Positions 1-64,000 of a DNA stretch of 64,000 bases are shown here, one piece after another. Positions within the stretch are counted from its first letter, which is position 1, and the number at the start of each line of letters is the position of its first letter. Under the pieces are notes generated by a model. That model ran no database searches, was not told where the DNA came from, and was given only the letters and a program-made list of their open reading frames with translations. The translations under genes were made by a program, and so were the position numbers. The DNA is from Nocardioides pantholopis (GTDB taxonomy: Bacteria > Actinomycetota > Actinomycetes > Propionibacteriales > Nocardioidaceae): the NCBI RefSeq assembly GCF_003710085.1, contig NZ_CP033324.1:124001-188000 (forward strand), read 5' to 3'.

Positions 1-1
1 G

Positions 2-1711
2 CTCGGCACCGTCGACGGCGAGCGGCTGCTGACCGACCTGCGCCACCTCACCCAGCTCCTGCACGAGCTCGCGACCCGCGAGCAGCTCGGCCTCACGGCC
101 CTGCTGGCCTGGTTCCGCGAGGAGCAGCGCCGCACGACCGCCACCGAGCGGCCGCGGCGGCTCGACTCCGACGCGGCGGCGGTGCAGATCGTCACCGTGC
201 ACGGCAGCAAGGGGCTTCAGTACCCCGTCACCTACCTGCCCTTCGCCTACCAGACCTTCGAGTTCCCCACCGAGGTCGCGCTGTTCCACGACGACACCGG
301 CCGGCGCACCCTCGACGTCAGCGGCTCCGGCCCGGGATGGGAGGCCAACCTGGCCTGCCACCGGGCGGAGGAGGCCGGCGAGGAGCTGCGCGACCTCTAC
401 GTCGCGCTGACCCGGGCCCAGGGTCAGGTGGTCGCGTGGTGGGCGCCCACGTTCAACACCAAGATCGGCGGGCTGCACCGGCTGCTGTTCGGCCGGCGAC
501 CCGGCACCCCCGAGGTCCCCGACGCCCAGGACGTGCGCGACGACGAGCACGCCGCGCGGGTGCTGGGCATGCTCGCGGAGCTCGGCGGCCCGGTCCCGGA
601 GCTCGCCGAGCCGGCCGACTCCCAAGCCCCGGAGCGCCCGGGCCGCCCCGGTGCGCTCGCCGCGCGCCGTTTCGACCGCACCGTCGACACCGACTGGCGG
701 CGCACGTCGTACTCCGGGCTGATCCGGATCGAGGAGGAGCAGGCCGCCGGGCCGGGCGGCGCTGTCGGCAGCGAGCCGGAGGTCGCCGGCCTCGAGGACG
801 AGCCGCCCGCGCCCGACCCCGGCCTCGGTGCCGCCGGGGCCGCCCTCGACCCGGCCGCGTCGGTCCCGTCCCCGATGGCGGACCTGCCTGCGGGAGCCGG
901 GTTCGGCAGCCTGGTCCACGCGGTGCTCGAGCACACCGACCCGGAGGCCCCCGACCTGCGCGCGGAGCTGCGCCGCCACGTCGCCGAGCAGCTGGCCTGG
1001 TGGCCGGCGGAGGTGGGCGTCGACGCGCTGGCCGAGTCCCTGGTGCCGCTCCACGAGACCCCCTTCGGTCCGCTCGCGCCCGGCTGGACGCTGGGCCGGG
1101 TGCCGCTGCGCGACCGGCTGCGCGAGCTGGAGTTCGAGCTGCCGCTGGCCGGCGGCGACGTGCGGGACCGGACCGGTCGCAGCGAGGTGCTGCTGCGCGA
1201 CCTCGCGCCGCTGCTGCGCCGGCACCTGGCCGCCGACGACCCGCTCGCGCCGTACGCCGACCGGCTCGAGACCCGGCCGCTGGGCGACCAGCCGCTGCGC
1301 GGCTACCTCTCCGGCTCCGTCGACGCGGTGCTCCGCCTGGCCACCGAGGACGGCCCGCGCTTCCTCGTCGTGGACTACAAGACCAACATGCTCGGCGAGC
1401 CCGGCCGCCCGCTCACCGCGGCCGACTACGCGCCGCCGCTGCTGGCCGGTGCGATGCTGCACTCCCACTACCCGCTTCAGGCGATGCTCTACTGCGTCGT
1501 CGCGCACCGCTACCTGCGCTGGCGGCTGCCCGGCTACGACCCGGACATCCACCTGGCCGGGGTGCTCTACCTCTACGTCCGCGGCATGTGCGGCGCGGAC
1601 ACCCCGACCGTCGACGGCTGCCCGTCGGGGGTCTTCGGGTGGCGTCCGCCAGCGTCCCTGGTCACCGCGCTGTCCGACGTGCTCGACGGCGTACGGGAGG
1701 AGGGCGCGTGA
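2..1711 (+). CDS. recB: RecB-like exonuclease V beta subunit, C-terminal part (5' truncated by window edge)
   Basis: This is the C-terminal 569 residues of the UvrD-family helicase/nuclease subunit of RecBCD, which processes double-strand DNA ends. The reading frame is open from base 2, so the true start lies outside the window. Visible motifs are VTVHGSKGLQYP (SF1 helicase motif near nt 190-230), YVALTRAQ (motif VI, nt 400-420) and VVDYKTN (nt 1366-1390), the catalytic Asp-x-Lys of the RecB-type PD-(D/E)xK nuclease domain. The stop overlaps the GTG start of recD by the GTGA arrangement, so the two are translationally coupled; recC is expected upstream (inference). The middle (nt 600-880) is an Ala/Gly/Pro-rich linker. 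Confidence 0.87.
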   Translation, partial: LGTVDGERLLTDLRHLTQLLHELATREQLGLTALLAWFREEQRRTTATERPRRLDSDAAAVQIVTVHGSKGLQYPVTYLPFAYQTFEFPTEVALFHDDTGRRTLDVSGSGPGWEANLACHRAEEAGEELRDLYVALTRAQGQVVAWWAPTFNTKIGGLHRLLFGRRPGTPEVPDAQDVRDDEHAARVLGMLAELGGPVPELAEPADSQAPERPGRPGALAARRFDRTVDTDWRRTSYSGLIRIEEEQAAGPGGAVGSEPEVAGLEDEPPAPDPGLGAAGAALDPAASVPSPMADLPAGAGFGSLVHAVLEHTDPEAPDLRAELRRHVAEQLAWWPAEVGVDALAESLVPLHETPFGPLAPGWTLGRVPLRDRLRELEFELPLAGGDVRDRTGRSEVLLRDLAPLLRRHLAADDPLAPYADRLETRPLGDQPLRGYLSGSVDAVLRLATEDGPRFLVVDYKTNMLGEPGRPLTAADYAPPLLAGAMLHSHYPLQAMLYCVVAHRYLRWRLPGYDPDIHLAGVLYLYVRGMCGADTPTVDGCPSGVFGWRPPASLVTALSDVLDGVREEGA

Positions 1712-3537
1712 TCGAGCGCTTCGAGGTCGAGGACCGGTACGACGCACGGCTGGCGGCGGGCGCCACCGGCCTGCTGCGCGCGTTCAACCAGGGCGGGGCG
1801 ATCACGGCGGCCGACGTCCATGTGGCCACCCGGCTCGGGGAGCTGACCGGCACTGCCGACGAGGAGGTCCGGCTCGCGATCGCGCTCGCGGTCCGCGCCG
1901 CCCGGCACGGCTCAGTCTGCGTCGACCTCGCCGCGACAGCGGCGCTCGGTGCGGCCGACGAGGGCGACCCGCTGCCGTGGCCGGCCGCCGAGGGCTGGCT
2001 GGAGCGGGTGGCGGCGAGCCCCGCAGCGGTCGCGTCGGTGCTCCAGGTCGAGCACGGCCTGCTCTACCTGGACCGCTACTGGCGCGAGGAGGGGCAGGTC
2101 CGCGACGACCTGCTGGCCCGGGCGGCCGCGCCCGCGCCGCCGATCGGGGCCGGTCGGCTGGAGTCCACCGCGGAGCGACTCTTCCCCGGGCCCGGGTACG
2201 CCGAGCAGCGCGCCGCCGCGCTGGCCGCGGCCCGCCAGTGGACCACCGTCCTCACCGGCGGCCCCGGCACCGGCAAGACCACGACGGTCGCGGGGCTGCT
2301 GGCGCTGCTGACCGACCAGGCCGAGGCGAGCGGCCGGCGGCTGCGGGTCGCGCTGACCGCGCCCACCGGCAAGGCCGCGGCCCGGCTCCAGCAGGCGGTC
2401 GAGGAGGCGCAGCGCAGCGAGCGGTTCACCGACGCGGACCGCGCCCGGCTGGCCGACCTGAGCGCCTCGACCCTGCACCGCCTGCTCGGCTGGGTGCCGG
2501 AGTCCAGCACCCGCTTCCGCCACCACCGCGGCAACAAGCTCCCGCACGACGTGGTCGTGGTCGACGAGACCTCGATGCTCTCCCTGACGATGATGGCCCG
2601 GCTGCTGGAGTCGGTGCGCCCCGACGCCCGCCTGGTGCTGGTCGGCGACCCCGACCAGCTCGCCTCCGTCGAGGCGGGCGCCGTGCTCTCCGACCTCGTC
2701 CAGGGACTGGCCGGCACCGCTCCGGACGCCGTCGCTGCGCTGCGCACCACCCACCGCTTCGGCGGCAGCATCGGCGCCCTGGCCGAGGCGCTGCGCGCCG
2801 GCGACGCCGACGAGGCCCTGGCGCTGCTCACGTCCGGCGCGGACGACGTCGTGCTCGTCGACCCCGACGACCCGGCCGCCGCCGACGGGATGCGGGACCT
2901 CCTCGTCGAGCACGCCCTCCGGGTCCGCACCGCCGCTCTCGCCGGCGACGCCGAGGCGGCGGTCGCCGCGACCGACGACCACCGGCTGCTCTGCGCCCAC
3001 CGCGACGGGCCGTGGGGCGTGCAGCACTGGAACCGCCAGGTGGAGCGATGGCTGGGCGAGGCGACCGGTCAGCCGGTCGGCGCGGTCTGGGGCCAGGAGT
3101 GGTACGCCGGGCGTCCGCTGCTGGTCACCGCCAACGACTACGGCCTGGACCTGTTCAACGGCGACACCGGCGTGGTCGTCCGCGAGGACGACGAGCTGCG
3201 GGCGGTGGTGGCCGGTCGCGGCGAGCTGGTCCGCTTCGCCATCTCCCGGCTCTCCGACGTCGACACGCTGCACGCGATGACCGTGCACAAGAGCCAGGGC
3301 AGCCAGGCCCGCGAGGTGACGGTGCTGCTGCCGCCGGAGGACTCGCCGCTGCTGACCCGCGAGCTCTTCTACACAGCCGTCACCCGGGCCCAGCGCCGGG
3401 TCCGCGTGGTCGGGTCGCAGGAGTCCGTCCGCGCCGCGATCGGGCGCCGGGCCCAGCGGGCCACCGGTCTGCGGCTCCGTCTGGCCGCCGGTCCGCGGAT
3501 CGGGAGGAACCCGGCCGACCCGGCGCTCGGTCGCTAA
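1708..3537 (+). CDS. recD: RecD, exonuclease V alpha subunit
   Basis: Predicted 609-residue SF1B 5'-3' helicase subunit of RecBCD. The Walker A motif GGPGTGKTT lies near residue 184, VVDETSM (motif II) near 283, VGDPDQLASVEAG (motif III) near 311, TVHKSQG (motif V) near 527 and YTAVTRAQRRV (motif VI) near 552. The length matches the usual 580-620 residues. The GTG start at 1708 overlaps the recB stop, which fixes the start. It is the last gene of the rec operon; the next gene begins 30 bp downstream with its own Shine-Dalgarno. Confidence 0.94.
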   Translation: MIERFEVEDRYDARLAAGATGLLRAFNQGGAITAADVHVATRLGELTGTADEEVRLAIALAVRAARHGSVCVDLAATAALGAADEGDPLPWPAAEGWLERVAASPAAVASVLQVEHGLLYLDRYWREEGQVRDDLLARAAAPAPPIGAGRLESTAERLFPGPGYAEQRAAALAAARQWTTVLTGGPGTGKTTTVAGLLALLTDQAEASGRRLRVALTAPTGKAAARLQQAVEEAQRSERFTDADRARLADLSASTLHRLLGWVPESSTRFRHHRGNKLPHDVVVVDETSMLSLTMMARLLESVRPDARLVLVGDPDQLASVEAGAVLSDLVQGLAGTAPDAVAALRTTHRFGGSIGALAEALRAGDADEALALLTSGADDVVLVDPDDPAAADGMRDLLVEHALRVRTAALAGDAEAAVAATDDHRLLCAHRDGPWGVQHWNRQVERWLGEATGQPVGAVWGQEWYAGRPLLVTANDYGLDLFNGDTGVVVREDDELRAVVAGRGELVRFAISRLSDVDTLHAMTVHKSQGSQAREVTVLLPPEDSPLLTRELFYTAVTRAQRRVRVVGSQESVRAAIGRRAQRATGLRLRLAAGPRIGRNPADPALGR

Positions 3538-3567
3538 GGTCGAGTCCTCCCCGACCTGGAGTTGTGA

Positions 3568-4173
3568 ATGCCGTACCTGCTGCGTGTCGAGCTGCCCGAC
3601 GTACCCGGATCGCTCGGCCGGGTCGCCACCGCCATCGGTGAGGCCGGCGGCGACATCGAGGCGATCGAGATCGTCGACAAGGGCCACGACGGCCTCGCGG
3701 TCGACGACGTGCTGCTCGAGATCGCGCCCGGAACGATGGCGGACACCATCGTCTCGGCCTGCAACGTGCTGCCCGGCGTCCGGGTGGTGTGGATCAGCAG
3801 GTACGCCGCGGGCGGCAACCTCTTCCTCGACCTCGAGGCCGTCGAGGAGCTGACCGCCAACCCGGCGGAGGCCCTGGACCGGCTCGTCGACCTGTTGCCG
3901 ATCACGTTCCGCGCGGACTGGGCGGCCCGGGTCAGCCAGACGGAGGGCGTCGTGCACGCGACCCCGGCCGCGCCGAGCGACCTGGCGTGGATCTCGCTGG
4001 GTCGCGCCGCCCGCCTGGAGACCGGCGACGACAACGTGCACTGCGGGGCCCGGCTCAACCACCAGGAGGCGGTGCTGATCGGCCGCCGCGGTGGTCCGGA
4101 GTTCCTCGACTCCGAGGTCGCCCGGCTGGGGCACCTGGCCTCGCTGGCCATGTCGATCGCGCGCGCCGGCTGA
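3568..4173 (+). CDS. ACT-domain protein of unknown ligand
   Basis: A 201-residue protein that opens with an ACT regulatory fold: LRVELPDVPGSLGRVATAIG, then EAIEIVDKG. This is the amino-acid-binding domain seen in many metabolic regulators. The remaining roughly 110 residues have no catalytic motif that I recognise, so it may be a free-standing ligand sensor. The ATG at 3568 is preceded by GGAG ten bases upstream. It is followed by a 164-bp gap before the next gene. The family call comes from the N-terminal motif only, and the function is unknown. Confidence 0.8.
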   Translation: MPYLLRVELPDVPGSLGRVATAIGEAGGDIEAIEIVDKGHDGLAVDDVLLEIAPGTMADTIVSACNVLPGVRVVWISRYAAGGNLFLDLEAVEELTANPAEALDRLVDLLPITFRADWAARVSQTEGVVHATPAAPSDLAWISLGRAARLETGDDNVHCGARLNHQEAVLIGRRGGPEFLDSEVARLGHLASLAMSIARAG

Positions 4174-4337
4174 AGCCCGCGACACCACGCCCGGAGAGCT
4201 GATCCGGCGATCAACACGGGCCGGTCGGATCTGGTCCAGTCCTGTCACTGATTTGTGGGCGAACTGTTCATATTCGGGGGCGTGTCACCGATAGGAGTAA
4301 CAATTGCTCTATGTCGATGACCTCCTGAGGATGACTC

Positions 4338-5453
4338 GTGCCGAAGCTCGGACGAAGGCCAACGGGTGCGCAGCGCATGCGCCGTGCCCTTCCGACGCTC
4401 GCCATGACCGCCCTGGTCCTGGCGCTGGTGGTGGGCGGCACGGTGAGTCCCACGACCGCCTCCACTGCTAGCGTCGGCGCCACGAAAGCCCCGACGAGCG
4501 CCTCAGGGAAGACCTCCCACGTGTCGACCGCATCGCCCGACGAGCGTCGCAAGAAGAAAAAGAAGAAGAAGCGGGCCCGGCGGCTGGTGGACCGGGTCGA
4601 GTTCGGCGCCTACGTCGACGGGATGACCAACGCTCCCGAGCGTCTGGCCGCCTTCGAGTCGATGGTCCGCACCCCGACCGACATCGCCTCCTACTACTGG
4701 GGGTACGGCGACATCTTCCCGGCCGCGACCGAGCGCGCCTTCGCCCGCGGCGGGACCCGCAAGGTGCTGCTCTCCTGGGACATGGGCCCCACCCGGTTCT
4801 CGGAGTGGACGAGCGGGCAGCACGACGGCTACCTCGACGACCTGGTCAGCGCCGCCCGGGACTACCCGTGGACGGTGTACGTGCGCCCCTGGCCGGAGAT
4901 GAACGGGGACTGGCAGCAGTTCCAGCCGACCGCCGACGGCGATCGCCCCTACGGCGGCACCTACGCGGAGTTCCGCTCGGCCTGGCGCTACCTGGTGACG
5001 TACTTCCGGGCGCGCGGCGTGACCAACCTGCGCTGGGTCTTCAACCCGACCGTGGACGTCTACGCGGGCACCACCCCGGTCGCCAGCATCTGGCCCGGCG
5101 CCGACTACGTCGACGTGCTCGGCATCGACGGCTTCAACTGGGGACAGGACGCGAAGTGGGGACGGTGGAAGTCCTTCCCCGAGCTGTTCACCCCGATGTA
5201 CCGCCGGCTGACCCGGCTGCACCCCACGGCGCCGGTGTGGATCTGCGAGGTCGGCTCGAAGGAGCCGACCCGCGCCGACGGCGCGCCGCGGGACCCCCGG
5301 CACAGCAAGGCCCGGTGGACCAAGGACGCGCTCACCGGGCGCGGCTTCCCGCGGCTGAAGGCGATCGTCTGGTTCCACGCCCGCAAGGAGCGGGATTGGC
5401 GGGTGAACTCCTCGCCGCAGTCGCTGCGGGTGCTGCGCCGGCTGCTCAGGTAG
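4338..5453 (+). CDS. Secreted glycoside hydrolase, GH26-like (endo-mannanase/endoglucanase type)
   Basis: A 371-residue predicted exported glycan hydrolase. The N-terminus has a basic stretch, then a hydrophobic segment (TALVLALVVGGTV, residues about 23-35) typical of a signal peptide, then a strongly basic linker with seven consecutive lysines (nt 4550-4572). The catalytic-domain motifs are VRPWPEMNGDWQQF (acid/base Glu, near residue 190) and VWICEVGSKEP (nucleophile Glu, near residue 300), the two-glutamate layout of GH26 enzymes. GTG 4338 is chosen because GAGG lies 7 bp upstream; ATG 4377 is the alternative. Its 3' end overlaps the convergent sortase gene by 8 bp. Together with the facing synthase operon this suggests processing of a surface glycan (inference). 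Confidence 0.82.
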   Translation: MPKLGRRPTGAQRMRRALPTLAMTALVLALVVGGTVSPTTASTASVGATKAPTSASGKTSHVSTASPDERRKKKKKKKRARRLVDRVEFGAYVDGMTNAPERLAAFESMVRTPTDIASYYWGYGDIFPAATERAFARGGTRKVLLSWDMGPTRFSEWTSGQHDGYLDDLVSAARDYPWTVYVRPWPEMNGDWQQFQPTADGDRPYGGTYAEFRSAWRYLVTYFRARGVTNLRWVFNPTVDVYAGTTPVASIWPGADYVDVLGIDGFNWGQDAKWGRWKSFPELFTPMYRRLTRLHPTAPVWICEVGSKEPTRADGAPRDPRHSKARWTKDALTGRGFPRLKAIVWFHARKERDWRVNSSPQSLRVLRRLLR

Positions 5454-6102
5454 CCGGGGCGCTCCGCGGGTCGACGAGCTCGCCGCGCACGTAGAGCCGG
5501 GCGAGCGAGCCGTACTTCGGCCAGCAGGTGGTCAGCGTCAGCTGGTGGCCGGGCAGCGGGTCGAGGACCCAGTCGGCGTCGTTGTCCACCTTCCGGGGGC
5601 TGGTCGTGAGCCGGTAGGTCCAGGTGCTGGTGCCCTGGGTGATCCGGACCTCGTCGCCGGGGCGCAGCTCCTCGAAGTCGAGGAACGGCGACCCGTGTCC
5701 CGCCCGGTGGCCGGCCAGCGCGACGTTGCCGGCGGCGCCGGGCAGCGGGGTCCCGGCGTAGTGGCCGATCCCGTCGGCGATCACGTCGTCCTCGGTGCCC
5801 TCGAGCACCGCCCACCGCCAGGACTTCCCCAGCCGGGGAATCTCCAGGACGGCGAGCGGACGGCCGTGCTCGACGCCGGCGGCCACCGGCGAAGGTCGGT
5901 TGCGGGTGCTTGCTGCGGCCTGCCCCCCGGCGGCCCCGGCCGTCCCGGCTGCTGCTTGCGTCCCGTCCGCTTCCAGCTGCTCCAGCTGTTCGAGCAGCTC
6001 GGTCTGGGCGCGGGAGGTCTGCAGGCCGGTGACGGCGACGTGCCCGACAGGGACCGCCAGAATCGCGGCGAGCACGATCAGGGCCGCCAGGAGGCGACGC
6101 AT
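5446..6102 (-). CDS. Class E-like sortase (membrane-anchored transpeptidase)
   Basis: A 218-residue sortase. The N-terminal hydrophobic anchor (residues about 3-25) is followed by a short predicted coiled coil rich in Glu/Leu and an Ala/Gly spacer, then the sortase barrel. Catalytic residues are visible: His in LAGHRAGHG (near residue 133), Cys in LTLTTCWPKYG (near 192) and Arg in ARLYVRGEL (near 203). Class E enzymes of Actinobacteria typically cut LAxTG rather than LPxTG, and the gene immediately upstream encodes exactly a LAATG signal. The ATG at 6102 overlaps the stop of that small gene (ATGA), which fixes the start and shows translational coupling. The class assignment is by motif pattern and context. 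Confidence 0.9.
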   Translation of the reverse strand: MRRLLAALIVLAAILAVPVGHVAVTGLQTSRAQTELLEQLEQLEADGTQAAAGTAGAAGGQAAASTRNRPSPVAAGVEHGRPLAVLEIPRLGKSWRWAVLEGTEDDVIADGIGHYAGTPLPGAAGNVALAGHRAGHGSPFLDFEELRPGDEVRITQGTSTWTYRLTTSPRKVDNDADWVLDPLPGHQLTLTTCWPKYGSLARLYVRGELVDPRSAPAT

Positions 6103-6245
6103 CAGTGCAGGCGGGGCAGGATCCGCGCCGCGGCGAGGATGGCGGAGATGATCGCGAACGCGGCCAGGAGCAACCACACCGCGTCGAAGGCGAGGCCCGT
6201 GGCGGCGAGGGCGCCACCCGCGGTGATCGAGCCGTTGTTGTACAT
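6102..6245 (-). CDS. 47-residue LAATG sorting-signal miniprotein, candidate sortase substrate
   Basis: A 47-residue ORF sandwiched between the GT2 synthase (5-bp gap) and the sortase (4-bp ATGA overlap). It reads as a complete cell-wall sorting signal with almost nothing else: 13 residues, then LAATG (residues 14-18), a hydrophobic helix of about 20 residues, and a short tail with two arginines (RILPRLH). There is no separate signal peptide, so the helix would have to insert with the N-terminus outside. Cleavage between Thr and Gly would leave a 17-residue peptide joined to an acceptor. The coding call rests on operon packing and motif match, since it is too short for strong codon evidence. 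Alternatively it may be only a small membrane partner of the synthase. Confidence 0.75.
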   Translation of the reverse strand: MYNNGSITAGGALAATGLAFDAVWLLLAAFAIISAILAAARILPRLH

Positions 6246-6250
6246 CGTTG

Positions 6251-7342
6251 TTACCACTTTCTCTCGGTGCCCAGTGAGGTCTGGGCAAAGGCACGGGCCT
6301 GCACGAACTGCAGGAAGACGTCGAAGGCCATCTCGACGACGATGACGGCGCCGAGCAGCATCTGGCGGGGCCCGCGCGAGCGGACCGTGACCACCCGCTC
6401 GAGCGCGAAGACGCCGGTCAGGGCGAGCCAGAACCAGTGCATCTCCATGCCCAGGATCAGGCCGACGACGAGGCTGGCCAGGTACAGGCCGGTGGCGAGC
6501 ACGCCGAGCGCGCTCAGCGCCTGCCGGCCCCAGTAGCGCCGGGTCACCGGCGTCCAGCCGTAGTCGAGGAGGTTCTCCAGGGCGCCGCGCTTCCAGCGCA
6601 GCCGCTGGTTGGACAGGTCCTTCCAGGTGCACATCACCTCGGTCTCGAGGGTGCACTCGTGGGGCGCGAGGATCCGGTAGCCGAGGTGGAGCAGGGCCAG
6701 CGAGAGCTCGTTGTCCTCGGTGAGGACGTGGACGTCGTAGACCGCGCCCTTCCCGGACCGATCCGGGAGCCAGCCGTCGCGGCGGGCCGTGACGACCTCC
6801 TCGAGGACCGGGATCGGAAAGACCGACGCGGTGCCGGTGAGCACCAGCGCCCGCCCCTTGAGGCGGCGTACGTCGCGCTCGTAGCGGGCGTACTCGTTGC
6901 GCTGGAAGGTGCCGAGCAGCCCGCCGCCCGGCCCGCCGCGGAAGGTCCCGCCCACGCCTCCGAGCGTGGGGTCGGCCAGGTGGCCTCGCGCCACCTCGAG
7001 GAACTGCGGGTCGAGCGCGCAGTCGGCGTCCATGACCAGCACCAGGTGGGTGGGGTCCAGGGTGGGCAGGATCTCGGCGAGCGCCTGGTTCAGCGCGCCG
7101 GCCTTCTTGTGGACGTTGTCGACCGGGAAGAAGACCTCGGCTCCGCGGGACAGGGCGATCTCCGCGGTCCGGTCGGTGCAGTTGTCGGCGACGACGACGA
7201 CGCGCTCCGGGGGATGGGTCTGGCCGGCCAGCGAGTCCAGCGCCGCCCCCAGCGACGCCTCTTCGTTGTGCGCGGGGAGCAGTGCGACCAGCGGGCCGAC
7301 GGTGCGTGCGGTGCCCTCGGCCCGCCTCGTCGTGGTGGTCAT
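6251..7342 (-). CDS. Processive GT2 glycosyltransferase (polysaccharide synthase type)
   Basis: A 363-residue membrane glycosyltransferase. It carries the full signature of processive beta-glycan synthases: LLPAHNEE at the N-terminus, VVADNCTDRTAE (nucleotide binding), VMDADCAL (DxD, near residue 104), VLTEDNELSL (catalytic TED, near 208) and QRLRWKRGALEN (Q(Q/R)xRW, near 247). Two or three transmembrane segments follow (residues about 275-350). Cellulose, hyaluronan and poly-GlcNAc synthases share this layout; the sugar cannot be read from sequence. It heads a three-gene operon with the LAATG miniprotein and the sortase, an association that suggests a wall-linked or processed exopolysaccharide (inference). 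Confidence 0.9.
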   Translation of the reverse strand: MTTTTRRAEGTARTVGPLVALLPAHNEEASLGAALDSLAGQTHPPERVVVVADNCTDRTAEIALSRGAEVFFPVDNVHKKAGALNQALAEILPTLDPTHLVLVMDADCALDPQFLEVARGHLADPTLGGVGGTFRGGPGGGLLGTFQRNEYARYERDVRRLKGRALVLTGTASVFPIPVLEEVVTARRDGWLPDRSGKGAVYDVHVLTEDNELSLALLHLGYRILAPHECTLETEVMCTWKDLSNQRLRWKRGALENLLDYGWTPVTRRYWGRQALSALGVLATGLYLASLVVGLILGMEMHWFWLALTGVFALERVVTVRSRGPRQMLLGAVIVVEMAFDVFLQFVQARAFAQTSLGTERKW

Positions 7343-7381
7343 AGCGCCAGCATTGGTGGCCGCCTACCACCTCAACCAGAC

Positions 7382-7421
7382 CCTGAGGCCAACCTTGCGG
7401 GGATGGGGTTGGAACCTGAGG
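7382..7421. promoter_or_regulatory. Paired CCTGAGG sites with inner inverted repeat upstream of the GT2 operon
   Basis: CCTGAGG occurs at 7382-7388 and 7415-7421, 33 bp apart or about three helical turns. Between them CCAACC (7389-7394) and GGTTGG (7407-7412) form an inverted repeat with a 12-nt spacer. The block lies 40-80 bp upstream of the synthase start. It could be an operator or part of the leader; no regulator is known for it. Confidence 0.3.
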
Positions 7422-7473
7422 AAACCGGGTGCCCTCTTGGGGCTCTTTTGAGGTTTACCGCAGCCCCGGCTGG

Positions 7474-7914
7474 TTACTCCCGCTCGAGCACGAAGACCGG
7501 GATCTCCCGGTCGGTCTTCTCCTGGTAGGAGGCGTACGTCGGCCAGGTCTGGACGGCGTACTGCCACCACTCCTCGCGCTCCGCGCCGGTCACCATCCGG
7601 GCCCGGTAGGTGTGCTTCTCCGCGCCGTCCTGGAGCTCGACCTCGGGGTGCTCGAGGAAGTTGTAGTACCAGGTCGGGTGCTTGGGGGCGCCGCCCAAGG
7701 ACGCGATCGCGACGTAGGTGCCGTCGCGCTCCACGCGCATGACCGGGTTCTTGCGCAGCTTGCCCGACTTCGCGCCCACCGAGGTGATCACCACGATCGG
7801 GTCGTCGCTGTCGAGCAGGGTGTTCGCGCGTTGGCCGTTGGAGGCCTCGAACTCCGCGACCTGGTCGCGGACCCACTGCTCGGGACTGGGCTCGTACTCA
7901 CCGTGAAGTGCCAT
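7474..7914 (-). CDS. Deazaflavin (F420)-dependent nitroreductase-family protein
   Basis: A 146-residue protein of the Ddn-like split beta-barrel family. Recognisable features are VVITSVGAKSGKLRKNPVMR (F420-phosphate-binding basic loop), YVAIASLGGAPKHPTWYYN and the C-terminal IPVFVLER. The length is typical. ATG 7914 is preferred over an upstream in-frame start because the conserved region begins shortly after it. Family members use reduced F420 to reduce quinones or nitro compounds. The gene is divergent from menB (55 bp between starts), which is consistent with a quinone link but does not prove one. Confidence 0.86.
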   Translation of the reverse strand: MALHGEYEPSPEQWVRDQVAEFEASNGQRANTLLDSDDPIVVITSVGAKSGKLRKNPVMRVERDGTYVAIASLGGAPKHPTWYYNFLEHPEVELQDGAEKHTYRARMVTGAEREEWWQYAVQTWPTYASYQEKTDREIPVFVLERE

Positions 7915-7969
7915 GCCATACCCGTGACCAGCCGACGGATGAGTATGCGCCCGGGGATAGCCTGCGCGC

Positions 7970-8914
<945 letters not shown>

Positions 8915-8928
8915 GCGGCGGCCGGGTC

Positions 8929-9564
8929 GTGGCCACACGCTGGGAGCGCATCGCCCGCGCCACCAACGGCGAGGAGTACGCCGCGGCGTACGCCCGCCGC
9001 TTCGGCGAGCTCGCCGCCGCGGGCCAGGACGTGCACGGCGAGGCGACGTTCGTGACAGGGCTGGTCGATCCGCCCGCCCGGGTGCTCGACGCGGGGTGCG
9101 GCACCGGCCGGATCGCCGTACGCCTCGACGAGCTGGGCTACCGGGTCGTCGGGGTGGACGTGGACGCCACGATGCTCGAGCAGGCCCGGGCCGAGGCGCC
9201 CGGCCTGGACTGGCGGCTCGGCGACCTCGCCGCGTTCGACCTCGGGGCGACCTTCGACGTGGTGCTGCTCGCCGGCAACATCGTGCCGCTGCTCGAGCCC
9301 GGCACGCTGCCGGCGGTCTGCGAGCGGCTCGCCGCGCACACCGCGGCCGGCGGCCGGGTCGTGTGCGGCTTCGGGCTCGACGCGGACCACCTGCCGGCCG
9401 GCTGCCCGGTGACACCGCTGGCGCAGTTCGAGGAGGCGATGGCGGCGGCCGGGCTGGACCCGGTCGCGACGTACGGCACCTGGGACCGCGGCGCCTTCGA
9501 GCCGGGGGCGGGGTACGTCGTGACAGTGCACGGGCGGGCGGGCGGCCCGGGGGAGCTGGCATGA
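8929..9564 (+). CDS. Class I SAM-dependent methyltransferase
   Basis: A 211-residue Rossmann-fold methyltransferase. SAM-binding motif I is VLDAGCGTGRIAVRL (near residue 46), followed by VGVDVDATMLEQAR (acidic loop) and FDVVLLAGNIVPLL (motif IV). The substrate is unknown. GTG 8929 lies 14 bp after the menB stop, and the gene's own stop overlaps the sirtuin start (ATGA), so the three genes are probably cotranscribed. No menaquinone methyltransferase signature is evident, so I do not call it MenG. Confidence 0.85.
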   Translation: MATRWERIARATNGEEYAAAYARRFGELAAAGQDVHGEATFVTGLVDPPARVLDAGCGTGRIAVRLDELGYRVVGVDVDATMLEQARAEAPGLDWRLGDLAAFDLGATFDVVLLAGNIVPLLEPGTLPAVCERLAAHTAAGGRVVCGFGLDADHLPAGCPVTPLAQFEEAMAAAGLDPVATYGTWDRGAFEPGAGYVVTVHGRAGGPGELA

Positions 9565-10250
9565 GGATCGTCGTGCTGACCGGGGCCGGCATCTCGGCGG
9601 AGAGCGGGGTGCCGACGTTCCGCGACGCCGACGGGCTGTGGGCCGGGCACCGGGTCGAGGACGTGGCCACGCCCGAGGCGTTCGAGCACCAGCCGGGGGT
9701 CGTGCAGCGCTTCTACGACACCCGGCGGGCCGCGCTGGCCGCCGTCGAGCCCAACCCCGCGCACGAGGCGCTGGCGCGCCTGGAGCGGGCGATCGGCGAC
9801 GACCTGCTGGTGGTCACCCAGAACATCGACGACCTGCACGAGCGCGCCGGCTCGCACCGCGTGCTGCACATGCACGGGGAGCTGCTCTCCGCCCTGTGCG
9901 TGGCCTGCCGGGAGCAGGTGCCGTGGTCCGGCGACCTCGCCGACCAGCCGCCGTGCCCCCGCTGCGGCGCGGTCGCGCTGCGCCCGGACGTCGTCTGGTT
10001 CGGGGAGATCCCCTACGGGATGGACCACATCCTCGAGGCCCTCGAGGGCTGCGACCTGTTCGTCTCCATCGGCACCTCCGGCGCCGTCTACCCCGCCGCG
10101 GGCTTCGTGCAGGCCGCCGCGTCGTACGGCGCCCGGACCCTCGAGCTCAACCTGGAGCCCAGCGAGGGCAGCGTCTACTTCGACGAGTCGCGGCTCGGTC
10201 CCGCCGGCGAGCTGGTGCCGGCGTGGGTGGACCAGCTGCTGGGTCGCTGA
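9561..10250 (+). CDS. cobB: NAD-dependent protein deacylase (sirtuin)
   Basis: A 229-residue SIR2-family enzyme. NAD-binding motifs are VLTGAGISAESGVPTFRD at the N-terminus and TQNIDDLHERAG near residue 93. The catalytic His is in HMHGEL near residue 104. A zinc knuckle is formed by CVAC (near 113) and CPRC (near 132). FVSIGTSGAVYPAA and LELNLEP complete the NAD pocket. The length fits a class III/CobB-type sirtuin that removes acetyl or succinyl groups from lysines. The ATG overlaps the methyltransferase stop. Confidence 0.93.
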   Translation: MRIVVLTGAGISAESGVPTFRDADGLWAGHRVEDVATPEAFEHQPGVVQRFYDTRRAALAAVEPNPAHEALARLERAIGDDLLVVTQNIDDLHERAGSHRVLHMHGELLSALCVACREQVPWSGDLADQPPCPRCGAVALRPDVVWFGEIPYGMDHILEALEGCDLFVSIGTSGAVYPAAGFVQAAASYGARTLELNLEPSEGSVYFDESRLGPAGELVPAWVDQLLGR

Positions 10251-10315
10251 CCGCTCGACCGCCGGCCCCGGACCGTCAGGACCGGTGTGGTCTCATGGAT
10301 GAGGTGAGACGAGAC

Positions 10316-11068
10316 ATGAGGCGAATGCGGACCGTCGGCTGCCTGGTCGGCGGGCTGGCGCTCCTGACGGCGTGCGGTGACTCCGGTGACTCCGGGGACG
10401 ACTCGGGCGGCTCGAGCGGCTCGGGCGACGCCTCGAGCGGCGCCGCGGCGGAGGCGTTCGTCGACCAGTCCGCCGACGAGATCGTGGCCGAGGCCAAGAA
10501 GGCGACCGGGACGCTGACCTCCGTACGCCTGCTCGGCGAGCTCACCAGCGACGGCCAGACGATCGGCATGGACCTGGTCGCCAGCAAGGGCGGAGACTGC
10601 ACCGGCTCGATCACCCTGGGCGACGCGACGGCGGAGATCCGCAGCCTCGACGGCACCACCTGGTTCCGTCCCGACGAGGCGTTCTGGCGCGCGCAGGGCG
10701 GCGCCCAGGCCGACCAGCTGATCGCGCTGATCGGCAACAAGTGGGTCGTCCAGCCCGGTGACGAGGGCTTCGCGGAGGTCTGCGACCTCGACTCGCTGCT
10801 CGAGGAGACTGTCGACGAGACCGACAACACCTACGAGAAGGGCGAGGTCGGCGACGTCGAGGGCGAGCAGGCGATCGCGATCGACGCCACCGACGAGGAC
10901 GGCGAGAAGTCCACCGCCTACGTCCTGGTCGACGGCGAGCACTACCTGACCAAGCTGGAGCGCCAGGGCGCCGAGGGCGGCGCGGTCACGCTCACCGACT
11001 TCAACGAGGAGTTCCAGGTCGAGGCCCCGCCCGAGAACGAGGTCGTCGACCTGAGCAAGCTCGGCTGA
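10316..11068 (+). CDS. Putative lipoprotein, LppX/LprG-like
   Basis: A 250-residue predicted lipoprotein. The N-terminus is basic (RRMR), followed by a hydrophobic segment and the lipobox LLTAC with Cys near residue 18, then a Ser/Gly/Asp-rich linker. The body (ADEIVAEAKKATGTLTSVRL and later GEQAIAIDATDEDG) resembles the LppX_LprAFG/LolA-like lipid-carrier fold, but I cannot show homology without a search. ATG 10316 is chosen because GAGGTGAG lies just upstream; ATG 10295 and GTG 10304 are in-frame alternatives. A strong bipartite hairpin follows directly. Confidence 0.76.
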   Translation: MRRMRTVGCLVGGLALLTACGDSGDSGDDSGGSSGSGDASSGAAAEAFVDQSADEIVAEAKKATGTLTSVRLLGELTSDGQTIGMDLVASKGGDCTGSITLGDATAEIRSLDGTTWFRPDEAFWRAQGGAQADQLIALIGNKWVVQPGDEGFAEVCDLDSLLEETVDETDNTYEKGEVGDVEGEQAIAIDATDEDGEKSTAYVLVDGEHYLTKLERQGAEGGAVTLTDFNEEFQVEAPPENEVVDLSKLG

Positions 11069-11076
11069 CCCCGGGT

Positions 11077-11131
11077 CAGCGGTGAGCTGGCCACCGTTCT
11101 CGGGATGAGAACGGTGGGCGGCTCACCGCTG
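11077..11131. terminator. Nested hairpin between convergent genes; copy 1 of a palindromic repeat
   Basis: CAGCGGTGAGC (11077-11087) pairs perfectly with GCTCACCGCTG (11121-11131). Inside it CACCGTTCTC (11092-11101) pairs with GAGAACGGTG (11107-11116) around GGGAT. It sits between the ends of the lipoprotein gene and treZ, so it can serve as a bidirectional terminator. There is no U-tract. A related structure with the same outer arm is at 36132-36186. Confidence 0.65.
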
Positions 11132-11178
11132 CGAGGGTCGGGCGGGCGAGGTGCGGTCCTCGGATCCCGGCCCCCCGC

Positions 11179-12935
<1,757 letters not shown>

Positions 12936-12939
<4 letters not shown>

Positions 12940-15295
12940 GAGTCCTCCTTCACCAGCAGCGCCACCGGCAGCTGCGCGAGCACGTCGTCGAGCCGGGCCC
13001 CGTCGGGGCCCACGGAGAGCCGGGTCCCGGTCACCGCGTCGGTCCAGGTGCCGGCCGGCAGGTCCAGGACCGTCTCGCCCCACCCGCCGCGCTCGGCCAG
13101 GCCGACCGGCAGCCGGGTCGCGACAGTGACCGCGCCGCCGCGGTCGAAGGCCAGCACGTGGTCGGCCGCGGGCCCGGCCGCCGCCACTGCGGCGTACGTC
13201 GTGAACAGCTCGGGGCGGTCGCGGCGCAGCCGCAGCGCCGCGCTGGTCACCCGGAGCTTGGCGGTCCCGGGGTCGTCGACCCGGTCGGTCGGGGCTGTCC
13301 ACTCCCCGCTGCGCAGCAGCGCCGAGCGGGCGTCGAAGTCGACGGTGCGCCGGTTGTCGGGGTCGACCAGGCTCTGCTCCCACAGCTCGCTGCCCTGGTA
13401 GACGTCCGGCACCCCCGGCAGGGTCAGCGCGACCAGCTTGGCGGCCAGCGCGTTGGACCAGCCCGGCAGCACGACGCGCGCCAGCAGCCCGTCGAGGATC
13501 GCGCGCGCCTCCGCGGAGTCGTACGCCGCGTCGACGGCTGCGTGCACGGCCGCCTCGTACTTCGCGTCCGGCTCGGTCCAGGTGGTCCGGTCGCCGGCCT
13601 CGCGCATCGCCTTCTCGGCGTACCCGTGCAGGCGCTCGCGCTCGGCCGGCCACGCGCCGAGCACCGCCTGCCACAGCAGCGAGCCGAAGCCCGGGTCGGG
13701 CAGCGGCGCCAGCTCCAGGAGCCGGCCCAGCGCGTCGGCCCACACCTCGGGCAGCTCGGCGAGCACGGTGATCCGGGCTCGGACGTCCTCGCCGCGTTTG
13801 GTGTCGTGGGTGGACAGCGCGGTCATCGCGTGCGGCCAGTCCCGCTGGCGCTGCGCCATCTCGGCGTGGAAGTCCGGCACGGCCAGCGAGAACACCGACG
13901 GGTCGCCGCCGACCTCGTTGAGCGAGGTCAGCCGGGACCAGCGGTAGAACGCGCAGTCCTCCACGCCCTTGGCCATCACCATCCCGCTGGTCTGCTGGAA
14001 CCGCTGGGTGGCGTCCAGGTCGGGGTCGTGCAGCGCGGGCTCGAGCTGGTCCAGCGTCCCGCCGAGGTCGGGCCGACGGCGGCGGGCCTCGGCGAAGGCG
14101 TGCTCGAGGTGCTCGCTTCCCTCCGGCAGGTAGGAGCGGTAGACCGGGAAGCAGGCGAACAGCTCCGCCACGGCGTCCTCGGCCCGGGGGCGGGGAGGCC
14201 GGGCAGGTGGGCGCGCAGCTCGCGCACGATCCGGCGCACCTCGGAGTTCAGGATGCCGTCCGCCACCGCGCGCTTGGTGCCGTGCACCAGCTCCGCCCAG
14301 TCGACCGGTGCGCCGCGCAGCCGCGCCTCCAGGGCGTCGAGCGGCTCCTGCCCGGCCGGGTCGGTGAGCACCCGGTCGACGTGGGCCAGCGCGTCGTACC
14401 CGGTCGTCCCGGCGGTCGCCCAGGACGTCGGCAGGAGCTCGCCGGGCTCGAGGATCTTCTCGACCAGCACGTAGGCGCCGCCGGTGAGCTCGGCGAGGTC
14501 GCGCAGGTACTTCCCGGGGTCGCGCAGCCCGTCGGGGTGGTCCACCCGCAGGCCGTCGACGAGCCCCTCGTCGAACCAGCGCCGGATCTCGGCGTGGGTC
14601 TCGGCGAAGACCCGGGGGTCCTCGACGCGCACGGCCGCCAGGGTGTTCACCGCGAAGAACCGGCGGTAGTTCAGCCCGCTGTCCGCGACCCGCCAGTGCA
14701 CCAGCTCGTAGTGCTGGCGGGCGTGCACCTGGTTGGGGTCGTCCCACGCGCCGTCCGGGCTGCTGGAGACCGTGCCGGGCGCCACCGGGAATGCCTGGTC
14801 CCAGTAGTGCAGCTCGGGGCCGGTGGGCCCCTCGACCAGGCTCAGGTGCTTGATCGGGCCGTGCGGGCGCGCCTGGTCGTCGTCGCCGACGACCGGGACC
14901 CGCAGCCGCTGGTCCCCGGCGTCCCAGTCGATGTCGAAGTAGTCGGCGTGCTCGGCGGCGCGGCCGTGCTTGAGCACGTCCCACCACCAGGGGCCCGCGG
15001 CGGGCGTCGCCACCCCGACGTGGTTGGGGACGATGTCGACCAGGACCCCCAGCCCGAGCCGGCGGGCCTCGGCGGACACGGCCGCCAGGCCCGCCGCGCC
15101 GCCGCGGCTCTCGTCGATGTGGTCGTGGGCGACCACGTCGTACCCGTGGTTGCTGCCCGGCTCCGCGGCGAGCAGCGGGGACAGGTAGACCCAGTCGGCG
15201 CCCAGGTCGTGGAGGTAGGGGAGCAGCTCGGCCGCGGCGAACAGGTCGAAGTCCTCGGTGACCTGGAGCCGGTAGGTGCTGACGGGCACGCGCAC
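12936..15295 (-). pseudogene. treY: Maltooligosyl trehalose synthase, interrupted by a one-base frameshift
   Basis: TreY isomerises the terminal alpha-1,4 bond of maltooligosaccharides to alpha-1,1. The N-terminal 370 or so residues read from GTG 15295 ([52 protein letters not shown]). The rest is in another frame ([52 protein letters not shown]). The switch is at about 14184-14191, where the coding strand has GCCCCCGGGCC; one extra C would restore an unbroken protein of about 786 codons. Both sides look fully conserved, so this is either a recent mutation or a sequencing error in the run. It ends with an ATGA overlap into treZ and starts 2 bp after treX. Confidence 0.9.
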
Positions 15296-15297
15296 GG

Positions 15298-17565
<2,268 letters not shown>

Positions 17566-17701
17566 AGTGCACCTCGCGTACATCGGGGGGCCGGGGCTCC
17601 GGCGCCGGGTTGTACCCGTTCCGGGCGGGTGGGAACCGCGCGGCTCGCAGGACCTGGCTCACACCTACGCGCGGGTAACTTCGGTGTCTACACTGACGCC
17701 C

Positions 17702-18847
17702 ATGAAGCGCGCGATCTACGACGAGGACCACGAGGCGTTCCGGGCATCGGTCAGGGAGTTCATCGACCGCGAGGTCCTCCCGCACGTCGATCAGCACGCC
17801 GCTGACAAGGCGATCCCGCGGGAGTTCTGGCTCGGCGCCGGCCGGCTGGGCCTGCTCGGGCTGGAGATCCCCGAGGAGTACGACGGCGCCGGTGCTGGCG
17901 ACTACCGCTTCAACGCCGTGCTGCTCGAGGAGCTGAACAAGGTCAACGCGGCGCTGGGCTCCTGCGTGGGCATCCACGCCGACATCACCGCGCCGTACCT
18001 CGTCGAGCTCGGCACCGAGGAGCAGAAGAAGCGCTGGCTGCCCGGCGTCGCCGCCGGCGAGATCCTGCTCGCGATCGGCATGACCGAGCCCTCGGGCGGC
18101 TCGGACCTGGCCGCGCTGAAGACCACGGCGGTGCGCGACGGCGACTCGTGGGTGATCAACGGGTCGAAGACGTTCATCACCAACGGCTACTCCGCCGACC
18201 TGGTCCTGGTCGCGGCCCGCACCAGCCCGGAGAAGAAGGCCCGCGGGATCACGCTGTTCGCGGTCGAGACCAGCGCGCCGGGCTTCAGCCGCGGCCGCAA
18301 GCTCGACAAGGTCGGCCAGGACGAGTCCGACACCGCCGAGCTCTTCTTCGAGGACGTCCGGGTCACCGACGCCGAGATCGTCGGCGAGCTCGACGGCGGC
18401 TTCATCCACATGATGCAGAAGCTGCCCCAGGAGCGGCTGGGCTGTGCGATCTCCAACGTCGCCCACGCCCAGCAGATCCTGGTCGAGACGCTGCAGTACG
18501 CCAAGGACCGCCAGGCCTTCGGGCAGTCGATCGGGCAGTTCCAGCACAACAAGTTCCTGCTCGCCGAGCTGTTCACCCGGATCGAGGTCACCCAGGCCTA
18601 CATCGACCAGTGCGTGGTCGCCCACGACGCCGGCGAGCTCACCGCTGTCGACGCCGCCAAGGCCAAGTGGTGGTCCTCGCAGGTCCAGAACGAGGTGCTC
18701 GACCACTGCGTGCAGCTGCACGGCGGCTACGGGTTCATGAACGAGTACCGCGTGGCCCGCGCCTGGCGCGACGCCCGGGTCTCGAAGATCTGGGCCGGCT
18801 CAAACGAGATCATGAAGGAGCTCATCGGCCGCGACCTCGGTCTGTGA
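17702..18847 (+). CDS. Acyl-CoA dehydrogenase, long-chain/isovaleryl-like subtype
   Basis: A 381-residue flavoenzyme that alpha,beta-dehydrogenates acyl-CoA. Motifs are AIGMTEPSGGSDLAALKTTA (FAD/substrate), KTFITNGYSADL, QAFGQSIGQFQHNKF and QLHGGYGFMNEYRV. The C-terminal segment reads WAGSNEIMKELIGRDL, so the position that holds the catalytic Glu in short- and medium-chain enzymes (YEGT) is Ala. As in LCAD/isovaleryl enzymes the base is probably the Glu of LPQER near residue 245 (inference). TACACT ends seven bases before the ATG, suggesting leaderless transcription. Confidence 0.91.
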   Translation: MKRAIYDEDHEAFRASVREFIDREVLPHVDQHAADKAIPREFWLGAGRLGLLGLEIPEEYDGAGAGDYRFNAVLLEELNKVNAALGSCVGIHADITAPYLVELGTEEQKKRWLPGVAAGEILLAIGMTEPSGGSDLAALKTTAVRDGDSWVINGSKTFITNGYSADLVLVAARTSPEKKARGITLFAVETSAPGFSRGRKLDKVGQDESDTAELFFEDVRVTDAEIVGELDGGFIHMMQKLPQERLGCAISNVAHAQQILVETLQYAKDRQAFGQSIGQFQHNKFLLAELFTRIEVTQAYIDQCVVAHDAGELTAVDAAKAKWWSSQVQNEVLDHCVQLHGGYGFMNEYRVARAWRDARVSKIWAGSNEIMKELIGRDLGL

Positions 18848-18907
18848 CCGGTCCCGGTCAGCCTGCCCTTGCTTGTCGGGCGGTGCCGGCCGGGCGACCA
18901 TCGGGGG

Positions 18908-19666
18908 ATGAGCCCGAAGGCGCGGCACCCCGCATCCACCACCCACCCCGGGGAGCCCGGATCGGCCGGTGAGCCGGGCGGCGGCGGGGGCGGCGGCGTT
19001 CGGGGCCGGCTGAACTGGCTGCGGGCCGGCGTGATGGGCGCGAACGACGGCGTGGTGTCCACCGCCGGCCTGGTGGTGGGGGTGGCGGGCGCGACCACCG
19101 ACCAGGGCGCGATCGCGGTCGCCGGCGTCTCCGGCCTCGTCTCGGGCGCGATCAGCATGGCCGCCGGCGAGTACCTCTCGACGAGCACCCAGCGCGACTC
19201 CGAGCTCGCGATGCTGGCCACCGAGCGCCGCGAGCTCGCCGAGCAGCCCGACGCCGAGCTCGACGAGCTCGCCGGCCTGCTCGTCGAGCGCGGGCTGAGC
19301 GCGGACGTCGCCCGCGAGGCCGCCGAGCAGATGATGGCCCGCGACCCGCTGGCCGCGCACGCGCGGGTCGAGCTCGGCATCGACCCCGACGACATCACCA
19401 ACCCGTGGGCGGCGGCGTTCGCCTCCGCGGTGTCCTTCGTGAGCGGCGCGCTGCTGCCGCTGCTGGTGATCCTGCTGGCGCCGGACGACACCCGGGTCCC
19501 GATCACGGTGCTGAGCGTGCTGGTCGCGCTCGCGATCACCGGCTTCACCAGCGCGACGCTGGGCTATGCGCCGCGCACCCGGGCCGTGCTGCGCAACGTC
19601 GTCGGGGGCGCCCTCGCGATGGGGGTCACCTACGCCATCGGGTCGCTGCTGGGGACCCAGGTCTGA
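18908..19666 (+). CDS. VIT1/CCC1-family transporter (Fe2+/Mn2+)
   Basis: A 252-residue membrane protein. After a Gly/Pro-rich N-terminus comes RAGVMGANDGVVSTAGLVVGV, shortened here to the core GANDGVVSTAGLVVG, the hallmark of the VIT1/CCC1 divalent-metal transporter family. Then SGAISMAAGEYLSTSTQRDSE leads into a cytoplasmic helical region (RRELAEQPDAEL to MARDPLAAHAR), where metal-binding Glu residues lie in homologues. Three transmembrane helices close the protein. The likely role is iron or manganese export or homeostasis. ATG 18908 follows a GGGGG stretch. Confidence 0.86.
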   Translation: MSPKARHPASTTHPGEPGSAGEPGGGGGGGVRGRLNWLRAGVMGANDGVVSTAGLVVGVAGATTDQGAIAVAGVSGLVSGAISMAAGEYLSTSTQRDSELAMLATERRELAEQPDAELDELAGLLVERGLSADVAREAAEQMMARDPLAAHARVELGIDPDDITNPWAAAFASAVSFVSGALLPLLVILLAPDDTRVPITVLSVLVALAITGFTSATLGYAPRTRAVLRNVVGGALAMGVTYAIGSLLGTQV

Positions 19667-19674
19667 GCGGGTCC

Positions 19675-20112
19675 CTACGGCCCGTGGCCCACCTCGCCGG
19701 CCACCGCGTCGTGGCCGGCGGCGGACAGCGCCCGCACCGCCGCATCGACCGCGTCGAGGATGTGGGGTACGGCGAACCGCGGCTCCGACATCCGGTGCAT
19801 CCGGACCCGCACCTGGGTCGCTGCCGGGGTGTCGAGCGTCTCCAGGTCGACAGTCGCCACGAAGCCCCAGGTGGCGAAGCGTCGCGGCAGGAACATGGCG
19901 ACGTCCATGGGGTCGAAGACCAGGTCGCGCAGCCACGACCCGGCCCGCAGCCGGGCGCGGCCGGGCCCGCTCTCCTGGAGCCGGAACCGGGCGTCGACGA
20001 GCGCGTCGACGAGCGCCGCCATGGCCGCCTCGGGCGGCGCGGAGGACGTGAGCGTCAGGGCGGGGTTGTGGTAGTAGTGCGGCTGGCTCAGCCGCCGTTG
20101 CCCGTCGCGCAT
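19675..20112 (-). CDS. Hypothetical protein
   Basis: A 145-residue soluble protein without a motif that I recognise. It starts RDGQRRLSQPHYYHNPALTL and contains SWLRDLVFDPMDVAMFLPRRF. A polyketide-cyclase/START-like fold is possible but unsupported. ATG 20112 is preceded by two GGGAGGAC or GGGGAGGAC stretches; a GTG at 20139 is an in-frame alternative. It converges on the VIT1-type gene with an 8-bp gap and is divergent from the RNA ligase-like gene. Confidence 0.6.
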   Translation of the reverse strand: MRDGQRRLSQPHYYHNPALTLTSSAPPEAAMAALVDALVDARFRLQESGPGRARLRAGSWLRDLVFDPMDVAMFLPRRFATWGFVATVDLETLDTPAATQVRVRMHRMSEPRFAVPHILDAVDAAVRALSAAGHDAVAGEVGHGP

Positions 20113-20240
20113 GTCCTCCCTGTCCTCCCCTGTCAGCACAGCCTCGGCCGATCACCGGCCGCACCCCGGCCCGGGACCGCACCCTGCCCCGGGTCGCGCC
20201 GGGGCAATCCTCCGTCCGGAGCGGCGTCTAGCATCTGGTG

Positions 20241-20822
20241 ATGCGGATGTTCGCGGCGGTGGTCCCGCCCGAGGACGCCATCGAGCACCTCGACGAGTTC
20301 CTGGAGGTACGCCGCGACGCGGCGGGGTTCCGGTGGGCCGGGGCCGAGCAGCTGCACCTGACACTGGCGTTCCTGGCGCAGGTGCCCGACCGCGCCCTGG
20401 ACGACCTGCTGGAGCGGCTCGCCCGCGCCGCCGGACGGCGTACGCCGTTCCCGGCCCGGGTGGTGGGCGGCGGCGCGTTCCCGAACCCGGCCCGGGCCCG
20501 GGTGCTGTGGGCCGGGCTCGGCCTGGACGAGGCCGGGCGCACCGAGCTGGACCGGCTCGCCACCGGGGCCCGGGCGGCGGCGGCGAAGGCCGGCATCGCG
20601 GTCGACGGCCAGCGGTTCCGCCCACACGTGACAGTGGCCCGGATGGGCCGGCCGCAGGAGGTGTCGGACTGGGTGCGGCTGCTGGACGCCTACGAGGGGC
20701 CGGGCTGGACCGTCGACACGCTCACGCTGGTCGAGTCCCACCTCGGCGAGGGGCCGCGGGGGCGCCCGCGCTACGAGGTCGTCGCGGAGTATCCGCTCGG
20801 CCGGGCGCCCGCCGACCCCTAG
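20241..20822 (+). CDS. thpR: 2'-5' RNA ligase / RNA 2',3'-cyclic phosphodiesterase family
   Basis: A 193-residue 2H phosphoesterase. The two catalytic HxTx motifs are clear: HLTLAFL near residue 38 and HVTVARM near 128. The N-terminus MRMFAAVVPPEDA and the spacing are typical for ThpR, which opens RNA 2',3'-cyclic phosphates. The physiological substrate is unknown. ATG 20241 is preferred; TAGCAT ends six bases upstream, so the transcript may be leaderless (GTG 20238 and ATG 20247 are alternatives). Confidence 0.86.
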   Translation: MRMFAAVVPPEDAIEHLDEFLEVRRDAAGFRWAGAEQLHLTLAFLAQVPDRALDDLLERLARAAGRRTPFPARVVGGGAFPNPARARVLWAGLGLDEAGRTELDRLATGARAAAAKAGIAVDGQRFRPHVTVARMGRPQEVSDWVRLLDAYEGPGWTVDTLTLVESHLGEGPRGRPRYEVVAEYPLGRAPADP

Positions 20823-20831
20823 GGTCGGTCC

Positions 20832-23273
20832 ATGTCAGCCCAAGAGTCCCCGCCCCGGTCCCTGACCCTGGAGGAGGCCCGCGAGCGGGCGGCCGGCCTC
20901 TCCGGGGTCTCCTACGACATCGAGCTCGACCTCATCGCCCCCGAGCAGGGCACCTTCGGGTGCCGCACCACTGTGCGCTTCACCGCGACCACCCCGCAGA
21001 CCTTCCTGGAGCTGACCGCCGCCACCGACCTGGAGGTGGTCCTCAACGGCGTCCGCGTCGACCCGGCGTACGACGGCCGGCGGATCGGGCTGCGTGACCT
21101 GGCCGGGGAGAACGAGGTGCTGGTGAGCGCGCGGCTGCCCTACGTCAGCGACGGCGACGGGATGCACCTGGTCGTCGACCCGGTTGACGGCGAGACCTAC
21201 GTCTCGGCGTACCTGGGCATGGACATCACCCAGCGGGTCTTCCCGTGCTTCGACCAGGTCGACCTCAAGGCGCCGCTGACGCTCACCGTGCGCGCCGACC
21301 CCGCGTGGACGGTGCTGGCCAACGGCCGCCCGACCAGCCGGTCCGGCGGCGAGTGGCGGTTCGCGCCGACCCCGCCGATCCCGCCGGACCTGTTCGTGGT
21401 GTGCGCCGGTCCGTGGCACTCGGTCACCTGGGAGCACGCCGGGCTGCCCTTCGGCTGGCACGCCCGCCGCTCGCTCGCGGCCGAGCTCGAGCGGGACGCC
21501 CCCGAGCTGCGGGCGACCACCGAGGCGTGCTTCGACCACTACGCCGAGCTCTTCGAGGAGCCCTACCCCTTCGACTCCTACGACCAGGCGTTCGTCCCGG
21601 GACAGAACTGGGGCGCCCAGGAGATGCCGGGCTGCGTCCTCTACCGCGACGAGCTGCTGCCGCCCGGGCGGATCACCGAGCGGCGCCGGTCGATGCGGGC
21701 GACGATCATCGCCCACGAGATGGCGCACATGTGGTTCGGCAACCTGGTGACGATGCGCTGGTGGGAGGACACCTGGCTCAACGAGTCCTTCGCCGACTAC
21801 CTGGGCTTCCGGGTCGCCGAGGACGCCGCCGGCTTCCCCGGCACGCTGGTGACGCACGAGGCGCAGCGCAAGCCCGGCGCGTACGACGCGGACCTGCGCC
21901 GCTCGACCCACCCGGTCGCCCCGCGGGCCGAGGACGTGCCCGACGTCGACGCCGCCTTCGCGAACTTCGACGCGATCTCCTACGCCAAGGGCAACTCGGT
22001 GCTGCGCCAGCTGGTGACCTGGCTCGGCGACGAGGCGTTCCTCGCCGGCGTGAACGACCACCTGACCCGGCACCGCTTCGGCAACGCCACCCTCGACGAC
22101 CTCGTCGACGCCCTGGACGCCGTCTCCGAGCGCGACGTGCGCGGCTGGGCGCAGGTGTGGCTGCGGCGCAGCGGCCACGACACGCTGCGGGTGGTCCGCG
22201 ACGGCGACGTGCCGGTCCTGGTCCGCGACGGGGTCCGCCCGCACCGGCTGCGGGTCACGGCGTACGACGCGGGGCTGGCGGAGGTCGGCTCGGCGCTGGT
22301 CGACCTCGGTGAGGAGCCGGTCCGGCTCGAGCAGTGGGCCGGGCTGGTGGTGGTGCCCAACAGCCACGGCGAGACCTTCGCCCGGCTGGACCTCGACGAG
22401 CAGTCCTGGCGGGCCGTGCAGGCCGGGCTGTCCGGGCTCCGTGACGACCTGGCCCGCACGGTGCTGTGGCAGACGGCGTTCGCGATGGTGCAGGCCCGGA
22501 CCCTCGCCCCGGCCGACTACCTCCGGCTGGTCGCCGACCACCTGCCCGGCGAGACGCGCCCGGCCGTCGTCACGGCGGTGCTGGAGCGGACCTCCGCGGC
22601 GGTGCTGGCCCGACGCGTCCCGCCGGCGGAGGTGGCGGCGGCTCGCGACGCGCTCGCCGCCGCCTGCGCCGCCGGGCTGGGCGAGCAGGCCGACGCCGAG
22701 CTGGCGCACGCGTTCACCGCCGGCCTGCTGGCCCACTCCCGCGACCGGGACCTGCTCGGCGGCGCCCTGCGGGAGGGCAGCCTGGCCGGGGTCGAGCTGG
22801 ACCCGGGCCTGCGGTGGACGGTGCTGCACCGGCTCGCCGAGATCGGTACCGAAGTCGGGGGAGCGGTGGAGGCGCTGGTTGCCGCGGAGCTGGAGCGCGA
22901 CCCCAGCGTGACCGGTGAGCTGGGCGCGGCCGCCGCGCTGGCGGCCCGCCCCACCGCCTCGGCCAAGGATGAGGCGTGGGCGGCGATGGGGGAGGAGCAG
23001 GTCTCGAACCGGCGCTTCGCGGCCCTCGCCGGCGGGCTCTGGTCCGGCGAGCAGGCCGCGCTCCTGGCGCCGTACGCCGAGCGCTACCTCGACGAGGGGC
23101 CCCGGCTCGCCGCCCGCCGCGGGCAGGCGTTCTCGCAGGTGGTCGGCCAGGCCTTCCCGCCGTTCGTCCTGGACCAGGCGCAGCTCAGCCGGCTCGAGCA
23201 GGCGCTGGCCGGCGACGTGCCGACGGTGCTGCGGCGCTACTGGGAGGACCGGCTCGACGACCTGACCCGCTGA
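20832..23273 (+). CDS. pepN: Aminopeptidase N (M1 family)
   Basis: An 813-residue zinc aminopeptidase. The zinc motif HEMAHMWFGNLVTMRWWEDT begins near residue 295, with the third ligand in WLNESFADYLG. The usual GxMEN exopeptidase motif is replaced by GAQEMPGCV near residue 261, so the Met-Glu order is shifted; the enzyme probably remains an aminopeptidase, but N-terminus recognition may differ. An ERAP1-like helical C-terminal domain (residues about 500-810) is present. ATG 20832 follows TAGGGT by six bases, a leaderless pattern, only 9 bp after the previous gene. Confidence 0.93.
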   Translation: MSAQESPPRSLTLEEARERAAGLSGVSYDIELDLIAPEQGTFGCRTTVRFTATTPQTFLELTAATDLEVVLNGVRVDPAYDGRRIGLRDLAGENEVLVSARLPYVSDGDGMHLVVDPVDGETYVSAYLGMDITQRVFPCFDQVDLKAPLTLTVRADPAWTVLANGRPTSRSGGEWRFAPTPPIPPDLFVVCAGPWHSVTWEHAGLPFGWHARRSLAAELERDAPELRATTEACFDHYAELFEEPYPFDSYDQAFVPGQNWGAQEMPGCVLYRDELLPPGRITERRRSMRATIIAHEMAHMWFGNLVTMRWWEDTWLNESFADYLGFRVAEDAAGFPGTLVTHEAQRKPGAYDADLRRSTHPVAPRAEDVPDVDAAFANFDAISYAKGNSVLRQLVTWLGDEAFLAGVNDHLTRHRFGNATLDDLVDALDAVSERDVRGWAQVWLRRSGHDTLRVVRDGDVPVLVRDGVRPHRLRVTAYDAGLAEVGSALVDLGEEPVRLEQWAGLVVVPNSHGETFARLDLDEQSWRAVQAGLSGLRDDLARTVLWQTAFAMVQARTLAPADYLRLVADHLPGETRPAVVTAVLERTSAAVLARRVPPAEVAAARDALAAACAAGLGEQADAELAHAFTAGLLAHSRDRDLLGGALREGSLAGVELDPGLRWTVLHRLAEIGTEVGGAVEALVAAELERDPSVTGELGAAAALAARPTASAKDEAWAAMGEEQVSNRRFAALAGGLWSGEQAALLAPYAERYLDEGPRLAARRGQAFSQVVGQAFPPFVLDQAQLSRLEQALAGDVPTVLRRYWEDRLDDLTR

Positions 23274-23274
23274 G

Positions 23275-23299
23275 CGCGGCGCGGCGCGGCGCGGCGCGG
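23275..23299. repeat. Tandem pentanucleotide CGCGG x5
   Basis: Five exact consecutive copies of CGCGG lie between the pepN stop and the histidine kinase gene. The tract is short and may simply reflect base composition, but it is prone to slippage. No U-tract follows, so it is not a clear terminator. Confidence 0.75.
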
Positions 23300-23365
23300 G
23301 CCGGTTCCGGGCGCGGAGCGCGTCCCCTACCGTGAGGGTGGTCGCTCGGGTGAGGGAGGTGTCGC

Positions 23366-24847
23366 ATGCCGGAGACCTCCGAGAGCGCGGAGCTGTGGCG
23401 CCTGACGATGCAGCACTCCCCGGTCGGCATGGCCCTGGTCGGGCTCGACGGCCGGCTGCTCACTGTCAACGACGCGTTCTGCGCCATGCTCGGCCGCGAC
23501 GCCGACGAGCTGCTGACGCGGGGGTTCCAGGAGATCACCCAGGACGACGACATCGACGCCAGCCTGGAGCTCGTCGGCCGGGTGCTGGCCGGTGAGGTCG
23601 ACTCCTTCCGGCTCCGCAAGCGCTACCTCCACGCCAACGGCGACGGCGTGTGGGGCGACCTCTCGGTGGCGCTGGTCCGCGACGGGGCCGGACGTGCCCG
23701 GCACTTCATCGCCCAGATCCTCGACGTCAGCGAGCAGCACGACTACGAGCTGCGGCTGCAGGCGGCCAACGCGGAGATCGAGCACGAGCGGCAGACCCTG
23801 GAGGCGATCTTCGAGACCGTGAACGTCGGGCTGCTGCTGATCGACGCGGAGGGCAACTACCGGCGGATGAACCGTCGGCACCAGGAGACGATGGTGCTGC
23901 CGTTCCCTGACGGCCACGCCGGCCGCGCCGGACAGCTCGGGCAGGTCTACCACCTCGACGGCACGACGGCGATGGCCCGCGAGGAGATGCCGTCCTACCG
24001 GGCCACCCAGGGCGAGGAGTTCGACGACTACACCTACTGGGTGGGCGCCGACCCGCTGACCCGCGCCGCGTTCTCCAGCTCCGCGCGGCAGGTGCGCGGG
24101 CCGGACGGGGAACGGCTCGGCGCGGCCCTCGCCTACCAGGAGATCACCGACCTGATCCGGGCCATGCAGGTCAAGGACGAGTTCGTCTCCTCGGTCTCCC
24201 ACGAGCTGCGAACCCCGCTCACCTCGGTGCTGGGACACCTCGAGATCCTCGGCGAGCGCGCCGACCTCCCCGCCGGCGTCGAGGCGCAGCTGCGGGTCGT
24301 ACGCCGCAACGCCGCCCGGCTCAAGGTCCTGGTCACCGACCTGCTCCAGGTGGCCCAGGCCCGCGAGGGCAGCCTGCGCCTGCACCGCGCCCCCGCCGAC
24401 CTCGTGGTCCTGGCGCAGGAGGCGATCGAGACCGCCCGGCCGGCGGCGGACCAGGCCGGCGTGAGCGTCACCCTGGACGCCCCCGACCGCCTCGTCCTCA
24501 CCGTCGACGCGCACCGGATCAGCCAGGTGCTCGACAACCTGCTGTCCAACGCGATCAAGTACAGCCCGTCCGGCGGCGAGGCGCGGGTCGGCCTGCGGGT
24601 CGGGCCGGACGCGGTCGAGCTCGAGGTGCGCGACACCGGCATGGGCATAGCCCGGGACGAGATCGACCACGTCTTCTCCCGCTTCTTCCGCGGCAGCGGC
24701 GCGCTGTCGACCCACATCCCCGGCACCGGGCTCGGCCTCAACATCGTCAACTCGATCGTCGCCGCGCACCACGGCTCGGTGATCGTCGAGAGCGAGCCCG
24801 GGCGGGGGAGCGTCTTCCGAGTGACGCTCCCGGCCGGCGACCGGTGA
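23366..24847 (+). CDS. PAS-domain sensor histidine kinase (orphan)
   Basis: A 493-residue kinase without transmembrane segments. The first PAS domain spans about residues 8-125 (HSPVGMALVGLDGRLLTVND), the second about 140-260 (IFETVNVGLLLIDAEGNYRR). The HisKA H-box is VSSVSHELRTPLTSVLGHL with the phosphorylated His near residue 278. The ATPase domain has the N-box DNLLSNAIKYSP, DTGMGIARDE and the G-box GTGLGLNIVNSIVAAHHG. No response regulator is adjacent, so it is an orphan sensor, probably cytoplasmic. A good GGGAGG Shine-Dalgarno precedes ATG 23366. Confidence 0.9.
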   Translation: MPETSESAELWRLTMQHSPVGMALVGLDGRLLTVNDAFCAMLGRDADELLTRGFQEITQDDDIDASLELVGRVLAGEVDSFRLRKRYLHANGDGVWGDLSVALVRDGAGRARHFIAQILDVSEQHDYELRLQAANAEIEHERQTLEAIFETVNVGLLLIDAEGNYRRMNRRHQETMVLPFPDGHAGRAGQLGQVYHLDGTTAMAREEMPSYRATQGEEFDDYTYWVGADPLTRAAFSSSARQVRGPDGERLGAALAYQEITDLIRAMQVKDEFVSSVSHELRTPLTSVLGHLEILGERADLPAGVEAQLRVVRRNAARLKVLVTDLLQVAQAREGSLRLHRAPADLVVLAQEAIETARPAADQAGVSVTLDAPDRLVLTVDAHRISQVLDNLLSNAIKYSPSGGEARVGLRVGPDAVELEVRDTGMGIARDEIDHVFSRFFRGSGALSTHIPGTGLGLNIVNSIVAAHHGSVIVESEPGRGSVFRVTLPAGDR

Positions 24848-24867
24848 GACCGGCGGCGCTGCCGGGC

Positions 24868-25551
24868 TCAGAGCCAGGGCGCGCCGATCCACCGCCGCAT
24901 CCCCGGCGGGACCGGGGTCTCCGCGCGGAGCCAGGCCTCGTCCAGGTCGTCGCCGGTGCCCTGCCAGCCGTCTGCGGTCCGGGTGATCGAGCGCTTGCCG
25001 TCGCGGGCGTGCACGACGCCGCCGGTCGCGACCACGACGAACCATCCGTCGAGGTCGTCCAGGAGGCTCGCCGAGCCGTCGTCGCACGCGTCGCAGCCGC
25101 AGCTGGGCATCGCGTCGATGAGCACCGGCGCCGCGGTGTCGCCGGCGACGGCGATGTCCAGGCCGAACGGCTCGCCGTCGACGAGTGTCGTGGCCAGCAG
25201 CAGGGCCAGCCCACGGGGGCGGACCGGCCGGATCTCCTGGACCCGCAGCAGGCCCTCTACGCCGCGGAAGGCACCGATCCAGGTCGCGGCGGACGCGGCG
25301 GGCAGGTCGCTGGTGCTCGCCAGGCCCCGGCCCGCCAGCACCTGCGCCCACGCCGCGACGCGGGCGTCGAGGATCCGGTACTTGCCGGGGTCCAGGCAGC
25401 GCGAGTACTCCTCGTCCGCGGGCGGCTCCATGTCCGGACGCGGGTTGGGCCACCCCGGGGTGTCGGCGCCGGTCGTGGCGAACCCCTTCTCGACCTCGGC
25501 GCGCAGCGATCCCGACCAGGGCGGTGGGCTGGGGTAGGCGTCGCGGTGCAC
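24868..25551 (-). CDS. DUF6226-like hypothetical protein
   Basis: A 227-residue protein with SCGCDACDDGSASLLDDLDG near residue 165, ending in RRWIGAPWL. This Cys-rich GCDAC segment and overall layout match what I recall of the actinobacterial DUF6226 family, but I could not check it. The three clustered Cys could bind a metal. The start is GTG 25551. It converges on the histidine kinase gene (20-bp gap) and is divergent from pntAA. Confidence 0.66.
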   Translation of the reverse strand: MHRDAYPSPPPWSGSLRAEVEKGFATTGADTPGWPNPRPDMEPPADEEYSRCLDPGKYRILDARVAAWAQVLAGRGLASTSDLPAASAATWIGAFRGVEGLLRVQEIRPVRPRGLALLLATTLVDGEPFGLDIAVAGDTAAPVLIDAMPSCGCDACDDGSASLLDDLDGWFVVVATGGVVHARDGKRSITRTADGWQGTGDDLDEAWLRAETPVPPGMRRWIGAPWL

Positions 25552-25663
25552 CGACGCAGTCTCGGGTCCGGGCCCCCGGTGGGCAACCGGTTTCGGCGGC
25601 GACCCAACCGCGCAGCCGCGCGGTTCCCCGGTCCCGACGTGTGAGTTGCGTTACGTTCGAGCC

Positions 25664-26803
25664 GTGAAGATCGCCGTGGCCCGCGAGACCCGCGAGGACG
25701 AGTCCCGCGTCGCGCTGGTGCCCGAGCTGGTCGGCAGGCTCACCGGCCTCGGCTACGACGTCGCGGTCGAGCCCGGCGCGGGACGGCGGGCGCTGCTCGC
25801 CGACGAGGAGTACGCCGCGGCCGGTGCCGTCCTCGACGACGCCGCGCTCGAGGGTGCCGACGTCGTCCTGTCCGTGCAGCCGCTCGGTCCCGGCCAGGTC
25901 CGGCGGCTGCCGGAGGGCGCCGCGACGGTGTCGTTCCTCCCCGCCGGCCAGCAGGCCGGGCTGGTGGCCGACCTGCGCGACGTCGGCGTCACCGCGTTCG
26001 CGATGGAGCTGGTGCCGCGGATCTCGCGGGCGCAGTCCATGGACGCGCTGTCCTCGCAGTCGCTGGTCTCCGGCTACCGCTGCGCGATCGTGTGCGCCGG
26101 GATGCTGCGCCGGTTCTTCCCGCTGAGCATGACGGCGGCCGGCACCGTGCCGCCCGCCCAGGTCGTCGTCCTCGGTGCCGGGGTCGCGGGGCTTCAGGCG
26201 ATCGCGACGGCGCGCCGCCTCGGCGCGGTCGTCAAGGCGTACGACGTGCGCGCGGCCGCCGCGGAGGAGATCCGCTCGATGGGCGCCCAGGCCATCGAGC
26301 TGGACCTGCCGACGCTGGAGGGCGCCGGCGGCTACGCCCGCGAGATGGGCGAGGAGCGGGCCGCCCGCCAGCGCGAGTTGCTCGCGCCGTACGTCGCCGC
26401 GGCCGACGGGCTGATCACGACCGCGGCCGTCCCCGGCCGCGCCGCGCCGGTGCTGGTGACCGCGGCCATGGTCGAGGCGATGCGCCCGGGCTCGGTGGTG
26501 GTCGACCTGGCCGCGGACTCCCCGGGCGGCGCCGGCGGCAACGTCGAGGGCTCGGTCGCGGGCGAGGTGGTCCGGATCGGCAACGCCCAGGTGTGGGGCG
26601 GGCGCAACGTCGCCTCCCAGATGCCGGGGCCGGCCTCGCGGCTCTACGCCCAGAACGTCGTGAACCTGGTGACGCTGATGACCGGCGAGGACGGCTTCGC
26701 GCCGGACTTCGACGACGAGATCGTGGCGGGCGCCTGCGTCACCCACGCCGGCGAGGTGCGCCACGAGCCGACCCGGCTGCTGCTGGAGGGGGATCCCCGA
26801 TGA
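25664..26803 (+). CDS. pntAA: NAD(P) transhydrogenase subunit alpha part 1
   Basis: A 379-residue NAD(H)-binding subunit (domain I) of proton-translocating transhydrogenase. Motifs are VARETREDESRVALVPE at the N-terminus, SQSLVSGYRCAI, VVVLGAGVAGLQAIATARRL (Rossmann GxGxxG), AYDVRAAAAEEIRSMGA and DLAADSPGGAGGNVEGS. The three-subunit arrangement (pntAA-pntAB-pntB) is the actinobacterial one. The start GTG 25664 is six bases after a TACGTT -10-like hexamer, suggesting a leaderless mRNA. The stop overlaps pntAB (ATGA). Confidence 0.94.
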   Translation: MKIAVARETREDESRVALVPELVGRLTGLGYDVAVEPGAGRRALLADEEYAAAGAVLDDAALEGADVVLSVQPLGPGQVRRLPEGAATVSFLPAGQQAGLVADLRDVGVTAFAMELVPRISRAQSMDALSSQSLVSGYRCAIVCAGMLRRFFPLSMTAAGTVPPAQVVVLGAGVAGLQAIATARRLGAVVKAYDVRAAAAEEIRSMGAQAIELDLPTLEGAGGYAREMGEERAARQRELLAPYVAAADGLITTAAVPGRAAPVLVTAAMVEAMRPGSVVVDLAADSPGGAGGNVEGSVAGEVVRIGNAQVWGGRNVASQMPGPASRLYAQNVVNLVTLMTGEDGFAPDFDDEIVAGACVTHAGEVRHEPTRLLLEGDPR

Positions 26804-27114
26804 GCGAGCCGGTCGTCTGGCTGACCATCTTCGTGCTCAGCGTATTCGTGGGCATCGAGGTGATCGCGAAGGTCTCCTCGACGCTGCACACCCCGCTGAT
26901 GTCGGGGGCGAACGCCATCCACGGTGTGATCCTGCTCGGGGCGGTGATCGTCACCGGGTCGACCGACTCGACGCTCGCGCTGGTGGTCGGGCTGGTCGCG
27001 ATCGTGCTTGCGGCCGTGAACATGGTGGGCGGCTTCGTGGTGACCGACCGGATGCTGCAGATGTTCACCCGGGGCCCCGGCGCCCGGCGTCCGCGCAAGG
27101 AGGCCGGCGAGTGA
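26800..27114 (+). CDS. pntAB: NAD(P) transhydrogenase subunit alpha part 2
   Basis: A 104-residue integral membrane subunit. Three hydrophobic helices are visible (residues about 6-22, 44-58 and 64-84). TLHTPLMSGANAIHGVILLG is the conserved sequence of domain II. It forms part of the proton channel together with PntB. Both ends overlap neighbours (ATGA upstream, GTGA downstream), so the three subunits are translated as a coupled set. Confidence 0.93.
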   Translation: MSEPVVWLTIFVLSVFVGIEVIAKVSSTLHTPLMSGANAIHGVILLGAVIVTGSTDSTLALVVGLVAIVLAAVNMVGGFVVTDRMLQMFTRGPGARRPRKEAGE

Positions 27115-28484
27115 TCCCCACCTGGGCGCAGCTGGTCTACCTCGCCTGCGCGATCGGCTTCGTGCTGGCCCTCAAGGGCCTCGCCGGGCCCCGGACCGCG
27201 CGGGCCGGCAACCTGGTCGGCGCGGCCGCGGCGGTGGTCGCGGTCGTGGTGCCGTTCGGCTACCTCGACCTCGACCACGTCCCGCTGATCCTGGCCGCGA
27301 TCGCGCTCGGGTCTCTGGGCGGCGTGCTGGGCGCCCGCCGCGTCCAGATGACCCAGATGCCGCAGATGGTGGCGCTGTTCAACGGCGTCGGCGGCGGGGC
27401 CGCGGCGCTGGTGGCGCTCCTCGAGCTGGAGCACATGGGCGCCTCGACCGCCGAGTTCGACCTGGCCGCCACCGCGTTCACGGTCGTGGTGGGCTCGGTG
27501 TCGTTCGCCGGGTCCGTGGTCACGTTCGCCAAGCTCCAGGACCTGATGACCTCCCGGCCGATCGTCTTCGCCGGGCTGCCGGTGGCCTTCGGGGTGGCGC
27601 TGCTGGCGACGATCGGGCTCGCGGTCTGGGTGGTGGCCGAGCCCGGCGTACCGACCGGCGTGGGGCTCGCCGTCCTCGGCCTGCTGATCGGGGTGCTGCT
27701 GGTGCTGCCGGTCGGCGGCGCCGACGTACCGATCGTGATCTCGCTGCTCAACGCGTTCACGGGCCTGACCGTCGCGGCGGGCGGCTACGTGCTCGGCAAC
27801 GTGGTGCTGCTGGTCGCCGGCACGCTCGTGGGCGCGGCCGGCACCTTCCTGACCCTGCTGATGGCCCGGGCGATGGGCCGCTCGGTGCCGAACATCCTCT
27901 TCGGCGCGCTGCGCGGCGGCTCGACCCTGGGCGCCGGCACCGCCTCGGACCGGCCGGTGCGCTCGGCGGGGCCGGAGGACGTCGCGATCCTGCTCGGGTA
28001 CGCCGAGCGCGTGATCGTCGTCCCCGGCTACGGCCTCGCGGTCGCCCAGGCCCAGCACACGCTGCGCGAGATCGTCGACGTCCTCGGCGAGCGCGGCACC
28101 CGCGTCGACTACGCGATCCACCCCGTCGCCGGCCGGATGCCCGGCCACATGAACGTGCTGCTCGCCGAGGCCCAGGTGCCCTACGACCAGCTGGTCGAGA
28201 TGGACGACATCAACGGCGAGTTCCCGCACACCGACGTCGTCCTCGTCGTCGGCGCCAACGACGTGGTCAACCCCGCCGCCCGCACCGACCCCGCCGCCCC
28301 GATCTACGGCATGCCGATCCTCGCCGCCGACCAGGCCCGCCAGGTCGTCTTCCTCAAGCGGTCGATGCGCCCCGGCTTCGCCGGCATCGACAACGAGCTG
28401 CTCTTCGACCCGAAGACCACCATGCTCTTCGGTGACGCGAAGGAGTCGCTGGCGAAGTTGTTGGCGGCGCTGAAGGGGTTGTGA
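27111..28484 (+). CDS. pntB: NAD(P) transhydrogenase subunit beta
   Basis: A 457-residue subunit with about eight transmembrane helices (residues 5-260) and a C-terminal NADP(H)-binding domain. Signatures are MPQMVALFNGVGGGAAALVA, VIVVPGYGLAVAQAQ (NADP-binding), HPVAGRMPGHMNVLLAEA, VVGANDVVNPAA, and KRSMRPGFAGIDNELLF at the end. It couples hydride transfer from NADH to NADP+ with inward proton flow. It is the last gene of the operon and marks the left edge of the accessory region. Confidence 0.95.
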   Translation: MIPTWAQLVYLACAIGFVLALKGLAGPRTARAGNLVGAAAAVVAVVVPFGYLDLDHVPLILAAIALGSLGGVLGARRVQMTQMPQMVALFNGVGGGAAALVALLELEHMGASTAEFDLAATAFTVVVGSVSFAGSVVTFAKLQDLMTSRPIVFAGLPVAFGVALLATIGLAVWVVAEPGVPTGVGLAVLGLLIGVLLVLPVGGADVPIVISLLNAFTGLTVAAGGYVLGNVVLLVAGTLVGAAGTFLTLLMARAMGRSVPNILFGALRGGSTLGAGTASDRPVRSAGPEDVAILLGYAERVIVVPGYGLAVAQAQHTLREIVDVLGERGTRVDYAIHPVAGRMPGHMNVLLAEAQVPYDQLVEMDDINGEFPHTDVVLVVGANDVVNPAARTDPAAPIYGMPILAADQARQVVFLKRSMRPGFAGIDNELLFDPKTTMLFGDAKESLAKLLAALKGL

Positions 28485-28576
28485 GTCGGCGTCGTTGGGG
28501 TCGCCCTTCCCGCCCACTATGACGCACCGGGGCTGCAGCCTCGCAGGCTATACGAGGGGTGACTCTGTCGAGGCGC

Positions 28577-29662
28577 TTAAGGCAAATACTCGAAATGCTT
28601 CAAAATGGCGGCCGTTGCATAACCGTCGATGAGCATGTACCTGCGAACGTTCTTGGGTGACGTGGCGTATGTACGCAGCATGTGTTCGACTCTGGAAGTG
28701 ATTGTGTGGCAGTGCTGCACCACAAGAAGGTCTGCAGGGCTTTCGGCGAGGCGTTGAATCTGGTCGCCGTTCTTGCCGAGGTCGGCGATCCGCATCGGGT
28801 GGAACGCAGCAGGACCTTTGAAGGCGAATGCCGTTCGCAGTGGCGTACCGTCAACTGACAGGAACCGCGTCCAGAGGTCGAACTGCTCACCTCCCCAGTC
28901 CTTTGGCACGTCGGACTGCCCGATGATCTCCGCGAACCAATGCTTGACGGCCTCCTCGCCTACGCCGCGCATGAGTTCGAGGTCCGAGTTCTCGCCGCGG
29001 GTGAAGTCGACGCCTTCAAACTGGTCCACCTGCTGGGGCCATACATGTGCGATGTCTCCGACGACGCCGAAGAAGGCCTGGTCACCGGAGGCGACCAGTC
29101 GTTGACCGACAGTGACAGCACGCAAGTTCACAAGGCCGTCATTGACGTCGCGGACGAATGCCAGCATGAACGCCTTGCTCGTACCGGACATCAGGTGTGC
29201 TCCGGTGTCTGAGGTGCAGCGAGAGGCGTTTACCTCTGCCTCAAACCGCAGGTTGGAGTCGGTCGCCAACTTTCCCCAGACCGTCCCCCGGTGGGATGTT
29301 CCGGTGCGTTTGGACCTGTAGTACGCCTCCCCTATCCCACGGAAATGCATGGACTGCTCCACCCAGACCAGTTGTCCCGGAGATGGGCCCGACCCGTGGT
29401 GCAGTTCGTTAAGCGAAGGTACTTCGAGGGCCCGGACCGCCGCAGCCACGGCGTTCTCGAGGATAGACTTAGTCCTCGCTCGCGCGAAGACGTGGCCGGT
29501 GTCAGACAGATCCGATGAGATCTGAGCGCTCAAACTCGGTCCGAGCACCTTCAACACGAGTTCTTGATGAAGGAACCAGGCCTCGAGATCAGTGTCGACT
29601 GTCTGCACTGAGCGATTGTGACAGCGAATCGGCTGAGGACCAAGCCACTCTTGAAAACTCAC
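28577..29662 (-). CDS. Putative PD-(D/E)xK-like protein, second gene of the PHP-ATPase module
   Basis: A 361-residue protein of unknown function in AT-richer DNA. The C-terminal third is the informative part: DWGGEQFDLWTRFLSVDG, then TPLRTAFAFKGPAAF, LGKNGDQIQRLAESPADLLV and YMLIDGYATAA. Asp followed by a strand ending in Phe-Lys-Gly is reminiscent of the PD-(D/E)xK nuclease core with an altered Glu position; this is an inference. It starts with GTG 50 bp after the upstream ATPase gene on the same strand, so the two form an operon. There is no membrane segment. It could be the effector nuclease of a defence pair. Confidence 0.62.
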   Translation of the reverse strand: MSFQEWLGPQPIRCHNRSVQTVDTDLEAWFLHQELVLKVLGPSLSAQISSDLSDTGHVFARARTKSILENAVAAAVRALEVPSLNELHHGSGPSPGQLVWVEQSMHFRGIGEAYYRSKRTGTSHRGTVWGKLATDSNLRFEAEVNASRCTSDTGAHLMSGTSKAFMLAFVRDVNDGLVNLRAVTVGQRLVASGDQAFFGVVGDIAHVWPQQVDQFEGVDFTRGENSDLELMRGVGEEAVKHWFAEIIGQSDVPKDWGGEQFDLWTRFLSVDGTPLRTAFAFKGPAAFHPMRIADLGKNGDQIQRLAESPADLLVVQHCHTITSRVEHMLRTYATSPKNVRRYMLIDGYATAAILKHFEYLP

Positions 29663-29712
29663 TATGGCCCCGCGACTTCCTACGGGACTGCCGCCAAGCA
29701 GCGAAACCCCAG

Positions 29713-32553
29713 TCAGAAACCGTACTTGGCCTTGCGGAGGCGGAACGCTTTCTCTCCGCCCTCCATGACAGCGGTGATCTGATCGCGGACGGCAGCTACG
29801 TCAATCGCACCCTGTTCCTTGATATGTCCCGCCGACTGGTCTCCTGCCGTCACGTACGCACATACAAGTACAAGATCCGCGTCGCCATTTACGACCAGAT
29901 TGGCATTGTGACTTGAAAACAACAGCTGTCGACCAGCCTTTGCGGCCCAGATCTTAGTCACGATGTCCTGGACGGTGTCGCTATCAAGGTCGTCCTCAGG
30001 CTGATCAATGACGAGCGGCGTTCCCCCTTGAGCGAGGAGCGTCGCAAGCAACGCCGACGCCTGCTGGCCAGCGGAGGCAGAGCCGAAGGGAATGTACTCA
30101 CCCTCTTTGGCTCGGTACTCGAACTCGGGAAAGTCGGTCAACTCAGTCAAAGAAAGATCAAGCCAACCGTCCGGCGTAAGTTTTGGGACCACTCGCTTTT
30201 GGTCGGCCGGGCCGAACCCCAGGCGTGACAGCGTCGGAGTGTCTTCGGACTTGATCTCGGCATCGGGCTCTTGCAGCATCACCCACTCCAACTCATCCAG
30301 GATCAGCTCCCAGGAAGTAGTCGGCGAAGTATCGCTGCCAAGGGCGTCGAACAACGCGTCGACCTTGTTGCTCCGAACGTTGGAGCCAGCGATGAGGCCC
30401 CTGAACCGGGCCTGCACGTCGTCGAAGCCCCTACCCGAAGAGAGGCGTGCTCGAATCAAGCCGCCGGACGAATCCGAAAGTCGAGAGCACTGAGCTGAGA
30501 GTGCGGTTATCCGCTGGTCCCTGGTGGATGTGAGCTCGGTACGAAGTTCGCGGTGTCGCTGGATTGGGTCTCCCAGCTCGTCTCGGTCCCTGCCATGCCT
30601 TTGGGCCGACGAGCTGGCCGCTCGTTGTAGCTCCTCAAGCTTCGCCAGCTCGACAAGTTTGGCCTGGTGGGCTGACGACCGGCCCTTGACCGCCACGTAA
30701 GTCGCCTCGTACTCATCCAGGCGGGCCCGGAGCGTCCGACTTGCTGTATCCGCAGCACCCCCGGCGGTGAGGGTCCGTTCCAGGCCGAGAGCCAGGGCCT
30801 CCAACCCGGCACGGACTGCGTTGAGTGCCGCGCCGGCGGTTGTGACGTACTGCTCGACCTCATGACCGATACCAGCGGGCACGTCGGTCGGTTTCGCAAT
30901 GTCGTCGACTGACGCAGTCAGGTGCTCAATCAGCGAGGCCAGTTCAGCCTGTCCATCAAGAAGTCGCTGCGTCCATGCCGCGTGGGAAGAGGCGACGGCG
31001 TCATGGGCCGCCTTCTCGTCAAGGATCTTTCGATCGTCCTCAGACAGGCCAGCCAGTCCGTCTCGCAGGGCCTGAGCCTGTTCCGCCAACGACTTCGCCC
31101 GAAGCTCGGACCGTTGAATCTCGCTACTGAGAATCCGGTGCCTTTGCAACGTGCCGTAGTTTTCTCGAAGACGTCCGGATATCTCATCTTGACGCCGCGA
31201 GATTTCGTCCAACTCCTGCTGGATCGGAGAGGTCACAAACCGGAGGAGCTCGTCTACTCGGATCGCGACGCTGCTCAGTTGCTTCTGGCTATAGGCCTGG
31301 ATCGGCAAGAGGCTCTGAATGGCGCTCTCGCGAACCTTCTCGAAGTCGCCAGATCCGACCCTGAGTTGCACAGTGCCGTCACCTGCGTCCCGGCGTACGA
31401 CATGAGTGATGCCGTTTATGACGCAGTGCACTTCAACATGCGCTCCGAGCGGCTTCAGTGTGGCTTCGATCAAGCGGCGCTGCCGGACCCGCGGGTCAGC
31501 CACCTCGTCATCCTCCGTGGACTTTGCGGGTTGATCGCACAGGGCCCAGCGAAGATAGTCGAGAACTGTGGACTTGCCCGTTCCACGGCCGCCGATCAAC
31601 GCGGTGTATTGCGGGTTAAGAGCTACATCCACCCGTCCCATAAACTTGCTCTGCGAAACGACCACCCGCGAGATCCAAATGTTGGGCAACGCCGGTTCAA
31701 CCTGCGCGACTCGAGACTCCTGCGCAAGGCAGGCCTGGCGGATCGCTTCGGCGGTTGGCGCTGACCACTTCACCCATGAGGCGTGCGCTCCCAGGGTCGA
31801 GAAATCTGCTTTTCGTGAATCGGACGTCTGAAATATCGCAACCTTTTTTGATCCCCATGCTGGAACTAGGCCGTCGAGGATACGTTTCGTCCCCACCGCG
31901 TTTTTCGCGGCAAACTTGTCGAACGATCCGTCGACGTAACCGCCCACGGGAATCATGTCCCTGTACTTTCCTTGAAACTGTTCCCGCATAAGCGTCCGGT
32001 ACCCACTCGGCGTCACGTTCGGTAAAATGATGTACCGACCTTTGAGCCATTGGTTCTTGTCGAGTTTCGCATGCAACTCGTTCAGGTCGCCCGAGTCGGT
32101 GAGATTCTGAGTTTGCGGAATGGCGTCCAGGGTTGGATCTACGGGCTCACAATGGAGCGCCTTCAATACATCGTCGAGGCGCTCAACCGGAAAGTCAGCG
32201 TCGAGGATCATGATCGCCTGACACGGGACTGTTAGTGAAAGCTCTAGCGCCGGAAAGACCACGAGGCGTTGCCGGTACGGAACGGGCTCACCAACCGCGC
32301 CCACCTCTTCGGCAGCGGCTTGCTTGATGTGTGGGAAGTATGCGAAGTCATGATGATCTGATATCGCGACTGCGTGTAGGCCCTTCGCACGTGCGGCCGC
32401 AACGAAGTTGCCGGCCCAAGCATCGCGCTCCTCTAGCGTCGGCCTGGGCCCGTCCCACTGGGTATCGCGAGGTGTATGGACCTGGAAGTCAGCGCGGTAG
32501 AAGTGCCCGCCGTTGTCGGCGAGCAGGCCGGCCCGCGCAGAATCCTCCACCAT
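29713..32553 (-). CDS. PHP-domain / SMC-like ATPase (TrlF-type)
   Basis: A 946-residue protein with two parts. The N-terminal PHP phosphoesterase-like domain shows YRADFQVHTPRDTQW (HxH region altered to Gln-Val-His) and HAVAISDHHDFAYF (metal-binding HDHHD-like), then FPALELSL. From near residue 325 an ABC/SMC-type ATPase begins: YTALIGGRGTGKSTVLDYLRW (Walker A). A long coiled coil follows (about residues 465-740), and then FGSASAGQQASALLATLLA (signature), PLVIDQPEDDLDS (Walker B) and LLFSSHNANLVVNGD (H-loop). NCBI calls this layout TrlF-family. GAGAGGA precedes ATG 32553. Codon use is clearly less GC-rich than in flanking genes, a sign of transfer. Confidence 0.85.
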   Translation of the reverse strand: MVEDSARAGLLADNGGHFYRADFQVHTPRDTQWDGPRPTLEERDAWAGNFVAAARAKGLHAVAISDHHDFAYFPHIKQAAAEEVGAVGEPVPYRQRLVVFPALELSLTVPCQAIMILDADFPVERLDDVLKALHCEPVDPTLDAIPQTQNLTDSGDLNELHAKLDKNQWLKGRYIILPNVTPSGYRTLMREQFQGKYRDMIPVGGYVDGSFDKFAAKNAVGTKRILDGLVPAWGSKKVAIFQTSDSRKADFSTLGAHASWVKWSAPTAEAIRQACLAQESRVAQVEPALPNIWISRVVVSQSKFMGRVDVALNPQYTALIGGRGTGKSTVLDYLRWALCDQPAKSTEDDEVADPRVRQRRLIEATLKPLGAHVEVHCVINGITHVVRRDAGDGTVQLRVGSGDFEKVRESAIQSLLPIQAYSQKQLSSVAIRVDELLRFVTSPIQQELDEISRRQDEISGRLRENYGTLQRHRILSSEIQRSELRAKSLAEQAQALRDGLAGLSEDDRKILDEKAAHDAVASSHAAWTQRLLDGQAELASLIEHLTASVDDIAKPTDVPAGIGHEVEQYVTTAGAALNAVRAGLEALALGLERTLTAGGAADTASRTLRARLDEYEATYVAVKGRSSAHQAKLVELAKLEELQRAASSSAQRHGRDRDELGDPIQRHRELRTELTSTRDQRITALSAQCSRLSDSSGGLIRARLSSGRGFDDVQARFRGLIAGSNVRSNKVDALFDALGSDTSPTTSWELILDELEWVMLQEPDAEIKSEDTPTLSRLGFGPADQKRVVPKLTPDGWLDLSLTELTDFPEFEYRAKEGEYIPFGSASAGQQASALLATLLAQGGTPLVIDQPEDDLDSDTVQDIVTKIWAAKAGRQLLFSSHNANLVVNGDADLVLVCAYVTAGDQSAGHIKEQGAIDVAAVRDQITAVMEGGEKAFRLRKAKYGF

Positions 32554-32827
32554 GAATCGGTCCTCTCAGTGTCGTTGACGCTGCCCACGCTAGTTCGCCT
32601 TGATCGACGTCGCGGCCAAACACTCCCAGGCCCGGGCGACACCAGCGCCCGCTGCGCCTTGCTCGCGCCCGAAGGCACGAACTCGTTCAGCACGGGGGGG
32701 GGTTCGGACAGAGCCCGACATTCGAGTTGCACGGAGGGACAGTTGCAAGGTTTGGGACAACCGAACCTGCTGCACTCCGCCGCGATTGGCGTGTCCGGTC
32801 GGGGCCTGACTTGAGCCCCTCCCCGGT

Positions 32828-34090
32828 CTAGCACCTCCGATGGAAAACGACCTTGCCGTCGGACAGGGTCCGGGTCTCGTACGCCGGGTCGTGGGCGCGG
32901 GCGTGGTGGCGGGGGCAGAGAAGGCGTCCGTTGGCCAGGCTGGTGTCGCCGCCGAGGTGCCAGGGAACGTTGTGGTGGCCGTGACACAGGCCCGGGGGCC
33001 AGTCGCAGCCCTCGGCGGTGCAGCCCCCGTCTCGCAGTGCCATCGCGACCCGCTGGGCCTTGGTGAACAGCCGCCGGGTGCGGCCCACATCGAGGGGCTG
33101 ACCGGCGCCGTCGAGGACGGCGGGGACGATCCCGGCCTGACAGGCCAGCCGCCGGGCCTCGGAGGCGGAGATGGTCTCGCCGGTGCTCAGGTGCGCGGCC
33201 CGCAGCCCGCCGAGGAGGGAGTCGAGGGGCATCGTGACCACGATCGTGGCCGCGACGCCGCCGGCGTCGGGAAGCCGGTCGACCGGGTAGCTCTCCACGT
33301 ACTCGCAGAACGCCTGGCCCATCCGCTCCGGACCCGGCCGCCGCTTACCGGCCCCGGCGCCGTTCACGGCGTGCTGGTGCTTGGGGGCCGCGATGGCGAG
33401 CAGGGCGGTGCGGAGCATCGCTGCGTGGTGGGTGGGGATCGTGAATCGGCCGTGGGTCTTGCCGTGGCCGTCATCGGACATCGTCAACCGGGCGGCGGCA
33501 CGCGCGGCGGCCTCCTCGCGTTCCAGGCGGGCGGCCTCGACTGCGTCGGCGTGCTCGGGGGCGATGACCTCGATCAGCCGCTTGCCCAGTCTGCGCAGCG
33601 CGATCGCGTCGTGGTGGCGGGCCTGCCCGAGGAGGAACTCCTCGGCCTGCAAGCGGGTGTCCTCGTCGACGTGCTCGGCGGGCAGGTCGTCGACCGCGTC
33701 CACGACGACCTGCGCCTGGTCCAGGTTGACCCGGCCCGCGGCGAGGGCGTCTCGGACGGGGTCGTGGCGCGGGATGTCCAGGGCGCGGGCGAGCCGTATC
33801 AGCCGGTGTGCCTCCGGGCGGGTCAGCCGGGCCTCGTGGGCCCACCAGTTCGCCGTACTCGTCGCACCGACCGCCGCACCCACCTCGACGGTGTGGGCGT
33901 GGGCCGCGACCCGGAGCCGCAGCTCCTGCAGCCGGGCGATCTCGGTGGTCAGATCCAGCAGCGCGGCACCCGCCTCGGCCGCGTCCAGCGACCACACCGG
34001 GGCATCCGCAACGACGTTCAGCGCCTCGTGCACGCACGCCACCGCCCGGGCCACCGGGTGCCCGGACCGAGGTGCGAACGCTGCCGTCAT
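32828..34090 (-). CDS. DUF222-domain HNH endonuclease
   Basis: A 420-residue member of the large actinobacterial DUF222/13E12-repeat family with a C-terminal HNH nuclease: CTAEGCDWPPGLCHGHHNVP followed by HLGGDTSLANGRLLCPRHHARAHD. The DUF222 region covers about residues 20-300. Such genes are multicopy in Nocardioides and mycobacteria and often mark mobile or variable regions. ATG 34090 is chosen because the frame upstream runs through the remains of another gene. It is divergent in composition from the low-GC module next to it. Confidence 0.9.
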   Translation of the reverse strand: MTAAFAPRSGHPVARAVACVHEALNVVADAPVWSLDAAEAGAALLDLTTEIARLQELRLRVAAHAHTVEVGAAVGATSTANWWAHEARLTRPEAHRLIRLARALDIPRHDPVRDALAAGRVNLDQAQVVVDAVDDLPAEHVDEDTRLQAEEFLLGQARHHDAIALRRLGKRLIEVIAPEHADAVEAARLEREEAAARAAARLTMSDDGHGKTHGRFTIPTHHAAMLRTALLAIAAPKHQHAVNGAGAGKRRPGPERMGQAFCEYVESYPVDRLPDAGGVAATIVVTMPLDSLLGGLRAAHLSTGETISASEARRLACQAGIVPAVLDGAGQPLDVGRTRRLFTKAQRVAMALRDGGCTAEGCDWPPGLCHGHHNVPWHLGGDTSLANGRLLCPRHHARAHDPAYETRTLSDGKVVFHRRC

Positions 34091-34179
34091 GTGACCTACT
34101 ACACCACCGACCACCGACAGTTCTGATCGACTGTTCTCCCAGGTCAGCACCCCTGTGGACAACAACCCGGACCCGCATT

Positions 34180-34650
34180 TACTGCCGTCGGCACGGGTGC
34201 GTAACTCCGCCCAGCGCCGCACCCAGGATCCGCGCGCCGGCCGGGAACGCGGCCGGGTTGGGGCCGGCGTAGTTCAGGCGCACGAAGGGAGCCGAGGGCT
34301 CTGCGGGGAACCACTCGCTGCCCGGCGCCAGGAAGAGGCCCGCTCGCTCGCAGTCGAGCCCGAGCCGGTCGGCGTCCGTGCCGTCCGGGAGGCGGACCAG
34401 AGCTCGAGGCCACCGGGCGGCAGCTGCTCGCAGGTGCCGCAGACAGGTGCGCCAGCCGGGTGGCTGACGACCTCGAGCGCCGCGGCCTGCAGGAGGCCGC
34501 TGACGTACATCGACTCCGCCCCGCGGTCGGCCAGGATCCGCTCCCGCGCTGGCCCTCGGCGGCGATGACGGCCGCGACCAGGTCAGCCAGGTCCGGCTCG
34601 TCCAGCCGGCGCTGACGTCGCCTGGGCCGGGCTGCTCCTGGGGGTTCAGC
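34180..34650 (-). pseudogene. Decayed MocR-type (GntR/aminotransferase fusion) regulator, C-terminal remnant
   Basis: Pieces of an aminotransferase-like C-terminus are readable in different minus-strand frames. YVSGLLQAAALEVVSHPAG and QLPPGGLELW occur around 34505-34400. After a frame change come RLPDGTDADRLGLDCERAGL, FLAPGSEWFPAEPS and FVRLNYAGPNPAAFPAGA down to about 34220. This order matches the end of PLP-dependent MocR regulators. The sequence between HPAG and QLPPGG is shortened, and no intact upstream part or DNA-binding domain is visible. I infer a dead gene truncated by rearrangement; the limits are approximate. Confidence 0.55.
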
Positions 34651-34783
34651 TACGGGCACGACCCGCGCGACATCCCGGGCTGACCCGGGCGGGGGTGCAG
34701 GAGCTCCTCGACCACGTGAGGCGACCGCGCGGTGTCCCTCCATCGCCGCATCGCGTCGGCAATCGGGCAGCCGCGTGCTGCCG

Positions 34784-35353
34784 TCAGGGCCGGACTGCGT
34801 ACTCCTCGATCACGACGCCTGACTCGAAGGAGCGGGTCCCGGTCGACGTGAACGAGACCGGGGCAGGTGGGACGTGCCCGAACAAGGGGATCCCAGCCCC
34901 GAGTGCGATGGGGTTTCGCTTCAGCACCAACCGGTCGATCTCTGGCAGAAGGGATCCCGCCAGCTCCCCTCCTCCGCACAACCAGATGTCGAGCCCTTCC
35001 ATGTCCTTCAGCTCTCTGACAGTCCCCACTGGATCGCGGGTGAGCGTGACTGCAGGGTCATGGTCGCGGGGCCTGCGGGTTGCAACCACCTGACGCAGGT
35101 GCGGGTACGGGCTGGTGATCCCCATGTCCAGGGCCGGCGTGAGGGCGTTCCATCCCATGATCACGGTGTCGAAGTGGGTCCCAGGGGGCGTTGTCCCCAG
35201 CGCGGCATGCGCGTGCCCAGGGAGGGCGTCGGCGTACTCGCCGAACACGACTGTCGCATGGTCGCCCTCGATGAGGAACGCGTCGAATCCGCCGTCCGGG
35301 TCAGCGATGAATCCGTCGATGCTGACGGCGACGTAGTACACAAGGTCACGCAC
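34784..35353 (-). CDS. Dihydrofolate reductase-family protein (RibD C-terminal domain)
   Basis: A 189-residue NADPH-dependent reductase-fold protein. Features are VYYVAVSIDGFIADPDGGFD at the N-terminus, TVIMGWNALTPALD, and DIWLCGGGELAGSLLPEIDR with the GGG cofactor loop. Family members are standalone RibD_C/DHFR-like reductases of mostly unknown substrate. GTG 35353 has GGAG about 6 bp upstream; an overlapping GTG at 35359 sits inside that Shine-Dalgarno. It is divergent from a TetR regulator across a long perfect inverted repeat, so it is probably that regulator's target. Confidence 0.86.
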   Translation of the reverse strand: MRDLVYYVAVSIDGFIADPDGGFDAFLIEGDHATVVFGEYADALPGHAHAALGTTPPGTHFDTVIMGWNALTPALDMGITSPYPHLRQVVATRRPRDHDPAVTLTRDPVGTVRELKDMEGLDIWLCGGGELAGSLLPEIDRLVLKRNPIALGAGIPLFGHVPPAPVSFTSTGTRSFESGVVIEEYAVRP

Positions 35354-35361
35354 AGGCACTC

Positions 35362-35409
35362 CAATCACGACAGGTGTCGTGGTCAAGACTACGACACCTG
35401 TCGTGATTG
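35362..35409. promoter_or_regulatory. Perfect 19-bp inverted repeat holding two TetR-type operators
   Basis: CAATCACGACAGGTGTCGT (35362-35380) is repeated in exact inverted orientation at 35391-35409, with a 10-bp spacer. Each arm contains its own near-palindrome, ACGACA-GG-TGTCGT (35367-35380) and ACGACA-CC-TGTCGT (35391-35404), with centres 24 bp apart. It fills the gap between the divergent DHFR-family and TetR genes, the normal place for an autoregulatory TetR operator. Confidence 0.82.
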
Positions 35410-35426
35410 TCGCTACCCTTCGAGTC

Positions 35427-35993
35427 ATGGTTCGCAACATCGAGCGCCGCATGGCTCTGGCAGACGCCGGCATCCAGGTGTTGGCAGAGGAAGGTGCCCG
35501 AGGTCTGACCCACCGTGCCGTCGATGCCGCAGCGGGCACGCCCCGAGGGACGGCCTCCAACTACTTCCCGACGCGAGACGACCTGATCCGCGCACTGGTC
35601 GGTCGCATTGAGGAGCGGCTCACCCCCGCACCTGAGATGCTCGCAGCGCTCGAGAAGCGCACGCCCGACCCGGCCTTGTTCGCCGACTACGTCCGTGACG
35701 TCGTACGTCGCCTCCTGTCCGACCCCCACGTCGCGATCGCCCTGTTCGAGCTCCGACTCGAGGCGACCCGGCGCCCAGCGGTCGCCGACGCGCTAGGGGC
35801 TTGGCGCCGGCAGGCATTCGACGCCGACGTCGCCTTCAACGAGAGTGCCGGCCTCCCCGGAGGGCGCACGAAGATCGCCCTGTTCCACTACGCGATTGAC
35901 GGGCTGATGCTCGATCGCTTGACGGTCCCCGTCGAATCGACGCTGTCGGTCGATGCCGCCGTCAACAGGCTGGTCGCGGGCATTCTGCGCTGA
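35427..35993 (+). CDS. TetR-family transcriptional regulator
   Basis: A 188-residue regulator. The N-terminal helix-turn-helix reads GARGLTHRAVDAAAGTPRGT followed by SNYFPTRDDLIRALV, characteristic of TetR proteins, with an all-helical ligand-binding C-terminus. ATG 35427 is preceded by TACCCT seven bases upstream, so the mRNA may be leaderless. It probably represses itself and the divergent DHFR-family gene through the paired operators between them. The ligand is unknown. Confidence 0.89.
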   Translation: MVRNIERRMALADAGIQVLAEEGARGLTHRAVDAAAGTPRGTASNYFPTRDDLIRALVGRIEERLTPAPEMLAALEKRTPDPALFADYVRDVVRRLLSDPHVAIALFELRLEATRRPAVADALGAWRRQAFDADVAFNESAGLPGGRTKIALFHYAIDGLMLDRLTVPVESTLSVDAAVNRLVAGILR

Positions 35994-36131
35994 GTCATCG
36001 CGCCACTGTCGACCCGGAGGTCAACGCGGGCCACGAGCGTGGCCGACTCCCGGCCACCCGCCAGTCGGTGTCCAGACCCACCATCACCCCAGGTCAGAGG
36101 CCCTGCGGACAACTCCCAGCGAACCACGCCG

Positions 36132-36186
36132 CAGCGGTGAGCCAGCCACCATCTCCGGCCCCGAAACGGTGGCCATCTCACCGCTG
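36132..36186. repeat. Nested palindromic repeat, copy 2
   Basis: CAGCGGTGAG (36132-36141) pairs perfectly with CTCACCGCTG (36177-36186). Inside, GCCACC (36145-36150) pairs with GGTGGC (36168-36173). The outer arm is identical to that of the structure at 11077-11131 and the overall length is the same (55 bp), while the centre differs. Both copies lie between convergent genes. Confidence 0.65.
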
Positions 36187-36251
36187 ACCCCACCGGAGCC
36201 GCGCCCCCCGGGGGCCGTTGACTAGGCCCCGCGACCGGAGTTGACTGGTGG

Positions 36252-36317
36252 CCTCACATCGTGATCGACGTGCCGAGCATCGACGAGGCCCTGCACAAGG
36301 TCGAGGCGGCCGACGGG
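36252..36317 (+). pseudogene. Short remnant of a VOC/glyoxalase-like gene
   Basis: A 22-codon stretch reads PHIVIDVPSIDEALHKVEAA, which resembles the phrase found in VOC-family proteins just before the central strand (V-x-V-x-S-V/I-DEAL-x-KVEA-x-GG). It has no start and is cut off at the upp stop. I infer that a neighbouring gene was largely deleted. The match is short, so confidence is low. Confidence 0.4.
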
Positions 36318-36318
36318 A

Positions 36319-36960
36319 TCAGCCGGCGATGCCGTACAGCCGGTCGCCGGCGTCGCCGAGGCCGGGGACGATGTAGCCCTTCTCGTCGAGCCGCTCGTCC
36401 ATCGCGGCCGTGACGATCGTGACCGGCACGTCGACGCCGGCGAGGTCGCGCTCCAGGCGCGCGCAGCCCTCGGGGGCGGCGAGCAGGCAGATCGCGGTGA
36501 TGTGGTCGGCGCCGCGGCCGGTCAGGAACCGGATCGCCGCGGCCAGGGTGCCGCCGGTGGCGAGCATCGGGTCCAGGACGTAGCACTGGCGGCCGGAGAG
36601 GTCGTCGGGCAGCCGCTCGGCGTACGTCGCCGCCTCGAGGGTCTCCTCGTTGCGGACCATGCCGAGGAAGCCCACCTCGGCGGTCGGCAGCAGCCGCATC
36701 ATCCCGTCGAGCATCCCGAGCCCGGCGCGCAGGATCGGGACGACCAGCGGCTTCGGCGAGGCCAGGCGTACGCCGGTCGTCGCGGTGACCGGGGTGGTGA
36801 TGTCGACGGGCTCCACGCGCACGTCGCGGGTGGCCTCGTAGGCCAGCAGCGTCACCAGCTCGTCGGTGAGGTGCCGGAACGTCGGGGAGTCCGTGCGCTC
36901 GTCGCGGAGGGTGGTCAGCTTGTGGGAGACCAGGGGGTGGTCCACGACGTGGGTGCGCAT
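36319..36960 (-). CDS. upp: Uracil phosphoribosyltransferase
   Basis: A 213-residue pyrimidine salvage enzyme that converts uracil and PRPP to UMP. It has [19 protein letters not shown], the PRPP-binding region [19 protein letters not shown] near residue 130, and [17 protein letters not shown] at the C-terminus (uracil-binding). Length and motifs are standard. It is divergent from the tRNA-deaminase pair (120 bp) and marks the right edge of the accessory region. Confidence 0.97.
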
Positions 36961-37080
36961 GGCCCACAGGCTAGTGCAGCGCGGCGTCCACCGGCGGGGC
37001 GAGGGGTTGGCCGAGGCCGCCCGGTCTGCCACTGTAGAAGGACCGGATCGTCCGGGATCAGAGTGCACCGGAGGGATGTC

Positions 37081-37566
37081 ATGTCCGCCCAGCTCGACGC
37101 CGTCGACTTCGCGTTGGCGGCCTTCCGCGAGGACGGCGTCTGGACGGTCCAGGACCTCACCCTCGACCACCTCGTCGACCTCGAGACGCTCGCGGCGGCC
37201 CTGCGCCGGTTCCCCGGCGAGCACGGCGCGGTCGGGCTGGTCGCGATGGACGAGGACTTCTTCCTGATCGTGCGCACCACCGGCACCACCACCCGGGTGC
37301 TGCTCTCCGACGTCACCGCTGCTGACGAGTGGGAGCTGGCCGCCTCGGCGCTGGAGTACCTCGGCCTGCCGCTGCCCCTCGATGACGACGAGCAGGTCCC
37401 GGCCGGCGACCTGGACATCCTCGGCGACCTCGGCATGCACGCCATGGACATGGCGGTGCTGATCGACGACTTCGACCTCTACCCCGACGAGATGCTCTCC
37501 GACATCACCCGCCGGGTCGGCTTCGGCGAGCTCTTCGACGACGCCGTCGGGCTCACCAGCGCCTGA
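37081..37566 (+). CDS. tRNA adenosine deaminase-associated protein
   Basis: A 161-residue acidic protein found beside tadA across Actinobacteria. It begins [18 protein letters not shown], includes [15 protein letters not shown] and ends with a region rich in Asp/Glu ([18 protein letters not shown]). The role is not established; the constant pairing with tadA suggests a helper in tRNA editing. GGAGGG precedes ATG 37081. The stop lies 1 bp before the tadA start. Confidence 0.87.
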
Positions 37567-37567
37567 G

Positions 37568-38065
37568 GTGCCGCCCGAACCCTGGCGCGCGCCGATGCAG
37601 GCCGCCCTCGAGCAGGCCCGTGCGGCCCTGGCCACCGACGACGTGCCGATCGGTGCCGTGGTCGTCGACCCCGCCGGCGCCGTGATCGGCACCGGGCGCA
37701 ACGTCCGCGAGGCCGAGGCCGACCCGACCGGGCACGCCGAGGTCGTGGCGCTGCGGGCGGCGGCCCGCAGCCGGGGCGGCTGGCGCCTGGACGGCTGCAC
37801 GCTCGTGGTCACGCTGGAGCCGTGCACGATGTGCGCCGGCGCCGCCGTCCTGGCCCGTGTGGACCGCGTGGTCTTCGGGGCGTACGACGCGAAGGCCGGC
37901 GCCGTCGGCAGCCTCTGGGACGTCGTCCGCGACCGCCGGCTCAACCACCGGCCCGAGGTGCTTGCGGGCGTGCTCGCCGAGGAGTCCACCGAGCTGCTGG
38001 ACGCGTTCTTCCGCGGCCGCCGGGCCGAAGGACGGGAAGTTCCGCAATCCCAGGCGAGGGATTGA
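37568..38065 (+). CDS. tadA: tRNA-specific adenosine deaminase
   Basis: A 165-residue zinc deaminase that converts wobble adenosine to inosine in tRNA-Arg(ACG). The catalytic HAEVVAL motif lies near residue 58 and the zinc motif PCTMCAGA near 87. [13 protein letters not shown] and [19 protein letters not shown] are typical of TadA. The start is GTG 37568, immediately after its partner gene. The C-terminus ([15 protein letters not shown]) is a short basic tail. Confidence 0.93.
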
Positions 38066-38102
38066 CCCGTCGGGTCACAATGGTCAGGTGTCGGGACGAG
38101 TG

Positions 38103-39542
38103 ATGAGCCGCGTGGCGGGAATGACCGGGATCGGGCTGGTGGCCACGGCCGCCCTCCTGGGTCTGCCGGGCACCGCTGCAGCCGCTGTCGAGGGTGCGAC
38201 CGGCGGCACCGTGGTCGTCCGCGGCACCGCCTTCCCGGACCCACGCGCCGCCGGGCTCTCCCTGACCGGCTGCGCCGCGATGACGGCACCCGCCCCCGCG
38301 CCCCGCACCGCCCTCGCCTACGACCCCGACGCCGCCCCCTGGCTGGCCGGTGAGTCGGCGGTCACGCCCGGCATGCCGCTGCGCCGCAGCCTCGAGCTCA
38401 CCCCGGCCGGCCCCGGCGGCGCCGCCGGCGCCGGCTTCACCGTGCCCTCGCTCGCCGGCACCACCGCCGCGTCCGTCGACGTGCACGCCCCGTTCGGCAC
38501 CAGCGGCGTCGCGTACGCCGGCTACCAGGAGGCCACCGACCGCGGGACGCAGCGGTACTGGGTCGGCCGCGCGGACGTCTCGGTCGCCGGCGGCACCTGG
38601 CAGCGCGTCGACGCGACCGGGCTGAGCTACGCCTGGGCCAAGATCGACCTCACCACCGGCCAGCGGGTCGCCGCCGGACCGGCCGCGGCCACGGTCGCCT
38701 CGTTCGCGGCCCGCTCCGGCGGCGGGGGCGGCTTCTACTCGGTCGGGTTCGGGTGCGACGGCGCGGCGTTCACGATCGACCGCCTTCAGGTCGGCGCCGC
38801 GGGCGGCGTGCGCACCTACGACATCGAGGGCATGCCCAGCCGGACCACGATCGCGGGCCCGGCCCGGGTCGCCGAGGGCAAGGACGTCCGGCTGACCGGC
38901 AGCGTCAGCGCCGGCGCGGCCCTCTCCCAGCCCACGCTCGCGCTCGAGGAGCGCGTCGACGGCGTCTGGCGCAAGGCTCTGACCGAGTCCGGGGAGGCCG
39001 TCGTCGTCACGGGGGCCCAGGGCGCGGTCACGGTGACTCCGGAGCGCACCACTGCCTACCGCTTCCGGTTCGGCGACCGTCCGGCCGCCGAGGGCAGCGT
39101 GTCGGCGCCGCTGGTGGTGGAGGTCGGGCCGAAGGACGAGGCCGCAGGCAAGAAGGACAAGGCCAAGGACAAGGCCAAGGACAAGGCCGAGGACAAGAAC
39201 GAGGACCAGGGCAACGCCGAGCAGCCGGCTCCCGCGCAGGCAGAGAACCAGCAGCCCGCGGAGCCGCAGCCCGCCCCGGCCGAGCAGCCGGCCCCCGTCG
39301 AGCCGCAGGCCCCCGAGCCGAAGCCGGAGCGCACGCCCGAGCCGAAGCCCGAGCCGACCCCGCCGGCCCCGGAGCCGTCCGGTCCCGCCACCCCCTCGGC
39401 TCCCGCCACGACGCCCCCGGCCGGTCCCGGCGGCGGCGAGCCCAGCGACGAGTCCGCCCCCGTCGCGCCGGCGGACTCCCGCGAGCCCGCACCGGCCGAG
39501 CCGGCCCGGCCGCGGTCGACCGAGCCGACCCCCGCGGGCTGA
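38103..39542 (+). CDS. Secreted protein with Lys/Asp and Pro/Glu-rich tail
   Basis: A 479-residue protein with an N-terminal signal peptide ([18 protein letters not shown], cleavage after Ala near residue 26). A predicted beta-rich extracellular region spans residues 30-330. It is followed by a repetitive [15 protein letters not shown] segment and a long Pro/Ala/Glu-rich tail to the end. There is no LPxTG or LAxTG signal and no C-terminal membrane helix, so it is probably released or held non-covalently by the charged tail. No enzymatic motif is recognised. ATG 38103 is chosen; in-frame GTGs at 38088 and 38100 are alternatives. Confidence 0.72.
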
Positions 39543-39667
39543 CCCGCTGCGGTCGGGGAGCACCCCGATCCGGCCACATCGCCACGGGGCTCACGACCGC
39601 CGGGTACCGTGGTCCAGGTCACCCTTTTCTCTCTCGTCCGGTGCCTCCAGCCGGCAGTACAGGCCTT

Positions 39668-40375
39668 ATGACCTCCCTCGCCAGCGCACCGACCACTGAC
39701 ACCTGCAGCTCCAGCTCCACCAGCACCGCCGCTCCGCCGCACCGGCCGAGCCTGCCCGCCGTCGTCCGGCGGGTCGCCGCCAGCCTGGCGGTCGCCTGCC
39801 TGGTCCCGGCCACGCTGTTCTACGTCGTGATGCTGATCGGCGGCGTGTGGTCGGCGATCGTGGCCGCGTTGGTGTGGTCCTACGCCGCGATCGTGTGGCG
39901 CGCGGCCACCGGGCGCCGGATCTCTGGGCTCCTGGTCCTGGTCACGGCCCTGATGACGGTGCGGACGGTGCTCTCCCTGGTCGCGGACAGCACCTACCTG
40001 TACTTCCTCCAGCCGGTCCTCAGCGACGGCGTCGTGGCCGTGGCGTTCCTGCTCTCGCTGGTCACCGCCCGGCCCCTGGTCGCCCGGCTGGCCGGCGACT
40101 TCTACCCCATGGACCGTGAGCTGCACCTGCGCCCGCGGATCCGGCGGCTCTTCCGCCGGCTGACGCTGATGTGGGCGCTGCTGTGCCTGGGCAAGGCGGG
40201 CGGCACGCTGTGGCTGCTGGAGTCGACGTCGGTCGAGACGTTCGTGCTGCTCAAGAGCGTCTCGGTGCTGGTGCTCAACGCCCTCGCCATCACCGCCACG
40301 ATCAGCGCCGCGGCCCTGGTGGCCCGCCGGGAGGGCCTGCTGGGCCCCGGGCGAGCGCTGGCAATCCCCGTCTGA
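39668..40375 (+). CDS. Multi-pass membrane protein, VC0807-like
   Basis: A 235-residue protein with about six hydrophobic segments (near residues 38-55, 58-77, 82-100, 115-135, 165-185 and 200-220). The segments SGLLVLVTALMTVRTVLSLV and GDFYPMDRELHLRPRIRRLF remind me of VC0807/DUF3159-type proteins with four to six helices and unknown role. The N-terminus is a Ser/Thr-rich cytoplasmic stretch. ATG 39668 has only a weak Shine-Dalgarno. It converges on the rhamnose repressor. Confidence 0.72.
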   Translation: MTSLASAPTTDTCSSSSTSTAAPPHRPSLPAVVRRVAASLAVACLVPATLFYVVMLIGGVWSAIVAALVWSYAAIVWRAATGRRISGLLVLVTALMTVRTVLSLVADSTYLYFLQPVLSDGVVAVAFLLSLVTARPLVARLAGDFYPMDRELHLRPRIRRLFRRLTLMWALLCLGKAGGTLWLLESTSVETFVLLKSVSVLVLNALAITATISAAALVARREGLLGPGRALAIPV

Positions 40376-40381
40376 CCCGCC

Positions 40382-41407
40382 TCAGGCCTGCGTCGAGGCG
40401 CGCGCGACCAGCTCGGGCGTGAACAGGATCTGCTGGTGGCTATGGCCAGGATGGGCCGCCTCGGCGAGCACCAGCTCGGCGGCGGTGCGGCCGAGCTCCT
40501 GACGCGGCTGGCGCACCGAGGTCAGCGGGACGGCGGCCGCGCCGGCGAACTCGATGTCGTCGTAGCCCACGATCGCCAGCTCCTCGGGGACCCGGATCCC
40601 GGCGCTGATGGCCTGCTGGAGCAGGCCGAGCGCGAGCAGGTCGTTGGCGCAGAACGCCGCTGTCGGGCGGCGCCGGGCCGGGAGCCCGGCCAGGCGCTGC
40701 CCGGCCGAGCGGCCCTCATCGACCACCAGCGCCTCGGTGCCGAGCACGACCAGGTCCTCGACCGGCCGGCCGGCCGCCGCCCAGGCCTCCCGGGCGCCCT
40801 GGAGCCGGTCGTTGACCTGACCGAGCGTCGCGGGGCCGCCGATGAAGGCGACCCGCCGGTGTCCGCGGTCGATCAGGTGCTCGAGGGCGAGCCGGCCGCC
40901 GAGGACGTCGTCGACGGCCACCGAGCAGAACGTCGCGTCCGCGCGGGTCCGGTCGACGATGACGAGCGGGGTGCCGCGGCGGCGTACCTCGACGAGGTCG
41001 GGGGCGTCGGGGTCGACCGGCGTGACCAGGATGCCCTGGACCCGCTGCTGCTGGAGCAGCACGAGGTGGGCCTGCTCCCGGGCGGCGCGGTGGCCGCTGT
41101 TGCACAGCACCAGGGAGAGTGACGCGGCCTCGGCGGCCGTCTCGATGCCCTGGGCGACGTCGGTGAAGAACGGGTTCTTGGCGTCGAGCATCACGTAGGC
41201 CAGGGTCCGGCTGGAGCCGGCCCGCAGCTGGCGCGCCGACTCGTTGCGGACGAAGCCGAGGGTCGCCATCGCCCGCTCGACGCGCTCGCGGGTGGCCGCG
41301 CTGACCCGGTCGGGGCGGTTGAGCACGTTGGAGACCGTGCCGAGCGAGACCCCCGCGGTGGCGGCCACGTCCTTGACCGACGCGGCCCGGCCCTGACGTG
41401 CCGCCAT
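40382..41407 (-). CDS. LacI-family repressor of the rhamnose regulon
   Basis: A 341-residue regulator. The N-terminal helix-turn-helix (SVKDVAATAGVSLGTVSNVL) is followed by a hinge helix (SARQLRAGSSRTLA) and a periplasmic-binding-protein-type sugar domain with FCANDLLALGLLQQA and LAIVGYDDIEFAGA. GGAGG precedes ATG 41407. It is divergent from the rhamnose ABC importer, and TGAAACG-type palindromes lie in the shared promoter and before lutA, so it likely controls rhamnose uptake, catabolism and lactate oxidation (inference). Confidence 0.9.
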   Translation of the reverse strand: MAARQGRAASVKDVAATAGVSLGTVSNVLNRPDRVSAATRERVERAMATLGFVRNESARQLRAGSSRTLAYVMLDAKNPFFTDVAQGIETAAEAASLSLVLCNSGHRAAREQAHLVLLQQQRVQGILVTPVDPDAPDLVEVRRRGTPLVIVDRTRADATFCSVAVDDVLGGRLALEHLIDRGHRRVAFIGGPATLGQVNDRLQGAREAWAAAGRPVEDLVVLGTEALVVDEGRSAGQRLAGLPARRRPTAAFCANDLLALGLLQQAISAGIRVPEELAIVGYDDIEFAGAAAVPLTSVRQPRQELGRTAAELVLAEAAHPGHSHQQILFTPELVARASTQA

Positions 41408-41437
41408 CGAGCCTCCTGCGTCCGTCGGGATCTCTCT

Positions 41438-41452
41438 TTGAAACGATCTGAA
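41438..41452. promoter_or_regulatory. LacI-type operator in the rhamnose divergent region (site 1)
   Basis: TTGAAACGATCTGAA is an imperfect palindrome 31 bp upstream of the repressor start. Its core TGAAACGAT is shared with the site before lutA (51921-51932, TGAAACGATTCA on the other strand). It is likely for repressor autoregulation. Confidence 0.55.
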
Positions 41453-41508
41453 CCACCGTAGTAGTGATTTCGATCTGGCAACACGAAGTACAAAACCTGT
41501 CTCAAGGC

Positions 41509-41537
41509 TTGACGGAGCCCGCACGGGAACTTAGCGT
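41509..41537 (+). promoter_or_regulatory. Candidate promoter of the rhamnose operon
   Basis: TTGACG (41509-41514) and TAGCGT (41532-41537) are separated by 17 bp, a good sigma-70-type arrangement. The predicted start near 41544 is just upstream of the operator at 41552-41563, so a bound repressor would block early elongation. Confidence 0.5.
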
Positions 41538-41551
41538 CACGTTCACGCAAA

Positions 41552-41563
41552 TGAAACCTTTCA
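41552..41563. promoter_or_regulatory. LacI-type operator before the rhamnose importer (site 2)
   Basis: TGAAACCTTTCA is a 5-2-5 palindrome at the predicted transcription start of the importer operon, 17 bp upstream of its ATG. Confidence 0.6.
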
Positions 41564-41579
41564 ACGCAAGGGAGCGCTG

Positions 41580-43124
41580 ATGTCGGGACCGGGGAGCGGC
41601 GCGACCCTCGTGCTGCGCGAGGTGAGCAAGAGCTTCGGCTCGGTCGTCGCCCTGCGCAGCGGGACCCTGGAGGTCCAGCCGGGCTCGATCCACGCGCTCG
41701 TGGGCGAGAACGGCGCGGGCAAGTCCACGCTGGTCAAGATCGTCGCCGGCCTGTACCGCCGCGACGGCGGCACCTTCCGGTTCCAGGGCCAGGACGTGGA
41801 CTTCGGCTCGACCGCCGAGTCCAAGGCCGCGGGCATCGCGGTCATCTACCAGGAGCCGACGCTGTTCCCGGACCTGTCGGTCACCGAGAACATCTTCATG
41901 GGCCGCCAGCCGGTCGGCCGGGGCCGCCGGATCGACCGCAACCGGATGCACGCGGAGGCCCGCGGCCTCTTCGAGCGGCTCGGCGTCCACATCGACCCGC
42001 GCCGTCCCGCCCGGGGCCTCTCGATCGCCGACCAGCAGATCATCGAGATCGCCAAGGCGATCTCGCTGGACGCCAGCCTGCTGATCATGGACGAGCCGAC
42101 CGCCGCGCTGAGCGGCGTCGAGGTCGACCGGCTCTTCGCGGTGGCCCGCAGCCTGCGCGACGAGGGCCGCGCGCTGGTCTTCATCTCGCACCGCTTCGAC
42201 GAGGTCTTCGACCTGTGCGACACCGTCACGGTGATGCGTGACGGCGACTACATCGCCACCCGGCCGATCGCCGAGACCACCGTGGAGGAGATCGTCTCCC
42301 AGATGGTCGGCCGCGAGGTCGCCGAGCTCTTCCCCAAGACCCCCGCCCCCATCGGCGACGTGGTCCTCTCGGTCCGCGGCCTCACCGCGGCCGGGGTCTT
42401 CCACGACATCGACCTCGACGTCCGCGCCGGCGAGATCGTCGGCCTGGCGGGCCTGGTCGGCGCCGGCCGCAGCGAGATCGCCCGCGCCGTCTTCGGTGTC
42501 GACCGGTACGACGCCGGCGAGGTGCGGATGCTCGGCAAGGACGTCCCCGCGCGCAACCCGCGGGCCGCGATCCGGGCCGGGATGGCCTTCATCCCCGAGG
42601 ACCGCCGCAAGCAGGGCCTGGTGGCCGAGGCGTCGGTCGCCCGCAACGTCGCCGCCGGCATCCGCCGCGGCCTGACCAAGGCCGGCGTGCTCACCAGCCG
42701 CGCCGAGAACGCCGCCGCCGGCCCCTGGGCCGCGCGCCTGGAGGTCAAGACCAACGCGCTGGACATGGGCGCGGCCACGATGAGCGGCGGCAACCAGCAG
42801 AAGGTCGTGATCGCCAAGTGGCTGGCGACCGACCCCCAGCTGCTGATCATCGACGAGCCCACCCGCGGCATCGACGTCGGCACCAAGGCCGAGGTGCACC
42901 GGCTGCTCTCCGACCTGGCCGGCCAGGGCCTGGCGATCCTGATGATCTCCTCCGAGCTCCCCGAGGTCCTCGGCATGGCCGACCGCGTCCTGGTCGTCTG
43001 CGAGGGCCGGATCACCGCCGACCTGCCGCGCGAGCAGGCGACCCCCGAGGCGGTCATGCGCGCCGCCACCGCGACCACGCCGGCCGCCGCCCCCGCGGCC
43101 GACCAGAGGATGGTGCACCCGTGA
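41580..43124 (+). CDS. rhaT: Rhamnose ABC importer, ATP-binding protein
   Basis: A 514-residue duplicated ATPase of the carbohydrate CUT2 class. Domain 1 has Walker A GENGAGKSTLVK and Walker B LLIMDEPTAAL. Domain 2 has the usual degenerate P-loop (GLVGAGRSEIARAVFG) but a full signature and Walker B (MSGGNQQKVVIAKW, LLIIDEPTRGIDVG). Substrate specificity comes from the neighbouring rhamnose genes. GGGAG precedes ATG 41580. The stop overlaps the permease start (GTGA). Confidence 0.93.
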   Translation: MSGPGSGATLVLREVSKSFGSVVALRSGTLEVQPGSIHALVGENGAGKSTLVKIVAGLYRRDGGTFRFQGQDVDFGSTAESKAAGIAVIYQEPTLFPDLSVTENIFMGRQPVGRGRRIDRNRMHAEARGLFERLGVHIDPRRPARGLSIADQQIIEIAKAISLDASLLIMDEPTAALSGVEVDRLFAVARSLRDEGRALVFISHRFDEVFDLCDTVTVMRDGDYIATRPIAETTVEEIVSQMVGREVAELFPKTPAPIGDVVLSVRGLTAAGVFHDIDLDVRAGEIVGLAGLVGAGRSEIARAVFGVDRYDAGEVRMLGKDVPARNPRAAIRAGMAFIPEDRRKQGLVAEASVARNVAAGIRRGLTKAGVLTSRAENAAAGPWAARLEVKTNALDMGAATMSGGNQQKVVIAKWLATDPQLLIIDEPTRGIDVGTKAEVHRLLSDLAGQGLAILMISSELPEVLGMADRVLVVCEGRITADLPREQATPEAVMRAATATTPAAAPAADQRMVHP

Positions 43125-44167
43125 GCGACACCCTGCTCGTCGAGCCCAGCGCGCAGCCGCGCAGCCGGCGCCTGCTCGGCACCCTGCTGCGCTCCCGCGA
43201 GATCGCGGTCGCCGCGGTCCTGCTGCTGCTGATCCTCGGCACCACTCTCAAGAGCGGCGACTTCATCTTCAGCTCCGACGGCTGGCGCAACCTGCTGGTC
43301 ACGCCGTCGCTCCTGCTGCTGCTGGCGGTCGGCCAGACAGTGGTCATCGTGACCCGCAACGTCGACCTCTCGGTCGGCTCGATCCTGGGCCTCACGGCGT
43401 ACTTCACCGGCCGGATGTTCATCGACAACCCCGGCATCCCGATCGTCGTGGTCTTCGCGCTCGGCATGCTGCTCGGCGCGGTGCTGGGCCTGATCAACGG
43501 GGCGCTGGTCGCCTTCGGCAAGGTCCCGGCCCTGGTGATCACGCTGGGCACGCTCTACATCTACCGCGGCGTCTTCCTGTCCTGGGCGGGCAGCGACCGG
43601 ATCAACGCCTCCGACATGCCGCGGGACTTCCTGGCGCTCGGCACCAAGACGATCCTGACCATCCCGGTGCTCACGATCATCGCCCTCGTCGTGCTCGCCG
43701 CGGTGGGCTACTACCTGCACACCGCCCGCGGCGGCCGCGAGCTCTACGCGATCGGCTCCGACCCCGACGCCGCGAAGCTCTACGGGCTGCCCGTGACCCG
43801 CCGGGTGCTGGTCGCGTTCGTGATCAGCGGCGCGCTCGCCGGCCTCGCCGGCGTCGTGTACGCCGCCCGCTACGGCACCGTCAGCTCCGGCGCCGGCCTC
43901 AACATCGAGCTGCAGGCCGTCGGCGCTGCCGTCATCGGCGGCGTCGCGATCTTCGGCGGCTCCGGCACGGTGTGGGGCGCCGCGCTCGGTGCCTTCCTGC
44001 TGATCACGATCAACCGGGCCCTGCCGATCGTCGGCATCTCCGACTTCTGGCAGCGCGCCGTGGTCGGTGTCCTGATCATCGCCGCCATCGTCCTGGACCG
44101 GGTGCTCACGATCCGGCAGGAACGCCGGCTCGTGGCCGCGCGAGACGAAGTGAGGACCTCCGCATGA
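43121..44167 (+). CDS. rhaP: Rhamnose ABC importer, permease 1
   Basis: A 348-residue inner-membrane permease of the CUT2/BPD_transp_2 family with eight to ten helices. RNVDLSVGSILGLTAYFTG is the conserved loop that contacts the ATPase, and AVGAAVIGGVAIFGGSGTVWG is the family signature near the C-terminus. The start GTG 43121 overlaps the ATPase stop, and its own stop overlaps permease 2 (ATGA). Confidence 0.92.
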   Translation: MSDTLLVEPSAQPRSRRLLGTLLRSREIAVAAVLLLLILGTTLKSGDFIFSSDGWRNLLVTPSLLLLLAVGQTVVIVTRNVDLSVGSILGLTAYFTGRMFIDNPGIPIVVVFALGMLLGAVLGLINGALVAFGKVPALVITLGTLYIYRGVFLSWAGSDRINASDMPRDFLALGTKTILTIPVLTIIALVVLAAVGYYLHTARGGRELYAIGSDPDAAKLYGLPVTRRVLVAFVISGALAGLAGVVYAARYGTVSSGAGLNIELQAVGAAVIGGVAIFGGSGTVWGAALGAFLLITINRALPIVGISDFWQRAVVGVLIIAAIVLDRVLTIRQERRLVAARDEVRTSA

Positions 44168-45252
44168 GCACCGCGACGCTGAGCCGCCCCGAGGGCGAGC
44201 GCACCTACCCGTCGTACTCCCGGCCGCTGTGGCGCCGGGCGCTGCTGACCCGCGAGTTCGCGATCATCGTGCTGCTGCTCGTGGTCCTGCTCTACTCCAC
44301 CACCAGCGTGCCGAACTTCGACAGCCCGCTGACGATGTACTACCTCTTCCTCGACATCGCGCCGATCCTGCTGATCGCGCTGCCGATGACGATGGTGATC
44401 ATCACCGGCGAGATCGACCTCTCGGTCGCCAGCACGGTCGGGCTGAGCAGCGTCATGGTCGGCGTGCTCCACCAGGACGCCGGCCTCTCGATCCCCGCCG
44501 CCGCGGCGATCGCGATCCTGGTCGGCGCGGTGTGCGGGGCCTTCAACGGCTTCCTGGTCGCGTACGTCGGGCTGCCCTCGCTGGCGGTCACGATCGGCAC
44601 CCTGGCGCTCTACCGCGGCATCGCGGTCGGGATGCTCGGCACCACTGCCGTCACCGACTTCCCCGAGAAGTGGACCGACCTGGCCAAGGAGCGGATCGTC
44701 GAGGGCTCGAGCTACCCGATGGTGCTGGTGCCGTTCCTGGTGCTGCTGGTGCTGTTCGTGTGGCTGCTGCACTTCTCCAGCTTCGGCCGTGGCGTCTACG
44801 AGATCGGCCTGAACGACGAGGCCGCGCACTTCACCGGCGTCAACGTCGAGCTCACCAAGTTCTGGCTCTTCGTGCTGGCCGGGGCGGTCTCGGCGCTCGC
44901 GGGCATCTACTACACGCTGCGCTACGGCAGCGCCCGCGGCGACAACGCCAACGGCCTGGAGCTCCAGGTCATCGCGGCGGTCCTGCTCGGCGGCGTGTCG
45001 ATCTTCGGCGGCCGCGGGGCCCTGCACGGCGTCGTCGCCGGCGCGATCCTGATCGGCGTCATCTCCAGCGCCATGCGCCTGGAGGGCCACACGGTCAACG
45101 TCATCAACATCGTCATCGGAGCGCTCCTGGTGCTCTCGGTGATGTCCACCAGCTTCCTGGCCTGGGTCTCGGCTGTGCTCTCAGGTCGGAGAGGGGCCCG
45201 GTCTCCCGGCCGCGCCCCGGACGGCGCCGGCAAGCGGTCGCTGCCCGAGTGA
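44164..45252 (+). CDS. rhaQ: Rhamnose ABC importer, permease 2
   Basis: A 362-residue permease paralogous to the preceding one: MVIITGEIDLSVASTVGLSS and VIAAVLLGGVSIFGGRGALHG match the CUT2 loop and C-terminal signature. The two probably form a heterodimeric channel. The C-terminus carries an extra basic Gly/Arg/Pro tail (SGRRGARSPGRAPDGAGKR) not needed for the fold. It is translationally coupled to permease 1. Confidence 0.92.
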   Translation: MSTATLSRPEGERTYPSYSRPLWRRALLTREFAIIVLLLVVLLYSTTSVPNFDSPLTMYYLFLDIAPILLIALPMTMVIITGEIDLSVASTVGLSSVMVGVLHQDAGLSIPAAAAIAILVGAVCGAFNGFLVAYVGLPSLAVTIGTLALYRGIAVGMLGTTAVTDFPEKWTDLAKERIVEGSSYPMVLVPFLVLLVLFVWLLHFSSFGRGVYEIGLNDEAAHFTGVNVELTKFWLFVLAGAVSALAGIYYTLRYGSARGDNANGLELQVIAAVLLGGVSIFGGRGALHGVVAGAILIGVISSAMRLEGHTVNVINIVIGALLVLSVMSTSFLAWVSAVLSGRRGARSPGRAPDGAGKRSLPE

Positions 45253-45271
45253 CAACCGAAAGGTAAGAACG

Positions 45272-46303
45272 ATGAAGTTCAGCAATCGACGACTCACCGC
45301 TGTGGCGGCGATGTCGCTGGTGGCCAGCCTGGGCCTGACCGCTTGCGGTGGGGACGACGACGGCGGCTCCGGCGGCGGTGGCGGCGGCGACGCCGCGACG
45401 ATCACCTTCCTGCCGAAGAACCTCGGCAACCCCTACTTCGAGACCAGCGACGCCGGCGGCAAGACGGCCGTCGAGGCGTTCGGCGGCACGTTCGAGGAGG
45501 TCGGCCCCGACACCGCCACCCCGGACTCGCAGGTGCAGTTCATCAACACCGCCGCCCAGCAGGGCGTGGACGCGCTGGTCGTCTCCGCCAACGACCCGAG
45601 CGCGATCTGCGACGCCCTCAACGAGGCCCGCGAGGGCGCGGACGTCAAGGTCGTCACCTTCGACTCCGACACCGACCCCGAGTGCCGCGACCTGTACGTC
45701 AACCAGGCCGACGCCGCGGGCATCGCCAAGGTCCAGGTCGAGATGATCGCCGAGCAGATCGGCGGCGCCGGCGAGATCGCGGTCCTCTCCGCGGCCGCCA
45801 ACGCGACCAACCAGAACGAGTGGATCGAGCTGATGGAGGAGGAGCTGAAGACCAGCCACCCCGACATCGAGCTCGTCGACACCGTCTACGGCGACGACGA
45901 CGACCAGACCTCCTTCGACAAGACCGAGGCCCTGCTGCAGTCGCACCCGAACCTCAAGGGCATCGTCTCGCCGACCACCGTCGGCATCGCCGCCGCGGCG
46001 CGCTACCTCTCCACCTCGCAGTACAAGGGCAAGGTCGCGCTGACCGGGCTCGGCACGCCCAACCAGATGCGTGAGTACGTCGAGGACGGCACCGTCACCG
46101 AGTTCGCGCTGTGGAACCCCGAGGAGCTCGGCTACCTCGCGGCGTACGCCGCCAAGGCCCTGGTCGACGGCGACATCGAGGGCGAGGGCGACACCTTCGA
46201 GGCGGGCGACCTCGGTGAGTACACCGTCGGCGCCGACAACGTGGTGCTGCTCGGCGAGCCGTTCCGGTTCAACGCCGACAACATCGCCGACTTCGACTTC
46301 TGA
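45272..46303 (+). CDS. rhaS: Rhamnose ABC importer, substrate-binding lipoprotein
   Basis: A 343-residue lipoprotein that captures the sugar outside the membrane. The signal peptide ends in the lipobox LGLTAC with Cys near residue 26, followed by an Asp/Gly linker. The periplasmic-binding fold shows TITFLPKNLGNPYFETSDAG and VDALVVSANDPSAICDALNE, typical of RhaS/AraF-like proteins. AAAGGTAAG provides the Shine-Dalgarno. A strong hairpin follows the stop, as is common after binding-protein genes. Confidence 0.93.
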   Translation: MKFSNRRLTAVAAMSLVASLGLTACGGDDDGGSGGGGGGDAATITFLPKNLGNPYFETSDAGGKTAVEAFGGTFEEVGPDTATPDSQVQFINTAAQQGVDALVVSANDPSAICDALNEAREGADVKVVTFDSDTDPECRDLYVNQADAAGIAKVQVEMIAEQIGGAGEIAVLSAAANATNQNEWIELMEEELKTSHPDIELVDTVYGDDDDQTSFDKTEALLQSHPNLKGIVSPTTVGIAAAARYLSTSQYKGKVALTGLGTPNQMREYVEDGTVTEFALWNPEELGYLAAYAAKALVDGDIEGEGDTFEAGDLGEYTVGADNVVLLGEPFRFNADNIADFDF

Positions 46304-46327
46304 GGTAGCGCCCCTCGAAGTCGTCGG

Positions 46328-46364
46328 CCCGGCCGGCCCGCCCCTCTCCGGAGGGCCGGCCGGG
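46328..46364. terminator. GC-rich hairpin after the binding-protein gene
   Basis: CCCGGCCGGCCC (46328-46339) pairs perfectly with GGGCCGGCCGGG (46353-46364) around a 13-nt loop. It has no U-tract and lies inside the operon, between rhaS and rhaM. It may act as a partial terminator or 3' stabiliser, giving more binding protein than downstream enzymes. Confidence 0.6.
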
Positions 46365-46437
46365 CACCCCCCGCACCACCCGCTCCAGATCCCCCAGCTC
46401 AGTCCCCCCGTCACTCCCAGCCCCGAGAAGGTGCCCC

Positions 46438-46800
46438 GTGCAGCGCGTCTGCTTCCAGCTCCAGGTCCGCCCCGAGCGCATCGAGGAGTACCGGCAGCGG
46501 CACGCGGCCGTGTGGCCCGACATGTGCCAGGCCCTGCACGACACCGGCTGGCACAACTACTCGCTGTTCCTGCGCGAGGACGGCATGCTGATCGGCTACC
46601 TCGAGACCCCCGATCTCGCCGCCGCGCAGGCCGGCATGGCCGCCACCGAGGTCAACGCCCGGTGGCAGGCCGAGATGGCGGAGTTCTTCGTCGACCTCGA
46701 CGGCGCCGCCCCGGACACCGGCTTCCTCCAGCTCGAGGAGGTCTTCCACCTCGAGGACCAGCTCCCCACCACCGCTCCCACCGTTCACGAAGGCAGCTGA
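46438..46800 (+). CDS. rhaM: L-rhamnose mutarotase
   Basis: A 120-residue protein that interconverts the alpha and beta anomers of L-rhamnose. RVCFQLQVRPERIEEYRQRH holds the active-site region, followed by HDTGWHNYSLFLREDGMLIG and MAEFF near the end. Length and motifs match RhaM/RhaU. The start is GTG 46438; the upstream GAGAAGG serves as Shine-Dalgarno. It is followed after 1 bp by rhaI. Confidence 0.93.
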   Translation: MQRVCFQLQVRPERIEEYRQRHAAVWPDMCQALHDTGWHNYSLFLREDGMLIGYLETPDLAAAQAGMAATEVNARWQAEMAEFFVDLDGAAPDTGFLQLEEVFHLEDQLPTTAPTVHEGS

Positions 46801-46801
46801 C

Positions 46802-47980
46802 ATGACCCACTTCGCCGACATCGCCGACCACCTGGAGGGCCAGGCCATCGAGCTGCCCTCCTGGGCCTTCGGCAACTCCGGCACCCGCTTCAAGGTCTTC
46901 GGCACCCCCGGCACCCCCCGCTCGGTCGAGGAGAAGATCGCCGACGCCGCGACCGTGCACCGCTTCACCGGGCTGGCGCCGACCGTGGCGCTGCACATCC
47001 CGTGGGACCGCGTGGACGACTACGCAGCCCTGCGCCGGTACGCCGAGGACCACGGCGTCGCGCTCGGCACGATCAACTCCAACACCTTCCAGGACGACGA
47101 CTACAAGTTCGGCGGCCTGACCCACACCGACCCGCGGATCCGCCAGAAGGCGATCGACCACCACGTCGAGTGCATCGACGTGATGGACCAGACCGGCTCG
47201 CGGGACCTGAAGATCTGGCTCGCCGACGGCAGCAACTACCCGGGCCAGGCCGACCTGCGCGGCCGCCAGGACCGGCTGGCCGAGTCGCTGGCGACGATCT
47301 ACGACCGGATCGGCGAGGAGCAGCGACTCGTCCTCGAGTACAAGTTCTTCGAGCCGGCGTTCTACCACACCGACGTCCCGGACTGGGGCACGTCGTACGC
47401 CCAGGTCAGCGCGCTCGGCGAGCGCGCCGTGGTCTGCCTGGACACCGGCCACCACGCGCCCGGCACCAACATCGAGTTCATCGTCATGCAGCTGCTGCGC
47501 CTGGGGAAGCTCGGCTCCTTCGACTTCAACAGCCGCTTCTACGGCGACGACGACCTGATCGTCGGCTCGGCGGACCCGTTCCAGCTGTTCCGGATCCTCT
47601 TCGAGGTGATCCGCGGCGGTGGCTACGGCCCCGCCAACCCGGACGGGCACTCCGACGTGGCGTTCATGCTCGACCAGTGCCACAACGTCGAGGACAAGAT
47701 CCCCGGCCAGATCCGCTCGGTGCTCAACGTCCAGGAGATGACCGCCCGCGCCCTGCTCGTCGACCGGGACGCGCTCGACGCCGCGCAGACGGCCGGCGAC
47801 GTCCTCGGTGCCCACGAGATCTTCATGGACGCCTTCTCGACCGACGTCCGGCCCGACCTCGCCGCCTGGCGCGAGGAGCGCGGCCTGCCCGCCAACCCGA
47901 TGCGGGCCTACGCGGAGTCCGGCTACCAGGCCGAGATCGAGGCCGCCCGGGCCGGCGGCTCCCAGCTGTCCTGGACCTGA
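46802..47980 (+). CDS. rhaI: L-rhamnose isomerase
   Basis: A 392-residue xylose-isomerase-like TIM-barrel enzyme converting L-rhamnose to L-rhamnulose. Metal and substrate regions include LALHIPWD-like TVALHIPWDRVDDY, TNSNTFQ-like INSNTFQDDDYKFG, KIWLADGSNYPGQ, YKFFEPAFYHTDVPDWG, CLDTGHHAPGTN and FDFNSRFYGDDDL. This is the RhaI type common in Actinobacteria and Rhizobia, unrelated in detail to E. coli RhaA. It is cotranscribed with rhaM. Confidence 0.94.
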   Translation: MTHFADIADHLEGQAIELPSWAFGNSGTRFKVFGTPGTPRSVEEKIADAATVHRFTGLAPTVALHIPWDRVDDYAALRRYAEDHGVALGTINSNTFQDDDYKFGGLTHTDPRIRQKAIDHHVECIDVMDQTGSRDLKIWLADGSNYPGQADLRGRQDRLAESLATIYDRIGEEQRLVLEYKFFEPAFYHTDVPDWGTSYAQVSALGERAVVCLDTGHHAPGTNIEFIVMQLLRLGKLGSFDFNSRFYGDDDLIVGSADPFQLFRILFEVIRGGGYGPANPDGHSDVAFMLDQCHNVEDKIPGQIRSVLNVQEMTARALLVDRDALDAAQTAGDVLGAHEIFMDAFSTDVRPDLAAWREERGLPANPMRAYAESGYQAEIEAARAGGSQLSWT

Positions 47981-48042
47981 CCGGTCCGCGCCCTCCTCCC
48001 TCCTCGCACCCCACGCTTCTCTCCAGCAAACGGATAGGAACC

Positions 48043-50103
48043 ATGACCAACCCCTCCGCATCCAGCACCTCGGCGAGCACCGCGGCCGAGCTGATCGCCC
48101 GGTCCAACCGCCTCGGCGCCGACCCCAAGAACACCAACTACGCGGGCGGCAACACCTCGGCGAAGGGCACCGAGACCGACCCGGTCACCGGCGAGCCCGT
48201 CGAGCTGCTGTGGGTCAAGGGCTCCGGCGGCGACCTCGGCACCCTGAAGGAGTCCGGCCTCGCCGTGCTCCGCCTGGACCGGATGCGCGCGCTGGTCGAC
48301 GTCTACCCGGGCGTCGAGCGCGAGGACGAGATGGTCGCGGCGTTCGACTACTGCCTGCACGGCAAGGGCGGCGCCGCGCCGTCGATCGACACCGCCATGC
48401 ACGGGCTGGTCGACGCCGCGCACGTGGACCACCTGCACCCCGACTCCGGCATCGCGATCGCGACCGCCGCCGACGGGGAGCAGCTGACCTCGACGATCTT
48501 CGGCGACAAGGTCGTGTGGGTGCCCTGGCGCCGGCCCGGCTTCCAGCTCGGCCTCGACATCGCCGCGATCAAGGAGCAGAACCCGCAGGCCATCGGCTGC
48601 ATCCTCGGCGGCCACGGCATCACCGCGTGGGGCGACACCTCCGAGGCGGCCGAGCAGAACTCGCTGTGGATCATCGACACCGCCGCGGCGTACATCGCCG
48701 AGCACTCGAAGGCCGAGCCGTTCGGCCCCGCCCTCGCGGGGTACGCCGCGCTGCCCGAGGCCGAGCGCCGCGCGAAGGCCGCCGCCCTGGCCCCGACGAT
48801 CCGCGGGATCGCGTCGGCCGACCGGCCGATGGTCGGTCACTTCACCGACGCGGACGTGGTCCTGGACTTCCTCGCCGCGGCCGAGCACCCGCGGCTCGCG
48901 GCCCTGGGCACCTCCTGCCCGGACCACTTCCTGCGCACCAAGGTCAAGCCGCTGGTGCTGGACCTGCCCGCCGACGCCTCCGTCGAGGACTCGATCGCGC
49001 GGCTGAAGGAGCTCGCGGTCTCCTACCGCGAGGACTACCAGGCCTACTACGACCGGCACGCGACCCCCGAGAGCCCCGCGATCCGCGGCAAGGACCCGCT
49101 CATCGTCCTGGTCCCGGGCGTCGGCATGTTCAGCTTCGGCAAGGACAAGCAGACCGCCCGCGTGGCCGGCGAGTTCTACGTCAACGCGATCAACGTGATG
49201 CGCGGCGCGGAGGGCCTCTCGACGTACGCCCCGATCGACGAGGCGGAGAAGTTCCGCATCGAGTACTGGGCGCTGGAGGAGGCCAAGCTCCAGCGGATGC
49301 CGAAGCCCAAGCCGCTGGCGACCCGCGTCGCGCTGGTCACCGGCGCGGCCGGCGGCATCGGCAAGGCCACCGCGAAGCGGCTCGCCGCCGAGGGCGCCTG
49401 CGTCGTCGTCGCCGACCTGTCGCTGGAGAAGGCGCAGGCCGCCGCCGCCGAGATCGGCGGCCCGGACGTCGCCATCGGCGTGGCCGCGGACGTGAGCAAG
49501 GCCGACGCCGTGCAGGCGATGGTCGACGCGACGGTGCTCGCCTTCGGCGGCCTCGACCTGGTCGTCAACAACGCCGGGCTCTCGCTGAGCAAGTCGCTGC
49601 TGGACACCACCGAGGCGGACTGGGACCTCCAGCACGACGTGATGGCCAAGGGCTCCTTCCTGGTCTCGCAGGCGGCCGCCCGGGTGCTGATCGCGCAGGA
49701 GATGGGCGGCGACATCGTCTACATCTCCAGCAAGAACTCGGTCTTCGCCGGCCCCAACAACATCGCCTACTCGGCGACCAAGGCCGACCAGGCCCACCAG
49801 GTCCGGCTGCTCGCCGCCGAGCTGGGCCAGTACGGCGTCAAGGTCAACGGCGTGAACCCCGACGGGGTCGTCCAGGGCTCCGGCATCTTCGCCAGCGGCT
49901 GGGGGGCCAACCGCGCGGCGGTGTACGGCGTGGAGGAGAAGGACCTGGGCAAGTTCTACGCCCAGCGCACCATCCTCAAGCGCGAGGTGCTGCCCGAGAA
50001 CATCGCCAACGCGGTCTTCGTGCTCTGCGGCCCGGAGATGTCCCACACCACCGGCCTGCACGTGCCGGTGGACGCGGGCGTGGCGGCGGCGTTCCTGCGA
50101 TGA
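48043..50103 (+). CDS. rhaD: Bifunctional rhamnulose-1-phosphate aldolase / lactaldehyde dehydrogenase
   Basis: A 686-residue fusion protein. Residues 1-420 are a class II aldolase with zinc ligands in HVDHLHPDSG (near 126) and GGHGITAWG. It splits L-rhamnulose-1-phosphate into DHAP and L-lactaldehyde. From residue 426 a short-chain dehydrogenase follows: ALVTGAAGGIGKATAKRLAA, VVNNAGLSLS, and the catalytic YSATK near 577. In the known RhaEW-type fusion this half oxidises lactaldehyde to lactate. The L-lactate product explains the lutABC genes downstream. GATAGGA precedes ATG 48043. Confidence 0.95.
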   Translation: MTNPSASSTSASTAAELIARSNRLGADPKNTNYAGGNTSAKGTETDPVTGEPVELLWVKGSGGDLGTLKESGLAVLRLDRMRALVDVYPGVEREDEMVAAFDYCLHGKGGAAPSIDTAMHGLVDAAHVDHLHPDSGIAIATAADGEQLTSTIFGDKVVWVPWRRPGFQLGLDIAAIKEQNPQAIGCILGGHGITAWGDTSEAAEQNSLWIIDTAAAYIAEHSKAEPFGPALAGYAALPEAERRAKAAALAPTIRGIASADRPMVGHFTDADVVLDFLAAAEHPRLAALGTSCPDHFLRTKVKPLVLDLPADASVEDSIARLKELAVSYREDYQAYYDRHATPESPAIRGKDPLIVLVPGVGMFSFGKDKQTARVAGEFYVNAINVMRGAEGLSTYAPIDEAEKFRIEYWALEEAKLQRMPKPKPLATRVALVTGAAGGIGKATAKRLAAEGACVVVADLSLEKAQAAAAEIGGPDVAIGVAADVSKADAVQAMVDATVLAFGGLDLVVNNAGLSLSKSLLDTTEADWDLQHDVMAKGSFLVSQAAARVLIAQEMGGDIVYISSKNSVFAGPNNIAYSATKADQAHQVRLLAAELGQYGVKVNGVNPDGVVQGSGIFASGWGANRAAVYGVEEKDLGKFYAQRTILKREVLPENIANAVFVLCGPEMSHTTGLHVPVDAGVAAAFLR

Positions 50104-50107
50104 GCCG

Positions 50108-51598
50108 ATGAGCCCCGCCTCCGCGGTCCGGGTCGCGGCCGTCGACCTGGGCGCCACCAGCGGCCGGGTGATGGCCGGCACCGTGACCCGGACCGGCCTG
50201 CACCTGGAGGAGCTGCACCGCTTCCCCAACGGCGGGGTCCGGGCCAACGGGTCGCTGTTCTGGGACGTCCTGGGGATCTACCGGGAGTCGCTGAACGGGA
50301 TCCGGGAGGTCGCTCGCACCGGCTCCCTGCACGGGATCGGCATCGACTCCTGGGCCGTCGACTACGGCCTCCTGGACCGCGACGGTCACCTGCTCGGCAA
50401 CCCCTACAGCCACCGCGACGACCGCACCGACGGCGTCCGCGAGCGGGTGGCGGGGATCGTCGAACCCGCCGAGCAGTACGCCGTGACCGGGCTGCAGCAG
50501 CTGCCGTTCAACACCGTCTACCAGCTGGTCGCCTCGCTCGGGACCGCCGCGCTGGAGTCGGCCGAGACGCTGCTGCTGCTGCCCGACCTGCTCGGCTACT
50601 GGCTGACCGGGCAGGTCGGGGCGGAGCGCACCAACGCCTCCACCACCGGCCTGTACGACGTCCGCACCGGCACCTGGGCCGCGGGCCTCGCCCGCGAGCT
50701 GGGCCTGCCGTGGAGCATCCTGCCGCCGCTGCGCGACGCCGGTGACCAGGTCGGCCCGGTGCTCGACGACATCGGTCGCCAGCTCGGCGCCCGGCAGCCG
50801 GTCCCGGTGGTCGCGGTGGGCTCCCACGACACCGCGTCCGCCGTCGTCGGTGTCCCCGCCGAGGAGGAGGACTTCGCCTACATCTCCTCGGGGACCTGGT
50901 CGCTGGTGGGCCTGGAGCTGGAGCGCCCGGTGCTCACCGAGGCCGCGCGCGCTGCCGACTTCACCAACGAGACAGGCGTCGACGGCACCACCCGGTTCCT
51001 CAAGAACGTGATGGGGCTGTGGGTGCTCTCGGAGTCGGTGCGCACCTGGACCGACCAGCGGATCGCGGGCACCGACCTGGTCTCGCTGCTCGCCGCGGCG
51101 CACGACCAGCCGGCCCTGCGCACGGTCGTCGACATCAACGACCCGCGGCTGCTGGCCCCCGGCGACATGCCGGCGCGGATCGCCGCGCTGGCGCGGGAGG
51201 CGGGGGAGCCGGTGCCGCAAACGCCGCAGGCGATCACCCGCACGATCCTGGACAGCCTGGCGCTGGCCTACCGGCGCAACGTCCGGCTCGCCGCCGAGCT
51301 CGCGGGCCGGCGCGTCGACGTGGTGCACGTGGTCGGCGGCGGCTCGCAGAACTCCCTGCTGTGCCAGCTGACCGCGGACGCCTGCGGGGTGCCCGTGCTG
51401 GCGGGCCCGGCGGAGGCCGCCGCGCTCGGCAACGTGCTGGTCCAGGCGCGTGCCCTGGGCGCCGACGTGCCCGACCTGGCGGCGATGCGGGCGCTGGTGC
51501 GGCGCACCCACGAGCTGCACCGCTTCGAGCCCCGGCCGGGCCTGGACTGGGACGCGGCCGAGACCCGGTTGTCCGGCGCGGGGGCGGTCGCCCCGTGA
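50108..51598 (+). CDS. rhaB: Rhamnulokinase
   Basis: A 496-residue FGGY-family sugar kinase that phosphorylates L-rhamnulose at O-1. RVAAVDLGATSGRVMAG is the ATP phosphate-1 motif. GIGIDSWAVDYGLLDRDG, YISSGTWSLVGLELERPV and VHVVGGGSQNSLLCQLTADA are typical of RhaB. It starts 4 bp after rhaD (within GATGAGCCGATG). It is the last enzyme of the rhamnose operon. Confidence 0.95.
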   Translation: MSPASAVRVAAVDLGATSGRVMAGTVTRTGLHLEELHRFPNGGVRANGSLFWDVLGIYRESLNGIREVARTGSLHGIGIDSWAVDYGLLDRDGHLLGNPYSHRDDRTDGVRERVAGIVEPAEQYAVTGLQQLPFNTVYQLVASLGTAALESAETLLLLPDLLGYWLTGQVGAERTNASTTGLYDVRTGTWAAGLARELGLPWSILPPLRDAGDQVGPVLDDIGRQLGARQPVPVVAVGSHDTASAVVGVPAEEEDFAYISSGTWSLVGLELERPVLTEAARAADFTNETGVDGTTRFLKNVMGLWVLSESVRTWTDQRIAGTDLVSLLAAAHDQPALRTVVDINDPRLLAPGDMPARIAALAREAGEPVPQTPQAITRTILDSLALAYRRNVRLAAELAGRRVDVVHVVGGGSQNSLLCQLTADACGVPVLAGPAEAAALGNVLVQARALGADVPDLAAMRALVRRTHELHRFEPRPGLDWDAAETRLSGAGAVAP

Positions 51599-51627
51599 GC
51601 CGGCGCGGGTCGGCCTGAGGGGCAGCC

Positions 51628-51867
51628 GTGGGCCGGGCGGATGAGGATCGCGGGGCCTCCGAGGTGCCCGCTCGGTGGCGCCCGGACGACGCCGACCTCC
51701 AGGTGCTGGCCCTGCTCGCGGCGGGCCACACCGTGGAGGTCATCGCCCGGCGTACCGGCGTCTCCGAGCGCACGGTCCGGCGACGGCTGCGCAGCACCGC
51801 CGACGGGATGGGTGTCGACTCGACCATCGAGGCAGTCGTCCAGGCGGTCCGCCGCGGGCTGATCTGA
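51628..51867 (+). CDS. Small LuxR/sigma-4-type helix-turn-helix protein
   Basis: A 79-residue protein consisting almost only of a DNA-binding domain: DLQVLALLAAGHTVEVIARR then TGVSERTVRRRLRSTADGMG, the GerE/LuxR-type tetrahelix with recognition helix SERTVRRRLR. No receiver or ligand domain is attached. It lies 29 bp after rhaB on the same strand, so it may be cotranscribed with the rhamnose genes and tune them, or the downstream lut genes. The start is GTG 51628. Function is inferred only from the fold. Confidence 0.72.
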   Translation: MGRADEDRGASEVPARWRPDDADLQVLALLAAGHTVEVIARRTGVSERTVRRRLRSTADGMGVDSTIEAVVQAVRRGLI

Positions 51868-51913
51868 GCCGGGCGGGACGGCAGGGCGCGTGGCGGCATC
51901 CGTGTCGAGCGGC

Positions 51914-51932
51914 TATCTTATGAATCGTTTCA
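51914..51932. promoter_or_regulatory. -10 element and LacI-type operator before lutABC
   Basis: TATCTT (51914-51919) is a good -10. TGAATCGTTTCA (51921-51932) directly follows it and is the reverse complement of TGAAACGATTCA, sharing TGAAACGAT with the rhamnose operator at 41438-41452. A repressor bound here would cover the transcription start of lutABC. Confidence 0.6.
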
Positions 51933-51996
51933 CAGCGGCGTCGGACGACGAGGCACGACAGGTCGCCGGTCGCTCGAGGTCTGGGAGAGTGGAGCC

Positions 51997-52749
51997 ATGC
52001 GGGTCGCCCTGATGGTCACCTGTTTCAACGACGCGATGTTCCCGGAGACCGGGAAGGCCGTGGTCACGCTGCTGCGCCGGCTCGGCGTCGAGGTCGACTT
52101 CCCGGCCGCGCAGACCTGCTGCGCCCAGCCGATGGTCAACACCGGCTACCTCGACGAGGCGGTCCCGGTGGTGCGCACCTTCGTCGAGGCCTTCGCGGGG
52201 TACGACGCGATCGTGACGCCGTCCGGGTCCTGCGCGGGCTCGGCCCGGCACCAGCACGGGATCGTGGCCCGCCGCGCGGGCGACCCGGCGCTGACCGAGG
52301 CCGTCGCGGCCACGTCGCCGAAGGTCTACGAGCTCAGCGAGTTCCTCGTCGACGTGCTCGGCGTGACCGACGTCGGGGCGTACTTCCCGCATACAGTCAC
52401 CTACCACCCGACCTGCCACTCGCTGCGGATGATCGGGGTCGGGGACCGGCCGCGCCGGCTGCTCGAGGCAGTCCGCGGGCTGACGCTGGTCGAGCTGCCC
52501 GGGGCGGCGGAGTGCTGCGGCTTCGGCGGCACGTTCGCTGTCAAGAACGCCGACACCTCGGTCGCGATGGGCGCCGACAAGGCGCGCCATGTGCGGGAGA
52601 CCGGAGCCGAGGTCCTGGTCGCCGGCGACAACTCCTGCCTGATGCACGTCGGCGGGATGCTCTCGCGCCAGCAGGCCGGGATCCGCACCGTCCACCTCGC
52701 CGAGATCCTCGCCGCCACCGAGGCCAGCGTCCCCGAGGTGGTCGCATGA
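51997..52749 (+). CDS. lutA: L-lactate oxidation complex, Fe-S subunit LutA
   Basis: A 250-residue protein with two CCG domains: TCCAQPMVNTGYLDEA near residue 40 and AECCGFGGTFAVKNADTSVA near 171. These domains ligate iron-sulfur or heterodisulfide-type centres in LutA/LldE. With LutB and LutC it oxidises L-lactate to pyruvate. GGAG lies upstream of ATG 51997. The stop overlaps lutB (ATGA). Confidence 0.94.
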   Translation: MRVALMVTCFNDAMFPETGKAVVTLLRRLGVEVDFPAAQTCCAQPMVNTGYLDEAVPVVRTFVEAFAGYDAIVTPSGSCAGSARHQHGIVARRAGDPALTEAVAATSPKVYELSEFLVDVLGVTDVGAYFPHTVTYHPTCHSLRMIGVGDRPRRLLEAVRGLTLVELPGAAECCGFGGTFAVKNADTSVAMGADKARHVRETGAEVLVAGDNSCLMHVGGMLSRQQAGIRTVHLAEILAATEASVPEVVA

Positions 52750-54260
52750 GCGCCACGTTCGTCGGGATGCCGGCGTTCCCGAGCGCCGCGCGGGCGGCCC
52801 TGGCCGACACCCAGCTGCGGCACAACCTCGCCCACGCCACCGGGACCATCCGCGACAAGCGGGCGCGGGTCGTCGCAGAGGTCGAGGAGTGGGAGGACCT
52901 CCGGCTCGCCGGCGCCGCTGTCAAGCAGTCCGCGCTGGTCGACCTCGACCGGCACCTGGTCCGCCTCGAGGAGACCCTGACCGCGAACGGCGCGACCGTG
53001 CACTGGGCCCGGGACGCCGCCGAGGCCAACGCGATCGTGGCCCGGATCGCCCGCGACCACGACGCCGACGAGGTGGTCAAGGTCAAGTCGATGGCGACCC
53101 AGGAGATCGGCCTCAACGAGGCGCTCGCGGAGGAGGGGATCCTGGCCTGGGAGACCGACCTCGCCGAGCTGATCGTCCAGCTCGGCGACGACCTGCCCAG
53201 CCACATCCTGGTCCCGGCCATCCACCGCAACCGCGCGGAGATCCGGGAGATCTTCCTGCGCGAGATGGCGGGGGTCGGGCGCCCCGCGCCGGCCGACCTC
53301 ACCGACGAGCCCGCGGTGCTGGCCGGCGCCGCCCGGGAGCACCTGCGGGAGAAGTTCCTGCGCGCGAAGGTCGCCGTCTCCGGCGCCAACTTCGCGGTCG
53401 CTGAGACCGGCACCCTGGTCGTCGTGGAGTCCGAGGGCAACGGCCGGATGTGCCTGACCCTGCCGGAGGTCCTGGTCTCGGTCGTCGGCATCGAGAAGGT
53501 CGTCCCGACCTGGGAGGGGCTGGACCCGCTGCTGCGGCTGCTGCCGCGCTCCTCGACCGGGGAGCGGATGAACCCCTACACCTCGACCTGGTCCGGGGTG
53601 ACCCCCGGCGACGGCCCGCAGGAGGTGCACGTCGTACTCCTCGACAACGGCCGGACCCGGGCGCTGGCCGACGACGTCGGCCGCCAGGCGCTGCGCTGCA
53701 TCCGCTGCTCGGCCTGCCTCAACGTCTGCCCCGTCTACGAGCGGGTCGGCGGCCACGCCTACGGGTCGGTCTACCCGGGTCCGATCGGGGCGATCCTGAA
53801 CCCGCTCATGAAGGGCACCGGGGACCCGCAGACCGACTCGCTGCCGTACGCCTCCTCGCTGTGCGGGGCCTGTTTCGAGGTCTGCCCGGTCCGCATCGAC
53901 ATCCCCGAGGTGCTGGTGCACCTGCGCGCGGAGGTCGTGGACGGACACCGCGGCGACCGGGTCCCGAAGGCCGAGGCGGCCGCGATGGCCGGCGCCGCCT
54001 GGACCCTCTCCGACGCCCGGCGGCTCGCCTGGGTCGAGAAGGCCTCCGGTCTCGCCGGCCGGGCGCTGACCCGCTTCGGGCGTACGAGACTGCCCGGTGG
54101 ACGGGCCGCCGCGGGCCGGATCCCCGGCCCGGGCGCCGCTGCCTGGACCGGAGCCCGGGACCTGCCGGCGCCGCCGCGGGAGTCCTTCCGGGCCTGGTGG
54201 CGACGGACCGACGGCGGCCGGACGGATCACACGGACACTGAAACGGGGGAGGGCTCGTGA
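52746..54260 (+). CDS. lutB: L-lactate oxidation complex, LutB (LUD domain and two 4Fe-4S clusters)
   Basis: A 504-residue subunit. The N-terminal LUD domain contains VVKVKSMATQEIGLNEALAE and ETGTLVVVESEGNGRMCLTL. Two ferredoxin-type clusters follow: CIRCSACLNVCPVYERVGGH near residue 318 and CGACFEVCPVRIDIPEVL near 372. The C-terminal 80 residues are Arg/Gly/Pro-rich, longer than strictly needed. Both ends overlap neighbouring genes, so LutABC are translationally coupled. Confidence 0.95.
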   Translation: MSATFVGMPAFPSAARAALADTQLRHNLAHATGTIRDKRARVVAEVEEWEDLRLAGAAVKQSALVDLDRHLVRLEETLTANGATVHWARDAAEANAIVARIARDHDADEVVKVKSMATQEIGLNEALAEEGILAWETDLAELIVQLGDDLPSHILVPAIHRNRAEIREIFLREMAGVGRPAPADLTDEPAVLAGAAREHLREKFLRAKVAVSGANFAVAETGTLVVVESEGNGRMCLTLPEVLVSVVGIEKVVPTWEGLDPLLRLLPRSSTGERMNPYTSTWSGVTPGDGPQEVHVVLLDNGRTRALADDVGRQALRCIRCSACLNVCPVYERVGGHAYGSVYPGPIGAILNPLMKGTGDPQTDSLPYASSLCGACFEVCPVRIDIPEVLVHLRAEVVDGHRGDRVPKAEAAAMAGAAWTLSDARRLAWVEKASGLAGRALTRFGRTRLPGGRAAAGRIPGPGAAAWTGARDLPAPPRESFRAWWRRTDGGRTDHTDTETGEGS

Positions 54261-54844
54261 GCGCGCGCGAGGAGATCCTGGGCCGGGTCCGGTCCGCCCT
54301 GGAGGGCGTGGACCGCACCGGGACGGTGCCGCCCGCGCCGCGGGTCACCCCGGTCGCGGACCTGGTCGGCCGCTTCGCCGAGCGGGTCGAGGACTACCGG
54401 GCAGTCGTCGAGCGGTGCTCCGAGGCCGACCTGGCCAGCCGGGTCGCCGCCGCGCTGCCGGCCGGCGCGCGGGTCGTCGTACCGCCCGGCCTCGGCGTCG
54501 AGGTGCCCGGCGCGCGCGTCGACGACGGGCTGTCGGCCGCCGAGCTGGACGCGCTCGACGCGGTGGTCACCGAGGCCGTCGTCGGTATCGCCGAGACCGG
54601 CACGATCGTGCTCGACCACGGCCCCGGCCAGGGCCGCCGGATCATCTCGCTGGTGCCGGACCGGCACGTGTGCATCGTCCGGGCCGCGCAGGTCGTGGCC
54701 GACGTGCCGGACGCGATCGCGGTCCTGGACCCGGCCCGGCCGCTGACCTGGATCAGCGGCCCCAGCGCGACCAGCGACATCGAGCTGAACCGGGTCGAGG
54801 GCGTCCACGGCCCCCGGGTGCTGCACGTCCTCGTCGTCGACTGA
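54257..54844 (+). CDS. lutC: L-lactate oxidation complex, LutC
   Basis: A 195-residue LUD-domain protein. EAVVGIAETGTIVLDHGPGQ, then RRIISLVPDRHVCIV and ISGPSATSDIELNRVEGVHG are hallmarks of LutC. It begins with SAREEILGRVRSAL. The start is GTG 54257, overlapping the lutB stop by 4 bp. It is the last gene of lutABC; a separate LacI gene follows after 46 bp. Confidence 0.94.
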   Translation: MSAREEILGRVRSALEGVDRTGTVPPAPRVTPVADLVGRFAERVEDYRAVVERCSEADLASRVAAALPAGARVVVPPGLGVEVPGARVDDGLSAAELDALDAVVTEAVVGIAETGTIVLDHGPGQGRRIISLVPDRHVCIVRAAQVVADVPDAIAVLDPARPLTWISGPSATSDIELNRVEGVHGPRVLHVLVVD

Positions 54845-54890
54845 CGCCCGGCCGCTGCCGTCGCGGGCCGGCGCCTCTACGATGCGGGTC

Positions 54891-55916
54891 ATGCCGGCAC
54901 CGCGGGGAAGGCCCGGACGGCGCCCGCCGAGCATGGCCGAGGTGGCTGCGCACGCGGGGGTCTCCCACCAGACGGTCTCGCGCGTCCTCAACGACTCCCC
55001 GATGGTGAAGCCCGAGACCCGGTCGCGGGTGCTCGCGGCGGTCGAGGCGCTGGGCTACCGGCGCAACCAGGCTGCGCGGATGCTGGCGACCAACCGGTCC
55101 GGCCGGATCGGCATGATCTCGGCGCACCTCGCGCTGCACGGGCCGAGCATGATCGCGGTCGCGGTGCAGGAGGCCGGCCACGACGCCGGGTACGACGTGT
55201 CGCTGGTCGGCGTCTCGGACTTCTCCCGGACGACGCTGCGCGGCGCCGTGGACCGCCTGCTCGACGAGGCTGTCGAGGCGCTGGTCGTCGCGGTCGCCCA
55301 CCGCGACGCGACCGAGCAGGCGCTGTCCCTGGACCTGCCGGTCCCGGTCGTGCTGGTCCAAGGCGTGAGCGCCGACCAGCCGATGGCCGCGGGCATCGAC
55401 CAGGAGCACGGGGCGCTGCTGGCCACCGAGCACCTGCTGGACCTCGGGCACCGGCACGTCGCCCACGTCACCGGTCCCCTCGAGTGGGACGAGGCACGTC
55501 AGCGGCGGGCGGGCTGGCGGGCGGCCCACGAGCGCCGCGGCCTGCTGCCGGGGCCGGAGCTGCTCGGGGACTGGTCGGCCCGCAGCGGCCACGAGGCCGG
55601 GCAGCGGGTCGCCGCCGACCCCGCGGTCACCGCGGTGTTCGCGGCCAACGACGCGATGGCGCTGGGGGTGCTCCGGGCGCTGCACGAGCAGGGCCGCGCG
55701 GTGCCGGGCGAGGTGAGCGTGGTCGGCTTCGACGACGTCCCGGAGGCGGCGTACTTCTGGCCCGGCCTGACCACTGTCAGCCAGCAGTTCTCCGCCCTCG
55801 GCCGGCGCGCGGTCGAGCTCGCCGTCCGCGCCCTGGAGGGGGAGCCGGCGCCCACGGCGGCGCTGATCACGCCGGACCTCGTCGTCCGCGGCTCCACGGC
55901 CGGCGGGCCGGCCTGA
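54891..55916 (+). CDS. LacI-family regulator (probably of the arabinose-type importer)
   Basis: A 341-residue repressor. The HTH SMAEVAAHAGVSHQTVSRVL is followed by LGYRRNQAARMLATNRSGRI (hinge), GDWSARSGHEAG and VPGEVSVVGFDDVPEAAYFW in the sugar-binding domain. TACGAT (54878-54883) ends seven bases before ATG 54891, indicating a leaderless mRNA and favouring this start over ATG 54882. It lies directly upstream of the importer operon, whose promoter has classical GTGAGCGCTCAC operators. A close paralogue is at 60890-61969. Confidence 0.9.
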   Translation: MPAPRGRPGRRPPSMAEVAAHAGVSHQTVSRVLNDSPMVKPETRSRVLAAVEALGYRRNQAARMLATNRSGRIGMISAHLALHGPSMIAVAVQEAGHDAGYDVSLVGVSDFSRTTLRGAVDRLLDEAVEALVVAVAHRDATEQALSLDLPVPVVLVQGVSADQPMAAGIDQEHGALLATEHLLDLGHRHVAHVTGPLEWDEARQRRAGWRAAHERRGLLPGPELLGDWSARSGHEAGQRVAADPAVTAVFAANDAMALGVLRALHEQGRAVPGEVSVVGFDDVPEAAYFWPGLTTVSQQFSALGRRAVELAVRALEGEPAPTAALITPDLVVRGSTAGGPA

Positions 55917-55965
55917 GGGCAGAGCCGGCGCGCCGGCCTGAGGGCAGAGCCGGCCTCAGGCCGGC
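55907..55965. terminator. Tandem repeat ending in a strong terminator-like hairpin
   Basis: A 23-bp unit is repeated exactly at 55907-55929 and 55932-55954 (period 25). The second copy together with the following bases forms a perfect 12-bp stem: GCCGGCCTGAGG (55932-55943) with CCTCAGGCCGGC (55954-55965), loop 10 nt, followed by TTGGAT. The first copy overlaps the last codons of the LacI gene, so the duplication extends a terminator. Confidence 0.65.
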
Positions 55966-55994
55966 TTGGATCGTTCACATCGCCAGGCGACCGG

Positions 55995-56063
55995 GTGAGC
56001 GCTCACATCCGGTGCCGAATCGGTGCCGAAGGGTCTTGACGCCGTCGAATGTTAGCGCTCACA
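55995..56063 (+). promoter_or_regulatory. Promoter with two LacI-type operators before the sugar importer
   Basis: Two canonical LacI/GalR operators are visible: GTGAGCGCTCAC (55995-56006, perfect palindrome) and TGTTAGCGCTCACA (56050-56063). Between them TTGACG (56036-56041) is a good -35, and CACACT at 56060-56065 is a weak -10 with 18-bp spacing that overlaps the second operator. Sites 56 bp apart could allow looping. CGGTGCCGAA is also directly repeated at 56010-56030. Confidence 0.75.
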
Positions 56064-56153
56064 CTCTGGATTCAGTGACGTCGATCACAGGGCCCCGGTC
56101 CGACGATCTGCCGACGTTCTGCCGATGAGCTGCCAATGATCTGGAGGAAGACA

Positions 56154-57158
56154 GTGGCGAAGAAGAGCCTGATCGCGGCGAGCGCGATCTCCTTGGGTGC
56201 CGTGCTGCTCTCGGCCTGCGGCGACGACTCCGACTCCGGGAACGACGCCGCCGGTGGCGGGGGCGACGACTCGATCACGATGGGCTTCGCGCAGGTCGGC
56301 GCCGAGAGCGGGTGGCGCACGGCGAACACGAAGTCGGTCCAGGACTCGGCGAAGGCCGAGGGCATCGAGCTGAAGTTCACCGACGCCCAGGGCAAGCAGG
56401 AGAACCAGATCGCGGCGATCCGGTCCTACATCCAGCAGAAGGTCGACGTGATCGCGTTCAGCCCGGTCGTCGAGACCGGCTGGGACGCGGTCCTCCAGGA
56501 GGCCAAGGCCGCGAACATCCCGGTGATCCTCACCGACCGCGCCGTCGACTCCGAGGACGACTCGCTCTACGAGACGTTCCTCGGCTCCGACTTCGTCCTG
56601 GAGGGCGAGCAGGCCGGCCAGTGGCTGGTCGACAACGCGGCGGACGCCGACGCCAACGGCGACGGCACTATCAACGTCATCCAGCTCGAGGGCACCACCG
56701 GCGCCGCCCCGGCGCTCGACCGCGCGGAGGGCTTCGCTTCCACCATCGAGGCCGAGCCGACCATCGAGGTCACCGCCTCCCAGACCGGCGACTTCACCCG
56801 CGACGGCGGCAAGCAGGTCATGGAGTCGTTCCTGCAGTCCGACGACACGATCGAGGTCGTCTACGCCCACAACGACGACATGGGCCTGGGTGCGATCGAG
56901 GCGATCGAGGCCGCCGGGAAGACGCCGGGCCAGGACGTCAAGATCATCACCGTCGACGCCGTCAAGGACGGGATGACAGCGCTGGCCGAGGGCAAGATCA
57001 ACTTCATCGTCGAGTGCAACCCGCTGCTCGGTCCCCAGCTGATGGACCTGGCCAAGAAGGTCGTCGCCGGCGAGGAGGTCGAGCCCCGGGTCGTCACCGA
57101 GGAGACCACCTTCACCCAGGAGCAGGCGAAGGCCGCCCTCCCCGACCGCCAGTACTGA
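56154..57158 (+). CDS. ytfQ: Sugar ABC importer, substrate-binding lipoprotein (YtfQ-type)
   Basis: A 334-residue lipoprotein. The signal peptide ends in the lipobox VLLSAC with Cys near residue 22. TMGFAQVGAESGWRTANTKS and GKQENQIAAIRSYIQQKVDV with IAFSPVVETGWDAVLQEAK are the distinctive YtfQ sequence (furanose-sugar binding). GGAGGA lies 8 bp before GTG 56154, which is chosen over ATG 56136. Next to araB/araD the ligand is probably L-arabinose (inference); galactofuranose is the other known ligand class. Confidence 0.93.
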   Translation: MAKKSLIAASAISLGAVLLSACGDDSDSGNDAAGGGGDDSITMGFAQVGAESGWRTANTKSVQDSAKAEGIELKFTDAQGKQENQIAAIRSYIQQKVDVIAFSPVVETGWDAVLQEAKAANIPVILTDRAVDSEDDSLYETFLGSDFVLEGEQAGQWLVDNAADADANGDGTINVIQLEGTTGAAPALDRAEGFASTIEAEPTIEVTASQTGDFTRDGGKQVMESFLQSDDTIEVVYAHNDDMGLGAIEAIEAAGKTPGQDVKIITVDAVKDGMTALAEGKINFIVECNPLLGPQLMDLAKKVVAGEEVEPRVVTEETTFTQEQAKAALPDRQY

Positions 57159-57172
57159 TCCGGCGCGGATCA
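57156..57172. terminator. Short hairpin after the binding-protein gene
   Basis: TGATCCG (57156-57162) pairs with CGGATCA (57166-57172) around a GCG loop and includes the ytfQ stop codon. As in the rhamnose operon, a hairpin sits between the binding protein and the rest of the transporter, consistent with partial termination or mRNA protection. Confidence 0.5.
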
Positions 57173-57243
57173 GCCCTGGCAGGCGCTTTCGGATGCCGCA
57201 GCAGCCACCACGTCGCTCGGTCGCACCAGCACGGAGGAACGAG

Positions 57244-58823
57244 ATGACGCAGATGGACGTCGACCCTGCGCAGACCGACGCCACTCCGCCCGGCCGGGCG
57301 CCGGTGATCGAGATGCGCGACATCTCGATCACCTTCGGCAGCGTCCGCGCGCTCAGCGAGGTCTCGCTGCGGCTCTACCCCGGCGAGGTGCACGCGCTGA
57401 TGGGCGAGAACGGCGCCGGCAAGTCCACGCTGATCAAGGCGCTCACCGGGGTGTACGCCGTCGACGCCGGCACGGTGCTGGTCGGCGGGGAGGAGCAGGT
57501 TTTCCACTCCCCGTCCGCCGCGCAGGCCGCCGGGATCAGCACGGTGTACCAGGAGGTCAACCTGGTCCCGAACCTCACAGTCGCGGAGAACATGCTGCTG
57601 GGCCGCGAGCCCCGCCGGTTCGGCGCGATCAGCGTCCGGGCGATGAACCGCCGGGCGCGCGAGACCCTCGAGGGGCTCGGCCTGGACATCGACCCGGCCT
57701 CGGTCCTCGGCGAGCACCCGATCGCGGTCCAGCAGCTGGTCGCGATCGCCCGCGCCGTCGACGTCGACGCCCGGGTCCTGATCCTCGACGAGCCCACCTC
57801 GAGCCTGGACGCCGACGAGGTGGCCAAGCTCTTCGAGGTGATGCGCCGCCTGCGCGGGCAGGGCGTCGCGATCGTGTTCGTCTCCCACTTCCTCGACCAG
57901 GTCTACGAGATCGCCGACCGGATGACGATCCTGCGCAACGGCCTCCTGGTCGAGGAGCGCATGGTCGCCGAGACCAGCCAGCTGGAGCTGGTCCGGCTGA
58001 TGATCGGCCGGGAGCTGGCGGTCCTGGAGCGCCTGGAGAGTCAGGCCAACACCGCCGCCGTGGCCGGGACCCCGGTGCTCCGGGCGCTCGGGGTGGGCCG
58101 CAAGGGCTCGCTCGAGGCGACCGACCTGGACCTGTACGAGGGGAGGTGATCGGGCTCGCCGGCCTGCTCGGCTCCGGCCGCACCGAGCTCGCCCGGCTGC
58201 TCTCCGGCGCCGACACCGCCGACACCGGCGAGGTGGCGATCCGCTCCGAGCGGCGCCGGCTGCGCAGCCCGCGGCACGCGATCGACCGCCACATCGCGTT
58301 CTCCAGCGAGGACCGCAAGGCCGAGGGCGTGGTCGGCGACCTGACAGTCGCCGACAACATGCTGCTCGCCCTGCAGGCCTCCCGCGGCTGGCTCCGCCCG
58401 ATCCCGCAGGCGACCCGGACCCGGCTGGTCGAGCAGTACCTCCGGGCGCTCGACATCCGCCCGGCCGACCCGACCGCGCTGATGCGCAACCTCTCGGGCG
58501 GCAACCAGCAGAAGGTGCTCCTGGCGCGGTGGCTGATCACCGAGCCGGAGATCCTGATCCTCGACGAGCCCACCCGCGGGATCGACATCGGCGCCAAGAC
58601 CCAGATCCAGGCCAAGGTCGCCGAGCTCGCCGAGCAGGGCATCTCGGTGGTCTTCATCTCCGCCGAGCTCGAGGAGGTGCTGCGCCTCAGCGACCGGCTG
58701 GTCGTGATGCGCGACCGGCGCAAGATCGACGAGCGCCCCAACCGCGACGTGAGCGTGAGCGACGTGCTCGAGATCATCGCGGGCGAGGCCCGCTCCGAGC
58801 AGGAGGAGGCCCCCCGTGGCTGA
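57244..58823 (+). pseudogene. ytfR: Sugar ABC importer ATP-binding protein (YtfR-type), split by a one-base frameshift
   Basis: Two overlapping ORFs encode the halves of one duplicated ATPase. The first half from ATG 57244 (GGAGG upstream) has GENGAGKSTLIK and VLILDEPTSSLD, and breaks at 58141-58149 (codons GAG GGG AGG TGA). The second half continues IGLAGLLGSGRTELARLLSG, LSGGNQQKVLLARW and ILILDEPTRGIDIG in the next frame. One extra G in the GGGG run would give the expected Tyr-Glu-Gly-Glu-Val-Ile-Gly-Leu-Ala-Gly join. It may be a sequencing error, a real mutation, or expression as two chains (a GTGA overlap exists at 58146). Full-length homologues have about 500-520 residues, matching 526 codons here. 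Confidence 0.9.
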
Positions 58824-59895
58824 GTCCCCGACCCGGGTCCGGCGGCTCCTGGGCCACCAGCTGCTGTGGCCGGTGCTGGCGCTCGCGGTGCTGCTGGTCC
58901 TCAACGTCGTCGCGACGCCGAGCTTCCTCGACATCCGGATGCAGGACGGCCATCTCTACGGCAACCTCGTCGACATCGTCCGCAACAGCGCGCCGGTGCT
59001 GCTGGTCGCGCTCGGCATGACCCTGGTCATCGCGACCCGCGGCATCGACCTCTCCGTCGGCGCGATCGCCGCGATCGCCGCGGCCGTGGCCTGCACGCGG
59101 ATCGTGGGCGCCGGGGACGAGGGCGCCCTGGTCACCGCGGTGATGGCCGCCACCTACGCCCTCGTCGTCTGCGTGCTCCTCGGTGCGTGGAACGGCTTCC
59201 TGGTCTCGGTGCTGGGCATCCAGCCGATCATCGCGACACTGATCCTGATGGTCGCCGGCCGCGGCATCTCGATGGCGGTCACCGACGGCCAGATCACCAC
59301 CGTCAACAACGGCTGGTTCAGCGACCTCGCCTCCGGGTTCGTGCTCACGGTGCCGCTGGCGTTCCTGATCGCGCTGGGCGTCTTCGCGCTCACGGCGCTG
59401 CTGACCCGGCGTACGGCGCTCGGCATGCTGATCGAGTCGGTCGGCATCAACCCGGAGGCCAGCCGGCTCGCCGGCGTCCGGTCCCGCACGATCATCTGGA
59501 CCGTCTACGCCTTCTCCGGCCTGTGCTCGGGGATCGCCGGCCTGGTCATCGCCGCCAACACCAACTCGGTCAACGCCAACAGCCTGGGGCTGTGGATCGA
59601 GCTCGACGCGATCCTCGCCGTCGTGATCGGCGGCACCTCGCTCGCCGGGGGCCGCTTCTCGCTGACCGGGACCCTGATCGGCGCCCTGTTCATCGCGACC
59701 CTGAGCCGCACCATCCCCAACATCGGGATCCCCTCGGAGGCCAACTACCTGTTCAAGGCAGTCGTCGTGATCGCGGTCTGCCTGGTCCAGTCCCCGAAGG
59801 CCCGCGCGGTCCTCCGCGTCCGGCGCTCCGGCCCCCCAGCACCACCGGCACCCCCGGCACCCGCCGCTCCCGCGAAGGCAGGTTCCTCGGCATGA
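58816..59895 (+). CDS. ytfT: Sugar ABC importer, permease (YtfT-type)
   Basis: A 359-residue CUT2 permease with eight or more helices. TLVIATRGIDLSVGAIAAIA is the ATPase-contact loop, and DAILAVVIGGTSLAGGRFSL the C-terminal signature. The C-terminal tail is a Pro/Ala-rich stretch (residues about 335-359). The start GTG 58816 overlaps the end of the ATPase gene by 8 bp; the stop overlaps the next permease (ATGA). Confidence 0.92.
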   Translation: MAESPTRVRRLLGHQLLWPVLALAVLLVLNVVATPSFLDIRMQDGHLYGNLVDIVRNSAPVLLVALGMTLVIATRGIDLSVGAIAAIAAAVACTRIVGAGDEGALVTAVMAATYALVVCVLLGAWNGFLVSVLGIQPIIATLILMVAGRGISMAVTDGQITTVNNGWFSDLASGFVLTVPLAFLIALGVFALTALLTRRTALGMLIESVGINPEASRLAGVRSRTIIWTVYAFSGLCSGIAGLVIAANTNSVNANSLGLWIELDAILAVVIGGTSLAGGRFSLTGTLIGALFIATLSRTIPNIGIPSEANYLFKAVVVIAVCLVQSPKARAVLRVRRSGPPAPPAPPAPAAPAKAGSSA

Positions 59896-60893
59896 GCACC
59901 GCCACCGCCCCCGCCCCCTCGGTCTGGGACCGCGTCCGGGGCTACAGCCCGCCCACCCGCTACCTGCCGGTGATCGCCACGTTCGCGCTGCTCGTCGGCC
60001 TGTTCGGGGTCGGCGGCGTGCGCTACGAGGGCTTCGCCGACCCGCAGGTTCTGCTCAGCCTGCTGATCGACAACGCGTTCCTGATCGTGCTCGCGGTCGG
60101 CATGACCTTCGTGATCCTCACCGGCGGCATCGACCTCTCGGTCGGCTCGGTGGTGGCGCTCTCGACGATGATCGCCGCGAAGACGCTGGAGCTGGGGTGG
60201 TCGCCGTACCTCTCCATCGCCGCGGTGCTGGCCACCGGCACCCTGCTCGGGCTGCTGATGGGCCTGCTCATCCACTACTTCGACATCCAGCCGTTCATCG
60301 CCACCCTGGCCGGGCTGTTCCTGGCCCGCGGCCTGACCTACCTGATCAGCGTCGAGTCGATCTCGATCAGCGACGAGACCTTCACCCAGCTGGCCTTCAA
60401 GACCGTCTACTTCGGCGAGTACTACCTGCGCTGGACGGCGATCGTCGCGCTGGCGACCGTCGCGATCGCGGCGTACGTCCTGGCCCGGACCCGCTTCGGC
60501 CGCACCGTCTACGCGATCGGCGGCAGCGAGAGCTCGGCGATGCTGATGGGCCTGCGGGTCGCGGTCACCAAGGTCGGCGTGTACGTGATCAGCGGCTTCT
60601 GCGCCTCGCTCGCCGGGCTGCTGTTCTCCCTCTACATCCTCTCCGGCAACAGCCTGCACGCGATCGGGATGGAGCTGGACGCGATCGCCGCCGTCGTCAT
60701 CGGCGGCACCCTGCTCACCGGTGGCCGCGGGTACGTCGTGGGCTCGCTGCTGGGCGTCCTGGTGCTGGGGATCATCAAGACGCTGATCTCCTTCGACGGG
60801 ACCCTCAGCTCCTACTGGATCCGGATCATCACCGGAGTCCTGCTGCTGGCCTTCGTCGTGGTGCAGCGCTTCGCCACCCGGCGGCAGCCGTGA
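59892..60893 (+). CDS. yjfF: Sugar ABC importer, second permease (YjfF-type)
   Basis: A 333-residue permease: TFVILTGGIDLSVGSVVALS loop, IHYFDIQPFIATLAGLFLAR and LDAIAAVVIGGTLLTGGRGY. The latter two phrases are characteristic of YjfF. It pairs with the preceding YtfT-like protein. It is translationally coupled on both sides (ATGA before, GTGA after). Confidence 0.92.
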   Translation: MSTATAPAPSVWDRVRGYSPPTRYLPVIATFALLVGLFGVGGVRYEGFADPQVLLSLLIDNAFLIVLAVGMTFVILTGGIDLSVGSVVALSTMIAAKTLELGWSPYLSIAAVLATGTLLGLLMGLLIHYFDIQPFIATLAGLFLARGLTYLISVESISISDETFTQLAFKTVYFGEYYLRWTAIVALATVAIAAYVLARTRFGRTVYAIGGSESSAMLMGLRVAVTKVGVYVISGFCASLAGLLFSLYILSGNSLHAIGMELDAIAAVVIGGTLLTGGRGYVVGSLLGVLVLGIIKTLISFDGTLSSYWIRIITGVLLLAFVVVQRFATRRQP

Positions 60894-61969
60894 GCGAGGC
60901 CGCCCGCACGCCGGCCGAGCGGACGCCGGCGGAGCGGACGCCGGTGATGGCCGACGTCGCACGGCTCGCCGGGGTCTCCCACCAGACCGTGTCCCGGGTC
61001 GTCAACGGGCAGCACAACCTGCGCCCGGAGACCCGGGAGCGGGTGCTCGAGGCGATCCGCCAGCTCGGCTACCGGCGCAACACGGCGGCGCGGGCGCTGG
61101 TGACCCGGCGCTCGGCGACCATCGGCGTGATCGGCTCCAAGGCCGGCTTCTGGGGGCCCAGCACCGTGCACCGCACGATCCAGGCGGCCGGCCGCGAGGC
61201 TGGCTACTTCGTCAGCTCGGCCAACCTGCCGAGCCTGACCCGCGAGGAGCTCGTCGACGCGATTAGCCACCTGCGCGACCAGAGCGTGGAGGCAATCGTG
61301 CTGATCGGCGGCACCGACGACGCGCTCGAGGCGGCCCGGGCCCAGGAGGACCTCGGCATCCCGGTCGTCGTCGTGGAGGGCGACGAGACCAAGACCCGCT
61401 GGACCGTGGGCGTGGACCAGGTGGCCGGCGCCGAGCTGGGCACCTCGCTGCTGATCGAGCTCGGCCACACCGAGATCCTGCACCTGGGCGGCCCGCCGTC
61501 CTGGACCGAGGCCAGGTCCCGGCTCGCCGGCTTCCAGAACGCCATGTACGCCGCGGGGCTGCACCCCGCCCCGGCCGTCACCGGCGACTGGTCAGCGCGC
61601 AGCGGCTACGAGGCCGGCCGGGGCATCGCCCGTCGCGGCGACGTGAGCGCTGTGTTCTGCGCCAACGACCAGATGGCCCTGGGTCTGCTGCGAGCGCTGG
61701 CCGAGGCCGGCCGGTCGGTCCCCGGGGAGGTGAGCGTGGTCGGCTTCGACGACATCCCGGAGGCGGCGTACCTCATCCCGCCCCTCACCACCGTGCGCCA
61801 GGACTTCACAGCGGTGGGCCGCCGCGCCATCGAGATCATCCAGGCCGCGCTCGCCGGGGAGCCCGGCCCCGGGCGGCTGATCGAGCCCGAGCTCGTCGTC
61901 CGCGCCAGCACCGGGGCGCCCGGGACCCGAACCGACCGAGCCAGCAGCAGGAGGTGGGCAGATGCCTGA
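60890..61969 (+). CDS. LacI-family regulator inside the arabinose-type operon
   Basis: A 359-residue repressor paralogous to the one at 54891. A short internal repeat (TPAERTPAERTP) precedes the HTH VMADVARLAGVSHQTVSRVV. GDWSARSGYEAGRGI and VPGEVSVVGFDDIPEAAYLI are nearly identical to the paralogue. The start is GTG 60890, overlapping the permease stop, and its end overlaps araB by 8 bp, so it is expressed with the operon and probably gives feedback control. Which operators each paralogue uses cannot be read from sequence. Confidence 0.9.
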   Translation: MSEAARTPAERTPAERTPVMADVARLAGVSHQTVSRVVNGQHNLRPETRERVLEAIRQLGYRRNTAARALVTRRSATIGVIGSKAGFWGPSTVHRTIQAAGREAGYFVSSANLPSLTREELVDAISHLRDQSVEAIVLIGGTDDALEAARAQEDLGIPVVVVEGDETKTRWTVGVDQVAGAELGTSLLIELGHTEILHLGGPPSWTEARSRLAGFQNAMYAAGLHPAPAVTGDWSARSGYEAGRGIARRGDVSAVFCANDQMALGLLRALAEAGRSVPGEVSVVGFDDIPEAAYLIPPLTTVRQDFTAVGRRAIEIIQAALAGEPGPGRLIEPELVVRASTGAPGTRTDRASSRRWADA

Positions 61970-63656
61970 CCAGTACGTCGTGGGCGTCGACTACGGCACG
62001 CTCTCCGGACGCGCCGTCGTCGTCCGGGTGAGCGACGGGGCCGAGCTCGGCACGGCGGTGCACGAGTATCCGCACGCAGTCCTCGACACCACGCTGCCCG
62101 CCTCGCTGACCGGCGCCGATGCGCGCCGGCTGCCCGCGGAGTGGGCCCTGCAGGTGCCGGAGGACTACCGGGAGGTGCTGCGCACGGCGGTGCCCGCGGC
62201 GGTGGCCGCCGCCGGCATCGACCCGGCCGACGTCGTCGGTCTCGGCACCGACTTCACCGCCTGCACGATGGTGCCCTGCCTGGCCGACGGCACCCCGCTG
62301 AACGAGGCCGGCCACGCCGACCGGCCGCACGCCTACGTGAAGCTGTGGAAGCACCACGCCGCCCAGCCGCAGGCGGACCGGATCAACCGGCTCGCCGAGG
62401 AGCGGGCGGAGGCCTGGCTGCCCCGGTACGGCGGGCTGATCTCCTCGGAGTGGGAGTTCGCCAAGGGACTCCAGCTCTTCGAGGAGGACCGGGACCTCTA
62501 CGACCGCATGGAGCACTGGGTCGAGGCCGCCGACTGGATCGTGTGGCAGCTGTGCGGGCAGTACGTCCGCAACGCCTGCACCGCCGGCTACAAGGGCCTC
62601 TACCAGCGGCTCGACGGCGCGGCCGGCAGCTATCCGACCCGCGCCTACCTGGAGGCGCTGGCCAGCGGCTTCGGGTCGTTCGTCGAGGAGAAGGTGGCCC
62701 ACCGGATCGGCCAGCTCGGCGAGCCCGCCGGCCTGCTCACCACGCAGGCCGCGGCCTGGACCGGGCTGCCCGCCGGGATCCCGGTCGCGGTCGGCAACGT
62801 CGACGCCCACGTCACCGCGCCCGCCGCGCAGGCGGTCCGGCCGGGCCAGATGGTCGCGATCATGGGCACCTCGACCTGCCACGTGATGAGCTCCGACGTG
62901 CTGCGCGAGGTCCCCGGCATGTGCGGGGTGGTCGACGGCGGGGTGATCGCCGGCAGCTGGGGCTACGAGGCCGGACAGAGCGGCGTCGGCGACATCTTCG
63001 GCTGGTTCACCGCGACCTCGCTGCCCCCGGCGTACGCCGAGGCGGCGGCGGCCGCGGGGGAGTCCCCGCACCAGCACCTGACCCGGCTGGCAGCGGCGCA
63101 GGCGGTCGGGCAGCACGGCCTGGTGGCGCTGGACTGGCACTCGGGCAACCGGTCGGTGCTGGTCGACCACGAGCTGTCCGGGCTGGTGCTCGGCCAGACC
63201 CTGGCGACCCGGCCCGAGGACGTCTACCGCGCGCTGCTGGAGGCGACCGCGTTCGGGACCCGGGTGATCATCGAGGCCTTCCGTGACGCCGAGGTCCCGG
63301 TCGAGGAGCTCGTCGTCGCCGGCGGGCTGGTCCGCAACCCGCTGCTGATGCAGATCTACGCCGACGTCACCCGGCTGCCGCTGTCGGTCCTGGACTCCGA
63401 GCAGGGGCCGGCCCTCGGCTCGGCCATCCACGCGGCGGTCGCCGCCGGGTGCTTCCCCGACGTCCCCACCGCGGCCAAGGCCATGGGCCGGGTGCGCCCG
63501 GCGGCGTACCTGCCCGACGAGGCCCGCGCGCAGGCCTACGACGAGCTCTTCGGGGTCTACCTCGAGCTGCACGACCACTTCGGCCGCCGGACCACCACGA
63601 TGCGGCGGCTGAAGGCGATCCGCAGGTCCGCGCTGGCCGGGGAGGAGGGGGCATGA
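61962..63656 (+). CDS. araB: L-ribulokinase
   Basis: A 564-residue FGGY kinase that phosphorylates L-ribulose. YVVGVDYGTLSGRAVVVRVS is the AraB N-terminal motif. GLGTDFTACTMVPCLADGTP, YGGLISSEWEFAKGLQLFEE, IVWQLCGQYVRNACTAGYKG and VAIMGTSTCHVMSSD are all typical of bacterial AraB. Its presence identifies the pathway as L-arabinose (or another pentose entering at ribulose). GGAGG lies about 10 bp before ATG 61962. Confidence 0.95.
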   Translation: MPDQYVVGVDYGTLSGRAVVVRVSDGAELGTAVHEYPHAVLDTTLPASLTGADARRLPAEWALQVPEDYREVLRTAVPAAVAAAGIDPADVVGLGTDFTACTMVPCLADGTPLNEAGHADRPHAYVKLWKHHAAQPQADRINRLAEERAEAWLPRYGGLISSEWEFAKGLQLFEEDRDLYDRMEHWVEAADWIVWQLCGQYVRNACTAGYKGLYQRLDGAAGSYPTRAYLEALASGFGSFVEEKVAHRIGQLGEPAGLLTTQAAAWTGLPAGIPVAVGNVDAHVTAPAAQAVRPGQMVAIMGTSTCHVMSSDVLREVPGMCGVVDGGVIAGSWGYEAGQSGVGDIFGWFTATSLPPAYAEAAAAAGESPHQHLTRLAAAQAVGQHGLVALDWHSGNRSVLVDHELSGLVLGQTLATRPEDVYRALLEATAFGTRVIIEAFRDAEVPVEELVVAGGLVRNPLLMQIYADVTRLPLSVLDSEQGPALGSAIHAAVAAGCFPDVPTAAKAMGRVRPAAYLPDEARAQAYDELFGVYLELHDHFGRRTTTMRRLKAIRRSALAGEEGA

Positions 63657-64000
63657 GCGCCGTCACCGGGGTGCAGGAGACCGTCGCCGCGCTGCGCCGC
63701 GAGGTCTGCGCGCTGCACGAGCAGCTGATCCGCTACCAGCTGGTGGTGTGGACCGCCGGCAACGTCTCGGCGCGGGTGCCGGGCCACGAGCTGCTGGTGA
63801 TCAAGCCCAGCGGGGTCGCCTACGACGAGCTCACGCCGGAGAACATGGTGGTCTGCGACCTCGACGGGCGCGTCGTCGAGGGCGAGCACGCCCCGTCCTC
63901 GGACACCGAGGCGCAGGCCTACGTCTACCGGGAGCTGCCGCAGGTCGGCGGCGTGGTGCACACCCACTCGACCTACGCCACCGCGTGGGCCAGCCGGGGC
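63653..64000 (+). CDS. araD: L-ribulose-5-phosphate 4-epimerase (3' truncated by window edge)
   Basis: The first 116 codons of a class II aldolase/epimerase that converts L-ribulose-5-phosphate to D-xylulose-5-phosphate. VVWTAGNVSARVPGHELLVI, IKPSGVAYDELTPENMVVCD, PSSDTEAQAYVYRELPQ and the zinc-binding VVHTHSTYATAWA are present. The ATG overlaps the araB stop (ATGA). The gene runs off the window; araA is expected next (inference). Confidence 0.93.
   Translation, partial: MSAVTGVQETVAALRREVCALHEQLIRYQLVVWTAGNVSARVPGHELLVIKPSGVAYDELTPENMVVCDLDGRVVEGEHAPSSDTEAQAYVYRELPQVGGVVHTHSTYATAWASRG

Follow-up and report, generated by a model that had tools for sequence, protein, structure and literature searches.

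A candidate sortase-processed micropeptide subunit of a glycan synthase in Nocardioides

Sortases are known for fastening proteins. The nearest described kind of system to the locus analysed here is that of the exosortase XrtG/XrtP-glycosyltransferase systems, exemplified by the XrtG system of Lactiplantibacillus, which is described as a CTERM protein, an exosortase and two XrtG-associated glycosyltransferases (PMC12854382). As for true sortases, the known members of class E are transpeptidases by which proteins become anchored in the wall, with a beta3/beta4 tyrosine (SrtE1 Tyr229) that favours LAxTG and is proposed to read the alanine at P3 (PMC5148588). Within the titles and abstract openings of open-licence PMC papers, a search that is weak as a sign of absence, we found no described system of a GT2 synthase, a sortase and a micropeptide.

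The window, i.e., the whole 64-kb stretch of DNA analysed, holds such a combination in four tightly packed genes. The host of the four-gene set is a soil bacterium. The features are as follows:

6251..7342, minus strand: GT2 synthase, 363 aa, with a cytosolic GT2 domain first and about three predicted C-terminal membrane helices after it
6102..6245, minus strand: micropeptide, 47 aa, MYNNGSITAGGALAATGLAFDAVWLLLAAFAIISAILAAARILPRLH, single-pass
6195..6209, minus strand: LAATG sorting-type motif, micropeptide residues 13-17
5446..6102, minus strand: class E-like sortase, 218 aa, ATG at 6102
4338..5453, plus strand: secreted GH26-like glycosidase, 371 aa, GTG start at 4338, with an ATG at 4377 also possible

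The initial annotation had described a GT2 synthase with DxD, TED and QRLRW motifs, and DAD, TED and QRLRW are all found; the gene it placed next, encoding a 47-residue LAATG protein, indeed lies at 6102-6245 after an intergenic gap of 5 bases. The GH26-like gene also overlaps the sortase gene with its 3' end, as claimed, the two sharing 8 bp (5446-5453) on opposite strands. The supposed ATGA overlap between the micropeptide and sortase genes has to be corrected to TGATG, a 1-bp overlap, while overlaps of 4 bp are present at five orthologous loci.

Orthologues of the synthase (>480 bits; type A) occur in 10 of 215 Nocardioides genomes, and a micropeptide with LA[AVM]TG, a sortase and a GH26 gene are all present at each of these ten loci. 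The micropeptide and GT2 genes adjoin at all ten, with the sortase beside the micropeptide every time; the GH26 gene varies in position, being convergent with the sortase at seven loci and divergent upstream of the GT2 at three. N. kribbensis and N. terrigena are among the culturable species of type A. Sortase orthologues (315-346 bits) are found in those same 10 of 341 family genomes, followed by G202 at 265 bits (a contig-edge fragment beside a GH26 gene), by G300 of a sister genus at 259 bits, and then by a gap down to 187. GH26 orthologues of at least 410 bits are found in the ten and in G202, among 209 genomes. Two more GH26 relatives (about 355 bits; G030 and G074) stand alone and were rejected as parts of a module, since reading 12 kb by eye showed no recognisable GT2, micropeptide or sortase. 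When the micropeptide profile was run over the 341 genomes, it gave 14 strong places, followed by nine weak rows with E values from 7.5e-4 upwards; every strong place lies next to such a GT2, 13 being the profile's own rows and one new (G224). In 11-kb stretches around the other nine type-A loci, three flank genes of the window recur at just one locus, so the module stays together across differing contexts.

A tblastn search with the window GT2 across 80 sortase loci gave eight positives (seven Nocardioides and L089) and 72 negatives, although L082 counts as negative because its contig ends, many of the loci lie on short contigs, and GT2 genes of other types could escape. With 72 of the 80 lacking a tblastn GT2, the sortase loci of Chloroflexi, Dormibacterota, Gemmatimonadota and Jiangella were rejected as further copies of the system. 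LPxTG-like ORFs at those sortase loci (L112, L117, L118, L160 and L101) include three that are the C-termini of long secreted proteins (L112, L117 and L160) and one that looks like chance (L101).

The synthase matches the Pfam GT2 families PF00535 (67.6 bits, cut-off 23.3) and PF13641 (63.6 bits), and D105, D107, T208-E209-D210, Q246, R247, R249 and W250 are invariant in 13 of 13 aligned sequences. Its GT2 domain, DxD, TED, QxxRW and membrane helices, read from the sequence and a weak structure model, are those of a processive GT2, and the same two sources give no N-terminal membrane helix. A fold search with this weak model returned hyaluronan synthases as the top matches, and the score against the NCBIfam PgaC/IcaA equivalog was 50.6 bits, under the cut-off of 422.3. 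The product is probably a beta-glycan, either mixed-linkage or another beta-glucan.

The hydrolase matches Pfam PF02156 (31.2 bits, cut-off 20.2), and its E187 and E304, which we take to be the catalytic glutamate pair of GH26, are invariant in all ten orthologues and align with CtLic26A. CtLic26A scored 160 bits in sequence comparison, against 42 or less for mannanases, and led the structure search as well (E about 5e-22, next group 3e-10). Judged by this closest match in sequence and structure, the enzyme appears to be a lichenase-like GH26, which narrows the label "GH26-like" towards mixed-linkage beta-glucan.

The sortase matches the Pfam Sortase domain (93.5 bits, cut-off 26.6) and has an N-terminal membrane helix as read from its sequence; its matches in Pfam and NCBIfam are to sortase families only, with no exosortase family among them. 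Class E is its best NCBIfam class at 146.2 bits, under the curated cut-off of 160, so the initial wording, "class E-like", is both borne out and the proper one. His132, Cys193, Arg202 and Tyr115 are invariant in 10/10 orthologues, Tyr115 being equated with Tyr229 of SrtE1 through its distance from Ala249, counted backwards, in the alignment with 5cuw. Alongside this invariant tyrosine, alanine stands at P3 in all ten type-A micropeptides.

The micropeptide has no match in Pfam or NCBIfam. It consists of a 12-residue N-tail that starts MYNN, the LAATG motif, one membrane helix and a basic tail, RILPRLH, with a GTG four codons upstream (6257) as a possible alternative start. The order of motif, hydrophobic helix and basic tail is that of a sorting signal throughout the 13-row alignment, and M1, Y2, L13, A14 and G17 are invariant in all 13 homologues; charges were computed for nine examples, including five of type A. 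The pN/pS ratio is 0.12-0.30 in the four closest of the 45 type-A pairs and reaches up to 1.06 in distant pairs, and the micropeptide is under purifying selection in the close pairs. A chance LAxTG was ruled out by this conservation and selection. Before the motif there are just 12 residues, in place of a signal peptide and exported domain, so the micropeptide differs from the usual protein substrates of sortases. When ORFs of this kind were sought with a mechanical filter, it gave one match in the 64-kb window and five in 829 kb of control loci, one of the five falling in the 241-kb actinobacterial part and three being C-termini of long secreted LPxTG-type proteins; the filter is imperfect, as real cases such as L229 and L230 were missed and recovered by a looser one.

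Synthase-micropeptide pairs also exist as paralogues. Three of these (type A') have no adjacent sortase and carry the motifs LALTG, LALTG and LAMSG. The small ORF thus goes primarily with the synthase, and with the sortase in some lineages only; the pair is more widespread than the sortase linkage. The idea of one conserved system, as first envisaged, withstands the refuting conditions proposed with it at the ten orthologous loci, each with the small ORF, LA[AVM]TG, a neighbouring sortase and GH26, whereas such refuting cases do exist among the paralogues. Type-B synthases are followed by a one-helix partner of about 70 aa without L[AP]xTG at 12 of 12 loci viewed, and at three further type-B loci viewed (L075, L079 and L081) no partner was recognised. 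The type-B partner shares a short similar stretch with the micropeptide in the helix (hhalign E 0.027, probability 1.8%). At that probability the likeness is only suggestive, and we rejected the partner as a proven homologue.

In a GT2 tree built from tblastn-anchored reading frames, a second GT2 clade is deeply separate from that of the window. All ten loci of this clade in a Streptomyces-like family have a micropeptide of 35-66 residues, with L[AP]x[T/I/L]G preceded by 3-6 residues only, and four of the ten have an adjacent sortase. In G300 the gene order is LPNTG micropeptide, GT2, sortase, and in L241 no micropeptide was recognised in about 5 kb before the GT2 and 0.4 kb after it. Four of the second-clade micropeptides carry LPFIG, LPFIG, LPLIG and LPFLG; they cluster in one clade of their own and may reflect one event, and motifs of this type are not sortable by known rules. 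Tyr2 is not universal: the IG/LG group has H or Q in its place, and the starts MTQNGS, MGYGHS, MNNAG, MTAG and MAMHV are seen elsewhere. P3 is proline in 4 of 5 sortase-linked second-clade loci, and the LAxTG-type tyrosine, judged by eye, is retained in the sortases of L234, L236 and L242, with leucine only in L231. The profile of these micropeptides listed 48 places, of which 30 loci were read by eye: three were seeds, one was G501, some 20 were sorting signals belonging to long proteins, and six others were chance or unreadable. As the profile recovers the sorting signals of long surface proteins, the second-clade micropeptides look like real sorting signals, though this recovery is partly expected from profile rows that include the motif.

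Across 28 rows from both clades and the paralogues, with motif and sortase labels assigned by hand, TG is present in 15 of 15 micropeptides next to a sortase versus 8 of 13 without one, where "without" means none by profile within 6.6-15-kb stretches. Fisher's p is 0.013 for the 28 rows and 0.061 for the second clade, values that ignore kinship, the ten type-A rows being one lineage. The table leaves out type-B loci (no motif), L241 (no micropeptide), L243 (broken GT2), L274 (exosortase fusion), and L073, L074, L075, L078, L079, L080 and L081 (type-B partner or none recognised).

What the analysis shows for this locus is that its genes are conserved, linked and coding, that the catalytic and specificity residues are in place, and that the micropeptide is built like a sorting signal. 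The most probable reading is that the micropeptide serves the synthase as a dedicated subunit and is processed by the class E-like sortase. We lean towards the four genes forming one module of GT2-made glycan, sortase-cut micropeptide subunit, wall fixation and GH26 trimming; in this model co-transcription, the topology, assembly of a complex, the cut, its acceptor and any bond between glycan and peptide are inferred. The GT2 would polymerise a beta-glycan at the membrane and export it, with the micropeptide as its single-helix subunit, the uncharged N-tail outside and the basic tail inside. The sortase, presumably co-transcribed, would cleave the class E signal of the micropeptide between Thr16 and Gly17 and transfer the 16-residue N-terminal peptide, MYNNGSITAGGALAAT, to an amine of a peptidoglycan precursor. 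Via this peptide the nascent glycan or the synthase complex would be fixed to the wall, and the GH26 enzyme would trim or release glucan outside the cell.

Covalent anchoring of the glycan itself is possible. In one form of this idea, which we consider unlikely, the micropeptide is a primer-anchor: the GT2 would glycosylate its N-terminus in the cytosol (at Tyr2, which in type A has Asn/Thr next to it), the growing chain would leave the cell carrying the peptide on its reducing end, and the sortase would cut the T/G bond and weld a glycopeptide of 7-24 residues onto peptidoglycan.

A rather doubtful alternative to sortase processing is that the micropeptide is a structural subunit only, a split-off helix completing a helix-poor synthase, with L[AP]xxG as a packing motif and the sortase serving other proteins. 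Such a role would suit a synthase without an N-terminal membrane helix, the persistence of micropeptides without an adjacent sortase (one with LAMSG, and some with IG/LG), and the motif-less type-B partner of about 70 aa, whose one helix has a similar stretch (hhalign 1.8%). It fits poorly, however, with a dedicated sortase whose orthologues span ten genomes and which, at that level among 341 family genomes, always lies next to a GT2 except at one contig edge, where its neighbour is the GH26 gene. It also fits poorly with sortase linkage having arisen again in another GT2 clade, and with TG in 15/15 sortase-linked rows together with a matching LAxTG-reading tyrosine. We think it quite improbable that the sortase is instead an off-switch or release factor, which cuts the micropeptide to stop the synthase or free the polymer, uses water or some soluble amine as the acceptor, and anchors nothing to the wall. 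The freed peptide of 7-24 residues (computed for nine examples) has no cargo domain, the micropeptide adjoins the GT2 at 10/10 type-A loci, and a secreted lichenase-type enzyme at the locus suits release; yet the known class E sortases are wall-anchoring transpeptidases (PMC5148588), and this analysis gave no sign of hydrolysis. That a general class E-like sortase and a GH26 gene merely happen to lie beside a synthase operon is very hard to credit, for even with the GH26 gene on the opposite strand, variable in position and solitary in two relatives, co-occurrence is complete in 10/10 genomes of differing contexts and three more sortase genes lie at other places in the genome.

With sortase processing of a synthase subunit as the preferred reading, the candidate substrate is minimal: besides the tag and one membrane helix it has only a dozen or so residues. 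In Actinomycetes, such micropeptides are tied to polysaccharide synthases of two deep GT2 clades or more, and their genes, often under 50 codons, are easily overlooked in annotation. If the processing is real, sortases join in glycan display or in the control of glycan synthases; if the primer-anchor form were true, there would be a sortase-made wall polysaccharide without a lipid carrier or LCP ligase. The system is small and found in environmental bacteria.

Like XrtG/XrtP systems (XrtP glycosyltransferase NF053846), the locus unites a membrane transpeptidase, a sorting-signal protein and a GT2-type glycosyltransferase; unlike them, it has a sortase-fold enzyme, a domain-less 47-residue signal, a short one-piece synthase and a lichenase-like enzyme. 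In G501 (L274), a protein of the exosortase family (29.3 bits to TIGR04178, whose cut-off is 23) carries a fused segment that resembles a micropeptide with LPYTG, and the fusion adjoins an XrtP-type glycosyltransferase (315 bits, under the cut-off of 520). With SrtE1/SrtE2 and the chaplins of Streptomyces coelicolor the locus shares the LAxTG signal, the catalytic residues and the Tyr229 equivalent. Chaplins, however, are secreted proteins with an exported domain ahead of the signal, whereas the micropeptide has 12 residues before the motif and no evident signal peptide, and its sortase, unlike SrtE1/SrtE2, is dedicated to a synthase locus and scores below the NCBIfam class E cut-off. Synthases of the HasA/PgaC/BcsA kind resemble that of the window in DxD, TED, QxxRW and a small membrane partner, as PgaC has in PgaD; the window synthase differs in having no N-terminal helices and a single-pass partner with a sorting motif. 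Finally, CtLic26A (endoglucanase H of Clostridium thermocellum) shares the GH26 fold and both presumed catalytic glutamates with the window enzyme, which is about 30% identical to it and has PE in place of HE in the acid/base motif.

The locus lies in the window G000:C1:124001-188000, part of the single 4.04-Mb contig of the Nocardioides pantholopis genome (G000), and comprises four genes:

6251-7342, minus strand: GT2 glycosyltransferase, 363 aa, with a 5-bp gap before the micropeptide ORF
6102-6245, minus strand: micropeptide ORF, 47 aa, between the GT2 and sortase genes
5446-6102, minus strand: sortase, 218 aa, ATG start at 6102, with a 1-bp TGATG overlap with the micropeptide ORF
4338-5453, plus strand: GH26-like secreted protein, 371 aa, with its 3' end 8 bp into the sortase gene

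The 5-bp gap within the putative operon of the initial annotation is borne out, but the micropeptide and sortase genes share TGATG rather than the ATGA it described; the overlap it reported between the opposite-strand GH26 and sortase genes was confirmed. The G+C content of the locus (0.720) is at the level of the window (0.722), third-position G+C is 0.92-0.96 per gene, as in real genes of the window, and no promoter-like consensus was detected. Elsewhere, G+C drops to 0.615 at window positions 28001-32000, a possible acquired segment.

The sortase, GT2 and GH26 proteins exceed their Pfam cut-offs, and the 47-aa micropeptide has no Pfam match. Class E is the closest NCBIfam class for the sortase, as the initial annotation had suggested, although the score falls below the class cut-off; among solved structures, 5go5/5go6 are nearest to the sortase profile, with SrtE1 (5cuw) a few ranks lower. 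The GT2 is below all NCBIfam cut-offs, the closest families being PgaC, EpsU and the XrtP-associated glycosyltransferase, and its structural model is weak (64.5), with hyaluronan synthases as first matches. The GH26 profile scores 160 bits against Clostridium thermocellum endoglucanase H (CtLic26A) versus at most 42 against mannanases, and the ranking is unchanged with the AlphaFold model (mean pLDDT 76; lichenase E ~5e-22, next group 3e-10). A lysine-rich linker (RRKKKKKKKRARR, window 4518-4590) separates the GH26 export signal from the catalytic domain and is possibly a wall-binding or anionic-polymer-binding tract; its lysine run is absent in the nearest orthologue, L062.

GT2 matches at E <=1e-60 occur in 76 of 215 genus genomes, ten of them scoring above 480 bits (type A) and three places scoring ~399-416 bits (type A'), with the remainder at 334 bits or below. 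We fetched 20 loci and annotated them by tblastn together with the window and L035, which holds a second G000 GT2. Micropeptide, sortase and GH26 are all present in 10/10 type-A loci, window counted, among whose named carriers are N. ungokensis, N. kribbensis, N. terrigena, N. oceani and N. sediminis. GH26 position varies: the gene is convergent with the sortase in seven loci and divergent upstream of the GT2 in three. Three window flank genes adjoin the locus in only one of the nine other type-A loci. Across 341 family genomes, the same ten genomes give sortase profile scores of 315-346 bits, followed by G202 (265 bits), where a contig end falls within the sortase and GH26 adjoins, G300 (259) and then scores of at most 187. 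Against 209 genus genomes, the GH26 protein retrieves the ten type-A genomes and G202 at 410 bits or more, then solitary relatives in G030 and G074 (~355 bits) and matches of at most 115. The micropeptide profile finds 14 strong places in 12 of 341 genomes, each adjoining a GT2 of type A or A'; 13 are sequences from which the profile was built, and nine weak rows stand outside this count.

In 13/13 type A/A' micropeptides, M1, Y2, L13, A14, G17, W24, L27, A28, F30, A31, A38, R41 and P44 are invariant, and T16 is shared by 12, the remaining one having S. Among the ten type-A rows, pN/pS is 0.12-0.30 in the closest 4 of 45 pairs and reaches 1.06 in the most distant. In nine micropeptides computed, the part before the cut has zero net charge and the C-terminal tail is basic. 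Basic tails are expected on the inner side of the membrane (the positive-inside rule), so this charge pattern would place the motif outside, where sortases act.

LAxTG is the preferred signal of class E sortases, and SrtE1 Tyr229, in the beta3/beta4 loop, is the proposed reader of its alanine, a position at which SrtE1 is also reported to recognise proline (PMC5148588). The equivalent of Tyr229 in the window sortase, located by its distance from Ala249 in the 5cuw alignment, is residue 115, the Y of GHY. Tyr115, His132, Cys193 and Arg202 are invariant in 10/10 type-A sortases, and P3 is Ala in 10/10 type-A micropeptides.

The initial annotation had also expected small ORF and sortase to stay beside the synthase, which holds in 10/10 type-A loci but not in type A', which lacks an adjacent sortase, or type B, whose partner lacks the motif. 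GT2 and micropeptide occur in each type A' locus (G000 C1:1945885-1947126, LAMSG; G085 and G002, LALTG), with no sortase in the fetched flanks. The second G000 GT2 (L035:6880-8136) is 56% identical to the window GT2, and its micropeptide is 57 aa. At L243 (G224:C12), a type-A'-like GT2 matched in two pieces and is apparently broken, while the downstream micropeptide is retained. Type-B GT2s have a 69-103-aa partner in 12/12 loci viewed, its start lying -4 to +1 bases relative to the GT2 stop codon, and L[AP]xTG is lacking in all 12. The partner was aligned across 11 of these loci plus L078, and its kinship with the micropeptide is only suggestive. No GT2 partner was recognised in the related loci L075, L079 and L081. 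Type-C GT2s are followed by LPNTG proteins of 135 and 118 aa (L076:5512-5919 and L077:5974-6330), with no sortase within the fetched stretch; past their basic stretch, these proteins have a second membrane segment, which sets them apart from ordinary sorting signals.

A more distant GT2 occurs in Nocardioidaceae bacterium YX3bin2 (G300, L089/L242), where the order is micropeptide (MYGGLPNTG...), PgaC-like GT2 and sortase. The GT2 is 33% identical to the window GT2 across a 167-residue match and the sortase 58% across 130 residues. About 1.3 kb further on, the opposite strand encodes a secreted GH18 (98.3 bits), separated from the sortase by an ORF judged by eye to resemble a transposase. The sortase linker carries tandem ESPRTAKSPRTAK-type repeats (L089:5813-5950). 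Five of 246 class genomes match this GT2 at E <=1e-40, four with a GT2-adjacent ORF bearing a near-start motif (LAYTG, LATTG, LPGTG, LPGTG); the two LPGTG ORFs, of 132 and 112 aa, have further hydrophobic stretches, and no motif-bearing ORF was recognised beside the GT2 of the fifth, G442. In the Streptomyces-like G522 family, such GT2s are present in 10/200 genomes, all ten loci (6.6-12-kb stretches) having a micropeptide (LAYTG, LAHTG, LPKTG x3, LATTG, LPFIG x2, LPLIG, LPFLG) and four a sortase nearby. Three of these four sortases were scanned, and all exceed the NCBIfam class E cut-off (198-214 bits). The GT2 and sortase genes diverge in L234 and L236, where the micropeptide is encoded on the strand opposite the GT2.

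An 11-row second-clade micropeptide profile matched 48 places in 45 of 345 class genomes; 30 of these places were judged by eye, the remaining 18 standing outside our counts. The top ranks are three seed genomes, then G501 (E 3e-7), whose exosortase-family protein (L274:6614-7312) has a micropeptide-like N-terminus (MY...LPYTG) and lies immediately upstream of an XrtP-type glycosyltransferase. It scores 29.3 bits against TIGR04178 (cut-off 23), with XrtS/XrtR/XrtP best but below those cut-offs, and is a possible fusion of sorting signal and transpeptidase. The other 26 loci judged by eye comprise about 20 sorting signals of long proteins and six matches that are chance or unreadable.

In a maximum-likelihood tree of 38 GT2s, the split between the second clade and types A/A'/B/C is strongly supported. 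Type A (100/98) and the four loci with motifs ending in IG or LG (98/92) are each monophyletic; L274 and L241 are on long branches with unsure placement. Sortase-linked loci are found in both deep clades, so the linkage arose or was retained at least twice within a more widespread micropeptide habit. TG is present in 15/15 micropeptides with an adjacent sortase versus 8/13 without (28 rows; Fisher p 0.013), and in 5/5 versus 2/6 of the second-clade subset (p 0.061), statistics that ignore kinship and count the ten type-A rows of a single lineage separately.

Most likely, the micropeptide would form a complex with the synthase and be processed by the sortase between T and G of the motif. The outcome may be a wall-tethered glycan, a tethered synthase, or a switch. 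The glycan may also be primed on the micropeptide N-terminus, a reading favoured by the MY start in 13/13 type A/A' and several second-clade rows and by the absence of other cargo, but weakened by loci whose second residue is H, Q, T, N or G and by the IG/LG group. If true, glycan priming would be categorically new. Databases already record loci in which a GT2 and a sorting-signal protein accompany an exosortase (XrtG, XrtP), and PMC12854382 names them; among the titles and abstract openings listed in searches of an open-licence library, none describes such a locus built instead on a sortase and a bare-signal micropeptide. We therefore regard the window system as a sortase-based variant of this known arrangement, sharing a GT2 with the XrtG/XrtP systems but pairing it with a sortase and a bare-signal micropeptide in place of an exosortase and a sorting-signal protein.
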